Source: an uncultured Bacteroidales bacterium
Lineage (GTDB): Bacteria; Bacteroidota; Bacteroidia; Bacteroidales; Paludibacteraceae
DNA: 47,162 nucleotides
Assembly (NCBI GenBank): GCA_900319035.1
Contig: ONMU01000010.1
Location: forward strand, 1-47,162
Direction of reading: 5' to 3'
Shown: in pieces, positions 1 to 47,162 of the stretch
Layout of the letters: the number at the start of each line of letters is the position of its first letter
How positions within the stretch are numbered: position 1 is the first letter of the stretch
Notes under the pieces: generated by a model
What the model was told of the DNA's origin: nothing
Database searches by the model: none
What the model saw: the letters and a program-made list of their open reading frames with translations, nothing else
Translations under genes and position numbers: made by a program

Positions 1-1
1 C

Positions 2-307
2 CAGAAGATGGTTCTCGCTACTCACCGTGTAGCCCCGACCCAGAACCCGAACTGCTCTCGTCTGTACCTCCGCGGTCTGAACTCGATCTCCCGTTCGACT
101 CCTGTAACTACTGAGGAGACTCGTATCCGTAACCGTTTCTCGGCTGTCGCAGCAGCAGTATCAGCTCGTTCGAAAGACCTGATGAAGATCAGTGCCGACC
201 AAGCAGCTTTCGCAGCTCAGAAAGACGCCCCGAACGGCAAAAAGACCATGCGTGCCTTCCTTTGGAAACTCGAGAAAGAGGCGTATGACGCCGAGCACAA
301 CGGCTAA
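2..307 (+). CDS. Hypothetical protein, 5' truncated by window edge
   Basis: The reading frame is open to the left edge (the bases before the first ATG at 8 continue in frame), so this is probably the C-terminal part of a longer protein; about 100 residues are visible. It is rich in Arg, Ala and Ser. The tail reads like the small conserved Bacteroidales proteins that end in an aromatic-charged helix (motif GKKTMRAFLWKLEKEAYD), but I do not recognise a family. It has no signal peptide or membrane segment in the visible part. It is followed at once by the mini-hairpin array and a terminator, so it ends its transcription unit. Whether ATG 8 is the true start cannot be decided here. Confidence 0.55.
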   Translation, partial: QKMVLATHRVAPTQNPNCSRLYLRGLNSISRSTPVTTEETRIRNRFSAVAAAVSARSKDLMKISADQAAFAAQKDAPNGKKTMRAFLWKLEKEAYDAEHNG

Positions 308-312
308 CGCCG

Positions 313-509
313 GTTTGGGGCAGAGCCCCAGTTTGGCTTCGCTTGTTTGGGACTACGTCCCTGTTTGACTTCGTTTGTTTGGGACTACGTCCTTGTTTGG
401 CTGCGCGTTCAAACCCTCAAACAAAGCCGAAGGCTCAAACTTCCAAACAAGCCCGCAGGGCTCAAACCAAGCAGCTCTGCTGCTCAAACAAAACCCAAAG
501 GGTTCAAAC
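313..509. repeat. Array of different mini-hairpins between constant GTTTG / CAAAC words
   Basis: GTTTG occurs at 313, 331, 345, 363, 377 and 395 (steps 18, 14, 18, 14, 18). Its complement CAAAC occurs at 410, 418, 436, 444, 463, 485 and 505. Between them sit perfect palindromes with mostly three-base loops: GGGGC-AGA-GCCCC (317-329), GGGAC-TAC-GTCCC (349-361) and a near copy at 381-392, AGCC-GAA-GGCT (425-435), AGCCC-GCA-GGGCT (450-462), AGCAG-CTCTG-CTGCT (470-484) and AACCC-AAA-GGGTT (492-504). The stems differ from one another while the spacers stay constant, and the whole array is an inverted repeat about a centre near 405. It is not protein coding: short frames across it give only low-complexity peptides. 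Confidence 0.85.
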
Positions 510-517
510 CATCAAGG

Positions 518-544
518 AAAAATCGCTCTAATCGGGCGATTTTT
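518..544 (+). terminator. Rho-independent terminator after the hairpin array
   Basis: AAAAATCGC (518-526) pairs with GCGATTTTT (536-544) and more T follows. It closes the first transcription unit just before the trmD promoter. The A-run/T-run symmetry could let it work on either strand. Confidence 0.75.
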
Positions 545-553
545 CGCTTTTTA

Positions 554-585
554 TTTGCACATATGCAAAAAAAAGCTTATCTTTG
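554..585 (+). promoter_or_regulatory. Bacteroidales -33/-7 promoter for trmD
   Basis: TTTG at 554-557 and TATCTTTG at 578-585, with exactly 20 bases between them, match the Bacteroidales consensus TTTG-n19-21-TAnnTTTG. The trmD start codon lies about 20 bases downstream, so the leader is very short. Confidence 0.8.
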
Positions 586-606
586 CAGCAAAATTGAGAA
601 TTAACT

Positions 607-1287
607 ATGCGTATCGATATTATCACATGTTGTCCGGAGTTGCTGGAGTCACCGTTGAACCACTCCATCATACAGCGCGCAAAGACGAAGGGTCTTTGTG
701 AGATATACGTGCATAATCTACGGGATTGGACGTTGGACAAACACCGTAAGGTGGATGACTACGCCTTTGGTTTCGGAGCAGGAATGGTGCTTCAGGTAGA
801 GCCTATTGACCGTCTGATCACGCATCTGAAATCCGAAAGGGAGTATGACGAGATCATCTTCACGGCACCGGACGGCGAACGTTTTGACCAGAAAGCAGCT
901 AACAGTCTCTCCCTCAAAGAGAACATCATCATCCTTTGCGGACACTACAAAGGTGTGGACCAACGCGTGCGCGATCATCTTATTACGCGCGAGTATAGCA
1001 TCGGGGATTTTGTGCTGACGGGCGGTGAGATGCCTGCGGCGATGATGACGGATGCGATAGTACGTCTCTTACCGGGCGCATTAGGCGATGTAGAGAGCGC
1101 TTTGAACGATTCGTTTCAGGACGGACTGTTAGAAGCGGGCGTATATACCCGTCCGGCAGAGTACAAAGGTTGGAAAGTGCCGGAGATACTGCTGAGCGGT
1201 CATCAGGCAAAAATAGAAGAATGGCAATACGAGCAATCCTTGGCGCACACCAAAGAAAGAAGACCGGATCTGCTGGGCAATCCGTGA
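607..1287 (+). CDS. trmD: tRNA (guanine-37-N1)-methyltransferase TrmD
   Basis: A SPOUT-class enzyme that transfers a methyl group from S-adenosylmethionine to N1 of G37 in tRNAs, preventing frameshifts. The 226-residue length is typical. The hallmark SAM-binding trefoil-knot sequences are visible: [12 protein letters not shown] near residue 118 and [18 protein letters not shown] near residue 137. It has its own promoter at 554-585 and terminator at 1331-1366, so it is monocistronic here rather than in the rpsP-rimM-trmD-rplS operon of many bacteria. ATG 607 is the first in-frame start after the promoter. Confidence 0.97.
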
Positions 1288-1290
1288 TTG

Positions 1291-1322
1291 CCGTTAAACC
1301 GTTAAACCGTTAAATTGTTAAT
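1291..1322. repeat. Short tandem repeat, period 8 (CCGTTAAA)
   Basis: Three perfect copies of CCGTTAAA at 1291-1314 and a degenerate fourth copy lie directly after the trmD stop. Similar TTTAAC-type tandem repeats lie at 21230-21300 and 27113-27147, in each case abutting the 3' end of a gene. Confidence 0.8.
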
Positions 1323-1330
1323 TTATTCAT

Positions 1331-1366
1331 AAAAAGGTTGCTTATCTTAAAAGAGCAGCCTTTTTT
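1331..1366 (+). terminator. Rho-independent terminator of trmD
   Basis: AAAGGTTGCT pairs with AGCAGCCTTT (one G-T pair) around a short AT loop and runs into TTTTTT at 1361-1366. Confidence 0.8.
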
Positions 1367-1417
1367 GTAATGTAGAGTTTACAAAAATATGTTTTATAAC
1401 ATTTTTTTTGAAAAATA

Positions 1418-1449
1418 TTTGGTCATATCGCCAAAAAGCAGTACTTTTG
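1418..1449 (+). promoter_or_regulatory. -33/-7 promoter of a short non-coding transcript
   Basis: TTTG at 1418-1421 and TACTTTTG at 1442-1449 are spaced by 20 bases. No plausible gene follows for more than 600 bases, so the transcript is either non-coding or attenuated. Confidence 0.7.
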
Positions 1450-1455
1450 CATCGT

Positions 1456-1523
1456 GTTTTTCATGGTATTAGATTTAAGGTTAAGTAAAAAGATTGGGTT
1501 GTCGGGAGACAACCTTCTTTGTT
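1456..1523 (+). ncRNA. Candidate short RNA / orphan leader ending in a terminator hairpin
   Basis: It starts just after the -7 box at 1442-1449. The only strong structure is a perfect hairpin, GGTTGTC-GGGA-GACAACC (1497-1514), followed by TTCTTTGTT, which looks like an intrinsic terminator and would give a transcript of about 65 bases. Its sequence style (an AT-rich leader with a GG-rich hairpin) resembles leaders placed before Bacteroidales genes, but here no reading frame follows. Function unknown. Confidence 0.45.
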
Positions 1524-1619
1524 ATATATAGGTTTTGGTCAATGATTGATCAAAATTCCTTAAAAAAAAAGCCGTTAATGGTTCAGAAAAAAGAAAAAAC
1601 GAATTTTTCTGCGGATTTA

Positions 1620-1651
1620 TTTGCATATATCAAAAAAAAGTAGTACTTTTG
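1620..1651 (+). promoter_or_regulatory. Strong -33/-7 promoter of the 6S RNA candidate
   Basis: TTTG at 1620-1623 and TACTTTTG at 1644-1651, with a spacing of 20 bases. The -33 context TTTGCATATATC recurs at several strong promoters in this window. Confidence 0.8.
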
Positions 1652-1656
1652 CATGC

Positions 1657-1859
1657 TGAATTGAGAAATTCAACAAAAAAGCGTACTAAGCCATACATGA
1701 TTGTCTGGAACTTCGACCTTTCAGCAGATCGTAAAATCACTCAGTAGGTTTATGCACGCTCACGAATGCAGCGTGAGTTTTCAGTGCGTTAAATTTGAGT
1801 GATAGGTAGTCGAAGACCTCAGACAATCAAATGGTGCGAACGAAAGTTCACGCTTTTTT
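1657..1859 (+). ncRNA. ssrS: Probable 6S RNA
   Basis: This is a non-coding transcript of about 200 bases with the 6S rod architecture. The closing stem is GATTGTCTG (1699-1707) with CAGACAATC (1820-1828). Next come CTTCGAC with GTCGAAG (1811-1817 region), then an asymmetric internal bubble (about 18 bases on the 5' side, 5 on the 3' side), then ATCACTCA with TGAGTGAT, and an apical arm with CTCACG-7-CGTGAG. 6S RNA mimics an open promoter and sequesters the housekeeping RNA polymerase. A terminator hairpin, GTGCGAAC-GAAA-GTTCACGC followed by six T (1834-1859), ends it. The RNA call rests on promoter, terminator and pairing; the 6S identity rests on shape and length only. Confidence 0.65.
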
Positions 1860-1877
1860 GCGCACTATATACAAAGA

Positions 1878-1922
1878 TATTTATCGCAAGATAAATAAAA
1901 ACTATCGCATCTGAGCGATAGT
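1878..1922. other. Two adjacent perfect hairpins
   Basis: TATTTATC-GCAA-GATAAATA (1878-1897, a GNRA-type loop) is followed after three bases by ACTATCGC-ATCTGA-GCGATAGT (1901-1922). They lie between the 6S terminator and the rdgB promoter, so they could belong to read-through RNA or act as a back-up terminator. No reading frame is convincing. Confidence 0.6.
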
Positions 1923-1964
1923 ATGCCTGTAGAGGTTTTTTCATGTAATTGTAAGTATTTGGGG

Positions 1965-1996
1965 TCCCGCCGTACGTGAGTATAGCGGGATTTTTT
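1965..1996 (+). terminator. Hairpin plus T-run upstream of rdgB
   Basis: TCCCGC (1965-1970) pairs with GCGGGA (1985-1990) and is followed by six T. It insulates rdgB from upstream RNA. Confidence 0.6.
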
Positions 1997-2024
1997 ATAA
2001 ATATGCAGTAAAAATTCAATATTT

Positions 2025-2056
2025 TTTGCATATATGCAAAGTTTTTCGTATCTTTG
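2025..2056 (+). promoter_or_regulatory. -33/-7 promoter for rdgB and the PorZ-like gene
   Basis: TTTG at 2025-2028 and TATCTTTG at 2049-2056 with a spacing of 20 bases; the rdgB ATG follows 15 bases later. Confidence 0.8.
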
Positions 2057-2071
2057 CGCAAATTTTAGAAT

Positions 2072-2749
2072 ATGAGACTTGTATTTGCATCCAATAATGC
2101 GCACAAATTAGACGAGGTGCGCGCGATTATGCCAAGTGGCATCGAGGTTCTCAGTCTCCGCGAGATCGGTTTTGAGCAGGAGATTGAGGAGAACGGTGCG
2201 ACCCTTGAGGAGAACAGCCGAATCAAGGCAGAGACGGTGTGGGAATATGTAAAAGGGACAATGGACAATGGACAAAGGACAATGGACATAGACGGTGTTT
2301 TTGCCGATGACACGGGTCTGGAGATCGATGCGCTGGACGGTCGTCCGGGAGTCTATACCGCAAGATGGTACTTAGAAAGGGGAAAGGAAGAAGGAGAAAG
2401 GAAAAAGGATTTGGGTGAGAAGGAGATTTTTGCGGCTAATAGAGCGAAAGCCTTACGTGAATTAGCGGGCAAAACGAACCGAGGCGCACAATTCAAGACC
2501 GTTGTGACGCTGATTATGAAGAAGTCAGAGGACAGATTGCAGCATTCAGACCTTCAGGTGAAAGGTGTTGTCCGCGGACAGATTGCCACAGAGGAACGTG
2601 GTCAAGGCGGTTTTGGATACGACCCATTGTTTATCCCCGAAGGGTACGAGCACACGTTTGCCGAGTTACCCATCGAAGTGAAGAACAGCATCAGTCACCG
2701 TGCCCGCGCTATGGAAGCGTTGGTACAAACACTACATGAGATAGCATGA
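2072..2749 (+). CDS. rdgB: XTP/dITP (non-canonical purine NTP) pyrophosphatase, RdgB/HAM1 family
   Basis: Hydrolyses ITP, dITP and XTP to monophosphates, keeping deaminated purines out of nucleic acids. Visible family motifs are the N-terminal FASNNAHKLDEV, the central FADDTGLEIDALDGRPGVYTARW and the C-terminal GFGYDPLFIPEGYEHTFAEL followed by SHRARAMEAL. At 225 residues it is longer than the usual 190-200. The extra length falls at three loops: one is encoded by a GGACAAT-type tandem repeat (2255-2289), another by a GGAAAGG-type purine repeat (2378-2412), and a third lies before the LQVKGVV strand. The stop overlaps the start of the next gene (ATGA), so the two are translationally coupled. 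Confidence 0.95.
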   Translation: MRLVFASNNAHKLDEVRAIMPSGIEVLSLREIGFEQEIEENGATLEENSRIKAETVWEYVKGTMDNGQRTMDIDGVFADDTGLEIDALDGRPGVYTARWYLERGKEEGERKKDLGEKEIFAANRAKALRELAGKTNRGAQFKTVVTLIMKKSEDRLQHSDLQVKGVVRGQIATEERGQGGFGYDPLFIPEGYEHTFAELPIEVKNSISHRARAMEALVQTLHEIA

Positions 2750-5700
2750 GAACAAATCGAACTATATTCACCGCACTACTGGCTTGGTTGATGATCAGCA
2801 ACAGTGCAGCAGAGAAATGGATCTCCCATTTCGCATACAATAACGTGACACAGATAGCTATGTCACAAGATCGCGTTTATGCCGTTTCGGACGGTAGTCT
2901 GTATAGCGTGGACAAGATGAGTGAACAGCTGAAGCTCTACAACCGTCAGTCCGGTCTGCATGGAACGGATATCACCTGTATTGGTTATGACGCGGAAGGC
3001 GAACAACTGATCATCGGTTACGGAACCGGCAAGATCGACATCCTCAGTTCGGACGGCGTACGGTATATCGGCGAGTTGTACGATAAGGATATGACGCAGC
3101 GCAAGACGATACATAACATCACCTTCGCCGGTCATATAGCCTATCTCTCTACCCACTACGGCGTACAGACCTTAGATCTGAGAGCGCATAAGTTAGTGGA
3201 CAGCTACTGGCTTCGTCCGGGAGGCGAGGAGACAGCTGTGGAAGATGTGTTGCTGACGCAGGATAGTATCTACGCATTCACGGAGGACAGTCTGTTCTGC
3301 GCTTCGCTGAGGGACAATATCGTCGATTATACCTATTGGAAACGTGAACCCCGAACCGATCGTATCACTCCGGATCCCTTTAAAGGCAAGTATTACCAAG
3401 ACGGAGGCGCTAACTGGTATGCAGGCGGTGCAGAAGGTATCGTGCGTATCACAGCAACCGAGCGTAACGCCTATAAACCGCAGGGACCATTAGTGAACAC
3501 GCCTTACCGTCTGAATGCTAAGAACGGCACAGTATGGGTAGTTCCCGGAGGACGATGGTCTGCACAAAACAACAATCCCGGTATCGTCATGCGCTATGAC
3601 GGCGAACAATGGACGAATATCTCCACTGATGCTATTCAGAGCCGAACCGGTCAGCCCACGTTGGATTTCATGAATACGGCAGTTGACCCGCAGGATATAA
3701 ACCATTATTTTGTCACGAGTTACGGAACCGGTTTGTACGAGTTTCGCAACGATAGTTTGGTCAGTCACCAGATAGCAGGCAGCGGTAACACCTTAGTAGC
3801 TATCGCTCCTAATTCACCTGCTACATACACACGTCTGGACTATGCGACATACGATGCGGATAACCACCTCTGGATGATGGATGCTGCGCTCTCGTCTCAG
3901 CTGCAATGTCTTGACGCAGAGGGCAACTGGCATGCTGTGACCGTGTTCAACGATGGTTCACCGCTGCAGTTTCACACCCCGGGAGGATTGATTATTGATC
4001 ATCGCAATCCGAACTACAAATGGATGAGTACAGCGCGGTACAACACGTTCCTTTGCCTGCTCAATGACGGCGGTACACGATGGGATAACTCCGACGACCA
4101 AACGACAGTACGCAGCCGTTGGATAGACCAGAACGGCAAGACCTTCGCACCCGAGAAGATCACCGACATGATCCAAGACAGCGAAGGACGCATCTGGTTA
4201 GCTACCGATTTAGGAGCCGCCTATGTGGACACCACGACAGATTTCACACAATCGGATCTGATCATCCGTCCCGAGCTCATGGACGAGAACGGTGAGTATC
4301 CTCTTAGTGAGCAAACTGTCTCCGTGTTCTGTCAAGACCGAGAGGGCAATATATGGATAGGCACGAACCTCTCCGGCGTGTATGTAGTTAATCCGTCCGT
4401 TACGGCTATTATTGCCCATTACTCGATGGATAACTCGACCATGCCGTCCAACGCTATCCTATCGTTGGCTTATGACGGAATAGGATCTGTCTATGTGGGA
4501 ACAGGTGGTGGTTTATGCCAATACGATCCGGACGGTATCCCGGAGAGCAGCGACCGTACGAGAGACCGAGACGGTTACCGCTTAGGGTCGTTGATGCAAT
4601 GGAAACTCCACTACTCCTATCGCAATCCGCAAGAGATAGCACCCTCCTCTACCCGTATCTATGCGTTAGCTAACGGTTCGCTGTTCTATGTAGATCGTTC
4701 GGATGAGCAGATCGGCTATATGACCAAAGCGAACGGTCTGAACGGTAGTACGATAGCACATATCGCTTATGACGCGCACTCTCGTCAACTCGTCATCGCC
4801 TATGAAGACGGACGTCTTGACCTGTTGGATGACTACGATAACATCCGTCAGATGCCGGATCTGATGATGAAAGCGTCGTCTATCGCTCCCAGCATCAACT
4901 GCTTAGCTATCGGTTCGAAGTGCGTCTATGCCGGTACGAGTTTCGGTATCATCGCCATCAATGCCCGCAAGGCGGAGATCACCGATACTTACTATATCGA
5001 AAACGATGCCGCATCCGTAGATATACAGCAGATCATGGAGATAGGCGATAGTGTGTATGCTTTCTCACGCGACAGTATGCGTATGTACAAAGCATCGATA
5101 CAAGACAACTTAGTGGACTACAGTTTCTGGCATAAGAGCCAGCTTCCGGCAGGCAAACTGACACAAGCCTGCGCATTCAACGGCAAACCGCATGTGCTGC
5201 TGGGCAAAGCGCTCTATTGCTATGATCAGGGTACATGGCAGAGCAAGACGGACACTATCGTTCTCTGGATGCACGCGTCGGACGGCAAACTGATGGCATA
5301 CATAGACGGACAGGGACTATACGCTATCGAGAACGACTACCAAATGACCGGACTCAGTAACAGCTACAACCTCAACGACGCCGTTTATACCCGAGGCGAA
5401 TATTGGGCAGCGGAGACGAACAAAGGACTGATTCGTTTCAGCACGAACGGAGATGATTTCTTCACTCCCGATGGTCCGAACAGCAACTTCGGTTACTTTG
5501 TCCGCGCTGCCCACGAGCGTATCTACTCCACTATCGGTGGTCGTTGGGCAGGAGAATACGGGCGTCCGGCTCAATGTAATATCTATGACGGAAGTAACTG
5601 GTTCGGTATTGACATTTCGGACTTTATAGCGCCTTTGGGCAAGTGGATCGTCGACCCTGTCAGCATCGCTATCGACCCGCAAGACCCGACTCATTTCTAT

Positions 5701-6825
5701 GTAGCTACGTATGGCTCAGGAGTCGTGGAGTTTGTCGGCAACAAAGCCACCAAGATACATACATATAACAACAGTACGCTCAAACCGGTGGTAGAAGACG
5801 GCTCACTCAATCCGGATTTCTATACCCGAACGGAAGGTGCGATGATGGATGCAAGCGGTAACTTATGGGTGCTGAACGCTACAGAAGCCGGTTCGCCTGT
5901 ACATGTGATGACACCGAATCATGTATGGAAAGCACTCTCTCTGCGAGAGAGCGGTAAGAAACTGGTGCTCACTACTCCGACCGGTATATGGACCGATGAA
6001 CGCGACAGCCGTTACAAATGGTTTATGGACCAGAGGTACAGTCCCGGACTGATCTTAATGGACGATGGCGAGACACCCACTATTAATAGTGACGACCGCT
6101 GCGTCAAGCGCTCCTCGTTTATGGATCAGAACGGCAAGATCATCACTCCGGATGCCTTCTACAGTTTTGCGCAAGACCACAACAACCGTATATGGATAGG
6201 TACCAAGAGCGGTATCTTCAATATCCTGCCGGAGACGAATTTCTTTACCTCGAATGCCGTCTATCGTATCATCATTCCGAGGAACGACGGAACGGGTCTG
6301 GGTGACTACTTATTAGGCGACGAGCAGATCAACTGTATGGCTGTGGACGGCGGTAACCGTATGTGGATCGGTACCGCTACTTCCGGTGTCTATGTGATCG
6401 AAGATGATACGATCACAGCAGCGCATTTTACGGAAGACAACTCCATGCTGCCGTCCAATAACATCCTCTCTATCGCTATCATTCCGGAGACCGGAAACGT
6501 GTTTGTCGGAACGGATAAAGGTATAGCTTCGTATCTGAGCGATGCCAGCGAACCGAACGAGAACATGAAGAACGCCTATGCGTTCCCTAATCCCGTCAAG
6601 CCCGACTACGGTGGTATGATCTCCATCACCGGACTGATGGATAATTCGGAGATACGTATCGTAGATGCTGGCGGTAACTTGGTCTGCAAGACGCGTAGTA
6701 ACGGCGGTACAGCTGTGTGGGACGGTAAACTGCCGGACGGAAGACGTGCTACCGGAGGCGTCTATACCGCGCTCTGTAACACCAAAGGCGGACATACAGC
6801 CGTCAAGATTCTCGTGATTCGCTAA
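2746..6825 (+). CDS. PorZ-like two-domain beta-propeller protein, internally duplicated, with C-terminal sorting-type domain
   Basis: A 1359-residue exported protein with an N-terminal signal peptide (hydrophobic LLAWLMISNSAA). Residues about 24-610 and 617-1275 are two homologous copies of a propeller region: compare VYAVSDGSLYSVDK with IYALANGSLFYVDR, and AHYSMDNSTMPSNAILSLA with AHFTEDNSMLPSNNILSIA. Each copy holds WIGT-type propeller blades. Only the second copy is followed by a C-terminal Ig-like domain (AYAFPNPVKPDYGG to VKILVIR) of the type IX sorting kind. PorZ, part of the type IX attachment complex, has one such unit of roughly 780 residues; this gene looks like a tandem duplication of it. 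It overlaps rdgB by four bases. The PorZ assignment is inference from fold and order. Confidence 0.8.
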   Translation: MRTNRTIFTALLAWLMISNSAAEKWISHFAYNNVTQIAMSQDRVYAVSDGSLYSVDKMSEQLKLYNRQSGLHGTDITCIGYDAEGEQLIIGYGTGKIDILSSDGVRYIGELYDKDMTQRKTIHNITFAGHIAYLSTHYGVQTLDLRAHKLVDSYWLRPGGEETAVEDVLLTQDSIYAFTEDSLFCASLRDNIVDYTYWKREPRTDRITPDPFKGKYYQDGGANWYAGGAEGIVRITATERNAYKPQGPLVNTPYRLNAKNGTVWVVPGGRWSAQNNNPGIVMRYDGEQWTNISTDAIQSRTGQPTLDFMNTAVDPQDINHYFVTSYGTGLYEFRNDSLVSHQIAGSGNTLVAIAPNSPATYTRLDYATYDADNHLWMMDAALSSQLQCLDAEGNWHAVTVFNDGSPLQFHTPGGLIIDHRNPNYKWMSTARYNTFLCLLNDGGTRWDNSDDQTTVRSRWIDQNGKTFAPEKITDMIQDSEGRIWLATDLGAAYVDTTTDFTQSDLIIRPELMDENGEYPLSEQTVSVFCQDREGNIWIGTNLSGVYVVNPSVTAIIAHYSMDNSTMPSNAILSLAYDGIGSVYVGTGGGLCQYDPDGIPESSDRTRDRDGYRLGSLMQWKLHYSYRNPQEIAPSSTRIYALANGSLFYVDRSDEQIGYMTKANGLNGSTIAHIAYDAHSRQLVIAYEDGRLDLLDDYDNIRQMPDLMMKASSIAPSINCLAIGSKCVYAGTSFGIIAINARKAEITDTYYIENDAASVDIQQIMEIGDSVYAFSRDSMRMYKASIQDNLVDYSFWHKSQLPAGKLTQACAFNGKPHVLLGKALYCYDQGTWQSKTDTIVLWMHASDGKLMAYIDGQGLYAIENDYQMTGLSNSYNLNDAVYTRGEYWAAETNKGLIRFSTNGDDFFTPDGPNSNFGYFVRAAHERIYSTIGGRWAGEYGRPAQCNIYDGSNWFGIDISDFIAPLGKWIVDPVSIAIDPQDPTHFYVATYGSGVVEFVGNKATKIHTYNNSTLKPVVEDGSLNPDFYTRTEGAMMDASGNLWVLNATEAGSPVHVMTPNHVWKALSLRESGKKLVLTTPTGIWTDERDSRYKWFMDQRYSPGLILMDDGETPTINSDDRCVKRSSFMDQNGKIITPDAFYSFAQDHNNRIWIGTKSGIFNILPETNFFTSNAVYRIIIPRNDGTGLGDYLLGDEQINCMAVDGGNRMWIGTATSGVYVIEDDTITAAHFTEDNSMLPSNNILSIAIIPETGNVFVGTDKGIASYLSDASEPNENMKNAYAFPNPVKPDYGGMISITGLMDNSEIRIVDAGGNLVCKTRSNGGTAVWDGKLPDGRRATGGVYTALCNTKGGHTAVKILVIR

Positions 6826-6842
6826 TCCCACCATTACGGACA

Positions 6843-6884
6843 AAAAGAGGGTGTGCCATTCGTGTAATGACACACCCTTTACTT
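6843..6884. terminator. Bidirectional terminator between the PorZ-like gene and folE
   Basis: GGGTGTG (6849-6855) pairs with CACACCC (6871-6877), extended inward by CATT/AATG. A-rich bases flank it on the left and T-rich bases on the right, so it can serve both convergent transcripts. Confidence 0.7.
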
Positions 6885-6900
6885 GTCTCTTTTACAGGAC

Positions 6901-7485
6901 TTAGCCTTTGATGAGCTTCATAAACTCTTCGCGGGTCTTGGCTTGATTGAAGACTCCGGTGAAGTCGGAAGTGACGGTCATCGCGTGCTGTTTCTGCACG
7001 CCGCGCATCTGCATACAGAGGTGCTCGGCTTCGATAACAACCATGACGCCTAAGGGATCAAGGGTCTTTTGGATACAATCCTTGATCTGGGTAGTGAGAC
7101 GCTCCTGAACCTGCAAACGACGCGCGAAGACATCCACTACGCGGGCGATCTTACTCAGCCCTGTGATACGTCCGTTCGGGATATACGCCACATGCACTTT
7201 CCCGAAGAAAGGCAACATATGATGCTCACAGAGGGAGTAGAAATCGATATCTTTGACCACCACCATCTGACGGTAATCCTCCTCAAAAAGGGCGGAACGC
7301 AAGATAGCTTCCGGATCTTCGTGATAGCCTTTGGTAAGGAACTGCAACGCTTTGCCCACACGATGCGGGGTTTTGAGCAGCCCCTCACGGGTCGGGTCTT
7401 CGCCTATCTGACGTAAAGTCTCCTCCACAGACGTAGCGACTGCTTCCGTCACGGCAGGATTAGCATGAAACTCTTGTAAATCCAT
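6901..7485 (-). CDS. folE: GTP cyclohydrolase I
   Basis: Converts GTP to 7,8-dihydroneopterin triphosphate, the first step toward folate (and related pterins or queuosine precursors). The 194-residue length is normal for the bacterial enzyme. The zinc and catalytic motifs are present: [20 protein letters not shown], then [20 protein letters not shown], then CMQMRGVQK with the second zinc cysteine. Its start overlaps the stop of the SPOR gene by one base (TAATG), so it is the last gene of the long minus-strand run beginning at gyrB. Confidence 0.97.
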
Positions 7486-7946
7486 TATTGCAACACTTGT
7501 ATTTTATCGCGCACAATATAGGTCTCTCCCACCATGTTGGGGAACTGCTGCACGAATAGTTTCTTGTACTCTTTGGCTTCATCGGCCGTACGGAAATCAC
7601 CGATACGCACTTTCCAGAACGGCGATGCATACTGCACATAGACCGTGTGGCTGACCACCTCTTTGAGCTTCGTCTCCAACTCCAACGCTTCGGATTTGGC
7701 ATACTGCTGCTGGTTAGAGGAATAGACCTGTACACGGTAACCGTCTATCTCAATCCACTCACGTCGACCGTCCATGACGCCCTGCAAAAGCAAAGCGACC
7801 GTTGAGTCTTGTACCACCTCTACATTCGGCATCGAGTCCAACAGGTTCGGACGCGGTACGGCTATGGGCATATTTGATTCGTCTGCGCGGATCTGCATAG
7901 CAGCCAACACAACGAATAGGATACTGAATAATTTGATATGTTTCAT
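7485..7946 (-). CDS. Exported SPOR-domain protein
   Basis: A 153-residue protein. The start at 7946 is chosen because it gives a clear signal peptide ([17 protein letters not shown]); a longer open frame upstream runs into the preceding kinase gene. The C-terminal half ([25 protein letters not shown] to [15 protein letters not shown]) is a SPOR domain, a fold that binds glycan strands denuded of stem peptides, found in division and cell-wall proteins. It probably acts in the periplasm. It sits between the kinase and folE, coupled to folE by the TAATG overlap. Confidence 0.85.
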
Positions 7947-7989
7947 CTTTCCCTTGTTTCTTTCTCTCTTTATAACAAATCTCGTGCCA

Positions 7990-9684
7990 TCAATAACGGA
8001 ACGAACTACCGCCGACGAACTCACGCAAGAACGAAGTGGGCGGAATCTCACGCTCCGGAACCGGCATGAAGTACTGCAGGAACTTGAGCAAACGGTGTGC
8101 TTCCGTATATTCCTCGCAGAACTTAGGTACCTCTTGCAGGATCGGCTCGGCATGACGTTTGAGTACCGCGAACTCGAAGATCAGCGCAGAGTTAAACATC
8201 ACATCGGCTTCTTCTTGGAACGGATAGACCCATTTCTGCTCTCCCCTGATGACGGACGGGCAGCGAGCGATGGTCTCACGCGCCGAGAAACCGCGGTACT
8301 TGTAGTCACGTACGATACGGCGCAAGAGACGGATGTCCGTGGTCGGAATCCAGTTATGGTTATCGATGTTGATGGTCGTCAACGCAGATACGAAGATCTT
8401 GAATGTCAGGCTCTTATCCACATCCGGCAGGATGCACGGATTGAGCGCATGCAGACCTTCAATCACCAGCACGGAGTCTTTCTGCAACTTCAGTTTGCGT
8501 CCCTTGAAGACACGCTCTCCAATGGTGAAATCATACGTCGGCAGATCCACTTCCTTGCCGTCCAAGAGATCATGCATCTGTTGGCGGAAGAACGGCAGAT
8601 CGACCGCATTGACCGTCTCGAAATCATATTCTCCGTTCGCGTCACGAGGCGTGTCCACACGATTGACGAAATAATCGTCCATGGAGAGCACCTCAGGCTT
8701 GATGCCATCTACCAGCAACTGGATTTGCAAACGTTTGGAGAAAGTGGTCTTACCGGAAGACGAAGGACCGGAGATAAACACGATCTTCGGTCGTTTCTCC
8801 GCGATAGCGTCCGCCGTCTGCGCGATCTTCTTCTCGTGCAAAGCCTCAGCCAACTTGATCAACTCGAAGGATTTCTTATCCTTGCAGGCTACGTTGAAAT
8901 CGCTCACGTTATTGATACGCAGCAGTTTGTTCCAGCGGTTATACTCTTGGAAGATGGAGAACATCTTCTCCTGCGGAATAGAGTCTTCGAGAATAAGCGG
9001 GTTCGTACGATTCGGAATACGGATAAGCATTCCATCTTTGAACGGCTCTACGTCGAAGAGCGTCACATAACCGGAACTCGGTAGCAGCACATTCGAATAA
9101 TAATCGATGAAATCGCCCATACGGAAGTAACGGCAGTACGGGTTTCCAAGGGTCTCAAAGATCGAACTCTCGTTATTGAAACGAGCCGCGAACATCTGAA
9201 TGACCTCCTTGGTCTGCTTCTCTTCCTCATAGATCGGACGATCCTCGGCAACGATCTGACGCATACGCTCCTTGATAGCAGCCACCATCTCAGGCGTCAC
9301 AACCGGCGGCGTAGCTTTGCCTTCCAAGTCCTCGTTCTTATTGATATGCCATTGGAGCGTGCAGTAGTAACCTTTGCTAATCGGATGCTCCACACGCAAG
9401 TCCATCTCAGGGAACAACTCATTCACCGCGCAAGCGAACACCATATTCAATGTACGCACGTACACGCGCATACCACTGGGCGAACTGGCATCCAGAAACT
9501 CCACATCTTTGGGTTTATAGAGCAGGAAATCGAGGTTCTCCACTTTGTAGTTCACGTGTGCCGCAATGATCGGATACGGCAGCCGGATACCTAACAGATC
9601 TTTGAGCTCGATGAGCGAAATACCGCGAGGTACCTCATGATAAGTGTGGGTGTTCTTGCAATAAACAGTGATGGTCGCTTCCAT
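7990..9684 (-). CDS. TGS-domain / uridine kinase-like fusion (nucleoside kinase)
   Basis: A 564-residue two-part protein. Residues 1-70 form a TGS-like domain (ITVYCKNTHTYHEVPRG), followed by a segment resembling the editing-associated region of threonyl-tRNA synthetase (LFPEMDLRVEHPISKGYYC). From about residue 285 it is a P-loop kinase of the uridine kinase/phosphoribulokinase family: Walker A GPSSSGKTT, then LSMDDYFVNR, YDFETVNAVDLPFF, and VLVIEGLHALNP. This fusion is widespread in Bacteroidota and is annotated as nucleoside kinase; the substrate is not established from sequence. It begins seven bases after kdsA ends. Confidence 0.9.
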   Translation of the reverse strand: MEATITVYCKNTHTYHEVPRGISLIELKDLLGIRLPYPIIAAHVNYKVENLDFLLYKPKDVEFLDASSPSGMRVYVRTLNMVFACAVNELFPEMDLRVEHPISKGYYCTLQWHINKNEDLEGKATPPVVTPEMVAAIKERMRQIVAEDRPIYEEEKQTKEVIQMFAARFNNESSIFETLGNPYCRYFRMGDFIDYYSNVLLPSSGYVTLFDVEPFKDGMLIRIPNRTNPLILEDSIPQEKMFSIFQEYNRWNKLLRINNVSDFNVACKDKKSFELIKLAEALHEKKIAQTADAIAEKRPKIVFISGPSSSGKTTFSKRLQIQLLVDGIKPEVLSMDDYFVNRVDTPRDANGEYDFETVNAVDLPFFRQQMHDLLDGKEVDLPTYDFTIGERVFKGRKLKLQKDSVLVIEGLHALNPCILPDVDKSLTFKIFVSALTTINIDNHNWIPTTDIRLLRRIVRDYKYRGFSARETIARCPSVIRGEQKWVYPFQEEADVMFNSALIFEFAVLKRHAEPILQEVPKFCEEYTEAHRLLKFLQYFMPVPEREIPPTSFLREFVGGSSFRY

Positions 9685-9691
9685 AAGACGA

Positions 9692-10492
9692 TTAGCAATT
9701 TTTGATTAACGAATTGATTTCCAATGCCTGTTGTAGAAGTTTTTTCATGTCGCTCAGACGCACTTGGTTAGCCGCGTCCGAGATAGCTTTTTCGGGTTCG
9801 GGATGCGTCTCGATGAACAGTCCGTCCACGCCCACAGCCAATGCGGCACGCATCAGGTAAGGCACCATCTCGCGATTTCCGCCTGTTATACCTGCCTGCG
9901 AGGACGGTTGTTGTACCGAGTGCGTAGCGTCGAACACCACCGGACAACCGAACCGGCGCATCTCGACCAGAGAAGTCATATCCACCACTAATCGTCCGTA
10001 ACCGAACGAGCTGCCACGTTCCGTCAGCCAGATACGGCCGTCGGCAGCTGCGCCGGTGGACACTTGTTCTATCTTAGATATAGCTCCTCCCATATCCCAG
10101 GGAGCCATAAACTGTCCCTTTTTAACGTTCACAATACGTCCTGTCTGAGCAGCGGCTTGCAGCAAATCGGTCTGACGGCTGAGGAAAGCAGGAATCTGCA
10201 GAACGTCTGCCACTTCCGCTACCGGCGCACACTGATGACTCTCGTGTACATCGGTAACAATAGGCAGCCCGAACTGCGTCTTCACCTCCTGCAAGATACG
10301 CAGACCTTCCTCCATTCCCACACCGCGAGCCGACGCAGAAGTGCGGTTCGCTTTGTCAAACGAGGACTTGAAATACAGCGTTATTCCCAAGTCATAGCAA
10401 AGACGGTTCAGCGTCTCTGCCGTCTGCATGACCATTTCTCTATTTTCGATGGCGCAAGGCCCTGCTATCAAGAACATATTACTCTTTATCAT
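9692..10492 (-). CDS. kdsA: 3-deoxy-8-phosphooctulonate synthase (KDO-8-P synthase)
   Basis: Condenses phosphoenolpyruvate with arabinose 5-phosphate to give KDO-8-phosphate for the inner core of lipopolysaccharide. Motifs are FLIAGPCAIEN at the start, KSSFDKANR, TDVHESHQ, FLSRQTDLL, KKGQFMAPWD, TERGSSFGYGRLVVDM and the final LFIETHPEP. I chose the ATG at 10492 (MIKSNMFLIAGPC) because the core begins at once. An ATG ten codons upstream (10522) is possible but lies deeper in the preceding gene. With this start the overlap is 14 bases. Confidence 0.95.
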   Translation of the reverse strand: MIKSNMFLIAGPCAIENREMVMQTAETLNRLCYDLGITLYFKSSFDKANRTSASARGVGMEEGLRILQEVKTQFGLPIVTDVHESHQCAPVAEVADVLQIPAFLSRQTDLLQAAAQTGRIVNVKKGQFMAPWDMGGAISKIEQVSTGAAADGRIWLTERGSSFGYGRLVVDMTSLVEMRRFGCPVVFDATHSVQQPSSQAGITGGNREMVPYLMRAALAVGVDGLFIETHPEPEKAISDAANQVRLSDMKKLLQQALEINSLIKNC

Positions 10493-11825
10493 CTGCTTTG
10501 CGTTGAGCGAGCGGCGAGTCATCCACCGGACGATAGCCTTTTGCCCACTGTACTTTCAGTTTACCTTCTCCGCCTTTCTCATTGCCCGGCAGCCAACTCT
10601 GTGCAAGGAAGAACATCGGCTCTTTCGGCAAACGGTTCGGCAGACGGAGAACCTCCATATCGTTGACATACCAAATCAACTCGTCCTTCGTCCAACGGAA
10701 CGAATAAACATAGTACATCGAGCGGAGCATACCGGTCAGATCCACCATCTGTGTACGGTCACCGTTGACCAGACCCATCTGGTGAATATCGCCGTTGTAG
10801 TGGTACAAAGCAATAATAGGACTGCCGGGTTTGCCGGTGGTCAGACCGAAGAAATGACGACCTGCTCCTTGGCAACGCACTTTTGCCACGAACAGACCAC
10901 GTTCCTGCGAGAATGCCTCCTTGCTGTTCATCACATCGGATGTGAAATCAAACACATGCTCTGTGAAACCTCTGTGCTCATCCCATGCTACCGCTTTCTT
11001 GCTCTCTGCACGGGTCTCGATATCCATACGTCCCTCAGCGAAGAACGTGTTCTTACCATTGTTGTAAGCCTGCAACTCGGACGTACGCGAATGACCATCT
11101 TTCATAGCGGGATTAGCGTATCCGAAACCGGGTTTCCAGTTCTTATTGGAGCTCATCAGATCCTCGAAAGAAGGACGGAACAACTCAGCCCAGTCTATCT
11201 TCTCGCTACGCTGTTTGAAATAGAACTTGATATCGTCGGAGTTAGCGAGCTCGTTGAAGCGTTGCTCTTTCTTGTACTCCTCGGTACGTTTCCAACGCTT
11301 GCTGTCTGCCCAGAACTCATTACGTTTCTGGAAGTCCTCGGTGTTGATCTCTTTCTCCAACTCGGTCAACTGAACCAACTCCTGCGAGTTCTGCACTTTC
11401 ATGTAGTTCTTGTAGAAAGCGGAACGGAAGATCATGTTGTACATAGCACGTTCGGTCTTGCTCACGCTGTTATCGGCAGCATTCTGGAATGCCTCGCTCT
11501 CACGGAACTTCAGCGCTGCTTGGAAAGTGTCGCTACCTTTCGCATAGTTGTACATCTTGATACGCAGCAACGATGCCAATTTATCGTGTGCGTTCACTTT
11601 ACGACCTTCTTCGGTGTCTTTGTACTTACGGTTAACGAGCTCGTTGCGGCGCTCTTGGAAGTCGCTGCTTTCTACGAGTTTCTTCAACTCAAGATACTCC
11701 GCCAACTCAGGCGATTTCTCAATCTGCCGATAGCGTTTAACACGCTCTTGGAGGTCTTTAATGGCTTGCTCATACGCATCCGTAGAGAGCATTTTGCCGG
11801 TTAATCTGGCTGTGAATAGATTCAT
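10479..11825 (-). CDS. Helical-repeat protein with C-terminal GH16-like jelly roll lacking the catalytic motif
   Basis: A 448-residue protein with no signal peptide. Residues about 18-235 contain a repeated amphipathic motif of the form RYxxIxxSxELxxYLELxxLVxSxDF, ending in RWKRTEEYKKEQRFNELANSDDIKFYF; the next gene downstream of gyrB carries the same repeats. Residues about 265-440 look like a laminarinase-type (GH16) concanavalin fold: EGRMDIETRAE, then YVYSFRWTKDELIWYVNDMEVLRLPN, FFLAQSWLPG and WAKGYRP. At the place where GH16 enzymes carry the E-x-D-x-(x)-E catalytic motif this protein reads GSPIIALYHYNGD, so hydrolase activity is doubtful. It may be a carbohydrate-binding or structural protein. 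Function unknown. Confidence 0.75.
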   Translation of the reverse strand: MNLFTARLTGKMLSTDAYEQAIKDLQERVKRYRQIEKSPELAEYLELKKLVESSDFQERRNELVNRKYKDTEEGRKVNAHDKLASLLRIKMYNYAKGSDTFQAALKFRESEAFQNAADNSVSKTERAMYNMIFRSAFYKNYMKVQNSQELVQLTELEKEINTEDFQKRNEFWADSKRWKRTEEYKKEQRFNELANSDDIKFYFKQRSEKIDWAELFRPSFEDLMSSNKNWKPGFGYANPAMKDGHSRTSELQAYNNGKNTFFAEGRMDIETRAESKKAVAWDEHRGFTEHVFDFTSDVMNSKEAFSQERGLFVAKVRCQGAGRHFFGLTTGKPGSPIIALYHYNGDIHQMGLVNGDRTQMVDLTGMLRSMYYVYSFRWTKDELIWYVNDMEVLRLPNRLPKEPMFFLAQSWLPGNEKGGEGKLKVQWAKGYRPVDDSPLAQRKADDKE

Positions 11826-11863
11826 AATATGAATGATTTGACGTTTTTACTAATGGGTTTTAC

Positions 11864-11874
11864 GACCTTTGGTC
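11864..11874. repeat. Isolated mini-hairpin GACC-TTT-GGTC
   Basis: A perfect 4-base stem with a three-base loop between the two helical-repeat genes; it overlaps the stop codon of the upstream one. Same style as the array at 313-509. Confidence 0.5.
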
Positions 11875-12544
11875 ATTTTTTAGAAGAGTTCAGTTCTTTT
11901 TCCATGCGCTCGATCTCTTTCGGATCATGCTCGAGATAGAAAACGATATCGGCTCTTTTGGAGAGCTGTTTGTAGCGGATAACTTTCTGATACTCCTCGG
12001 TAGCTTTCCAACGGTTCGGATTGCTCCAGAAGGCATATTCCTGTCTGAACTCCGGCGTATTCAACTTGTCACCCAATTCCTTGAACTCTTTCGGCAGCTT
12101 CGAATCCACGTAGTCGAGATAGATCTCATAATCTTTCGATTGCTCGAACATAGCCATTTTCTGCAACTCCTCAGACTTGCTTACCTCGTCTTCATCCTTC
12201 AACTTAGCATAATCAGGAGATGCCTTGAAGGCGAGAAAATCCTTGAGACGCTTGCTCTGCTCGATCTCCAAGAAGGCCTGCAACTCAGCGTTGTTCAGCA
12301 GCTCTTTGTAACGGTTAGCAAGCTCATACGTCTCCGTCATCTTGAAATCTTTGTTCTCCCAGTTGTACTTCTTCTGAACGAAATCCTCGCTCTCAACGAG
12401 TTCGTCCAGTTCAAGGTACTCTTTGAGTTCCGCAGATTGCTCTATCTCGCGGTAACGCTCAACGATTGCACGTTTAGTCATAGCACCGCCATCTTCCCGT
12501 AAAGCGGGAATGATGCTTCCTAATAGTTTTTTAAAAAAGTTCAT
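11873..12544 (-). CDS. Helical-repeat protein, paralogue of the repeat half of the next gene
   Basis: A 223-residue, strongly charged, mostly helical protein. Repeats can be read by eye: RYREIEQSAELKEYLELDEL (near residue 30), RYKELLNNAELQAFLEIEQ (near 79), FEQSKDYEIYLDYVD (near 133), and a copy beginning RWKATEEYQKVIRYKQLSK (near 178). They match the N-terminal repeats of the adjacent 448-residue protein, so the pair arose by duplication. The N-terminus (MNFFKKLLGSIIPAL) is amphipathic rather than a clear signal peptide. It has a plausible scaffold or partner role with its neighbour. No known family is recognised. Confidence 0.7.
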   Translation of the reverse strand: MNFFKKLLGSIIPALREDGGAMTKRAIVERYREIEQSAELKEYLELDELVESEDFVQKKYNWENKDFKMTETYELANRYKELLNNAELQAFLEIEQSKRLKDFLAFKASPDYAKLKDEDEVSKSEELQKMAMFEQSKDYEIYLDYVDSKLPKEFKELGDKLNTPEFRQEYAFWSNPNRWKATEEYQKVIRYKQLSKRADIVFYLEHDPKEIERMEKELNSSKK

Positions 12545-12555
12545 ACTATTGATTT

Positions 12556-13088
12556 TTAATGATTTATCGTATTTATTAACTCTTCGATGGTATCCACAAA
12601 GAGCGGTTTGTAGCTTTCTTGCTCGGGGATGAAATGGAGACTTCGCATGAGTTCGATCTGCTGTTTGAGCGGTTCATAGAAACCTTTGTAGTTGAGCACA
12701 ATGGTCGGTTTCCGATGTTCTCCCACGATGGCAGCGGATGTAGCATCCATCATCTCATCGAGCGTTCCGTAACTACCGGGCAGACAAATGATGACGTCGG
12801 CTTCGTCACGCATTCGTTGCTTTCGTTCGGACATATTCGCTACTTCAATCAGATCGTCGCAGTTGTTCGCTTTGCGTCCGCAGGCGATGATACGTCTTGG
12901 GATCACTCCCACCACCTGTCCGCCTGCTGCTTTGGTAGCATTGCTCGTACGCGACATCAGTCCGCCCGTAGCACCGCCATATACCAGCGTGTGCCCGTTC
13001 TCACCGATCCACGTTCCCAATGCATCTCCAAGAGCCAGATACTCTTCAGGTATCGCATCCTTCGCCGAACAATAAACTGCAATTTTCA

Positions 13089-13089
<1 letters not shown>
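12556..13089 (-). CDS. LOG-family protein (TIGR00730; nucleoside 5'-monophosphate phosphoribohydrolase type)
   Basis: A 177-residue Rossmann-fold protein. LOG enzymes release the base from nucleoside 5'-monophosphates, as in cytokinin activation. The diagnostic motif PGGxGTxxE appears as PGSYGTLDE near residue 104. The nucleotide-binding LVYGGATGGLMS and the MSERKQRM arginine region are present. The first G-to-S change within the motif (PGS for PGG) is a tolerated variation in family members. Its start overlaps the gyrB stop by one base (TAATG), so it is coupled to gyrB. Confidence 0.92.
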
Positions 13090-15122
<2,033 letters not shown>

Positions 15123-15184
15123 TTATTCAACTTAAGTTTGTGTCTGTACGGGCGCGTCATTCGCGCGCACGCATAAATCGGGTG

Positions 15185-15216
15185 CAAAGATACAAAAAAA
15201 AATTGACATACACAAT
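15185..15216 (-). promoter_or_regulatory. -33/-7 promoter of gyrB
   Basis: Read on the minus strand: ATTG (15213-15216), 20 bases, TATCTTTG (15185-15192). The -33 box falls inside the inverted repeat at 15205-15226. Confidence 0.75.
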
Positions 15217-15226
15217 AGTGTATGCC
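15191..15226 (-). terminator. Terminator of the MBL gene embedded in the gyrB promoter
   Basis: On the minus strand, GGCATACAC-TATT-GTGTATGTC (15226 down to 15205, one wobble) is followed by AATTTTTTTTTG. It lies 20 bases after the MBL stop. The inverted repeat could also be an operator of gyrB. Confidence 0.6.
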
Positions 15227-15245
15227 ATTTTTCTGCATTTTTCGC

Positions 15246-16358
15246 TTAAAATTCTACTTTTTCACCTATTCTTGCGTCCAAAAGCCGGATGCGATGTTTC
15301 TCGGCTATCCGACGTGCATTCTGCTCCGGTTCCTGCCAAGGATGCATCGCCAAAGCGAATTTATCGTGGTGAACCGTAAAGACCTGTTCGGCTTGCAGAT
15401 CCAACATCGCTTGCTCCAAACCTTCCGGCGTGGTGTGGATATAACGCCAGTTATCGTTATACTGACCGTTCTCCAAGAACGCCAGATCAATCGTTCCGAA
15501 CTGCTCACGGATTGCCTTAAAACGCTTGTCGTAGCCACCATCTCCGCCTATATAGACCTTTCTCTCTCCCGCTTCAACCATGAACGATGCCCAGAGCGTC
15601 TGGTTGCGTTTGCCCAATAACCGATTGCTAAAATGCCTGCTCGGCAAACAAGTAATTTTTAATTTTTCATTTTTAATTTTTAATTCTTCACTCTCCTTCC
15701 AATCCATCTCTATAATCTGCTCGTCACAGTACTTCCAATACCGCAAATAATCAGCTATTCCGAGAGGGCAAATGACCGTTTTGACCTTATGCCGGATGTC
15801 CCGTAACGTCGCATAATCCATATGATCCCAATGTTCGTGCGTAACGATCAGCACATCTATCTCCGGCAGGTCTTCCGGTCGGTAGATATCCGTTCCGGCA
15901 AAAGGTTTGATCATGAGCGAAGCAGGAAACTCAGGTTTCAAAACCGGATCCACAAGAAATCGCTTTCCGTCCAGACAAAACAAGTATGACGAGTGTCCGA
16001 ACCACACGATCCAATCCTCGTCCGTCGGCAATGCCTTCAGATCCGTTTTAACCGCCTCTATCGGCATTTTCGGTATTCGCACACTATCCCGATCCATCAA
16101 GAACCGCCAGATCATCCGAAACGATCCGCCGTCCCTTCTCTTCCCCTTTATGGGTGTATTGGGGGGAACGTTTCCTGTAAACTGCGGTGTCGGTTCTTGG
16201 TTCTGAAACATGCCGTTGTAGTAATTGGGTGAGCTTTGTATTTTCTCTTTTGAGACATGCCGATACACGCCAAAAGCCGGATGTGCCAACACACCTGCCA
16301 CCACTCCTGCGATTAAAACGATTATTCCGACAACAATCAATAGGATCTTCATTTTCAT
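15246..16358 (-). CDS. Membrane-anchored MBL-fold metallo-hydrolase (NAPE-PLD/UlaG-like)
   Basis: About 370 residues. The N-terminal segment KILLIVVGIIVLIAGVVAGVL is a single membrane anchor or signal. The metallo-beta-lactamase domain has the zinc motif THEHWDHMD, the preceding WFGHSSYLF and LVDPVL strands, CLPSRHFSNR, and later YIGGDGGY and FTVHHDKFALAMHPW. This arrangement matches the NAPE-PLD-like branch, which often acts on phospholipids, but the substrate is unknown. ATG 16358 is chosen because the farther TTG (16388) lies inside the -7 box of its own promoter. A short AATTAAAAA-type repeat (15655-15692) encodes the insertion ELKIKNEKLKI. Confidence 0.85.
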   Translation of the reverse strand: MKMKILLIVVGIIVLIAGVVAGVLAHPAFGVYRHVSKEKIQSSPNYYNGMFQNQEPTPQFTGNVPPNTPIKGKRRDGGSFRMIWRFLMDRDSVRIPKMPIEAVKTDLKALPTDEDWIVWFGHSSYLFCLDGKRFLVDPVLKPEFPASLMIKPFAGTDIYRPEDLPEIDVLIVTHEHWDHMDYATLRDIRHKVKTVICPLGIADYLRYWKYCDEQIIEMDWKESEELKIKNEKLKITCLPSRHFSNRLLGKRNQTLWASFMVEAGERKVYIGGDGGYDKRFKAIREQFGTIDLAFLENGQYNDNWRYIHTTPEGLEQAMLDLQAEQVFTVHHDKFALAMHPWQEPEQNARRIAEKHRIRLLDARIGEKVEF

Positions 16359-16385
16359 TCCTTGTGTTGTATTCAAAATGTGCTG

Positions 16386-16417
16386 CAAAAGTACTGCTTT
16401 TTTTTGAATTATGCAAT
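16386..16417 (-). promoter_or_regulatory. -33/-7 promoter of the MBL gene
   Basis: Minus strand: ATTG (16414-16417), 20 bases, TACTTTTG (16386-16393). This rules out an earlier translational start. Confidence 0.75.
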
Positions 16418-16497
16418 AGGAGACGTTAATTTTTTATATTCAAAATACTACTGAATAGGTTCTTGTTACATTTTAATACACCCGTCTCAAAATTGCC

Positions 16498-16617
16498 GAT
16501 TATTAAGATTTTGGCATAACGGTATTACATCGGACTTTCAACGAGGTTTGAACGAGGTTATTACCTGTTCCCGATTTCCCCTTTTCGCCCCTCAAAAATG
16601 TACGATTATTAAGATTT
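16498..16617. repeat. Direct repeat of CGATTATTAAGATTT, 105 bases apart
   Basis: The 15-base word occurs at 16498-16512 and 16603-16617 in the same orientation. Between them is a smaller direct repeat, AACGAGGTT (twice, around 16540-16560). There is no gene. It sits immediately left of the palindromic units. Confidence 0.65.
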
Positions 16618-16657
16618 GCCGTGTCTACTTTTTTAGGAAAAGTCACCCAAACCATCG

Positions 16658-16793
16658 TTCACACGTTTCACAAATTCACACATAAATGTATGTTGATGTT
16701 CTGGTCATAATAAATATATAATATGTTATATTATTATATTATTATGGCATTTTTTGAACCGACACGGATGTGTGAATCTGTGAATGGTGTGAA
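16658..16793. repeat. Triple-iteron inverted unit A (TTCACA x3 ... TGTGAA x3)
   Basis: TTCACA at 16658, 16667 and 16675 (steps 9, 8) is mirrored by TGTGAA at 16771, 16779 and 16788 (steps 8, 9). Inside is a 43-base AT-rich near-palindrome at 16705-16747 (it begins TCATAATAAATA and ends ATTATTATGG). A non-coding element; a short frame over it gives an implausible Tyr/Ile-rich peptide. Confidence 0.85.
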
Positions 16794-16794
16794 T

Positions 16795-16930
16795 TTCCAC
16801 AAATCCACATTTCCACACATAATTTTGTGTTCCTTCTTTTCTCATAATAAATATATAATATATTATATTATTATATTATTATGGAGATTTGATGAACATT
16901 CTCGGATGCGTGGAAATGTGGAAATGTGGA
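16795..16930. repeat. Triple-iteron inverted unit B (TCCACA x3 ... TGTGGA x3)
   Basis: TCCACA at 16796, 16804 and 16812 is mirrored by CGTGGA at 16909 and TGTGGA at 16917 and 16925; all steps are 8. The core (16842-16884) is the same 43 bases as in unit A with one difference, and the flanks CACACATAA and CGGATG are shared. The iteron word has changed on both sides together (TTCACA to TTCCACA, TGTGAA to TGTGGAA), so pairing or two-fold symmetry is preserved. Confidence 0.85.
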
Positions 16931-17027
16931 TTTTATCCGCATTTTCCATAAATCGTGCCCTTGCTATAACTTTTTTCGGGACAAAATTAACCTATATCAA
17001 TTTTTTTTGATTTTTTTTGCGAAAAAA

Positions 17028-17060
17028 TTTGGAAAAACTAAAATGTTCATCGTATCTTTG
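17028..17060 (+). promoter_or_regulatory. -33/-7 promoter facing a tiny reading frame
   Basis: TTTG at 17028-17031 and TATCTTTG at 17053-17060, with a spacing of 21 bases. The only downstream frame is 23 codons long. Confidence 0.6.
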
Positions 17061-17091
17061 CATCGTCATTTGAAAACGAAAGGAGCACACT

Positions 17092-17163
17092 ATGATTACA
17101 CTACAGTCACACTATGACTTTGCCGCTGCAAGGGTACGCATTTTTTCCGACATATGCAAATAA
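17092..17163 (+). CDS. Possible 23-residue small protein
   Basis: ATG 17092 is preceded by AAAGGAG six bases upstream, an unusually good ribosome-binding site for this phylum, and by a good promoter (17028-17060). The peptide would read MITLQSHYDFAAARV and so on, ending at 17163. Its 3' part runs through a minus-strand promoter, so the coding match may be chance. There is no recognised family. Confidence 0.25.
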   Translation: MITLQSHYDFAAARVRIFSDICK

Positions 17164-17207
17164 ATCTCGATTTTTTTCCGACGGACACAATAGATGGAAT
17201 TTATTGC
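17128..17207. repeat. Left direct repeat flanking the BRO-N gene
   Basis: The first 33 bases (17128-17160) match 18097-18129 at all but about three positions, and TGGAATTTATTGC (17195-17207) recurs at 18137-18149. The left copy carries about 27 extra bases in between. It spans the stop codon of the BRO-N gene. Confidence 0.7.
17129..17160 (-). promoter_or_regulatory. Minus-strand promoter reading toward the palindromic units
   Basis: Minus strand: TTTG (17157-17160), 20 bases, TACCCTTG (17129-17136, one base off consensus). It is a near copy of the BRO-N gene promoter and converges with the promoter at 17028-17060. Confidence 0.5.
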
Positions 17208-18076
17208 TTGTCTTTTTTATCCGTATCAAGAGGCAATTCTTGTACTGAATTATCTTCTATCGGGCGAATATAGTCAGAAGCACGTTCGGAAGAAATAACA
17301 CTACGTCCTAATTGCCGCTCTAAATCTTCGCGTGCGTTCCTTGCCACTTTGCCACCAGCTTGCGCAGCCTGCTGACTTTCAAGCATACCTTTCGGATTTC
17401 GTTGGCGGGAAAGTTCTGTAGTTGCCACCTCGGCTAACGTGTTGAGCGCTAATTCCACATTCGTCATGTTGTCGCGTAAGTTCTCTTTGGTCAGCCCTTT
17501 GTGACGTTTGTACTCTCCGGTAGTCATTCCGCTCCATGCTTTCGTCAGCACATTCGTCAAAATAGCAAAATCCTTATGTTCCGTTATACCGGCTCTCTGC
17601 CATTCGTCCGTTAGCTCCTTACGCATCTCTATAGAACGCATTCGTTCGTTGATCCATTTGTCCGAATAGCCTTGCCGACGATAGTCCTCTACTGCCATTT
17701 GGAAGGTCAGCTCCGGATCGATCATCTGGTCAATACGTTGCTCTCCTAATTGCGCTAACCATTGTTTCACAGGTTCCGCTTTCTTAGACGGAATAGATTG
17801 AATAATACGAAAAATACCCTGTAAATCAGCAGCTTGCACCTTTCTTCGTTTGCCATCAAATGCTCTCATTTCTACAGGGGTACAAATTGTACCCCACTTG
17901 GAATTTAATTCCTCGTCACGCGAACGCATTCTCTTAATGTACTGCTTAGTATCAGTACTATCCGTTAACACTTGTACTATATCTACGACCGAGAAATAGT
18001 ACTTTTCCTGCTCCTCGTCCCAAACGATTCGGACCTTCTTTCCTTCAAAAAGTTGTATGGCAAAATTGTCTTCCAT
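17201..18076 (-). CDS. BRO-N domain protein (phage antirepressor / DinD-like)
   Basis: A 291-residue protein. The N-terminal third (FEGKKVRIVWDEEQEKYYFSVVDIVQVL to GKRRKVQAADLQGIFRIIQS) is a BRO-N/KilA-type DNA-binding domain as in phage antirepressors and DinD. The C-terminal part (QMAVEDYRRQGYSDKWINERM, TNVLTKAWSGMTTGEYKRHKGL) is a conserved extension in chromosomal members. It is likely a regulator or stress/phage-related DNA-binding protein; the targets are unknown. The start is ATG 18076 because the farther TTG at 18100 lies in the -7 box. It is flanked on both sides by direct repeats, each containing a promoter-like sequence. Confidence 0.8.
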   Translation of the reverse strand: MEDNFAIQLFEGKKVRIVWDEEQEKYYFSVVDIVQVLTDSTDTKQYIKRMRSRDEELNSKWGTICTPVEMRAFDGKRRKVQAADLQGIFRIIQSIPSKKAEPVKQWLAQLGEQRIDQMIDPELTFQMAVEDYRRQGYSDKWINERMRSIEMRKELTDEWQRAGITEHKDFAILTNVLTKAWSGMTTGEYKRHKGLTKENLRDNMTNVELALNTLAEVATTELSRQRNPKGMLESQQAAQAGGKVARNAREDLERQLGRSVISSERASDYIRPIEDNSVQELPLDTDKKDKQ

Positions 18077-18096
18077 TGTAAATTCCTTTATGGCTT

Positions 18097-18149
18097 GCAA
18101 AGGTACGCATTTTTTCTGACATACGCAAAAAAAATGTGGAATTTATTGC
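18097..18149. repeat. Right direct repeat flanking the BRO-N gene
   Basis: The partner of 17128-17207. It contains the BRO-N promoter at one end and TGGAATTTATTGC, which overlaps the aroB -33 box, at the other. Confidence 0.7.
18098..18129 (-). promoter_or_regulatory. -33/-7 promoter of the BRO-N gene
   Basis: Minus strand: TTTG (18126-18129), 20 bases, TACCTTTG (18098-18105). Confidence 0.75.
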
Positions 18150-18176
18150 ATAATTCAAAAAAAAGCAGTAATTTTG
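18145..18176 (+). promoter_or_regulatory. -33/-7 promoter of aroB
   Basis: ATTG (18145-18148), 20 bases, TAATTTTG (18169-18176). The aroB ATG follows 8 bases later, so the transcript is nearly leaderless. Confidence 0.75.
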
Positions 18177-18184
18177 CACTCGAA

Positions 18185-19210
18185 ATGGTTTATACGGATA
18201 TCCATAGCGCCTTAGAAGAGCGGATGAAACGCTATGAACAGGTGTGTGTCATCGCCGATGAGGCGGTAAGTTTGGACATACCTGCTTTGGAAGGAATGCC
18301 TGTTTTGCGGCTGAAAATCAACGAGACAGCGAAGTCTCTTAACACAGTCACGCAGATCTGGGATTTTCTGTTTGCACACGAGATGACGCGCAAAGATCTG
18401 ATGGTGGCTGTCGGCGGAGGCGTACTAACCGACCTTGCCGGATTTGCTGCTGCTACATACAAACGCGGTATCGACTATATCAATATCCCCACTACTCTTT
18501 TATCAATGGTGGATGCCTCCTCAGGCGGCAAGACCGGCTTTAACTACCAAGGACTCAAGAACAGCATAGGCGCGTTTTATCCGCCTGTAGAGACACTCAT
18601 CTGCACGAAATGGTTAAAAACCTTACCACCCCAAGAATTTCTCAGCGGCTTTGCCGAAATGCTCAAGACATCCATCATTGATAGGGATAGTTGGCTTTGG
18701 CATGTTTTGCTCCAATACGATCTTGACACCATGCCGTTGGATGCTTTGGCTCCGCTGATTGAGGAATGCGTAGCGGTCAAAGAGCGTATTGTCAAATCGG
18801 ATCCCCGCGAAACGGGCTTTCGCAAAGTTCTCAATTTCGGGCACACGTTCGGACACGCGTTGGAAGAGATCTCCTTCGTACATCGTACATCGTCCCCTCG
18901 TCCTTTACTTCATGGCTATGCGGTCGTATATGGGATGATTGCCGAGTTATATCTGAGTGTCACACAACTTGGTTGCCCGAGAGAACCACTTCAGGCATTG
19001 ACGCAACTCATGCTCCATTATTACGGTCGTCCGCAATGTAAGTGTTCCGACCGCGAGGCGCTTATCTCGCTTATGCAGCACGATAAAAAGAACGAGCGTG
19101 CCGCTGAGATCAACTGCACACTCATCCGTTCCATCGGTCAACCTGTCATCAATCAGATTATCTCTCCCGAAGACGCCTCAGAGGCATTGGATTACCTTTT
19201 CTCCCTGTAA
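18185..19210 (+). CDS. aroB: 3-dehydroquinate synthase
   Basis: Converts DAHP to 3-dehydroquinate in the shikimate pathway, using NAD and a divalent metal. The 341-residue length is normal. Motifs are VGGGVLTDLAGFAAATYKRG (NAD binding), PTTLLSMVDASSGGKTGFN, LNFGHTFGHALE and LLHGYAVVYGM with the metal-binding histidines, and LMQHDKKN. The start is at ATG 18185, since an upstream extension of the frame would include the promoter. A CGTACAT-type repeat (18878-18900) encodes an odd insertion FVHRTSSPRP before the metal-binding histidine. The last 33 bases overlap the convergent gene on the other strand. Confidence 0.95.
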   Translation: MVYTDIHSALEERMKRYEQVCVIADEAVSLDIPALEGMPVLRLKINETAKSLNTVTQIWDFLFAHEMTRKDLMVAVGGGVLTDLAGFAAATYKRGIDYINIPTTLLSMVDASSGGKTGFNYQGLKNSIGAFYPPVETLICTKWLKTLPPQEFLSGFAEMLKTSIIDRDSWLWHVLLQYDLDTMPLDALAPLIEECVAVKERIVKSDPRETGFRKVLNFGHTFGHALEEISFVHRTSSPRPLLHGYAVVYGMIAELYLSVTQLGCPREPLQALTQLMLHYYGRPQCKCSDREALISLMQHDKKNERAAEINCTLIRSIGQPVINQIISPEDASEALDYLFSL

Positions 19211-21214
19211 GGTATAGAGACCTTGCTCGGTCTCCACATAGAGAATACCATTCCGTTCAATAATACGATTTTTGAACGCGGACGGTTGATTACCGATTGT
19301 ATCTAAGCCTTGCGGCTCCGAATAGGTGTCTTGTTTGACGATATAAAGCGTCACAACAGAATAGTCATAACTTACCATGACAAAGGTGCGTGTCGGTACT
19401 CCAGTGATAAAAGAAGCCAACTTAAACTTATTCTCCACGGCATAAGTCTTACCTTTATACACCAACTCCGTCCAACCGTTCACTACTGCGCTATCCAAAA
19501 CCATATAGCGACACACATCTGCCGAATCAATCGACACACCTGCTTGTTCAGGCAGGACTTCGCTATTCGTTCCCACACGGAACTGCTCTGTCGGCGAGAT
19601 CTCCGGCACACCGAAATAATTGATAAAACGTCCGACTACTCCGAACAATGGGTCACCGGCTTTCAAGTTCGCTCCATAGCGTTTGCCTGTCACACCGTCA
19701 CCACGGTCGAAAAGCAACATACTGCCGGTAGTATCACGGACATAGATATAATTATCGTATTTCTTGGTTACCACTACATCCTTCAGATAAACGACCGCAT
19801 GATCAACCGACTCAACTGCCTCGCGCACAGTCTTCATATTTTCCACATGCAGCAAAACCAAAACCGACGTTTGTACATCTCCGGACGTAAACAACAAAGT
19901 ATCCGTATAATGACCCGCTTGAGTGACATGATACGTAATCGTCAATACATCTCCGTCACGGTCTAAAAGTTCCGATGAAAGCGAGAAGAATTGCGTATTG
20001 GTATGAGTCACCTGAATATCCTCAGACAAAAGATTTGCATTGATCTCAATAGTCTTCGCTCCGGAAGTCTCGGTCGTTATTCCGAAGTTTACCATCGGCG
20101 CTATTATAGCCGCTACATCTCCCATCGCCTCTACTCGTCGATAGAGACAAACCGGAGTCTGCGAACGCTCTGCGTAACAAGCGAAAAGCGTTGGATTATT
20201 CTGGGCGTTATACTGTATGATCTTGGAACGACTCGTACCAAGGTTTGTGATTACCGCCTCACCGCCGTTCTCAATCTCAATATCCCAATAGCCGTAATTG
20301 CCGTAACTCTTCTCACTCACCACATCCGTCCAAAGAGCCAAACGGTTTTTGGTCTGACCACCGGAAGCTACCAAATACGCTTCTTCGTACCGCAACTCAT
20401 CTTGGAATATATACGCGATTTCTCCGTTCAAATCGGCGATTCTTAAGGTATAAACGGCTCTATCATCTGCATCTACCTGCATCCTGTCAGCGGTATAACG
20501 TCCTTTGATAGCATGGATATTATTCACGCTTTCGAACTCATCATAATAGCCCATGATATAGTTCACGCCCTCTTGATAAACACCAAAGATGACTTGATCC
20601 GAATCCTGTAACTGCGTTACGTCCGTTACCAACTGATAAGTATCCATCGTGAAGACCGAACTACCGCCTGAAGCCGAACGGATAGATATACTATTGATAT
20701 AAATTCCATTCTCTGTACAATCGACCCAAAACTTAATAGTACCATCTTGCGGAGCTTCAAAAAGTACGATGGAATCGCGATTATATACCCCTTCTCCACT
20801 TACAGCCGGTCGGTTCACAACAATAGATTGCGGATCGTTTTCGCCCACTTGTACATGGATCGTTCCTTTGCCTTTACTGCTGTTCTGGCAAAAGTTAATG
20901 GTAACACGCCGAACGCCCTGAAAAGTCTGTACAGACGCAGCTCCGGCTCCGGTAGTACTGGTTTTAACACCAACTCCGCATGAATAAAGACGACCATCTG
21001 CAGCCGTACGACCGGCATTATACTCATACGCCGCTTGGTCGCATTTCCAACCGTCCGTAACACCGTCACAAACCGTCGCACCCACCTTGCTTGCCCATGT
21101 CTTGGAAGTGAAAGTATAAGTCGTCACTCCTGCTGCTACAGACAGCGGGAAAAGAAACAAAAGGAATGTACAAAGACTCAAAGTACCCAGTACCAATTGA
21201 TTGTGTGTTTTCAT
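19178..21214 (-). CDS. Secreted multi-domain protein with OB-fold-like segment
   Basis: A 678-residue protein with a clear signal peptide (LGTLSLCTFLLFLFPLSVAAG). The first 180 residues read as a beta-rich domain (YTFTSKTWASKVG, VRRVTINFCQNSSKGKGTIHVQVG). The middle is unassigned. Residues about 480-570 (VVYLKDVVVTKKYDNYIYVRD to GRFINYFGVPEISP) resemble the OB-fold domains (DUF5689/DUF6359-like) of secreted Bacteroidales proteins. The C-terminus (IIERNGILYVETEQGLYTLQGEKVIQ) is a short beta-tail often seen on exported Bacteroidales proteins, not a full type IX domain. It is probably surface or periplasmic, of unknown role. Its 3' end overlaps aroB by 33 bases tail to tail. Confidence 0.75.
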   Translation of the reverse strand: MKTHNQLVLGTLSLCTFLLFLFPLSVAAGVTTYTFTSKTWASKVGATVCDGVTDGWKCDQAAYEYNAGRTAADGRLYSCGVGVKTSTTGAGAASVQTFQGVRRVTINFCQNSSKGKGTIHVQVGENDPQSIVVNRPAVSGEGVYNRDSIVLFEAPQDGTIKFWVDCTENGIYINSISIRSASGGSSVFTMDTYQLVTDVTQLQDSDQVIFGVYQEGVNYIMGYYDEFESVNNIHAIKGRYTADRMQVDADDRAVYTLRIADLNGEIAYIFQDELRYEEAYLVASGGQTKNRLALWTDVVSEKSYGNYGYWDIEIENGGEAVITNLGTSRSKIIQYNAQNNPTLFACYAERSQTPVCLYRRVEAMGDVAAIIAPMVNFGITTETSGAKTIEINANLLSEDIQVTHTNTQFFSLSSELLDRDGDVLTITYHVTQAGHYTDTLLFTSGDVQTSVLVLLHVENMKTVREAVESVDHAVVYLKDVVVTKKYDNYIYVRDTTGSMLLFDRGDGVTGKRYGANLKAGDPLFGVVGRFINYFGVPEISPTEQFRVGTNSEVLPEQAGVSIDSADVCRYMVLDSAVVNGWTELVYKGKTYAVENKFKLASFITGVPTRTFVMVSYDYSVVTLYIVKQDTYSEPQGLDTIGNQPSAFKNRIIERNGILYVETEQGLYTLQGEKVIQCL

Positions 21215-21229
21215 GCTATTAACGATTTA

Positions 21230-21300
21230 TCCATTTAACAATTTAACGTTTTAACGTCACAAAGTGACCATTTTAACGATTTAACGTTTGCTTTAGCAAA
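21230..21300. repeat. TTTAAC tandem repeats with two mini-hairpins
   Basis: TTTAAC words repeat with 8-9 base steps. Between them are GTCAC-AAA-GTGAC (21256-21268) and TTTGC-TTTA-GCAAA (21287-21300), perfect palindromes in the style of the 313-509 array. It lies between phoH and the secreted gene. Confidence 0.7.
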
Positions 21301-21301
21301 C

Positions 21302-22225
21302 CTATTTATACGCCGCCACGATCTTCTTTACAAGCGGGTGACGGACGATATCTTTCTCGTTGAATTCGATGATTTTGATACCTTTGATGTCCTTGAACCG
21401 CTCCATAGCATCCCGCAAACCGGATTTCTGAGTCGGCGGCAAGTCAATCTGCGTCATATCGCCGGTAACAATCATCTTTCCTCCTAATCCCAAACGGGTG
21501 AGGAACATCTTCAGCTGCAAAGCAGTCGTGTTCTGCGCCTCATCCAAGATCACCACAGCATCGGAGAGCGTCCGTCCGCGCATGAATGCCAGAGGCGCAA
21601 TCTGGATCGTTCCTTTCTCCATGAACTCCGCGAGTTTGGCTCCTGGAATCATATCCTGCAAGGCATCGTAAAGAGGTTGCAAATAGGGATCAATCTTCTC
21701 TTTCATGTCTCCGGGCAGGAATCCTAATTTCTCTCCTGCCTCTACAGCCGGACGGGAAAGGATGATCCGCTTCACCTCTTTGTTTCGCAAGGCACGTACC
21801 GCCAAAGCGATAGCTGTATAGGTCTTACCGCTACCGGCAGGACCGACCGCAAAGAGCAGATCGTTCTCTTCGTATGCTTTCACCAAAGCCTGCTGATTAG
21901 CCGAACGGGCATAGATAGACTTGCCGTTCACACCATGGAGAATCAAGTTATCGGTAGCTTGCTCTTGGGGCTTATCGCCGTGCAGCAGAAGAAGAATATC
22001 CTGCTCTGAGAGACGATTGTTGCGTACGCAGAACTGCTCGCATAGATGCAGCGATTTCTCGAAATGCTCTATCGCTTTTTCGGCTCCTGTCACTTTCACC
22101 TGATAGCCGCGTGCAACCACACGGACATCGGGATGTTGGTTCTTGAGACAGAGGATGTTTTTATTATTCACACCGTAAAAGGTCGGTGTATCGAGGGAAT
22201 CCAGAAGTGTAATGATTTGTTCCAT
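21302..22225 (-). CDS. PhoH-like P-loop ATPase
   Basis: A 307-residue cytoplasmic protein. The C-terminal two thirds is the PhoH ATPase domain: Walker A GPAGSGKT, KRIILSRPAVEAGEKLGFLPGD, and Walker B-type VVILDEAQNTT followed by TGDMTQIDLPP. The N-terminal part is the KH-like extension seen in PhoH/YbeZ proteins, which are linked to RNA metabolism and ribosome-associated YbeY. ATG 22225 begins inside the preceding gene, an overlap of 62 bases. Confidence 0.93.
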   Translation of the reverse strand: MEQIITLLDSLDTPTFYGVNNKNILCLKNQHPDVRVVARGYQVKVTGAEKAIEHFEKSLHLCEQFCVRNNRLSEQDILLLLHGDKPQEQATDNLILHGVNGKSIYARSANQQALVKAYEENDLLFAVGPAGSGKTYTAIALAVRALRNKEVKRIILSRPAVEAGEKLGFLPGDMKEKIDPYLQPLYDALQDMIPGAKLAEFMEKGTIQIAPLAFMRGRTLSDAVVILDEAQNTTALQLKMFLTRLGLGGKMIVTGDMTQIDLPPTQKSGLRDAMERFKDIKGIKIIEFNEKDIVRHPLVKKIVAAYK

Positions 22226-22580
22226 GAATACAAATAGTCTGCACTCCGTTATGGAGCATCAGAAAAGGTACATTGAGTTTTCTATTATACGTAATAGCTT
22301 GATCTAAAGTCTTTTGCGTCAACGGCACGGTCTCCGCCTTACATTCGATAACCATGAGGGGATTCATCTGCCGGTCATAGACGACAGCATCGCATCGTTT
22401 CTTAGCTTCGCCGACGTTAATCTCCTGCTCCACAGCAATAAGGGAAGCCGGATAGTCAAGTTGCTCCACCAGACGGTGAAGCAACTGTTGACGAACCCAT
22501 TCTTCCGGCGTCAGACGCACCCAACGATGCCTCCATTCGCAGAAGATCTGCTCCTTATTATTATACACGCGCGTACGCAA
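22164..22580 (-). CDS. HsdR N-terminal (restriction-endonuclease-like) domain protein
   Basis: A 138-residue stand-alone nuclease-fold protein of the type I restriction HsdR_N family. Key motifs are LTPEEWVRQQLLHRLVEQLDYPASLIAVEQEI, KRCDAVVYDR and MVIECKAE (the PD-(D/E)xK-type core D...ExK). These small proteins are common near phoH or DNA-metabolism genes in Bacteroidales; the role is unknown. There is no ATG near the N-terminus. TTG at 22580 is the best candidate, but family similarity seems to extend a few codons further upstream, up to a stop inside the end of glnS. Confidence 0.8.
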   Translation of the reverse strand: MRTRVYNNKEQIFCEWRHRWVRLTPEEWVRQQLLHRLVEQLDYPASLIAVEQEINVGEAKKRCDAVVYDRQMNPLMVIECKAETVPLTQKTLDQAITYNRKLNVPFLMLHNGVQTICIHGTNHYTSGFPRYTDLLRCE

Positions 22581-22591
22581 GACTTCAAACG

Positions 22592-24313
22592 TTATTTCAA
22601 GTAGTTATCCTTGAGGGAGCAAGTACGGTTGAGAACCAGTTTGTCAGCCGTAGTGTCCGGATCAACCACGAAGTAACCTTGCTTGAGCAACTGGTAGTGG
22701 TTCTCCTGCTCGATACCATCGACCAGAACCGGCTCGTGCAACTCGCTGTGCAGCGAACCTTCCACTTTAGCAGTCACTACCTTGAGGCTCTCCGGGTTGA
22801 GTAGATCACGGAAGTCACCTTCCTCTGCACTTGGGTTCTCGCAAGCAAAGAGACGATCGTACAGACGTACCTCAGCATCGAGACAGGTATCGCATTCTAC
22901 CCAGTTGATAGTCGCTTTGGTCTTGCGGTTACCGCCTTCGGTTCCTGACTTGGAGTTCGGATCATACGTTGCATAGACGGTAGTGATCTTTCCGTCTGCA
23001 TCCTTCTCACAACCGGTTGCCTGAATGATATAACTGCTCTTCAGACGCACTTCGCGACCACCGGGAGAGAGACGGTAGAACTTATTATCTGCCTCTTCGA
23101 GGAAGTCACCACGTTCAATCCAGAGCTCACGACCAAAACGAATCTCACGCGTACCGAGTTCCTCGTGTCCGTCTATATTCTCTGCGGTAATGGTTTCGCC
23201 TTCGCCCTCATAGTTGGTGATAACCAACTTCACAGGATCGAAGATAGCGCATACACGCGGAGCAGTCTCTTTGAGATCCTCACGGATAGTATGCTCCAAC
23301 AGACCTTGGTCAATCATTCCCTCTACTTTGGTATAACCGATTCGATCCATGAAATTGCGGATAGCAGTCGGCGTATATCCACGACGACGCAGACCGCAGA
23401 CGGTCGGCATACGCGGATCATCCCAGCCTGCCACCAGACCTTCTTTGACGAGCTGTAACATCTTACGCTTCGACATAACGGTATAAGTGATGTTGAGTCG
23501 GTTGAACTCACGCTGCTTCGGACGATAGTCGGGACCATAAGGACTCAATCCGCAGAAGTTAGCACCGCTGAACTGGTCGATGAAATAGTCGTACAGAGGA
23601 CGATGCACCTCGAACTCAAGCGTACAGATCGAGTGCGTTACGCCTTCGAAATAGTCGGATTGACCGTGCGCAAAGTCATACATCGGATAGACGTTCCATG
23701 TGTGTCCGGTACGATGATGCGGATGCGAGGTGATGATACGATACATGATCGGATCACGGAAATGCATGTTGGGGTTTGCCATGTCGATCTTCGCACGCAG
23801 AACCATTTTGCCTTCCTCTATCTCGCCTCGTTGCATTGCCTCGAAGAGACGCAGGTTCTCCTCGATGGGACGATCACGGAAAGGCGAAGCCACACCGGGC
23901 TCGGTCGGCGTACCTTTCTGCTCCGCAATCTGCTCGGCTGTCTGCTCATCCACATAGGCCTTGCCTTCTTTGATGAAACGGATAGCGAGGTCATAGAGCT
24001 GCTGGAAATAATCGGAGGCATAGAAAATATGTCCCCATTTGAAACCAAGCCAACGAATATCGCGCTCGATGGTCTCTACATATTCGGTATCCTCCTTGGC
24101 AGGGTTCGTGTCGTCAAAACGGAGGTTACAAACACCGTTGTATTTCTCGGCAATACCGAAGTCCATACATATCGCCTTGACGTGTCCGATATGCAGGTAT
24201 CCGTTCGGCTCAGGCGGGAAACGCGTCTGAATACGTCCACCGTTCACTCCCTCTGCAAGGTCTTTTTGTACTATTTGCTCAATAAAATTGAGACTTTTTT
24301 CCTCAACTTCCAT
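22592..24313 (-). CDS. glnS: Glutaminyl-tRNA synthetase
   Basis: Charges tRNA-Gln with glutamine. A class I synthetase of 573 residues with the HIGH signature in PPEPNGYLHIGHVKA, the family sequence FDDTNPAKEDTEYVETIERDI, the KMSKS-type VMSKRKML, and the C-terminal anticodon-binding domain. It distinguishes Gln rather than Glu charging by LRFDDTNP and the length. ATG 24313 is preferred over the upstream TTG at 24334. It is followed after 11 bases by the HsdR-N-like gene. Confidence 0.96.
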   Translation of the reverse strand: MEVEEKSLNFIEQIVQKDLAEGVNGGRIQTRFPPEPNGYLHIGHVKAICMDFGIAEKYNGVCNLRFDDTNPAKEDTEYVETIERDIRWLGFKWGHIFYASDYFQQLYDLAIRFIKEGKAYVDEQTAEQIAEQKGTPTEPGVASPFRDRPIEENLRLFEAMQRGEIEEGKMVLRAKIDMANPNMHFRDPIMYRIITSHPHHRTGHTWNVYPMYDFAHGQSDYFEGVTHSICTLEFEVHRPLYDYFIDQFSGANFCGLSPYGPDYRPKQREFNRLNITYTVMSKRKMLQLVKEGLVAGWDDPRMPTVCGLRRRGYTPTAIRNFMDRIGYTKVEGMIDQGLLEHTIREDLKETAPRVCAIFDPVKLVITNYEGEGETITAENIDGHEELGTREIRFGRELWIERGDFLEEADNKFYRLSPGGREVRLKSSYIIQATGCEKDADGKITTVYATYDPNSKSGTEGGNRKTKATINWVECDTCLDAEVRLYDRLFACENPSAEEGDFRDLLNPESLKVVTAKVEGSLHSELHEPVLVDGIEQENHYQLLKQGYFVVDPDTTADKLVLNRTCSLKDNYLK

Positions 24314-24348
24314 ATATTTGTTTTTTACTTGCAAGCTTTGATTTTTCC

Positions 24349-25119
24349 TTATGCTCTTACGACTCCTCTGGTTGACGCACGAACGAAATCGACAATCAGG
24401 TCACGCTCAGCGGATGCCGGCATCGTCTCTACGATATGATCGAGCGCCTGAGTAGTGTTCATTCCACCCTGATAGAGCAGACGATAGACTTCTTGGATCG
24501 TGTGGATCTGCTCTGCAGTAAAACCACGGCGGTTGAGACCGACCGAGTTCACGCCGCAATACGAGATCGGCTCACGGGCAGCGATGATGAACGGAGGCAC
24601 GTCTTTGTTGATACGCGAACCACCTTGTACCATCACATGGCTACCGATATGACTGAACTGATGCACGAGTGTACCGCCGCCGATGATAGCGAAGTCATCC
24701 ACTACGACTTCACCTGCCAACTGCGTCGTGTTGGACATAATGATGTTATTACCCAAGACACAGTCGTGTGCCACATGGCAGTATGCCATGATCAGGTTGT
24801 TGTTTCCGATGACGGTCTGACCTTTGCTGAACGTACCACGATGCACCGTAACGAACTCACGCAGTACGCAGTTGTCCCCGATGATCGTCCAAGTCACCTC
24901 GCCGTGGAACTTGAGGTCCTGCGGGATAGCTCCGATGACCGCAGAAGGGAACACATGGCAATGTTTGCCCAACTTGGTGTACTGACAGATAGTGGCATTG
25001 GAGTCGATGATACAACCGTCTCCGATCTCTACGTCCTTGTCAATGAAGACGAAAGGACCTATTTCTACATCCGCGCCGATCTTGGCTTCCGGATGAATAC
25101 TTGCTAATGGACTAATCAT
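24349..25119 (-). CDS. lpxA: UDP-N-acetylglucosamine O-acyltransferase
   Basis: First step of lipid A synthesis: transfers a 3-hydroxyacyl chain from acyl carrier protein to UDP-GlcNAc. The 256-residue protein consists of left-handed beta-helix hexapeptide repeats (IHPEAKIGADVEIGPFVFID and so on), then YCHVAHDCVLGNN with the catalytic His, and a helical C-terminal domain ending in VRASTRG. It lies 30 bases after lpxC; the spacer is a short repeat (AGATTTCAG, twice). Confidence 0.96.
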   Translation of the reverse strand: MISPLASIHPEAKIGADVEIGPFVFIDKDVEIGDGCIIDSNATICQYTKLGKHCHVFPSAVIGAIPQDLKFHGEVTWTIIGDNCVLREFVTVHRGTFSKGQTVIGNNNLIMAYCHVAHDCVLGNNIIMSNTTQLAGEVVVDDFAIIGGGTLVHQFSHIGSHVMVQGGSRINKDVPPFIIAAREPISYCGVNSVGLNRRGFTAEQIHTIQEVYRLLYQGGMNTTQALDHIVETMPASAERDLIVDFVRASTRGVVRA

Positions 25120-25149
25120 ATAGATTTCAGATTTCAGAATTCAGATTAA

Positions 25150-26055
25150 TTATTCTTCGTTGATGATTTGGTTACGCAGACGACGGACGCACTGGGTATT
25201 GAAAGTATGTCCGGGTTTGTAGGCTTTGATACGTCCCTGAATACGCATTCCGAGCAGCGAGAGGTCGCCGATGACATCGAGCAACTTATGACGTGCCGGT
25301 TCGTTCTGGTAGTTCAGCGGCGAGAGGTAACCCAATTTCGTAGCATCGAAATGCGGCTGACCCATCTTGTCGCAGAAATAATCCATTCCTTCTTGGCTCA
25401 TCTCGGTCTCGTAGATGACGAGCGCGTTCTTGAGGTCACCACCTTTGATGAGTCCGACACGCAGCAACGGCTCTATCTCACGAACGAAACAGAACGTACG
25501 AGCCGCAGCAATCTCTTTGGGGTACTTCGTCAGGTCTGTCAGCGTAGCATGTTGCTCACGCAGAAGCATCGAACGGAAAGAGATCGTCACATCGACCTCG
25601 TAGTGGTCGCAAGGCTCGATACGGAGGATGTTTCCGTGCTCGGAGATATACTCGATCGGCTCGGTCACTACATACACGTTCTGCTCGGCCTCCTGTTCTA
25701 CCAGACCAACGCGCTCTATCTCTTTGACGAAATAACGTGCGCTACCGTCCAGAATAGGCATCTCCGGCGCATCCACATCGATGATACAGTTATCTACTCC
25801 CATGGCGTACAACGCACTCAAAGCGTGCTCTACCGTGGAGATCTTCCATTTACCGCGCTCTAAGACCGTTCCGCGTTCTGTTCCCGATACATAGTCAGCC
25901 AATGCTTTGTGACAGGGTTTCTTCGGCAGGTCCACGCGACGCAGACAGATACCTGTGTTCACAGGAGCCGGATGAAAAGTAGCTGTGATCTGAAGACCTG
26001 TATGCAGGCCCACCGATTGCAGCGTAAATTCTTCTTTTAATGTTTTTTGTTTCAT
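25150..26055 (-). CDS. lpxC: UDP-3-O-acyl-N-acetylglucosamine deacetylase
   Basis: Zinc deacetylase, the committed step of lipid A synthesis. The visible zinc and catalytic regions are STVEHALSAL (His), MPILDGSARYFV and PARHKLLDVIGDLSLLG (His and Asp). At 301 residues it holds only the LpxC domain, ending at GHTFNTQCVRRLRNQIINEE. In most Bacteroidota this gene continues into a FabZ dehydratase domain, and here only 30 bases separate its stop from lpxA, so that domain is absent at this locus. Confidence 0.95.
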   Translation of the reverse strand: MKQKTLKEEFTLQSVGLHTGLQITATFHPAPVNTGICLRRVDLPKKPCHKALADYVSGTERGTVLERGKWKISTVEHALSALYAMGVDNCIIDVDAPEMPILDGSARYFVKEIERVGLVEQEAEQNVYVVTEPIEYISEHGNILRIEPCDHYEVDVTISFRSMLLREQHATLTDLTKYPKEIAAARTFCFVREIEPLLRVGLIKGGDLKNALVIYETEMSQEGMDYFCDKMGQPHFDATKLGYLSPLNYQNEPARHKLLDVIGDLSLLGMRIQGRIKAYKPGHTFNTQCVRRLRNQIINEE

Positions 26056-26061
26056 GATATC

Positions 26062-27108
26062 TTATTTACTATTTTTCTCTAATTCTTGAAGACGCTTGAT
26101 CATATCCGGCAGCTGTTTGAAACCGACTACCGAACGTCTCCAGTTGGCAGCTTCGATAGCAGGGAAGCCAGAGTACTGACCCGGTTTGCGGATGTTTCCT
26201 GCGATACCGGTCTTAGCGCCAAAGACGCAGTTGTCCGCTACCTCGATATGTCCCGCTACGCCCACTTGACCCGTAAGGATACAATGTTTGCCGATCTTAC
26301 TGCTACCGGCTATTCCCACTTGTGCACAGAGGAACGTGGACTCGCCCACTTCCACGTTATGAGCTATCTGGACGAGGTTATCCACCTTGGCATTCTTGCG
26401 AACGATAGTCGAACCCATCATCGCTCTGTCCACACAGGTGTTAGCTCCGAGCTCTACATCATCTTCGATGATCACATTACCAATCTGCGGGATCTTACGG
26501 TTGATACCTTGTGCATCGGGTTCAAAGCCGAAACCATCTGCTCCGACCACCACGCCGCTATGCAAGATACATTGCTTGCCGACTTGGCAGTTCGCATAGA
26601 TCTTCACGCCCGAATAGAGGATCGTACCATCGCCTATGGTGACATTATCGCCAATATAGACCTGCGGATAGATCTGCACTCCTGCGCCAAGATGTACGTT
26701 CTTGCCGATATAGGCAAAAGCGCCCACGTACGCGTCTTCCGGAACGGTCACTCCTTCGCTCACAAAACTCGGCTGCTCCACGCCTTTCTTGGCAGGGAAC
26801 ATCGCCTGCGATACCATCTGCAACAACTGTCCCATTGCTCCGCGTGCGTTCTCCACTAAAATAACAGCTCCTCCTGCCTTTCCTTCACCTTCCGGAAATG
26901 TGATTTTTCCTTCCACCAAGCTGCGGGTAATAAGTATCACACCGGCCTTGGTTTTCTCCAAGAACGGCAGGTATTTCTCGTCCGTGATAAAGGTCAAGTG
27001 CTGCGCTTGAGCTTGCTCTATCGGCGCTACATCACTCACCATCGCGTTGGTGTTTCCGTACAGGGCTCCGCCCAATACTGCTGCAATTTGCTGTGCACTA
27101 AATTTCAT
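26062..27108 (-). CDS. lpxD: UDP-3-O-(3-hydroxyacyl)glucosamine N-acyltransferase
   Basis: Third acyl-transfer step of lipid A synthesis. The 348-residue protein has an N-terminal uridine-binding domain (VAPIEQAQAQHLTFI) followed by hexapeptide repeats (GKNVHLGAGVQIYPQVYIGDNVTIGDGTILYSG), the family marker GADGFGFEPD, and IAHNVEVGE with the catalytic His. The order HD hydrolase, lpxD, lpxC, lpxA on one strand with tiny gaps implies one operon. Confidence 0.97.
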   Translation of the reverse strand: MKFSAQQIAAVLGGALYGNTNAMVSDVAPIEQAQAQHLTFITDEKYLPFLEKTKAGVILITRSLVEGKITFPEGEGKAGGAVILVENARGAMGQLLQMVSQAMFPAKKGVEQPSFVSEGVTVPEDAYVGAFAYIGKNVHLGAGVQIYPQVYIGDNVTIGDGTILYSGVKIYANCQVGKQCILHSGVVVGADGFGFEPDAQGINRKIPQIGNVIIEDDVELGANTCVDRAMMGSTIVRKNAKVDNLVQIAHNVEVGESTFLCAQVGIAGSSKIGKHCILTGQVGVAGHIEVADNCVFGAKTGIAGNIRKPGQYSGFPAIEAANWRRSVVGFKQLPDMIKRLQELEKNSK

Positions 27109-27112
27109 ATCT

Positions 27113-27147
27113 AACGATTTAACAATTTAACAATTTAACGGTTTAAC
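27113..27147. repeat. TTTAAC tandem repeat, period 8
   Basis: Four copies of AACnnTTT with period 8 fill the gap before lpxD and run over the last codons of the HD gene (encoding its terminal LNR). Same class as 1291-1322. Confidence 0.75.
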
Positions 27148-28451
27148 CGAAAGCGAAAGAGGTATAACTTCTTGGGTTTTCTCGTCAGCGCTGCAAGATC
27201 GAGTATCTCGCTGGCATCAGAGATGTCACGGATAGTACCATCCGAGTACAATATATCGATCGAGTCGGCTTTCTCCGAATAGGTATTGCTGGTAGACACG
27301 TGCTCACTCCAACAATAAGAAGCCTCTTCTTCGCTTATGCCCAATGCCTGTGCGTAACACTCGTTAAGCGCTTTCTGCTGCTCTGCCGTCAAAGGAGCAT
27401 CCAACTGCTCGCCTCGGAAGAGCTGACGGTTGATAAAACTACGACTCAACGCACTCAGCACTTTGTCCTCGCTGCTGATCCACGCCTTGATAGCGCACAG
27501 CACATCGTTGTCATCCAAGAGCGCATACTGCTCCAAGGCTTCGCTCGTCGGACTGAAATAATCGTGCCCCTTGGGGGCTAAGAACATATCGAACGTCACT
27601 TTCTGATACAGGAAATACCGCAAAGCCGGAGAGCAGAACAAAGGCATTCCGCCTCGTGCCAACTCTTTCGCTCTTGAGAGGATCTTGATCAGATGCTGCT
27701 CTGCCGCCACAGAGGTCTTATGCAGATAGACCTGCCAATACATCAGACGACGAGCCACAAGGAATTTCTCCACCGAGTAGATACCTTTCACTTGTACCAC
27801 CAGACGGTCGTCACGGACGTCCAACATCTTCAAGAGACGCTCACTCGCCACACGACCTTCCTGCACGCCGGTAAAGAACGAATCACGGCAAAGGTAATCC
27901 ATTCGATCCACATCCAGCTGACTCGAAATCAACTGATGCAAGAAATGTTTGGGATATTCGTTCTTGAATATCGCTATCGCCATGTCAAGAGGCTTATGAC
28001 TTTCAACTTTCGACTCTTCAACTTCTCTCAACTCTAAACTCTCAACTCTCAACTTATAGAGATCTTCATTAATGCGCTCCATCATCAGCAGCGATATATC
28101 TTCGTGCGTCACGCCGTCCACGAGAGTATGCTCCAACACATGGGAGAAAGGTCCGTGACCGATGTCGTGCAGCAGAATAGCTATCATAGCTGCCGTTGCT
28201 TCCTCGTCCGTGATCTCCACACCTTTGAGCCGCAGCGAATTGATCGCCTCGTGCATCAGATGCATCGCTCCCAAGGAGTGTCCGAAACGGCTATGCAAGG
28301 CACCCGGATACACCAGATACGAGAGACCCAACTGACGAATTCGGTTCAAACGCTGCACATAAGGATGCTGTAACACATCGTAGATCAGCTCGTTCGGTAT
28401 AGACAGAAAACCGAACACGGGGTCATTAATTATCTTGCGTTTATTGGCCAT
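27135..28451 (-). CDS. HD-domain phosphohydrolase (YdhJ/SAMHD1-like)
   Basis: A 438-residue metal-dependent hydrolase. The HD residues are in RFGHSLGAMHLMHEAI and LLHDIGHGPFSHVLEH, and the later Asp lies in LDVDRMDYLCRDS. The family includes dNTP triphosphohydrolases, but the substrate is unproven. It commonly precedes lpxD in Bacteroidales, and the arrangement here agrees. Residues about 128-150 (YKLRVESLELREVEESKVES) are a low-complexity insertion encoded by TTGAGAG-type tandem repeats at 28004-28058. Confidence 0.88.
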   Translation of the reverse strand: MANKRKIINDPVFGFLSIPNELIYDVLQHPYVQRLNRIRQLGLSYLVYPGALHSRFGHSLGAMHLMHEAINSLRLKGVEITDEEATAAMIAILLHDIGHGPFSHVLEHTLVDGVTHEDISLLMMERINEDLYKLRVESLELREVEESKVESHKPLDMAIAIFKNEYPKHFLHQLISSQLDVDRMDYLCRDSFFTGVQEGRVASERLLKMLDVRDDRLVVQVKGIYSVEKFLVARRLMYWQVYLHKTSVAAEQHLIKILSRAKELARGGMPLFCSPALRYFLYQKVTFDMFLAPKGHDYFSPTSEALEQYALLDDNDVLCAIKAWISSEDKVLSALSRSFINRQLFRGEQLDAPLTAEQQKALNECYAQALGISEEEASYCWSEHVSTSNTYSEKADSIDILYSDGTIRDISDASEILDLAALTRKPKKLYLFRFRLNR

Positions 28452-28490
28452 GAATAGTCTTGTTTGTTATATAGGACACAAATTCCGCTG

Positions 28491-28522
28491 CAAAGGTACA
28501 AAAAATTTCTCACATATGCAAG
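28491..28522 (-). promoter_or_regulatory. -33/-7 promoter of the HD hydrolase-lpxD-lpxC-lpxA operon
   Basis: Minus strand: CTTG (28519-28522), 20 bases, TACCTTTG (28491-28498). It is divergent from the DUF3791 promoter. Confidence 0.7.
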
Positions 28523-28620
28523 CGCGCGTGCATTTTTATTATGTTTTTGTTAGGATTTTGTCAAAAATTGTGCTCCTAAGTGCAGATTTTTTTGCCTCTG
28601 TCCGAAAAAAGAGAAATTTA

Positions 28621-28652
28621 TTTGCACATATCAGAAAAAAGTTGTACCTTTG
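28621..28652 (+). promoter_or_regulatory. -33/-7 promoter of the DUF3791 cassette
   Basis: TTTG (28621-28624), 20 bases, TACCTTTG (28645-28652). Confidence 0.8.
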
Positions 28653-28680
28653 CAACCGAATTTGCAAAGATATACAAAAT

Positions 28681-28905
28681 ATGGCATATAACAAGTATGA
28701 CAAATTGGAATGGACGCTGATTTTCGTAAGCGAGTTTGGTAAGCGTTTCGGGTTGTCACTCAAGCAGGCATTTAACTACTTGAGCCGCTACCAAGGTATC
28801 GCGTTTGTGGACAGCCACTATGACTACGTGCACACGCAATCCTTTTCGTCTATGGTCAACGATATGGCGGAGTATTGCCATAAAAACGGAGGAGCACTTG
28901 TATGA
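28681..28905 (+). CDS. DUF3791-family small protein
   Basis: A 74-residue protein. The pattern FVSEFGKRFGLSLKQAFNYLSRYQGIAFVDSHYDYVHTQSFSSMVND, ending in a GG motif, is that of DUF3791. This Bacteroides-rich family sits beside DUF3990 proteins in what are thought to be toxin-antitoxin-like cassettes. ATG 28681 follows the promoter closely; a longer upstream frame crosses the promoter and is rejected. The stop overlaps the next ATG (ATGA). Confidence 0.8.
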   Translation: MAYNKYDKLEWTLIFVSEFGKRFGLSLKQAFNYLSRYQGIAFVDSHYDYVHTQSFSSMVNDMAEYCHKNGGALV

Positions 28906-28955
28906 TTCTATATCACGGCACCGAACGCACCATCAAACTATTGAAAAAACTATGA
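28902..28955 (+). pseudogene. Remnant of a DUF3990-type gene (17 codons)
   Basis: ATG 28902 overlaps the DUF3791 stop and encodes MILYHGTERTIKLLKKL. MILYHGT is how DUF3990 proteins usually begin, but the frame stops after 17 codons and the rest (normally about 150 residues) is gone. Translational coupling to both neighbours (ATGA at each side) is preserved. It could instead be a real small peptide. Confidence 0.45.
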
Positions 28956-29173
28956 GCGAGATAGATCAAATGAAACTGGACATGGTGACGAAATTAGCTT
29001 CGTTACTCATGGAAGAACAACCGGAACTGACGATGGAGCAAGCACTATCTATCGTGCTCAATTCAGATACATACCAACGCCTGTTGGAGGATAATACCAC
29101 ACTTTATTACCAAAGTCCCCGATATGTCTTCTCCTTCCTTCAAACGGAGTTGCAGACAGGCAAAGTTGGATAA
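28952..29173 (+). CDS. Small cassette protein (LYYQSPRYV family)
   Basis: A 73-residue protein: an N-terminal helix (LDMVTKLASLLMEEQPELTMEQALSIVLNS) followed by TLYYQSPRYVFSFLQTELQTGK. This signature (a short-lived Asn-Ser-x-Thr-Tyr helix and LYxQSPxYVxxxLxxEL) occurs in the small partner of DUF3791/DUF3990 cassettes. Its start overlaps the DUF3990 remnant. Function unknown; it may be an antitoxin-like component. Confidence 0.65.
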   Translation: MSEIDQMKLDMVTKLASLLMEEQPELTMEQALSIVLNSDTYQRLLEDNTTLYYQSPRYVFSFLQTELQTGKVG

Positions 29174-29265
29174 ATTCACGCCCCTCTCCTAGACGTTAAA
29201 CCCGGATCAATCTATCAGCCAATCTTGACCGATTAAAAAATATCAAATCAACCAACCACCAGCCG

Positions 29266-30222
29266 ATGACAAAAAACATACTAATATTAGGGAATGGTTT
29301 TGATTTAGATTTAGGCTTAAAAACCAAATATTCAGACTTTGCCAATTCTAGTTTTTGGCCTTGTAATGATGGCGATAGTATTCCTCATTTAGAAGAATAT
29401 TTGGAGAAAAAAAGAGATACTGAGGCTTGGTTTGATATAGAGAATGAATTGCTGAATTATGCGACAACAGAGGCTCAACAAAGATATAGCCCTTTTGGGA
29501 GTGCAAAATATAATGCAACCGAAGATATGGCTTATTTTGCTAAATTACAAGATGCATTATGTAAGTATATATTGAAACAGCAACAAAATGAAATAGCAAA
29601 AAAATCAGTTGCAAGTCAAGTTCTCAGAGCAATAATCAACAATGGATATTTTGAATCTTTCTATTCTTTTAATTATACTAATATCAATACTATAGCAAAG
29701 AAATTGGGAATCAATAAACCCAAGAATTGTGTTTATATTCATGGAAATGCGGATAGTAATTCTATTATTTTAGGTGTTGATGAATCAAAACTGTTAAAAG
29801 GATATGAGTTATTGCATAAAACAATGAGTCCGCATTACAGCTCACATAATATTTTTAATGACCTTTCAGCTGCAAGCGAGGTTGTGATTTTCGGATTGTC
29901 ATTTGGCAAAATTGATTATACATACCTTGATAGATTTTTCAAATCACAATCAGAACGGGAGCCTATAGATGAAAAACTTAAAAAGCATATTACCATATTC
30001 ACAAAGGATGAGAATTCAAGAGTTGATGTCTTGAATAGATTAGAAGCTATGGGGGTTAACAGACAAAATTTGTACACTCAATCGTATTTTCAAATTATTC
30101 GAACAAACGATGATTCAGATATGAATCTCCTAAATGAATTCAAGATTAGACTGAGAGAGCAAAGAAAGAATATAGAAACGGAGAGAGCTTTAGAAACAAC
30201 GGCTCGAATCATACGTGTTTAA
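29266..30222 (+). CDS. AbiH-family abortive-infection protein
   Basis: A 318-residue protein of the AbiH phage-defence family. The start ILILGNGFDLDLGLKTKYSDFANS is the diagnostic motif. Further conserved pieces are FYSFNYTNI, CVYIHGNADSNSIILGVDE and VVIFGLSFGKIDYTYLDRFF. The single gene AbiH aborts phage growth in lactococci by an unknown mechanism. The sequence is markedly AT-rich: 29281-29340 holds only 16 G or C. Nearby core genes are much richer, which suggests transfer. Not preceded by an obvious -33/-7 promoter. Confidence 0.9.
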   Translation: MTKNILILGNGFDLDLGLKTKYSDFANSSFWPCNDGDSIPHLEEYLEKKRDTEAWFDIENELLNYATTEAQQRYSPFGSAKYNATEDMAYFAKLQDALCKYILKQQQNEIAKKSVASQVLRAIINNGYFESFYSFNYTNINTIAKKLGINKPKNCVYIHGNADSNSIILGVDESKLLKGYELLHKTMSPHYSSHNIFNDLSAASEVVIFGLSFGKIDYTYLDRFFKSQSEREPIDEKLKKHITIFTKDENSRVDVLNRLEAMGVNRQNLYTQSYFQIIRTNDDSDMNLLNEFKIRLREQRKNIETERALETTARIIRV

Positions 30223-30289
30223 ATTAAAAGTTTGCACGTAATTATACAATGTGTAATTATGAACTAAATTCGTTCTTACTAAAAAAAAT

Positions 30290-31477
30290 ATGACTGAAAT
30301 ATATTTAAAAGATTATCTTTCCGAAACAGCATTTGAACTTATTAAAGATCGAGCATATTGGAAGATAAATAAAAATAGTGATCTCCCATGGGATGATTCT
30401 TCATACCAATTGGCAGAGAGTGATTACAGTGGGAGTTGGCGGTGTAATGTAGTTCATGCCCATAAAGGAGATGTGTTAGTTACAATTATGCTATCTGATT
30501 CAAATGAAGATTCTAATGTCGGCATTTTCTCATTTACTATACAAGCTCAAAGGGAGGGGTTCTACGTTACAACTTATCCTTTACAATATAACAACTGGAA
30601 ACATACATATTGGGATAAAGCAGAAGAGATCATCAATGGAATAAAATTCCTTGCCTTTGAGACCATTGATGAATGGGAAGATTATTACTTTTCCAACATT
30701 CAGAAATATTCTTCTTTAGTGGATGAGGATTTATTTGAGGGGAAAAAAGTGATAAAGTGGAATCAAGGTAATCGGGAACAGAATGAGTTTGCGTTTAGTT
30801 TAAATGCTAGTGATAGTATATTTATAGAAACTAGTGAATTAGGTGTCTTTTTAAAATATTATTGGAATTCATCCGTAAGAAGAAAAAGCGAATCTGGGGT
30901 TGGTGATACCATTGTTCTGCTTTTGGATAATAAAGAGCAAATAAGTTTTGTAGCAAAGGACTATCCCGTAAAAAGCGGGAAAAAATTTTTTTATCAATTT
31001 CAGATTACTCAGGACATTATAGATAAATTATGTTCACATACTATTTGTGCAATAAAAAAAACATTTGCAAATGGTGATGAACCACAAAAACTTGTTTGCA
31101 CCCCTTATTGTACTATAATTTTTAGAATTTGGCTCAAGAAACATATGCAAATTTGCGAGCAATTAGGATATAGGCCAAATGATGAAATTGAAGAAGAAAT
31201 AAAGACAGAAGCTAATTGCTTCGTTTATCTAATGTTAGATGAAATAAACGGATATTATAAAATCGGAATCAGTAACAATCCTAAGTATCGAGAGCGGACG
31301 CTTCAAAGTGAAAAGCCATCAATTAAATTAATATGTGCAAAGGAATTTCCAAGTAGAAGGATAGCCGAAGCGATCGAAAGTGCTTTACATAAAGCATATA
31401 CCGCAGAACATCTACGAGGAGAATGGTTTAACTTGACGGCTAAAGATGTCCAAGAGATAACTCAAACACTCGCGTAA
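30290..31477 (+). CDS. Unknown protein with C-terminal GIY-YIG/T5orf172-type domain
   Basis: A 395-residue protein, equally AT-rich. Residues about 305-390 match the T5orf172 (GIY-YIG-like nuclease) pattern: CFVYLMLDEINGYYKIGIS, NPKYRERTLQSEKPSIKL, AEAIESALHKAYTAEHLRGEWFNL, with the expected Tyr, Arg and Glu. The N-terminal 300 residues (WKINKNSDLPWDDSSYQL, SFTIQAQREGFYVTTYPLQYNNWKHTYWD, VFLKYYWNS) are not recognised and are probably mixed alpha/beta. It lies 67 bases after the AbiH gene on the same strand and ends at a terminator. It is plausibly a defence effector partnered with AbiH. Confidence 0.7.
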   Translation: MTEIYLKDYLSETAFELIKDRAYWKINKNSDLPWDDSSYQLAESDYSGSWRCNVVHAHKGDVLVTIMLSDSNEDSNVGIFSFTIQAQREGFYVTTYPLQYNNWKHTYWDKAEEIINGIKFLAFETIDEWEDYYFSNIQKYSSLVDEDLFEGKKVIKWNQGNREQNEFAFSLNASDSIFIETSELGVFLKYYWNSSVRRKSESGVGDTIVLLLDNKEQISFVAKDYPVKSGKKFFYQFQITQDIIDKLCSHTICAIKKTFANGDEPQKLVCTPYCTIIFRIWLKKHMQICEQLGYRPNDEIEEEIKTEANCFVYLMLDEINGYYKIGISNNPKYRERTLQSEKPSIKLICAKEFPSRRIAEAIESALHKAYTAEHLRGEWFNLTAKDVQEITQTLA

Positions 31478-31492
31478 AACAAACATTGAAAG

Positions 31493-31520
31493 CGTCTTCA
31501 TACGTAGAAGACGTTTTTTT
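31493..31520 (+). terminator. Rho-independent terminator of the AbiH pair
   Basis: CGTCTTC (31493-31499), a loop of seven bases, GAAGACG (31507-31513), then seven T. Confidence 0.85.
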
Positions 31521-31634
31521 GTTTTATTTTTATCTCTCGCTTCGCGAAAAAGAAAGCCTTTTTGAACCATTTTGGGATATTGGACTGATAAAAAAATCCT
31601 CTTCGATTTTTGCTGCTTGTATAAAAATTTGCAA

Positions 31635-31738
31635 TGAGACTTTGAGACTATGAGACTCTTCTTCCGCTAATTCGCTCTTTTTGTGAAGGAATCGTTTCCA
31701 TTATGAAATCTCAATAGTCTCATAGTCTCATAGTCTCA
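31635..31738. repeat. Triple-iteron inverted unit C (TGAGAC x3 ... GTCTCA x3)
   Basis: TGAGAC at 31635, 31643 and 31651 is mirrored by GTCTCA at 31717, 31725 and 31733; all steps are 8. The arms of about 23 bases pair with one mismatch. The 57-base interior has no recognisable gene. Confidence 0.9.
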
Positions 31739-31751
31739 CGTACATTTTTTG

Positions 31752-31816
31752 TTCTGACCGTTCTGACCGTTTTGACCATTTCTCCCCCAAAACGGTCAAT
31801 ATGGTCAATATGGTCA
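31752..31816. repeat. Triple-iteron inverted unit D (TGACCG x3 ... TGGTCA x3)
   Basis: TGACCG, TGACCG and TGACCA at 31755, 31764 and 31773 are mirrored by CGGTCA, TGGTCA and TGGTCA at 31793, 31802 and 31811; all steps are 9. The loop is about ten bases (C-rich). Confidence 0.9.
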
Positions 31817-31842
31817 TGTACTTTTTTATACCATTTTTTTGC

Positions 31843-31906
31843 TTTGCACTTTTTGCACTTTCTGCACTTTCACGTATCAAAGTGCAAATAGTGCAAATAG
31901 TGCAAT
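31843..31906. repeat. Triple-iteron inverted unit E (TGCACT x3 ... GTGCA x3)
   Basis: TGCACT at 31845, 31854 and 31863 is mirrored by AGTGCAAAT at 31881, 31890 and 31899; all steps are 9. The loop is ACGTATC-like, about ten bases. Confidence 0.9.
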
Positions 31907-32012
31907 GTCATTTTTTTATAACTACGGACATTTTCTTTTCCCCATTCTTTTTCTCCTTTCTATATAGTATTATATACATAGTATATAATACAGAGCGTTT
32001 TAATCTTTAGTT

Positions 32013-32087
32013 ATTCGTTATATATTCGTTATATATTCGTTAATCATTCTCGGTACTGGAACGGACTCGGAACGGAGGCGGAACGGA
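32013..32087. repeat. Triple-iteron unit F (ATTCGTT x3 then GGAACGGA x3, period 11)
   Basis: ATTCGTT at 32013, 32024 and 32035 is followed by AACGGA at 32060, 32071 and 32082; all steps are 11. In RNA, UUCGUU pairs with AACGGA using one G-U wobble, so this is the same architecture with strand-specific complementarity. An AT-rich tract (about 31958-31992) precedes it. Confidence 0.7.
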
Positions 32088-32228
32088 ACAGGCATCTTAC
32101 GGGCACGTACAGGATGCTTAATAATCGTTCGAACATAGTGAGATAAGAACTACATGCGAGTGGTTTTGGCAGGTAATCGGAAGACGCATGGATTCTTGGA
32201 GTTTGTGCGGTGGTACTTCGACCTCCTC

Positions 32229-32244
32229 CCCCATCACGATGGGG
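32229..32244. other. Perfect hairpin CCCCATC-AC-GATGGGG
   Basis: A 7-base stem with a two-base loop in the otherwise unassigned stretch 32088-32290. Short frames on both strands there do not resemble proteins I know. Confidence 0.6.
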
Positions 32245-32290
32245 ACCCTTTCGAACGTACAGTCGCGTCTTGCCGGACATATGTAAGGGC

Positions 32291-32418
32291 GGGTCATTTT
32301 TCGCTAAGTCTAAAGACTTTCGTATTAAATGTGCCTATAAGTCATTTTATGCCAGCATAAATGCCCCATATGCTCATTTAATACATAAAATTCGATTTTA
32401 TTTAGCGAAAAATGACCC
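32291..32418. repeat. Nested 128-base inverted repeat (possible non-autonomous element)
   Basis: Outer perfect 17-base arms: GGGTCATTTTTCGCTAA (32291-32307) and its complement (32402-32418). Inside are GTATTAAATG (32322-32331) with CATTTAATAC (32375-32384), and ATTTTATGC (32344-32352) with GCATAAAT (32355-32362). Opposed side hairpins branch between the stems: AGTC-TAAA-GACT (32307-32318) and ATAAAAT-TCG-ATTTTAT (32385-32401). The fold is cloverleaf-like. It ends seven bases before the -33 box of the tRNA promoter. There is no gene inside. Confidence 0.85.
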
Positions 32419-32424
32419 GAATGC

Positions 32425-32455
32425 TTGCATATGTGAAATTTTTGTTGTACCTTTG
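32425..32455 (+). promoter_or_regulatory. -33/-7 promoter of the intron-bearing tRNA-Leu
   Basis: TTG (32425-32427), 20 bases, TACCTTTG (32448-32455). Confidence 0.75.
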
Positions 32456-32533
32456 CAGCCGATTTTGAAATCTACCCCCGTTTGGAGCGCCAAACGATGC
32501 CGCGATGGTGGAATAGGTAGACACGAAGGACTT

Positions 32534-33218
32534 TGACGAAACATTGGAGTTTATGAGTAAACGAAAATGGACAGATCAGGATTTTGTAGAAGCAGTACGT
32601 ACAAGTTATTCTTACGCGCAAGTAATTGAAAAATTACATTTGCGAGTAGCCGGTAGCAACTACGACACTGTGAAACGCAAAATTCAAGAGTTACACCTCG
32701 ACACGTCTCACATGACAGGAAAAGGTTGGAACCAAGGAGCACGGTATAAACCTCTCCGAGAGCCTCAACCGCTCAGTGAGATTTTGGTGGCACATTCAAC
32801 ATTTGTTAACGCAAATCATCTGCGCGAACGATTGTTACGCGAAGGTATCAAGCAACACAAATGCGAATGTTGCGGACTGACAGAATGGTTAGGGCAACCT
32901 ATTGCATTGGAGTTACATCACATCAATGCCATACGGGATGACCAACGATTAGAAAATCTTCAACTGTTGTGCCCCAATTGTCACGCACTAACTGACAATT
33001 ATCGAGGAAAGAACAAAGGTAAAGAGTGCTCAGGTCGAAAGGCTTGAAGTAGAAGTGGGCTAATTCGGTGAATGGAACAGCCTTTAAATGTTCAGAACGC
33101 CGAGCTAAGTGGCGGTAACGCCTAAATGTGTAGAGACTATATACCCACAACCTAAGTCCTCTGGATAAGGTTAAGACATAGTCCAAGCAGACGCTGAATG
33201 ATCGGCAGCGAATGTATG
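32534..33218 (+). ncRNA. Group I self-splicing intron in the tRNA-Leu anticodon
   Basis: 685 bases ending in the conserved G (33218). P1 can be drawn: exon GGACTT with the internal guide GAGTTT (32547-32552), giving the required U-G pair at the 5' splice site. Core elements after the reading frame: P-like AATTCGGTGAA (33062-33072), Q-like AACGCCGAGCTAAG (33096-33109), R-like GTGTAGAGACTATA (33128-33141) and S-like AAGACATAGTCC (33173-33184). P7 forms from GACTAT with ATAGTC. The insertion site is the one used in cyanobacterial tRNA-Leu(UAA) introns. The 495-base HNH gene sits between P1 and the core. Confidence 0.9.
32553..33047 (+). CDS. HNH homing endonuclease encoded in the group I intron
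   Basis: A 164-residue protein. The N-terminal part (MSKRKWTDQDFVEAVRTSYSYAQVIEKLHL, then TVKRKIQELHLDTSHMTGKGWNQG) is a DNA-binding helical region seen in many HNH nucleases. The C-terminal part is the HNH motif with zinc-binding pairs: CECCGL, LELHHINAIRDDQRLENLQLLCPNCHALTDN, the paired histidines and the final Asn/His. Homing endonucleases cut intronless alleles to drive intron spread. ATG 32553 comes immediately after the internal guide sequence of the intron; a TTG three codons earlier lies within that guide. Confidence 0.92.
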   Translation: MSKRKWTDQDFVEAVRTSYSYAQVIEKLHLRVAGSNYDTVKRKIQELHLDTSHMTGKGWNQGARYKPLREPQPLSEILVAHSTFVNANHLRERLLREGIKQHKCECCGLTEWLGQPIALELHHINAIRDDQRLENLQLLCPNCHALTDNYRGKNKGKECSGRKA

Positions 33219-33298
33219 AAAATCCTTTGGCCAGTGATGGCTGTGCCGGTTCGACCCCGGCTCGCGGTACTAAACAATCACCTCAATCCCTTTTTATT

Positions 33299-36200
33299 AT
33301 GAGGAAATACTTACCCTTATTCTTTTTAGGTGCGCTATTTTGTGCGTGCCTTTTTACGTGCCCGCTCGCCGCGCAGACTAATATAGTCGCGGACGCGGAC
33401 GCTTTATACGCACTCGCAAATCAGTCTGCCTCCACGGATTTTGCAGGGCAGACGATTGAACTACAGGCTGACATTGACCTTAGTAATTATGATTGGAAAC
33501 CGATCGGAACGAAGACCCGTCCTTTCCAAGGTACTTTCCACGGCAACGGACATCTTGTCACCGGCTTGCACCGTTTTGATGCCGCCGCTACGGACGGCGT
33601 CGGACTCTTCGGTCATGTCGGTCTGAATGCCGTCATCGAGAAAGTGGGTCTGAACGGTATCGTCGTAGCGAAGAACAAACGCCGTATAGGTGTGATTGCC
33701 GGAGTGTGCGACGGTACGATTCGTCAGTGTTGGAGCATGGCGCAAACAGCCGCAGCAGGTAACATGGTCGGCGGTTTGGTCGGCGAGCTGACCTCCCACG
33801 GTTCGATCACCGACTGCTACAACGCCGGTATGATCCTCAACGCCAACGACACCATCGGCGGCATCGTGGGACGTAACCAAGGTACACTCCGTCGCGTCTA
33901 TAACAGCGGATATGCCAAGAACGGCTACGCTATCGTCGGTCTTGACCAAGGCGGCACGTACGACGACTGTTATTATGACCGCAAGGTCTATTATCAGCAG
34001 CCGGGCGTGGAGCATAACGAGGTCATGCCGGTGGATGTGACGACATCGATGTTCGGCCTCTTTGCTAACTCATCCGTTTGGTCCACAGCTTCGGGTCGCT
34101 ACCCTATCCTCTCGGCTTTCACCTCTTCCGATGCAGCCAAACTGTCGGCAGCTCCGATGTTCATTGACACCGATTGGATTGATCCTATCAACCATGCCAA
34201 CGACCTGACGCGTCCGTTCACGGTATCCACCACCGGCGGTATCGTCTGGGCTTGTCAGGACGAGAGTGCCAAACGATGGATACAGATCAGCGGAGAGAAC
34301 GTGACGGTCGTTCGTCCTTGTACGGAGACCGACGTGCTGGTCAACGTCACGCTCAACGGTCATACGCGTGTCGTCTATATGCGTCCGAGACGTTTAGAGG
34401 ACTTCGCTGCCGGTGCTTTCTACGGAGAGAAACGTCATTTCTGTTATAACGAAGAGGGAAATATCCTCTCAGCTTTCGTCACCAGCACTTCGGCTTCGTA
34501 CGGATGGACAGAAGGCGATTATTTCTACCGCGTGGAGCTGTACGAGATAATCGGCAACGACACCGTCTTCGTGCAAACCCTTTGCGATAATCTGAACGCA
34601 GGTGCTTTCACTTCGTGGTTGACCAGTTATGCTATTCCTGCTACGAAAGCCGGAACATTCGTCTTACGTCGTTTTGCGCATGACGAAGGCTGTGTGGCAG
34701 ATTGGATTCGTTCCGACGATGAGTTCGTCTATCGCGTGTACGAGCCGTTTGATGCAGGAGCTATACAAAACGGACGTGACACGCTCTATCTGACTACTAC
34801 TCCGCTGCCGATCACTATCAGCGAGACCACTCCTGCTACAGGCGGCGGAGGAACACTCACTTATTCATGGCTTCTCAACGGCTCGGCTCTGCCGGGTAGC
34901 AACAGCGCTTCTCTCATCTATCCGATTACCGAACCGGGCAGTTATACCTTCACCCGCATGGTGAACGACAGCGCTGAGTGCGGCAACTCGCTCTCTGATG
35001 GCTCTTATACCGTGGTCATCTATTATCCTTTTGACCCGGGTACTATCTCCGAGAGTTCCGTACTGTCGTTCTGCACACGTTCTGCTGCGCAGGAATATAC
35101 CTTAGCGGCGACCTCGGCTACAGGCGGTAGTGGTGTGTACCGCTATCAATGGTACACGGTGAACGGTACCGACACCACGGCTATCTCCGGTGCTACGCAG
35201 CAGAACCTGACGCTTGGTGACATCGCACCTTTAGCCGGTCAGTCCGTTCTATTCGTCCGTAAAGCGGAAGATAACACCGGTCTGACTCATCTCACGCTCA
35301 GCACAGGCGAGACGACCGTTCATGTGATGACAGAACTGCAGCCGGGAGCCATCTCCGACGGTGCGCTGCCTAACTACTGCGTTGCCTATGACGCTACGGG
35401 TTCAACGATGATCACCGTCTCTATTGCTGAGACCACAGCTGCTACCGGCGACCCGGGTCTCGAATACCAATGGGTACGTCTGCCGGACGGTGCTATTCTG
35501 GCTACCACCAAGGATCTGAATTACACCTTCCCGCTCTCCGAGATCACCATCGGTACTACATATACCTATATCCGCCGTGTGGCTAACCCGGGATGCGAAC
35601 TCGTGGAGTCGCAAGGTAAGACTACTCAGTACTACGGTCAAGGCACACGCGAAGAGGTGTCTGTCACCATCTGCGACGGAGACCTGCCTTACACGATGGA
35701 TTGGTACGACCAAAACGGCAATAAACAGACGCATACTTTTATCAACGACGGCGACACATGGCTCGTGAGCGATATAACAGGCGATTGTCCTGCTGACACC
35801 CTCTTTACCGTTCACACCGTTAGCGTACCGGCATTCAAGATGGATGACGAAGCAAGTCTCTGCCAAGAGACCAAGACGATGACGCTCTACTACGAGCAGA
35901 CCGCCGGACTGTCCGACGTGTTCTACATCCGGTACTCAGCCGACTTGGCGAAATACATGGGTCATCCAGACACCATGGGCGTGATCACCACACCGGGTGC
36001 TATCGTCTTCAATAACATGCCTAATATCGGTGAAGGCGACTGTTACCTGAACGTACAGATCGGTTATGCTGACCAATCCGAATCGGGCACCTGTTTCAGC
36101 CGCAGCCACCGGATGAACCTGTACGTCAGCTTAGGCGGTTACGTCTATAGCAAATACGACCGTGTGGTGTTCGTCGATAACAACCCCAACAACGGCGCTT

Positions 36201-36631
36201 TGCCGGGTGTAACGGATAAATTGGAGTTCGTGGCTTACCAATGGTACAAGAACGGCGTCAAGCAAGACGGTCAGACCGGTCAGTACTACCATGAGGACGG
36301 ACGCGAACTGAACGGCGTCTATTACGTCATGCTGACCGACACCAAAGGCGTTCGGTATCGGTCCTGCGATGTGATCCTGCCTAAGGAAACCGCATCTTCC
36401 GCTCCGCAGCACTCTGCCGTCTATCCGGTTCCTGCTGCGGCCGGTCAACCGGTTACCGTAGAAGCGGAAGGATCCGTTCTCGTACGTTCCTTCGCCGGAG
36501 AGATCATCCAGCGTACCGAACAAGTGAACGGCTCTACCGTCATCAACGCGCCGTACATAGCGGGTATCTACTACGTACAGATAACAGCTCCCGACGGTTC
36601 CGTCGAGATGCATAAACTAATCGTCAAATAA
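33299..36631 (+). CDS. Large type IX-secreted protein: GLUG repeats, Ig-like repeats, C-terminal sorting domain
   Basis: A 1110-residue protein with a signal peptide (LPLFFLGALFCACLFTCPLAAQ). Residues about 50-240 hold a beta-helix of GLUG-like repeats (GLFGHVGLNAVIEKVGL, GGLVGELTSHGSITDCYNAG, GGIVGRNQGTLRRVYNSGY). From about 510 come three Ig-like repeats of roughly 100 residues starting FDAGAI, FDPGTI and LQPGAI. The end (YPVPAAAGQPVTVEAEG to MHKLIVK) is a type A sorting domain. It is likely exported by the type IX system and held at the surface, as an adhesin-like protein. The start is ATG 33299; 29 bases separate it from the tRNA. Confidence 0.85.
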   Translation: MRKYLPLFFLGALFCACLFTCPLAAQTNIVADADALYALANQSASTDFAGQTIELQADIDLSNYDWKPIGTKTRPFQGTFHGNGHLVTGLHRFDAAATDGVGLFGHVGLNAVIEKVGLNGIVVAKNKRRIGVIAGVCDGTIRQCWSMAQTAAAGNMVGGLVGELTSHGSITDCYNAGMILNANDTIGGIVGRNQGTLRRVYNSGYAKNGYAIVGLDQGGTYDDCYYDRKVYYQQPGVEHNEVMPVDVTTSMFGLFANSSVWSTASGRYPILSAFTSSDAAKLSAAPMFIDTDWIDPINHANDLTRPFTVSTTGGIVWACQDESAKRWIQISGENVTVVRPCTETDVLVNVTLNGHTRVVYMRPRRLEDFAAGAFYGEKRHFCYNEEGNILSAFVTSTSASYGWTEGDYFYRVELYEIIGNDTVFVQTLCDNLNAGAFTSWLTSYAIPATKAGTFVLRRFAHDEGCVADWIRSDDEFVYRVYEPFDAGAIQNGRDTLYLTTTPLPITISETTPATGGGGTLTYSWLLNGSALPGSNSASLIYPITEPGSYTFTRMVNDSAECGNSLSDGSYTVVIYYPFDPGTISESSVLSFCTRSAAQEYTLAATSATGGSGVYRYQWYTVNGTDTTAISGATQQNLTLGDIAPLAGQSVLFVRKAEDNTGLTHLTLSTGETTVHVMTELQPGAISDGALPNYCVAYDATGSTMITVSIAETTAATGDPGLEYQWVRLPDGAILATTKDLNYTFPLSEITIGTTYTYIRRVANPGCELVESQGKTTQYYGQGTREEVSVTICDGDLPYTMDWYDQNGNKQTHTFINDGDTWLVSDITGDCPADTLFTVHTVSVPAFKMDDEASLCQETKTMTLYYEQTAGLSDVFYIRYSADLAKYMGHPDTMGVITTPGAIVFNNMPNIGEGDCYLNVQIGYADQSESGTCFSRSHRMNLYVSLGGYVYSKYDRVVFVDNNPNNGALPGVTDKLEFVAYQWYKNGVKQDGQTGQYYHEDGRELNGVYYVMLTDTKGVRYRSCDVILPKETASSAPQHSAVYPVPAAAGQPVTVEAEGSVLVRSFAGEIIQRTEQVNGSTVINAPYIAGIYYVQITAPDGSVEMHKLIVK

Positions 36632-36643
36632 GGAGGAACGGAT

Positions 36644-38494
36644 ATGAAAACAAAGACTATGATCATAGCAACGATGTTGCTCACCGCCGTTTCTCTCTCG
36701 GCGAAACAATATCCCGATTCGGTTCGTCAGGCAAGTGCCGAAGAGCCCAACATAGCGTACGGATGGAACTTCGAGTTTGAAGGAGGTCTGGGCGTCGGCA
36801 GTTACCTGTTTGACCAACTCGGATCGTCTTATAGCGCACCTCATACGCAAAACAAGATCAAGTTCCCAGCTTGGCATGCAGGCATAGGAATCAACTATTA
36901 TTTCGTACCTTGGATGGGTATCGGTACAGGTGCTCAGTTCTCTGCGTACCCGAACCGCGCATCGATCACCAAAGAGTGGACGCAGACTACCCAAGATGCC
37001 TATAACGACGACTACACCATCACCTCTACGCCTAACAAACTGAGGGAAGATCAGAACATCTACATGGTGGAGATTCCGCTTGCTCTCAAGTTCCGTGCTC
37101 GTCCGGGTGTGGTCGGCTTTACCGGAACAGCAGGAGTCAAGATCGGTATTCCGGTAGCTACTAATCAGAACTTAGGAGCCAACGGAATGATGGAGAACTC
37201 CGTCTATTATCCGTTCTACGACCTGACGATGAGCAATGTGCCGGGCGTGGTGGAGAACCTCTCTATTCCGTCCGATAAGGGCAGATTAGGTACCGGTCAT
37301 CTGCGTACGCTCAATTATGCCGCTTATCTCGAATTAGGTATGCTCATACGCCTCCATCAGCGCGTAGAATTAGCTATCGCTGCCTATGGAAACTACTACT
37401 TCACAGACCTTTTGGAGTCGCGTAGCAACGTAGCACTCGGTTTTGCAGACGGACGTACCACCGGTAAGTATCCGATGCCGTACAACGAGTCCTATGCCGG
37501 TGTGCTGCGTTCCAACGAAGTCAAAGAGTTGCATCCTTGGTCTGTCGGTCTGAAGATTGGACTCCAGATAAACGCGAACCGCACGAAGGCGCAACGTGAC
37601 TACGACCGTGAGCAACGCCGTCTGCGCAAAGCTGCACAGCAGCAGGACAGCGTTCCTCAGACCATCAGTTGGGAACCGGAACCCGTAGAGCCTGTAATAC
37701 CGCGTATCGTAGAAGACGAACCTGTTATCGACCCGCGTGAGGAAGCAATCAAGCAGATCTTGCTCATCGCCGAGGAGAATAATATCGACATCTGCCGGAC
37801 GTTCTGTACCGATACCATCGCTCAAGAGCCGGAACCGGAACCGGTTGACACACGCTCCGCAGCAGAGATGTTAGAAGACGAACTGCAAACCGCTGTGATC
37901 TATTTCGACCTCGATAAGGCTATTCCTATCCTCGAACCGGAAGATATTCTCATCCGTATTGCGGACATCCTCAAGCGTCATCCTAATCAGCAGATACACG
38001 TCAACGGTCATGCTTGCAAATTGGGCAAACCCGACTATAACAAACGCTTAGCGCTGCGGCGTGCCAAAGCCGTAGCAGCCCAACTGCGTGAACTCGGTGT
38101 CAAGGACGAGCAGATGATCATCGCCAGCTTAGGCGATAATGTGCCGTTCCGTTACAAAGGCAAACACCAACTGAGCAAAGACCGCCGTGTGGAGATCGTG
38201 CCTGTGGGTCAAGAGAAGAAAGTTGAAGCTCCGGTTGTCGAAGAGAAACCCGTTGCTCCTGTTGCTCGTTCGCAGAAGGCAGCGAAAGCACCGGAAGGAC
38301 GCGTTACCGAGAAAGTCAAAGCAGGCTCACGCCTTGCGCAGATAGCAAGACGTCATTACGGCAATCCGGACTACTGGATCTATATCTACGAAGCCAATAG
38401 AGACAAACTGTCCAAACCGAGCGAACTGCCGGTCGGCATAGAGTTAGTGATCCCCTCAATCGAAGAGATCAAACAACAAGAAGCCAATAAATAA
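36644..38494 (+). CDS. OmpA-family outer-membrane protein with barrel, OmpA and LysM domains
   Basis: A 616-residue protein with a signal peptide (MIIATMLLTAVSLSA). The N-terminal 300 residues are an outer-membrane barrel (GWNFEFEGGLGVGSYLFDQL, then alternating aromatic strands). A Pro/Glu-rich linker (WEPEPVEPVIPRIVEDEPV) leads to an OmpA peptidoglycan-binding domain (VIYFDLDKAIPILE, HVNGHACKLGKPDYNKRLALRRAKAVAAQL). The C-terminus is a LysM domain (KVKAGSRLAQIARRHYGNPDYWIYIYEANRDKLS). It thus carries two separate peptidoglycan anchors. An AGGAGG sequence lies 7 bases before the ATG, uncommon here. It follows the secreted gene by 12 bases, so the two are probably cotranscribed. Confidence 0.9.
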   Translation: MKTKTMIIATMLLTAVSLSAKQYPDSVRQASAEEPNIAYGWNFEFEGGLGVGSYLFDQLGSSYSAPHTQNKIKFPAWHAGIGINYYFVPWMGIGTGAQFSAYPNRASITKEWTQTTQDAYNDDYTITSTPNKLREDQNIYMVEIPLALKFRARPGVVGFTGTAGVKIGIPVATNQNLGANGMMENSVYYPFYDLTMSNVPGVVENLSIPSDKGRLGTGHLRTLNYAAYLELGMLIRLHQRVELAIAAYGNYYFTDLLESRSNVALGFADGRTTGKYPMPYNESYAGVLRSNEVKELHPWSVGLKIGLQINANRTKAQRDYDREQRRLRKAAQQQDSVPQTISWEPEPVEPVIPRIVEDEPVIDPREEAIKQILLIAEENNIDICRTFCTDTIAQEPEPEPVDTRSAAEMLEDELQTAVIYFDLDKAIPILEPEDILIRIADILKRHPNQQIHVNGHACKLGKPDYNKRLALRRAKAVAAQLRELGVKDEQMIIASLGDNVPFRYKGKHQLSKDRRVEIVPVGQEKKVEAPVVEEKPVAPVARSQKAAKAPEGRVTEKVKAGSRLAQIARRHYGNPDYWIYIYEANRDKLSKPSELPVGIELVIPSIEEIKQQEANK

Positions 38495-38504
38495 GAGAAA
38501 ACGC

Positions 38505-39314
38505 TTATAGACGGCGAATAGCAACAAGGCGGTGTGTATAGCCGCCTTGTTCTGTGCTATAAATGCCGGTTTCATCGAGCTTTTCTACCTTCACGCGTCC
38601 CGAACAATGGATCACTCTCTCGCGATCAATAACGATACCAACGTGCGTGATCTTAGCGGCAGATTGCTCTCCTATATCGGAAGACTTATAGTGGTCAAAG
38701 AAAACTAAATCTCCTGCCTGCACTCTCGAAAGTTTCACGACAGCGCGTCCTTGGGTAGCCTGTTCACTCGCGTTGCGAAGCAAACTCTTACCAAAGAGAC
38801 TCATGACCGTCTGTACAAAGCCGGAACAGTCCATGCCCATAGCATTCTTTCCGCCCCAGAGGTAAGGCACATTGAGGAAGAAACGAACAGCCGTCAACAG
38901 ATTCTGCTGGTTGAGTTCCCAAGGCTTGACACACACCATGCTCGGGTCGATACGGAAACCAACGCCTAAGACCTCAAAACGTCCGTCTTTGTAATTCGTC
39001 AGGCGTGTACCTGCCGTCAAAGGAATGGTCTGACCGTTGTTCTCACTCACCGCATATGCCATCGGCATAACTACCACAGCTGCCGTCTTGAGCAAAGCCT
39101 TGTGATCCGTATATTCTTTCGATTTCATCGGAGAAATCATCTTCGCATCAACCCATCCTTCCTGTCCATCGGAGTCCAAACGGATATACGTCCAACGAGG
39201 CTTCTGAGCGACAATCGTAAAGATCTCATTGAAGAGCATCTGCGTGCTCATCTCTGCGCCTTCACGCGCCTCTACCCGCATCGGCACAACACTATGTAAA
39301 GCTATTCCTTTCAC
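38505..39314 (-). CDS. NlpC/P60 (C40) cell-wall peptidase with SH3 domains
   Basis: A 269-residue protein of the dipeptidyl-peptidase VI/YkfC type, which hydrolyses gamma-D-glutamyl bonds of wall peptides. The two N-terminal SH3-like domains (RVEAREGAEMSTQMLFNEIF; WTYIRLDSDGQEGWVDAKMI) are followed by the catalytic domain PYLWGGKNAMGMDCSGFVQTVM (Cys), AKITHVGIVID (His) and VIHCSGRV. There is no clear signal peptide, so it may recycle wall peptides in the cytoplasm. It is convergent with the OmpA gene (10-base gap). Confidence 0.92.
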   Translation of the reverse strand: MKGIALHSVVPMRVEAREGAEMSTQMLFNEIFTIVAQKPRWTYIRLDSDGQEGWVDAKMISPMKSKEYTDHKALLKTAAVVVMPMAYAVSENNGQTIPLTAGTRLTNYKDGRFEVLGVGFRIDPSMVCVKPWELNQQNLLTAVRFFLNVPYLWGGKNAMGMDCSGFVQTVMSLFGKSLLRNASEQATQGRAVVKLSRVQAGDLVFFDHYKSSDIGEQSAAKITHVGIVIDRERVIHCSGRVKVEKLDETGIYSTEQGGYTHRLVAIRRL

Positions 39315-39346
39315 CTTTTACCTTTCGTCTTTCAACTTTCAACTAA

Positions 39347-40948
39347 TCACCACACTTCCTGCGGATGGTTATTATCCGTACGAGGATAGTCAATGGTATA
39401 ATGCAAACCACGGCTCTCTTTGCGTTCGATAGCCTGACGGGTAATGAGATAACCCACGTTGATCATATTACGCAGCTCGCAGATCTCCTTGTCCGCCTTG
39501 ACGCGTTTGAAGAGGTCTTCGGTCTCTTCGTATAGCAGATCCAGACGTTCCCATGCTCGTCTCAGACGCAGATCCGAACGCACGATACCCACATAAGTGG
39601 ACATGATCTGTCCCACCTCTTTGACATCCTGCGCAATGAGCACACGCTCTTCGTTACTGAGCGTTCCTTCATCATTCCAAGCCGGAATTTGTTCGTTGAA
39701 ATCGTAGTTTTCTATCACACTAAGACTATGTTTAGCAGCCGCATCGGCATACACCACCGCCTCAATAAGCGAGTTGGAAGCCAAACGGTTTCCTCCGTGC
39801 AGACCGGTGCAAGAACATTCGCCGACGGCATACAGACGATGGATAGAGGACTGTCCGTCCAGATCCACCTTGATACCTCCGCACATATAGTGCGCACAAG
39901 GCGCTACCGGAATATACTCTTTGGTAATATCAATACCTATACTCAGACATTTTGCATAGATATTCGGGAAATGATGCTTGGTCTCCTCGGGATCTTTGTG
40001 CGTCACATCCAAGCAGACATGATCGATGGCGTGGATCTTCATCTCATTATCAATCGCACGCGCAACGATGTCACGCGGAGCAAGACTCAGACGCGGATCG
40101 TATTTCTGCATAAACTCCTCGCCGTTAGGCAGACGCAGGATACCTCCGTATCCGCGCATAGCTTCCGTAATCAGATAGGCAGGATGCGTCTCGGCAGGAT
40201 TGAAGAGACTCGTTGGGTGGAACTGCACAAACTCCATATCTTTGACCTGACCTTTGGCACGATAGACCATCGCTATACCGTCTCCCGTAGCTATCTCGGG
40301 ATTAGTGGTGGTCGCATAGACAGCACCCGTTCCGCCGGTAGCCATGAGCGTGATTCGGCTCAGATAGGTATCGATTTTCTGGGTCTCGGGATTCAAGATA
40401 TATGCTCCGTAGCACTCGATATCGGGAGTACGTCTCGTCACACGCACACCAAGGTGGTGTTGCGTAATGATCTCTACAGCGAAATGGTTCTCCAGCACCT
40501 CAATAAAAGGATTATCCCGAACGGCTTGCATCAATCCGCGTTGGATCTCAGCACCGGTATCATCGGCATGGTGAAGGATTCGGAACTCGGAATGTCCGCC
40601 CTCACGGTGCAAGTCAAACTGACCGTCCTCTTTCTTATCGAAGTTAACGCCCCAGTTCACCAATTCGGTAATACCTCTCGGCGCATTGCGTACCACTTGC
40701 TCCACCGCAGCAGGATCACTAAGCCAATCCCCTGCTACCATGGTGTCGTGGATATGCTTCTCAAAATCATCCACTAACAGATTCGTAACGGAAGCTATTC
40801 CTCCCTGCGCTTTCGCGGTGTTCGCCTCCTCTAATGTGGTCTTACAGCACAACGCAATCTTGTACTTACCAGCACGCGCCACTTTCAGCGCGAAACTCAA
40901 ACCGGCGACTCCTCCGCCGATAATCAAAAAATCATATCTTTTCGTCAT
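39347..40948 (-). CDS. nadB: L-aspartate oxidase
   Basis: FAD enzyme converting L-aspartate to iminoaspartate for NAD synthesis. The 533-residue length is normal. FAD binding GGGVAGLSFALKVA, GGIASV, EFRILHHADDTGAEIQRGL, FVQFHPTSLF, SLAPRDIVARAID and the second FAD motif GGNRLASNSLIEAVVYADAAA are all present. No nadA or nadC is in the window. It has its own divergent promoter from gpmI. Confidence 0.96.
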   Translation of the reverse strand: MTKRYDFLIIGGGVAGLSFALKVARAGKYKIALCCKTTLEEANTAKAQGGIASVTNLLVDDFEKHIHDTMVAGDWLSDPAAVEQVVRNAPRGITELVNWGVNFDKKEDGQFDLHREGGHSEFRILHHADDTGAEIQRGLMQAVRDNPFIEVLENHFAVEIITQHHLGVRVTRRTPDIECYGAYILNPETQKIDTYLSRITLMATGGTGAVYATTTNPEIATGDGIAMVYRAKGQVKDMEFVQFHPTSLFNPAETHPAYLITEAMRGYGGILRLPNGEEFMQKYDPRLSLAPRDIVARAIDNEMKIHAIDHVCLDVTHKDPEETKHHFPNIYAKCLSIGIDITKEYIPVAPCAHYMCGGIKVDLDGQSSIHRLYAVGECSCTGLHGGNRLASNSLIEAVVYADAAAKHSLSVIENYDFNEQIPAWNDEGTLSNEERVLIAQDVKEVGQIMSTYVGIVRSDLRLRRAWERLDLLYEETEDLFKRVKADKEICELRNMINVGYLITRQAIERKESRGLHYTIDYPRTDNNHPQEVW

Positions 40949-40976
40949 GGTATATATATATTACCCTTTGCGACTG

Positions 40977-41008
40977 CAAAGGTACTACAAATATTTGGAA
41001 CACACAAA
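40977..41008 (-). promoter_or_regulatory. -33/-7 promoter of nadB
   Basis: Minus strand: TTTG (41005-41008), 20 bases, TACCTTTG (40977-40984). Confidence 0.75.
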
Positions 41009-41046
41009 CATTTTCCAAAGAAAATGCATTTTTAATGCTCTTTTTT

Positions 41047-41078
41047 CTTGCATATGTCAAAAAAAAGCAGTAAATTTG
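41047..41078 (+). promoter_or_regulatory. -33/-7 promoter of gpmI
   Basis: CTTG (41047-41050), 20 bases, TAAATTTG (41071-41078). Confidence 0.7.
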
Positions 41079-41113
41079 CACCGCAAATTGGTAAACATAA
41101 AAAAATAACGAAT

Positions 41114-42649
41114 ATGAGTAAAGCATTATTAATGATTTTAGACGGCTGGGGTATCGGTAACAAATCGAAAGCCGATGTCATCAGCGTAACGCCGACGCCG
41201 CACTGGGATGCGCTGTTGGCGAAATACCCGCACTCTCAGTTGCAGGCAAGCGGAGAGAACGTTGGTCTGCCGGACGGACAGATGGGTAACTCCGAAGTTG
41301 GACACCTGAATATCGGTGCCGGACGTGTCGTTTATCAGGACTTGGTGAAGATCAACCGCTCTATCCGTGACAACTCGATCATGCAGAACCCCGAGATAGT
41401 AGCTGCTTACAAAGCCGCACAAGCTGCCGGTAAGAAACTGCATATCATGGGCCTCTGCTCCAACGGAGGCGTACACTCTTCTCTTGACCACCTCTTCAAA
41501 CTCGTGGAGATTGCCAAAGAGTACGGTGTAGCCGACAAGACTTTCGTTCACTGTTTCATGGACGGTCGTGACACCGACCCGCGTAGCGGTAAGGGATTCA
41601 TTGCCGACCTGCAAGGACTGTGCGACAAGACCGGCGCACATATCGCTTCTATCATCGGTCGTTTCTACGCGATGGACCGTGACAAACGCTGGGAGCGTAT
41701 CAAAGTGGCATATGACCAGTTGGTAAACGGCGAAGGACGTAAGGAGACCGACATGGTAGCGGCTGTACAAGGCTGCTATGACCGTCACACCGAGGAGCAT
41801 AAGAACACCGACGAGTTCATGGAGCCGTTGGTAAACGCAGCTTGCGACGGTCGTATCACCGAAGGAGACGTAGTCATCTTCTTCAACTACCGCAACGACC
41901 GTGCAAAAGAGATCACGATCGTACTGACCCAGCAAGACATGCCGGAGCAAGGAATGAAGACGATTCCGGGTCTGCACTACTGCTGTATGACGCCGTACGA
42001 CAGTTCGTTCAAAGGACTGCATATCCTCTACCCCAAGGAGAACGTAGAGAACACCTTAGGCGAAGTAGTCAGCAAATTAGGACTCAAACAGCTCCGTATC
42101 GCTGAGACCGAGAAATTCGCACACGTAACCTTCTTCTTCAATGGTGGTCGTGAGGCCGAATACCCTGGTGAGGAGCGTATTCTGATCCCGTCTCCCAAAG
42201 TGCCGACCTATGATATGAAGCCGGAGATGTCTGCACCGGAAGTGACCGAAGCGCTGGTAGCAGCTATCGAGACGCAGAAGTTCGATTATATCACACTCAA
42301 CTTTGCCAACGGCGACATGGTCGGACATACCGGAGTCTATGAGGCGATTGAAAAAGCCGTAAAGACCATCGACGAGTGCTCGCACAAAGTGATTGAAGCA
42401 GCTTTGGCAAACGGCTATGAGATCATCGTCATCGCTGACCATGGTAACTGCGACAACGCCATCAACGCAGACGGCACGCCGAACACAGCTCACTCGCTCA
42501 ACCCTGTGCCTTTCGTGTATATCTCTAAGGATCACGTGAACGCGCACGTAGAGGACGGTATCCTCGCAGATGTCGCTCCCTCTATCTGCCATATTCTCGG
42601 CATCGAGCAACCCAAAGAGATGACCGGCAAGAACTTAATCAAAGATTAA
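41114..42649 (+). CDS. gpmI: 2,3-bisphosphoglycerate-independent phosphoglycerate mutase
   Basis: Manganese enzyme interconverting 3- and 2-phosphoglycerate in glycolysis. The 511-residue length is normal. Metal and catalytic motifs are [29 protein letters not shown] (phosphoserine), [41 protein letters not shown] and [11 protein letters not shown]. The start is ATG 41114, after the promoter; an upstream extension is excluded because it crosses the -7 box. Confidence 0.97.
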
Positions 42650-42680
42650 GTATTTGACATTTGTCATTTGAAAAGATAAA

Positions 42681-42711
42681 AAGAAAGCGGCCCGAAAGGG
42701 TCGCTTCTTTT
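42681..42711 (+). terminator. Terminator of gpmI
   Basis: AGCG-G-CCC, loop GAAA, GGG-T-CGCT, then TCTTTT; flanking A-run on the left. It may serve both the gpmI transcript and the convergent lipoprotein gene. Confidence 0.8.
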
Positions 42712-42741
42712 AAGGTAGTACCTTAATGTGAGCAACAAGGA

Positions 42742-42942
42742 TTACTCTGCAGCCGGAGCCTCAGCCTCAGCCGGAGCCTCAACTACCTCTGCCTCAGCAG
42801 CCAGAGAGTCAGCCTCTGCTACCTCTACTACCTCAACTGCCTCAGCAGCCTCAGCCTCTTGGCAGCACTTTTTCTCGCAGCACTTGTTGCCGCAGCTCAT
42901 TGCAGCAAATGCAACAGCTACGATAAGAAGCATTTTTTTCAT
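42742..42942 (-). CDS. Small acidic, Cys-rich lipoprotein
   Basis: A 66-residue protein. A signal peptide with lipobox AAMSCG is followed by a cluster of cysteines (GNKCCEKKCCQ) and a tail made almost only of Glu, Ala and Val. The mature part is about 45 residues. The cysteines could bind a metal or form a sulfur-rich cap. ATG 42942 is chosen for the signal peptide; the upstream frame crosses the promoter. No family recognised. Confidence 0.75.
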   Translation of the reverse strand: MKKMLLIVAVAFAAMSCGNKCCEKKCCQEAEAAEAVEVVEVAEADSLAAEAEVVEAPAEAEAPAAE

Positions 42943-43004
42943 AATTTTAAAACTTTTTAGCCTAAAAAATCCGTTAAGTCTTCGCCTTTTTGCGAAAAAC
43001 GATG

Positions 43005-43036
43005 CAAAAGTACTGCTTTTTTTGCATATATCCAAA
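43005..43036 (-). promoter_or_regulatory. -33/-7 promoter of the small lipoprotein gene
   Basis: Minus strand: TTTG (43033-43036), 20 bases, TACTTTTG (43005-43012). It interleaves with the plus-strand promoter at 43021-43052. Confidence 0.7.
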
Positions 43037-43052
43037 AAAAATTGTAATTTTG
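43021..43052 (+). promoter_or_regulatory. -33/-7 promoter of the PASTA-rluD operon
   Basis: TTTG (43021-43024), 20 bases, TAATTTTG (43045-43052). Confidence 0.75.
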
Positions 43053-43072
43053 CACACTGAATTTTACATTTT

Positions 43073-43915
43073 ATGGAAAAAAGAGGTTTTTTTGATCTTT
43101 CTGACCTCAAATTTGTGGGTTGGAACATCGTTTTTGCCGCTTTGGCAGGAATAGCAATTTTAGTGGGCCTGATTTACTGGTTGCGCGGTTATACGCAGCA
43201 TGGTGTAGAGGTCGAAGTGGAGGATGTCCGCGGTTTGGTAGTAGCCGAAGCGGAACCGATCCTCAATGCCAAAGGTCTGCGTTTAGTGGTAGTGGACTCA
43301 ACCTATTCGGACAAAGTGCCGTTCGGTACCATCGTGGAGCAAGACCCGCGTCCGGAGAGTCATGCCAAAGAAGGTCGAGCTATCTACGTCACTATCAACG
43401 CTACCGGCAAACGTCAAGTAGTCATGCCCGACCTGCATGACCTCAGTTATCGTCAGGCAGAGACCACCTTACGCGGATTAGGAATCATCGTGGATAGTGT
43501 CTATGAGTACGAACCTTCCGCTTTCCGCGATCTGGTCTTGGATATCAAGTCCGATACCGCAAGCATTCAGCCGGGAGAAAAGATTCCTGTCGGTACGAAA
43601 GTGCGGCTCGTAGTCGGTTTTGGTAGAGGGACAGAGCAAGTAGAGGTACCGACAGTCATCGGTCTAACCCTTCGCGATGCACGTAGTCTCCTTCTCAAAC
43701 ACCGTCTGACAGTTGGCGCGGTATTGGAGGACGAAGAGCCTGCTGCCGAACCGAATCAGGAGGAAGAGAAAGTGAAATATATCTACCGCCAAGCGCCAAA
43801 TGCCGGAGAAAGAATCGTAGAGGGAGAGACAGTCTCTCTGTGGCTCTCTTCGGATTTGGAGAAAGTAGCTACAGGAGGTGGTGAAAATACAGAAGACGAT
43901 GGAAACTGGTTTTGA
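43073..43915 (+). CDS. Membrane-anchored PASTA-domain protein
   Basis: A 280-residue protein: short cytoplasmic N-terminus, one membrane helix (IVFAALAGIAILVGLIYWL), then three PASTA domains (residues about 45-115, 116-190, 193-265) with the usual V.D.xGLxxxEAxxxL pattern and PGxxVPxGTxV endings. PASTA domains bind peptidoglycan in kinases and penicillin-binding proteins; there is no kinase domain here. In Bacteroidales it commonly precedes rluD, as here. Its 3' end overlaps rluD by 17 bases. Confidence 0.92.
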   Translation: MEKRGFFDLSDLKFVGWNIVFAALAGIAILVGLIYWLRGYTQHGVEVEVEDVRGLVVAEAEPILNAKGLRLVVVDSTYSDKVPFGTIVEQDPRPESHAKEGRAIYVTINATGKRQVVMPDLHDLSYRQAETTLRGLGIIVDSVYEYEPSAFRDLVLDIKSDTASIQPGEKIPVGTKVRLVVGFGRGTEQVEVPTVIGLTLRDARSLLLKHRLTVGAVLEDEEPAAEPNQEEEKVKYIYRQAPNAGERIVEGETVSLWLSSDLEKVATGGGENTEDDGNWF

Positions 43916-44945
43916 TGAAGAACTCTGGGAACGTTGGCGGTGCGAAGTAGATAAAGGGCAAGGTAAAGAGCGAATTGACAAATACCTTGCCGAGCACATG
44001 ACCAATACGAGTCGCAACCGTATTCAGACGGCTGCGGACGCCGGAAACGTGTGGGTGAACGGAAAAGCCGTTGCCTCCAACTACCGCGTCAAACCCGGGG
44101 ATATAATACAAGTCCTGCTCGATCATGAGCCCCATGATTTCACGATCACACCGGAGAATATCCCGCTGAACATCGTTTATGAGGACGATGATCTGTTGGT
44201 GGTCAATAAACCCGCCGGATTAGTCGTTCACCCGGGACACGGCAACTACGAACACACGCTTCTCCACGCCCTCGCTTGGCATTTTGAAGAAGAATTAAAA
44301 AATCAACATTCCAAACTCAAACTTGATATCAATAATCCCGATATCGGTTTGGTACACCGTATAGACAAAGACACTTCGGGTCTGCTGCTTATTGCCAAGA
44401 CTCCGGAAGCGAAAGCGCATCTGGCGCGGCAGTTCTTCGACCATACGACCGAGCGCACCTACAATGCCCTCGTTTGGGGTACTTTCCAAGAGGATAGCGG
44501 CACCGTAGAAGGTGCTTTGGCGCGTGATAACCGAGACCGCACTATCTACCGCGTATGGGATTTGGAGGAATGTCCGCAAGCCAAAGAGGCTATCACCCAT
44601 TGGAGAGTGTTAGAGCGGTTCCCGTACGTGACGCTGGTAGAATGTCGTCTGGAGACCGGACGCACCCACCAGATACGCGTACACATGAAACATATTGGAC
44701 ATCCGCTTTTTGCAGACGAGAAATACGGCGGATGCGAAATACTCAAAGGTCTTCGGACGCAGAAATACCGGCAATATATCGAAAACTGCTTTGCGCTCTG
44801 TCCACGGCAAGTCTTACACGCGCGTACATTAGGATTCACGCACCCGCGCACGGGCGAGAGAATGTTCTTCGATTCAGAATGGCCGGAAGATATGACCGCA
44901 CTAATAGACAAATGGCGGCACTATGAACCCAACACGCTCAATTAG
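43899..44945 (+). CDS. rluD: Ribosomal large-subunit pseudouridine synthase RluD-type
   Basis: Isomerises uridines in 23S rRNA (helix 69 for RluD). An N-terminal S4-like RNA-binding domain (KGKERIDKYLAEHMTNTSRNRIQTAADAGNVWVNG) is followed by the RluA-family catalytic domain with VVNKPAGLVVHPGHGNY and the catalytic Asp in VHRIDKDTSGLLLIAK, then LETGRTHQIRVHM. ATG 43899 is preferred to the GTG at 43878. A short low-complexity insertion, EEELKNQHSKLKL, precedes the catalytic motif (44285-44325). The family subgroup (RluD versus RluC or RluA) is not certain. Confidence 0.9.
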   Translation: METGFDEELWERWRCEVDKGQGKERIDKYLAEHMTNTSRNRIQTAADAGNVWVNGKAVASNYRVKPGDIIQVLLDHEPHDFTITPENIPLNIVYEDDDLLVVNKPAGLVVHPGHGNYEHTLLHALAWHFEEELKNQHSKLKLDINNPDIGLVHRIDKDTSGLLLIAKTPEAKAHLARQFFDHTTERTYNALVWGTFQEDSGTVEGALARDNRDRTIYRVWDLEECPQAKEAITHWRVLERFPYVTLVECRLETGRTHQIRVHMKHIGHPLFADEKYGGCEILKGLRTQKYRQYIENCFALCPRQVLHARTLGFTHPRTGERMFFDSEWPEDMTALIDKWRHYEPNTLN

Positions 44946-44953
44946 CGTACGGA

Positions 44954-45724
44954 TTATTCGGGACTGTTGTAATTGCGTCCGTAAGAGCGGTAACTATCCT
45001 TCTCTATCTCTATCGTCGGTTCCTCAAAATGCGTCAACGGCGTCAGTTGCCAAGCGATATATTTGATGGTTAGGCCTCGGTCTAACCATTGTTTTTCATA
45101 ATGGGTCTTGAGCGCCTGAGCATCAGGATATTGGTCGGAGGCATATAAATCGTCTGTATTAGCGATCACCGGATAGGGATTTAGACGGAGCATCTCCACC
45201 GTATAAGTATAGAGGAACGGACTGTCGGACTTGAGATGAATAAGTCCGGAAGGCTTGACAATCTGCTGATAGCGAGCCATGAAATAGGTAGAAGTCAGAC
45301 GCTTGGTAGCTTTCTTCATCTGTGGGTCGCAGAACGTGATCCAGATCTCATCCACCTCGTCTTTGGCAAAGAATGAAGTAATGAACTCGATATTCGTTCT
45401 CAGGAAAGCGGCGTTTGTGAGTCCTTCCTCTACCGCCTGTTTGGCTCCTGCCCACATACGTGCGCCTTTGATATCCACACCGATGAAGTTCTTCTCGGGA
45501 TATTTCTTCGCCAACCCCACGGTATATTCGCCTCGTCCGCAGCCTAACTCCAAGACGATCGGATGATCGTTATGGAAGAATTTCTCCCTCCAATGACCTG
45601 CCATCTCGTTCTCAATACGATCGTTAACCCGCTGACCGTTTTCGTACAAAGCCTGCGCACCACATTGGAAGACATTATCGAATGTCTCCATTTCAGCGAA
45701 CTTTTTTAACTTATTCTTTCCCAT
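44954..45724 (-). CDS. trmB: tRNA (guanine-46-N7)-methyltransferase TrmB
   Basis: SAM enzyme that methylates G46 in the tRNA variable loop. The 256-residue protein has the SAM motif VLELGCGRGEYTVGLA, IGVDIKGARMWAGAK, and the family motif WITFCDPQMKKATKRLTSTYFM (Bacteroidota form of FPDPWPKKRH). The C-terminal sequence TPLTHFEEPTIEIEKDSYRS follows. It overlaps gldH by 14 bases on the same strand. Confidence 0.95.
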   Translation of the reverse strand: MGKNKLKKFAEMETFDNVFQCGAQALYENGQRVNDRIENEMAGHWREKFFHNDHPIVLELGCGRGEYTVGLAKKYPEKNFIGVDIKGARMWAGAKQAVEEGLTNAAFLRTNIEFITSFFAKDEVDEIWITFCDPQMKKATKRLTSTYFMARYQQIVKPSGLIHLKSDSPFLYTYTVEMLRLNPYPVIANTDDLYASDQYPDAQALKTHYEKQWLDRGLTIKYIAWQLTPLTHFEEPTIEIEKDSYRSYGRNYNSPE

Positions 45725-46223
45725 TTCGTATGATTTCTATTCCCACATCGGTAATACCTCTCAAGAGCGAATCCCGCATTCCATGCCGGATAGAAAGGCT
45801 GTAATGACCTGTATCGGGGTAATGGTAATTGGATTCCAAGAGAACAGGCATCTCGATGAACCCGTGGTGTTTGTTACCAAGCCACTGTCCGCGATCATCC
45901 GCCAAATAGAACTCGATGGTGTCCTTGCGAAGACTATCCTCTACAAACAGCCACATATTCTGATACGGATACCGCTCTGTATGCCTAACATACACGAGCA
46001 ACTGATAATCCGTTTGAGCATCCACTATCGTATAATCGAACCGCACAACCGAATCCATATGCCATTTATCCGAAGAACTCATCGCTCCGTCCGAATAAGA
46101 GATCGGGCTAAATTGGCTGTACACAATATCGCTCCGGCAATTCGTCAGAAAAAACGCGGCACAAAGACCAATCCACAAAGGACCAATTAGGCTCTTGAAT
46201 TTGGATGCTTTAGCTGTTTTCAT
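45711..46223 (-). CDS. gldH: Gliding motility lipoprotein GldH
   Basis: A 170-residue lipoprotein (signal ending LTNCRSD). GldH belongs to the set of lipoproteins needed for gliding and for chitin use in flavobacteria, and is widespread in Bacteroidota with or without gliding. Conserved pieces are FDYTIVDAQTDYQLLVYVRHTERYPYQN, DDRGQWLGNKHHGFIEMPVLL and RHGMRDSLLRGITDVGIEI. Its start overlaps the RicT stop by four bases (ATGA), so the pair is coupled. Confidence 0.9.
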   Translation of the reverse strand: MKTAKASKFKSLIGPLWIGLCAAFFLTNCRSDIVYSQFSPISYSDGAMSSSDKWHMDSVVRFDYTIVDAQTDYQLLVYVRHTERYPYQNMWLFVEDSLRKDTIEFYLADDRGQWLGNKHHGFIEMPVLLESNYHYPDTGHYSLSIRHGMRDSLLRGITDVGIEIIRNGKE

Positions 46224-47162
46224 CGTCTGTCCCTCCTGTCTCTGCGGTCATTGCGGTTCGAATGATTCGGACGGTTTTTCTTCTTGTCAAAACGCGTCAC
46301 ATCGCCGTGTCCGGTCTGGTATCCGATCTCTGTAGAGACAGCTCGCGTACCTTCCAAGGTATCGGGTTTCTCTCCTCGGCGGTTCATAGCGATGATCTCA
46401 TGCGCACGTGCGGCAGAGAGTGTCGTCAGATTGCCGGCATGTTGCGGATCGGACGAATAAGTCACCGTTCCTGCTAACGGATCGGAGGCAAAGAAATACC
46501 ACGTAGCATCCTTGGTCTCCAGCTCTATATGACGGTTCGGCAGTTTCTTAGATGCATCCTCATATACCGGCACCTCGTAGTTGAGACAGCACTTGAGTTT
46601 GGCGCACATGCCTGCGAGTTTCTGCGGGTTCGGAGATATATTCTGCAAACGAGCGGCACCCGTTCCGACGGAAGAGAAATTGATGAGCCAAGTGGAGCAG
46701 CATAACTCCCGTCCGCAAGGACCGGTTCCACCGATACGTCCTGCTTCCTGACGTGCACCGATCTGCTTCATCTCCACACGGATACGGAAAGTCTCAGCGT
46801 ACACTTTGATCAGTTGGCGGAAGTCCACACGACCATCGGCTATATAGAAGAAGATCGCTTTCGAACCGTCGCCTTGGTACTCCACGTCACCTATCTTCAT
46901 CTCCAAACCAAGCGATTTAGCCAACTCACGCGCTTTGATCATCGTCTGATGCTCACGGGCATGTGCCTGCTCAGCACGCGCCAAATCGTCCTCTGTAGCC
47001 ACACGGATGACCTGACGGATCTCATATCGCGAAGCATCGATCTTGTTCTTTTTGATCTGCAGTTCCACCAGTTTGCCGGTGAGTACGACTTCACCCAGAT
47101 CATAACCCGGGTTTGCCTCTACCACCACTTTGACACCTTTCTCCAAAGGCAGATGAGCCGTA
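46220..47162 (-). CDS. ricT: RicT/PSP1-family protein, 5' truncated by window edge
   Basis: A PSP1-domain protein of the YaaT/RicT type. In Bacillus RicT works with RicA and RicF and carries iron-sulfur clusters to regulate RNase Y. The visible part is about 310 residues: GVKVVVEANPGYDLGEVVLTGK at the start, and the conserved cysteines GGTGPCGRELCCSTW and MCAKLKCCLNYE that would bind the clusters. A basic, Asp/Arg-repeat tail (DRRDRRDRR) is unusual and may bind RNA. The frame is open to position 47162, so the true start lies beyond the window. The symbol is used by family likeness. Confidence 0.88.
   Translation of the reverse strand, partial: TAHLPLEKGVKVVVEANPGYDLGEVVLTGKLVELQIKKNKIDASRYEIRQVIRVATEDDLARAEQAHAREHQTMIKARELAKSLGLEMKIGDVEYQGDGSKAIFFYIADGRVDFRQLIKVYAETFRIRVEMKQIGARQEAGRIGGTGPCGRELCCSTWLINFSSVGTGAARLQNISPNPQKLAGMCAKLKCCLNYEVPVYEDASKKLPNRHIELETKDATWYFFASDPLAGTVTYSSDPQHAGNLTTLSAARAHEIIAMNRRGEKPDTLEGTRAVSTEIGYQTGHGDVTRFDKKKNRPNHSNRNDRRDRRDRR

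Follow-up and report, generated by a model that had tools for sequence, protein, structure and literature searches.

The only tRNA-Leu(UAA) gene found in the genome of an uncultured Bacteroidales bacterium is split in its anticodon by an insert that, from its sequence and its relatives, is best interpreted as a group I intron that is both functional and mobile. As had been predicted from the DNA letters alone, the intron lies on a Bacteroidales chromosome and carries an HNH endonuclease frame. We consider it highly probable that the reading as a whole is right, namely that this is a live, HNH-bearing intron that spreads by homing and that belongs to a family held in common with phages. What would surprise a specialist is the existence of one tRNA-Leu(UAA)-linked family of HNH and intron that is common to phages and Bacteroidales. 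The stretch of DNA that we analysed, here called the window, comprises 47,162 nucleotides of contig ONMU01000010.1 (assembly GCA_900319035.1; Paludibacteraceae); loci and genomes are cited by L and G numbers. The parts of the split gene are:

32499..32533, + strand: 5′ exon of tRNA-Leu(UAA), through U34 (ARAGORN on the joined exons)
32534..33218, + strand: 685-nt group I intron with terminal G (RF00028, 35.8 bits; R2, 127.8 bits)
32553..33047, + strand: predicted HNH homing endonuclease frame, filling the P1 loop (PF01844, phrog_10822, dN/dS)
33024..33027, + strand: internal guide sequence GAGU, within the HNH frame (pairs with exon ACUU at 32530-32533, with a U34·G wobble)
33219..33269, + strand: 3′ exon of tRNA-Leu(UAA), CCA not encoded (ARAGORN on the joined exons; sequence)

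A split tRNA-Leu(UAA) gene on a Bacteroidales chromosome

ARAGORN makes no tRNA call on the unspliced window; once 32499-32533 and 33219-33269 are joined, it calls tRNA-Leu(taa). The exons thus make up the complete tRNA-Leu with anticodon UAA that the original prediction had described, and the insertion point between U34 and A35 and the terminal G of the intron are likewise as it gave them. The window is chromosomal, with gyrB, a class I tRNA synthetase, iPGM and DHQ synthase present. Compared with intact tRNA-Leu(UAA) genes, its exons agree at 77-80 of 86 bases with six from the same genus and at 56-64 of 86 with three from phages. The nearest named genome, RUG715 (L066), is 97.3% identical across 1506 nt around the locus. 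The sources named for related records are cattle, sheep, deer and horses, and the host of the split gene is a probable gut bacterium.

An AbiH abortive-infection family protein (PF14253, E 2e-30) is encoded at 29266-30222, ~2.3 kb upstream of the split gene, and between the two, at 30290-31477, lies the frame of a protein with a C-terminal T5orf172/MUG113 domain. Elsewhere in the window, 1454-1526 matches RF04319, the Bacteroidetes FopS sRNA family, with 72.3 bits.

The source genome (2.48 Mb in 97 contigs, 91% complete) yields 38 tRNA matches, one of them weak and untyped, among which the Leu anticodons are CAA, CAG, GAG and UAG. A search of this 91%-complete genome turned up no further tRNA-Leu(UAA), either as an uninterrupted junction or as a second 5′ exon, so that the other intact copy that would have made the locus a remnant in the eyes of the original prediction did not appear; since tRNA-Cys, -Ile and -Trp are likewise untyped, the tRNA list is incomplete and the absence of a second Leu(UAA) gene is unproven. 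Because no other copy was found, splicing of the window intron is to be expected and is probably essential; the frame at 30290, a neighbour of the split gene, has UUA for 13 of its 29 Leu codons.

The intron has a covarying group I core

In a 1.2-kb search, Rfam model RF00028 matches the window intron at full length with 35.8 bits (E 3.4e-7), short of its curated cut-off of 50 bits. A covariance score below threshold had been named at the outset as evidence against a group I intron, and to the letter that is the score obtained. Group I identity is borne out instead by the covarying core and by R2, a model built from 13 bacterial and phage introns, none of them from the window's genus so as to avoid circularity, which gives 127.8 bits (E 2.3e-35, against E 0.98 for its next-best match in the window). 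At the tRNA-Leu introns of ten related loci, the RF00028 cut-off is passed by two, an ORF-less intron of the same genus (L283, 51.2 bits) and a phage intron (L124, 63.3 bits), and the other eight fall below it. The core comprises the following elements, named by the usual P nomenclature of group I introns:

33030..33047, + strand: P2 hairpin, overlapping the last HNH codons and stop (7/7 pairs changed on both sides; 88.8% of cells paired)
33055..33059, + strand: P3 5′ strand, partner 33144-33148 (100% of cells paired; 5/5 pairs changed on both sides)
33064..33069, + strand: P4 5′ strand, partner 33099-33104 (78% of cells paired; 4/6 pairs changed on both sides)
33135..33140, + strand: P7 5′ strand (R), partner 33178-33183 (S) (97% of cells paired; 5/6 pairs invariant)
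33149..33172, + strand: P8 hairpin (two helices, with 99.1% and 83.0% of cells paired)
33192..33210, + strand: P9 hairpin, short (read from sequence)

Across 28 of the 29 cores (L069 was left out, and the cores were cut to begin at GAG), 87.6% of the 1048 cells in the P2-P8 structure hold standard pairs. With partners shuffled the figure is 65.1%, and with the structure slid it is 31-42% (maximum 42.2%), the structure having been drawn on the window itself and so being favoured over its slid versions. Of five measures, one (pair types) was equalled by 9 of 500 shuffles. Both sides changed in 28 of the 38 pairs and a P3-P8 core is present, in which P4, P5 and P6 are weaker; in the 28 cores P5 is paired in 71% of cells and two P6 pairs in 61% and 74%. 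As five of its six pairs are invariant, P7 is neutral on pairing, speaking neither for nor against it.

A short P1 encloses the endonuclease frame

The internal guide stands directly before P2. GAGTGC occupies this position in all 21 parsed introns of the genus, and GAG is invariant in the 28 aligned cores, which were cut to start there. P1 in the window is only 4 bp long, with U34 opposite G33024, giving a U·G pair at the 5′ splice site of an intron that ends in G. A different P1, formed with GAGTT at ~32547, was rejected, as this sequence occurs in only 8 of the 21 genus introns and is absent, for example, from L042, L053 and L064; the U·G pair that had been predicted is present, at G33024, but the pairing near 32547 that was proposed with it is not conserved.

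Short introns of the family run from the exon through a short loop to a guide GAGU or GAGC, and then directly into the P2 hairpin. In the window, guide and P2 (33024-33047) fall within the last HNH codons, so that the C-terminus of the HNH overlaps both elements and the frame fills the P1 loop. At L081, L083 and L120, unlike in the window, the frame end adjoins the R element. We propose that the pre-tRNA would fold into a P3-P8 core and a short P1, in which exon ACUU pairs with GAGU at 33024 and the HNH frame forms the loop, and that guanosine attack would be followed by exon joining.

The HNH protein is intact and under purifying selection

The frame runs from ATG 32553 (164 aa), or alternatively from TTG 32544 (167 aa), to a TGA at 33045-33047. 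Its product is an HNH protein, as had been proposed: PF01844, the Pfam HNH family, matches above its cut-off (E 1.2e-5), the frame is intact, and phrog_10822 matches residues 4-162 of 167 (E 7e-48). The residues of the HNH motif and Cys pairs (C104, C107, H122, H123, N135, C140, C143, H144) are invariant in 9 of 9 sequences. The open frame is under purifying selection, with a dN/dS of 0.06 against L285, L227 and L287, and of 0.01-0.13 among genus HNH frames for pairs with unsaturated, computable dS. Structure prediction of the HNH alone gave a mean pLDDT of 49.6, and no relative of solved structure was found by sequence.

The family entry for phrog_10822 names no target, whereas the subfamily near the window's protein is tied here to tRNA-Leu(UAA), and from this association we infer that the target is the intronless tRNA-Leu(UAA) gene. 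The HNH would recognise that gene and cut or nick it near the anticodon, and repair would then copy the intron into the cut gene.

These data also bear on whether the locus could be a decayed remnant, or an assembly artefact, in a dispensable gene. Such an account could draw on the MAG-like nature of the data and on the damaged HNH frames of 6 of the 21 parsed relatives. It is scarcely credible for a locus with an intact HNH at dN/dS ~0.06 and a covarying core, with a near-identical counterpart in L066 (97.3% over 1506 nt), and with no further Leu(UAA) gene detected in a 91%-complete genome.

Intron-bearing and empty genes occur within one genus

A live intron that homes into empty genes, the reading we prefer, should be seen against its distribution. 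Among 178 genomes of the window's genus, 24 carry the intron core and 90 an uninterrupted junction, so that intron-plus and intron-minus alleles, a search for which had been suggested as a check, both occur. The two states are found together only in G027, and neither was found in 65 of the 178, as incomplete genomes or variant junctions. In the 21 introns that could be parsed (three of the 24 remained unparsed), the HNH is full-length in 10, damaged in 6 and absent in 5. Empty, HNH-bearing, HNH-damaged and ORF-less genes are the states of a homing cycle, present in different species rather than seen as events, and one genus holds all of them together. The patchy presence, the purifying selection on the HNH and the phage relatives described below argue for the mobility that the original prediction had expected.

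Four of the five ORF-less introns lie in exons with GAGGGACTT, and all 16 parsed introns with an intact or damaged HNH lie in GAAGGACTT, a split that would reflect either co-conversion of exons or a lineage effect. In G027, C21 (L232) holds an ORF-less split tRNA-Leu(UAA) and C48 an uninterrupted one; the former has a poorer match to the window exons, 67 of 86 bases, and may be phage-borne.

Beyond the genus, a pattern scan was run on one genome per species and is no census; its S-element was chosen so that most cyanobacteria would be left out. It returned 32 stretches, 28 of which are introns between both tRNA-Leu(UAA) exons (18 in Bacteroidales, 1 in Ignavibacteriae and 9 in others, among them L058, doubtful as a bacterium). 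L065 and L073 are without a 5′ exon in the stretch examined, and L063 and L068 were discarded as chance matches. These 28 introns, together with the putative ones reported from Beggiatoaceae (PMC4853749), speak against the view taken in the original prediction, by which only cyanobacteria and plastids have introns in tRNA-Leu(UAA). In a sample of the phylum, the core model matches 35 of 395 genomes, the window's own included, in several tRNAs and with some weak E-values; 29 loci of this sample (L234-L262) include a clearly related HNH in L239 (49%) and a weak partial match in L260. Plasmids gave a single partial HNH match.

Phage relatives are tied to tRNA-Leu(UAA)

Phages had no place in the original prediction. 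In IMG/VR the scan pattern occurs on 15 contigs, 13 of which have a tRNA-Leu(UAA)-type 5′ exon 202-926 nt upstream; three of the 13 have identical intron length and ends. Relatives of the HNH were drawn from 209 phage-collection records, of which 15 were examined, from the best 80 of 370 IMG/VR stretches and from 34 stretches of a narrower search. From these, 95 distinct phage HNH proteins were classed by their tRNA surroundings, as a ranked sample and no census.

At or above 45% identity, this ranked sample contains 68 HNHs. Of these, 14 lie inside an intron with a core (L126 and L147 by core match alone, with exons unverified) and 43 lie within 110 nt of a tRNA-Leu(UAA), 32 beside an intact gene and 11 beside an intron-split one. 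The remainder comprise 4 that by this count are at another tRNA-Leu, 2 at other tRNAs, 3 farther off, 1 in a coreless split tRNA and 1 with no tRNA in its stretch. The 27 HNHs below 45% divide into 5 inside an intron, 6 beside tRNA-Leu(UAA) and 16 without a link. 'Introns' called by ARAGORN with no core match (L119, L263, L274) were counted apart; they bear the label intron in one HNH tree.

The 60 free-standing phage HNH loci fall into 29 clusters, 18 of them with at least three tRNAs in reach. The nearest tRNA is Leu(UAA) in 14 of these 18, against 3.04 expected (0 of 100000 draws). For the 43 free-standing HNHs beside tRNA-Leu(UAA), the tRNA shares the strand of the HNH in all but 3 cases, being upstream of it in 34 and downstream in 6, and is on the other strand in the remaining 3. 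That either side and either strand can be used speaks for a link with the tRNA as such.

The contigs of L124 (major head and portal proteins) and L155 (terminase) are firmly identified as phage. L122 and L123 are viral by IMG/VR class, and their checked stretches match DNA polymerase, NrdD and exonuclease, with no Terminase_6N in those stretches; Terminase_6N occurs in 5 of 21 viral records.

Three further phage loci deserve mention. Synechococcus phage S-CRM01 (H4) was dropped as a case, suggested by its annotation, of an HNH in a tRNA-Leu intron, since ARAGORN finds two complete tRNAs with the HNH between them. At L119 (Dulem virus 42, PP511876; 2404-3021), a phage tRNA-Leu is interrupted in its anticodon by an HNH that shares 64-66% identity with that of the window; there is no group I core match and the tRNA halves do not join to a normal loop. 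This may be a dead tRNA or another kind of insertion. In L088 (IMGVR 3300035037_000204), a tRNA cluster contains three separate group I matches, in tRNA-Leu(UAA) and apparently in two other tRNAs.

Bacterial intron cores lie among those of phages

The HNH tree, from which L226 and L081 (both with a short HNH match), viral loci with no HNH match and duplicates were left out, places the ten genus HNHs in one group (97/92), within a group shared with five phage HNHs (L119, L122, L123, L124 and L125; 100/99). In the core tree, phages L122, L123 and L140 (the last on a long branch) join 15 cores of the genus (100/97). Phages L155 and L184 fall together with cores of the Prevotellaceae type, of which two belong to the genus of the window (100/100), and G027's ORF-less intron is placed near phage L177 with weak support (95/70). 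A single Bacteroidales core clade against the phages is rejected (p-AU 1.6e-6; 21 against 19 rows, in a test run without L047 and L232, both also Bacteroidales), and the second core group as a clade alone is not rejected (p 0.375). For the RNA cores, this shows that the bacterial introns form at least two lineages lying among phage introns.

A matching statement that the bacterial HNHs are not a clade was dropped, as p-AU is 0.0007 with L058 and 0.18 without it (quick tree). L058 lies on a Clostridium sp. SUG825 contig (JALFMW010000176) that carries a tRNA array, and its HNH frame contains four TAG codons; it may come from a TAG-recoded phage whose contig was binned with a bacterium.

Because bacterial sequences nest among phage ones, the direction of transfer would have been from phage to bacterium, within an intron family that the bacteria have in common with tRNA-Leu(UAA)-bearing phages, and this suggests that phages take part in the spread of tRNA introns. 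An older origin would make the intron a vertically inherited, cyanobacterial-like tRNA-Leu(UAA) intron that acquired its HNH later. We hold this to be very unlikely: two core lineages occur within one genus with phage rows between them, the HNH nests with phage HNHs, and 24 of 178 genomes carry the intron against 90 that are uninterrupted. Vertical inheritance does accord with the gene, which is that of the cyanobacterial intron, as by general description is the exact site, with the occurrence of introns at the U34|A35 site in several phyla, and with the placement of the 15 window-type genus cores on one side of a branch (93/89, not starred), which fits descent after one entry.

How tightly the HNH and the intron travel together is a separate matter. 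On L122 and L123 the core and HNH trees are consistent. They conflict on L124 and L125, whose HNHs are near the window's and whose cores lie elsewhere, and on L140, where the core is near and the HNH elsewhere; from this partial disagreement it follows that HNH and intron have reassorted at times. The HNH could be a mobile gene that settles within or close to tRNA-Leu genes, with introns also moving by ordinary recombination of tRNA loci. Free-standing HNHs beside tRNA-Leu(UAA) (43 of 68 in the ranked sample, 11 of them beside an intron-bearing tRNA), the differing nearest kin of cores and HNHs at L124, L125 and L140, the variable frame position (filling the P1 loop in the window, ending next to the R element in L081, L083 and L120) and the coreless split tRNA-Leu of Dulem virus 42 all fit such loose coupling. 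It is harder to reconcile with the agreement of both trees for the genus and L122 and L123, and with split and uninterrupted genes being mutually exclusive in the genus save for G027, and we regard it as a doubtful, though quite conceivable, account.

A homing intron shared with phages leaves room for a further and rather unlikely idea, in which large phages with tRNA-Leu(UAA) genes would be both reservoir and vehicle of a dedicated anticodon-targeting HNH, encoded within an intron or standing next to the tRNA gene, that on infection attacks the tRNA-Leu(UAA) genes of hosts or rival phages, survivors gaining the intron and a filled site being immune. If this were true, the chromosomal intron would double as a resistance allele against a phage HNH.

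Relation to known introns and endonucleases

The cyanobacterial tRNA-Leu(UAA) intron lies between U34 and A35, has a compact core and ends in G, and subgroup IC3 is the label of the bacterial tRNA-Leu(UAA) intron family. Compared by description, the window's intron is in the same gene and is alike in site, compact core and final G, and differs from the cyanobacterial one in its HNH frame in the P1 loop, its Bacteroidales host and its nesting with phage introns. In Synechocystis, the tRNA-fMet intron encodes I-SspI, from a nuclease family other than HNH. Both I-SspI and the window's HNH are intron-encoded and specific, in the latter case putatively, for a tRNA anticodon region; tRNA and nuclease family differ.

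Introns in tRNA-Leu(UAA) are classic in cyanobacteria and plastids, according to the accessible part of PMC4033280. Putative group I introns were reported in 2016 in tRNA-Leu-TAA and tRNA-Arg-TCT of Beggiatoaceae (PMC4853749), and so in the same tRNA gene outside the cyanobacteria; in the accessible part of that paper their type is not determined and no HNH is reported, and the span of 353 bases has no room for a window-like frame. SegB, by the accessible part of PMC13096335, is a GIY-YIG endonuclease that adjoins phage tRNAs with no favoured isotypes; the family described here also adjoins phage tRNAs, but is HNH and dominated by Leu(UAA). A 2014 review states, in its accessible part, that known phage group I introns are all in protein genes despite the many phage tRNA genes (PMC3984707). 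Gut jumbo phages with Bacteroides or Phocaeicola as predicted hosts carry many group I introns and HNH genes, in a paper whose main text does not contain the word 'tRNA', and crass-like phages have introns in core genes, as far as the accessible text goes. In open-access full texts, subscription papers lying outside the scope, we found no report of a tRNA intron in Bacteroidota, nor in open-access full texts one of an HNH family tied to tRNA-Leu(UAA); PMC5759034 contains both 'group I intron' and 'Bacteroidales'.

Phage group I introns in tRNA-Leu(UAA) and the tRNA-linked HNH family are now numerous enough for comparison, and an intron of the same kind occupies the one tRNA-Leu(UAA) gene detected in a Bacteroidales genome that has its named relatives in ruminants and horses. 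The movement of tRNA introns among bacteria, their carriage by phages and the effect of an anticodon-aimed endonuclease during infection are thereby made testable.

Another split tRNA was seen in the phylum sample: tRNA-Arg(UCU) is split with a core-model match at L242, L244, L248, L249, L250, L252, L254-L258 and L262, and several of these genes sit between tRNA-Pro and tRNA-Cys genes.
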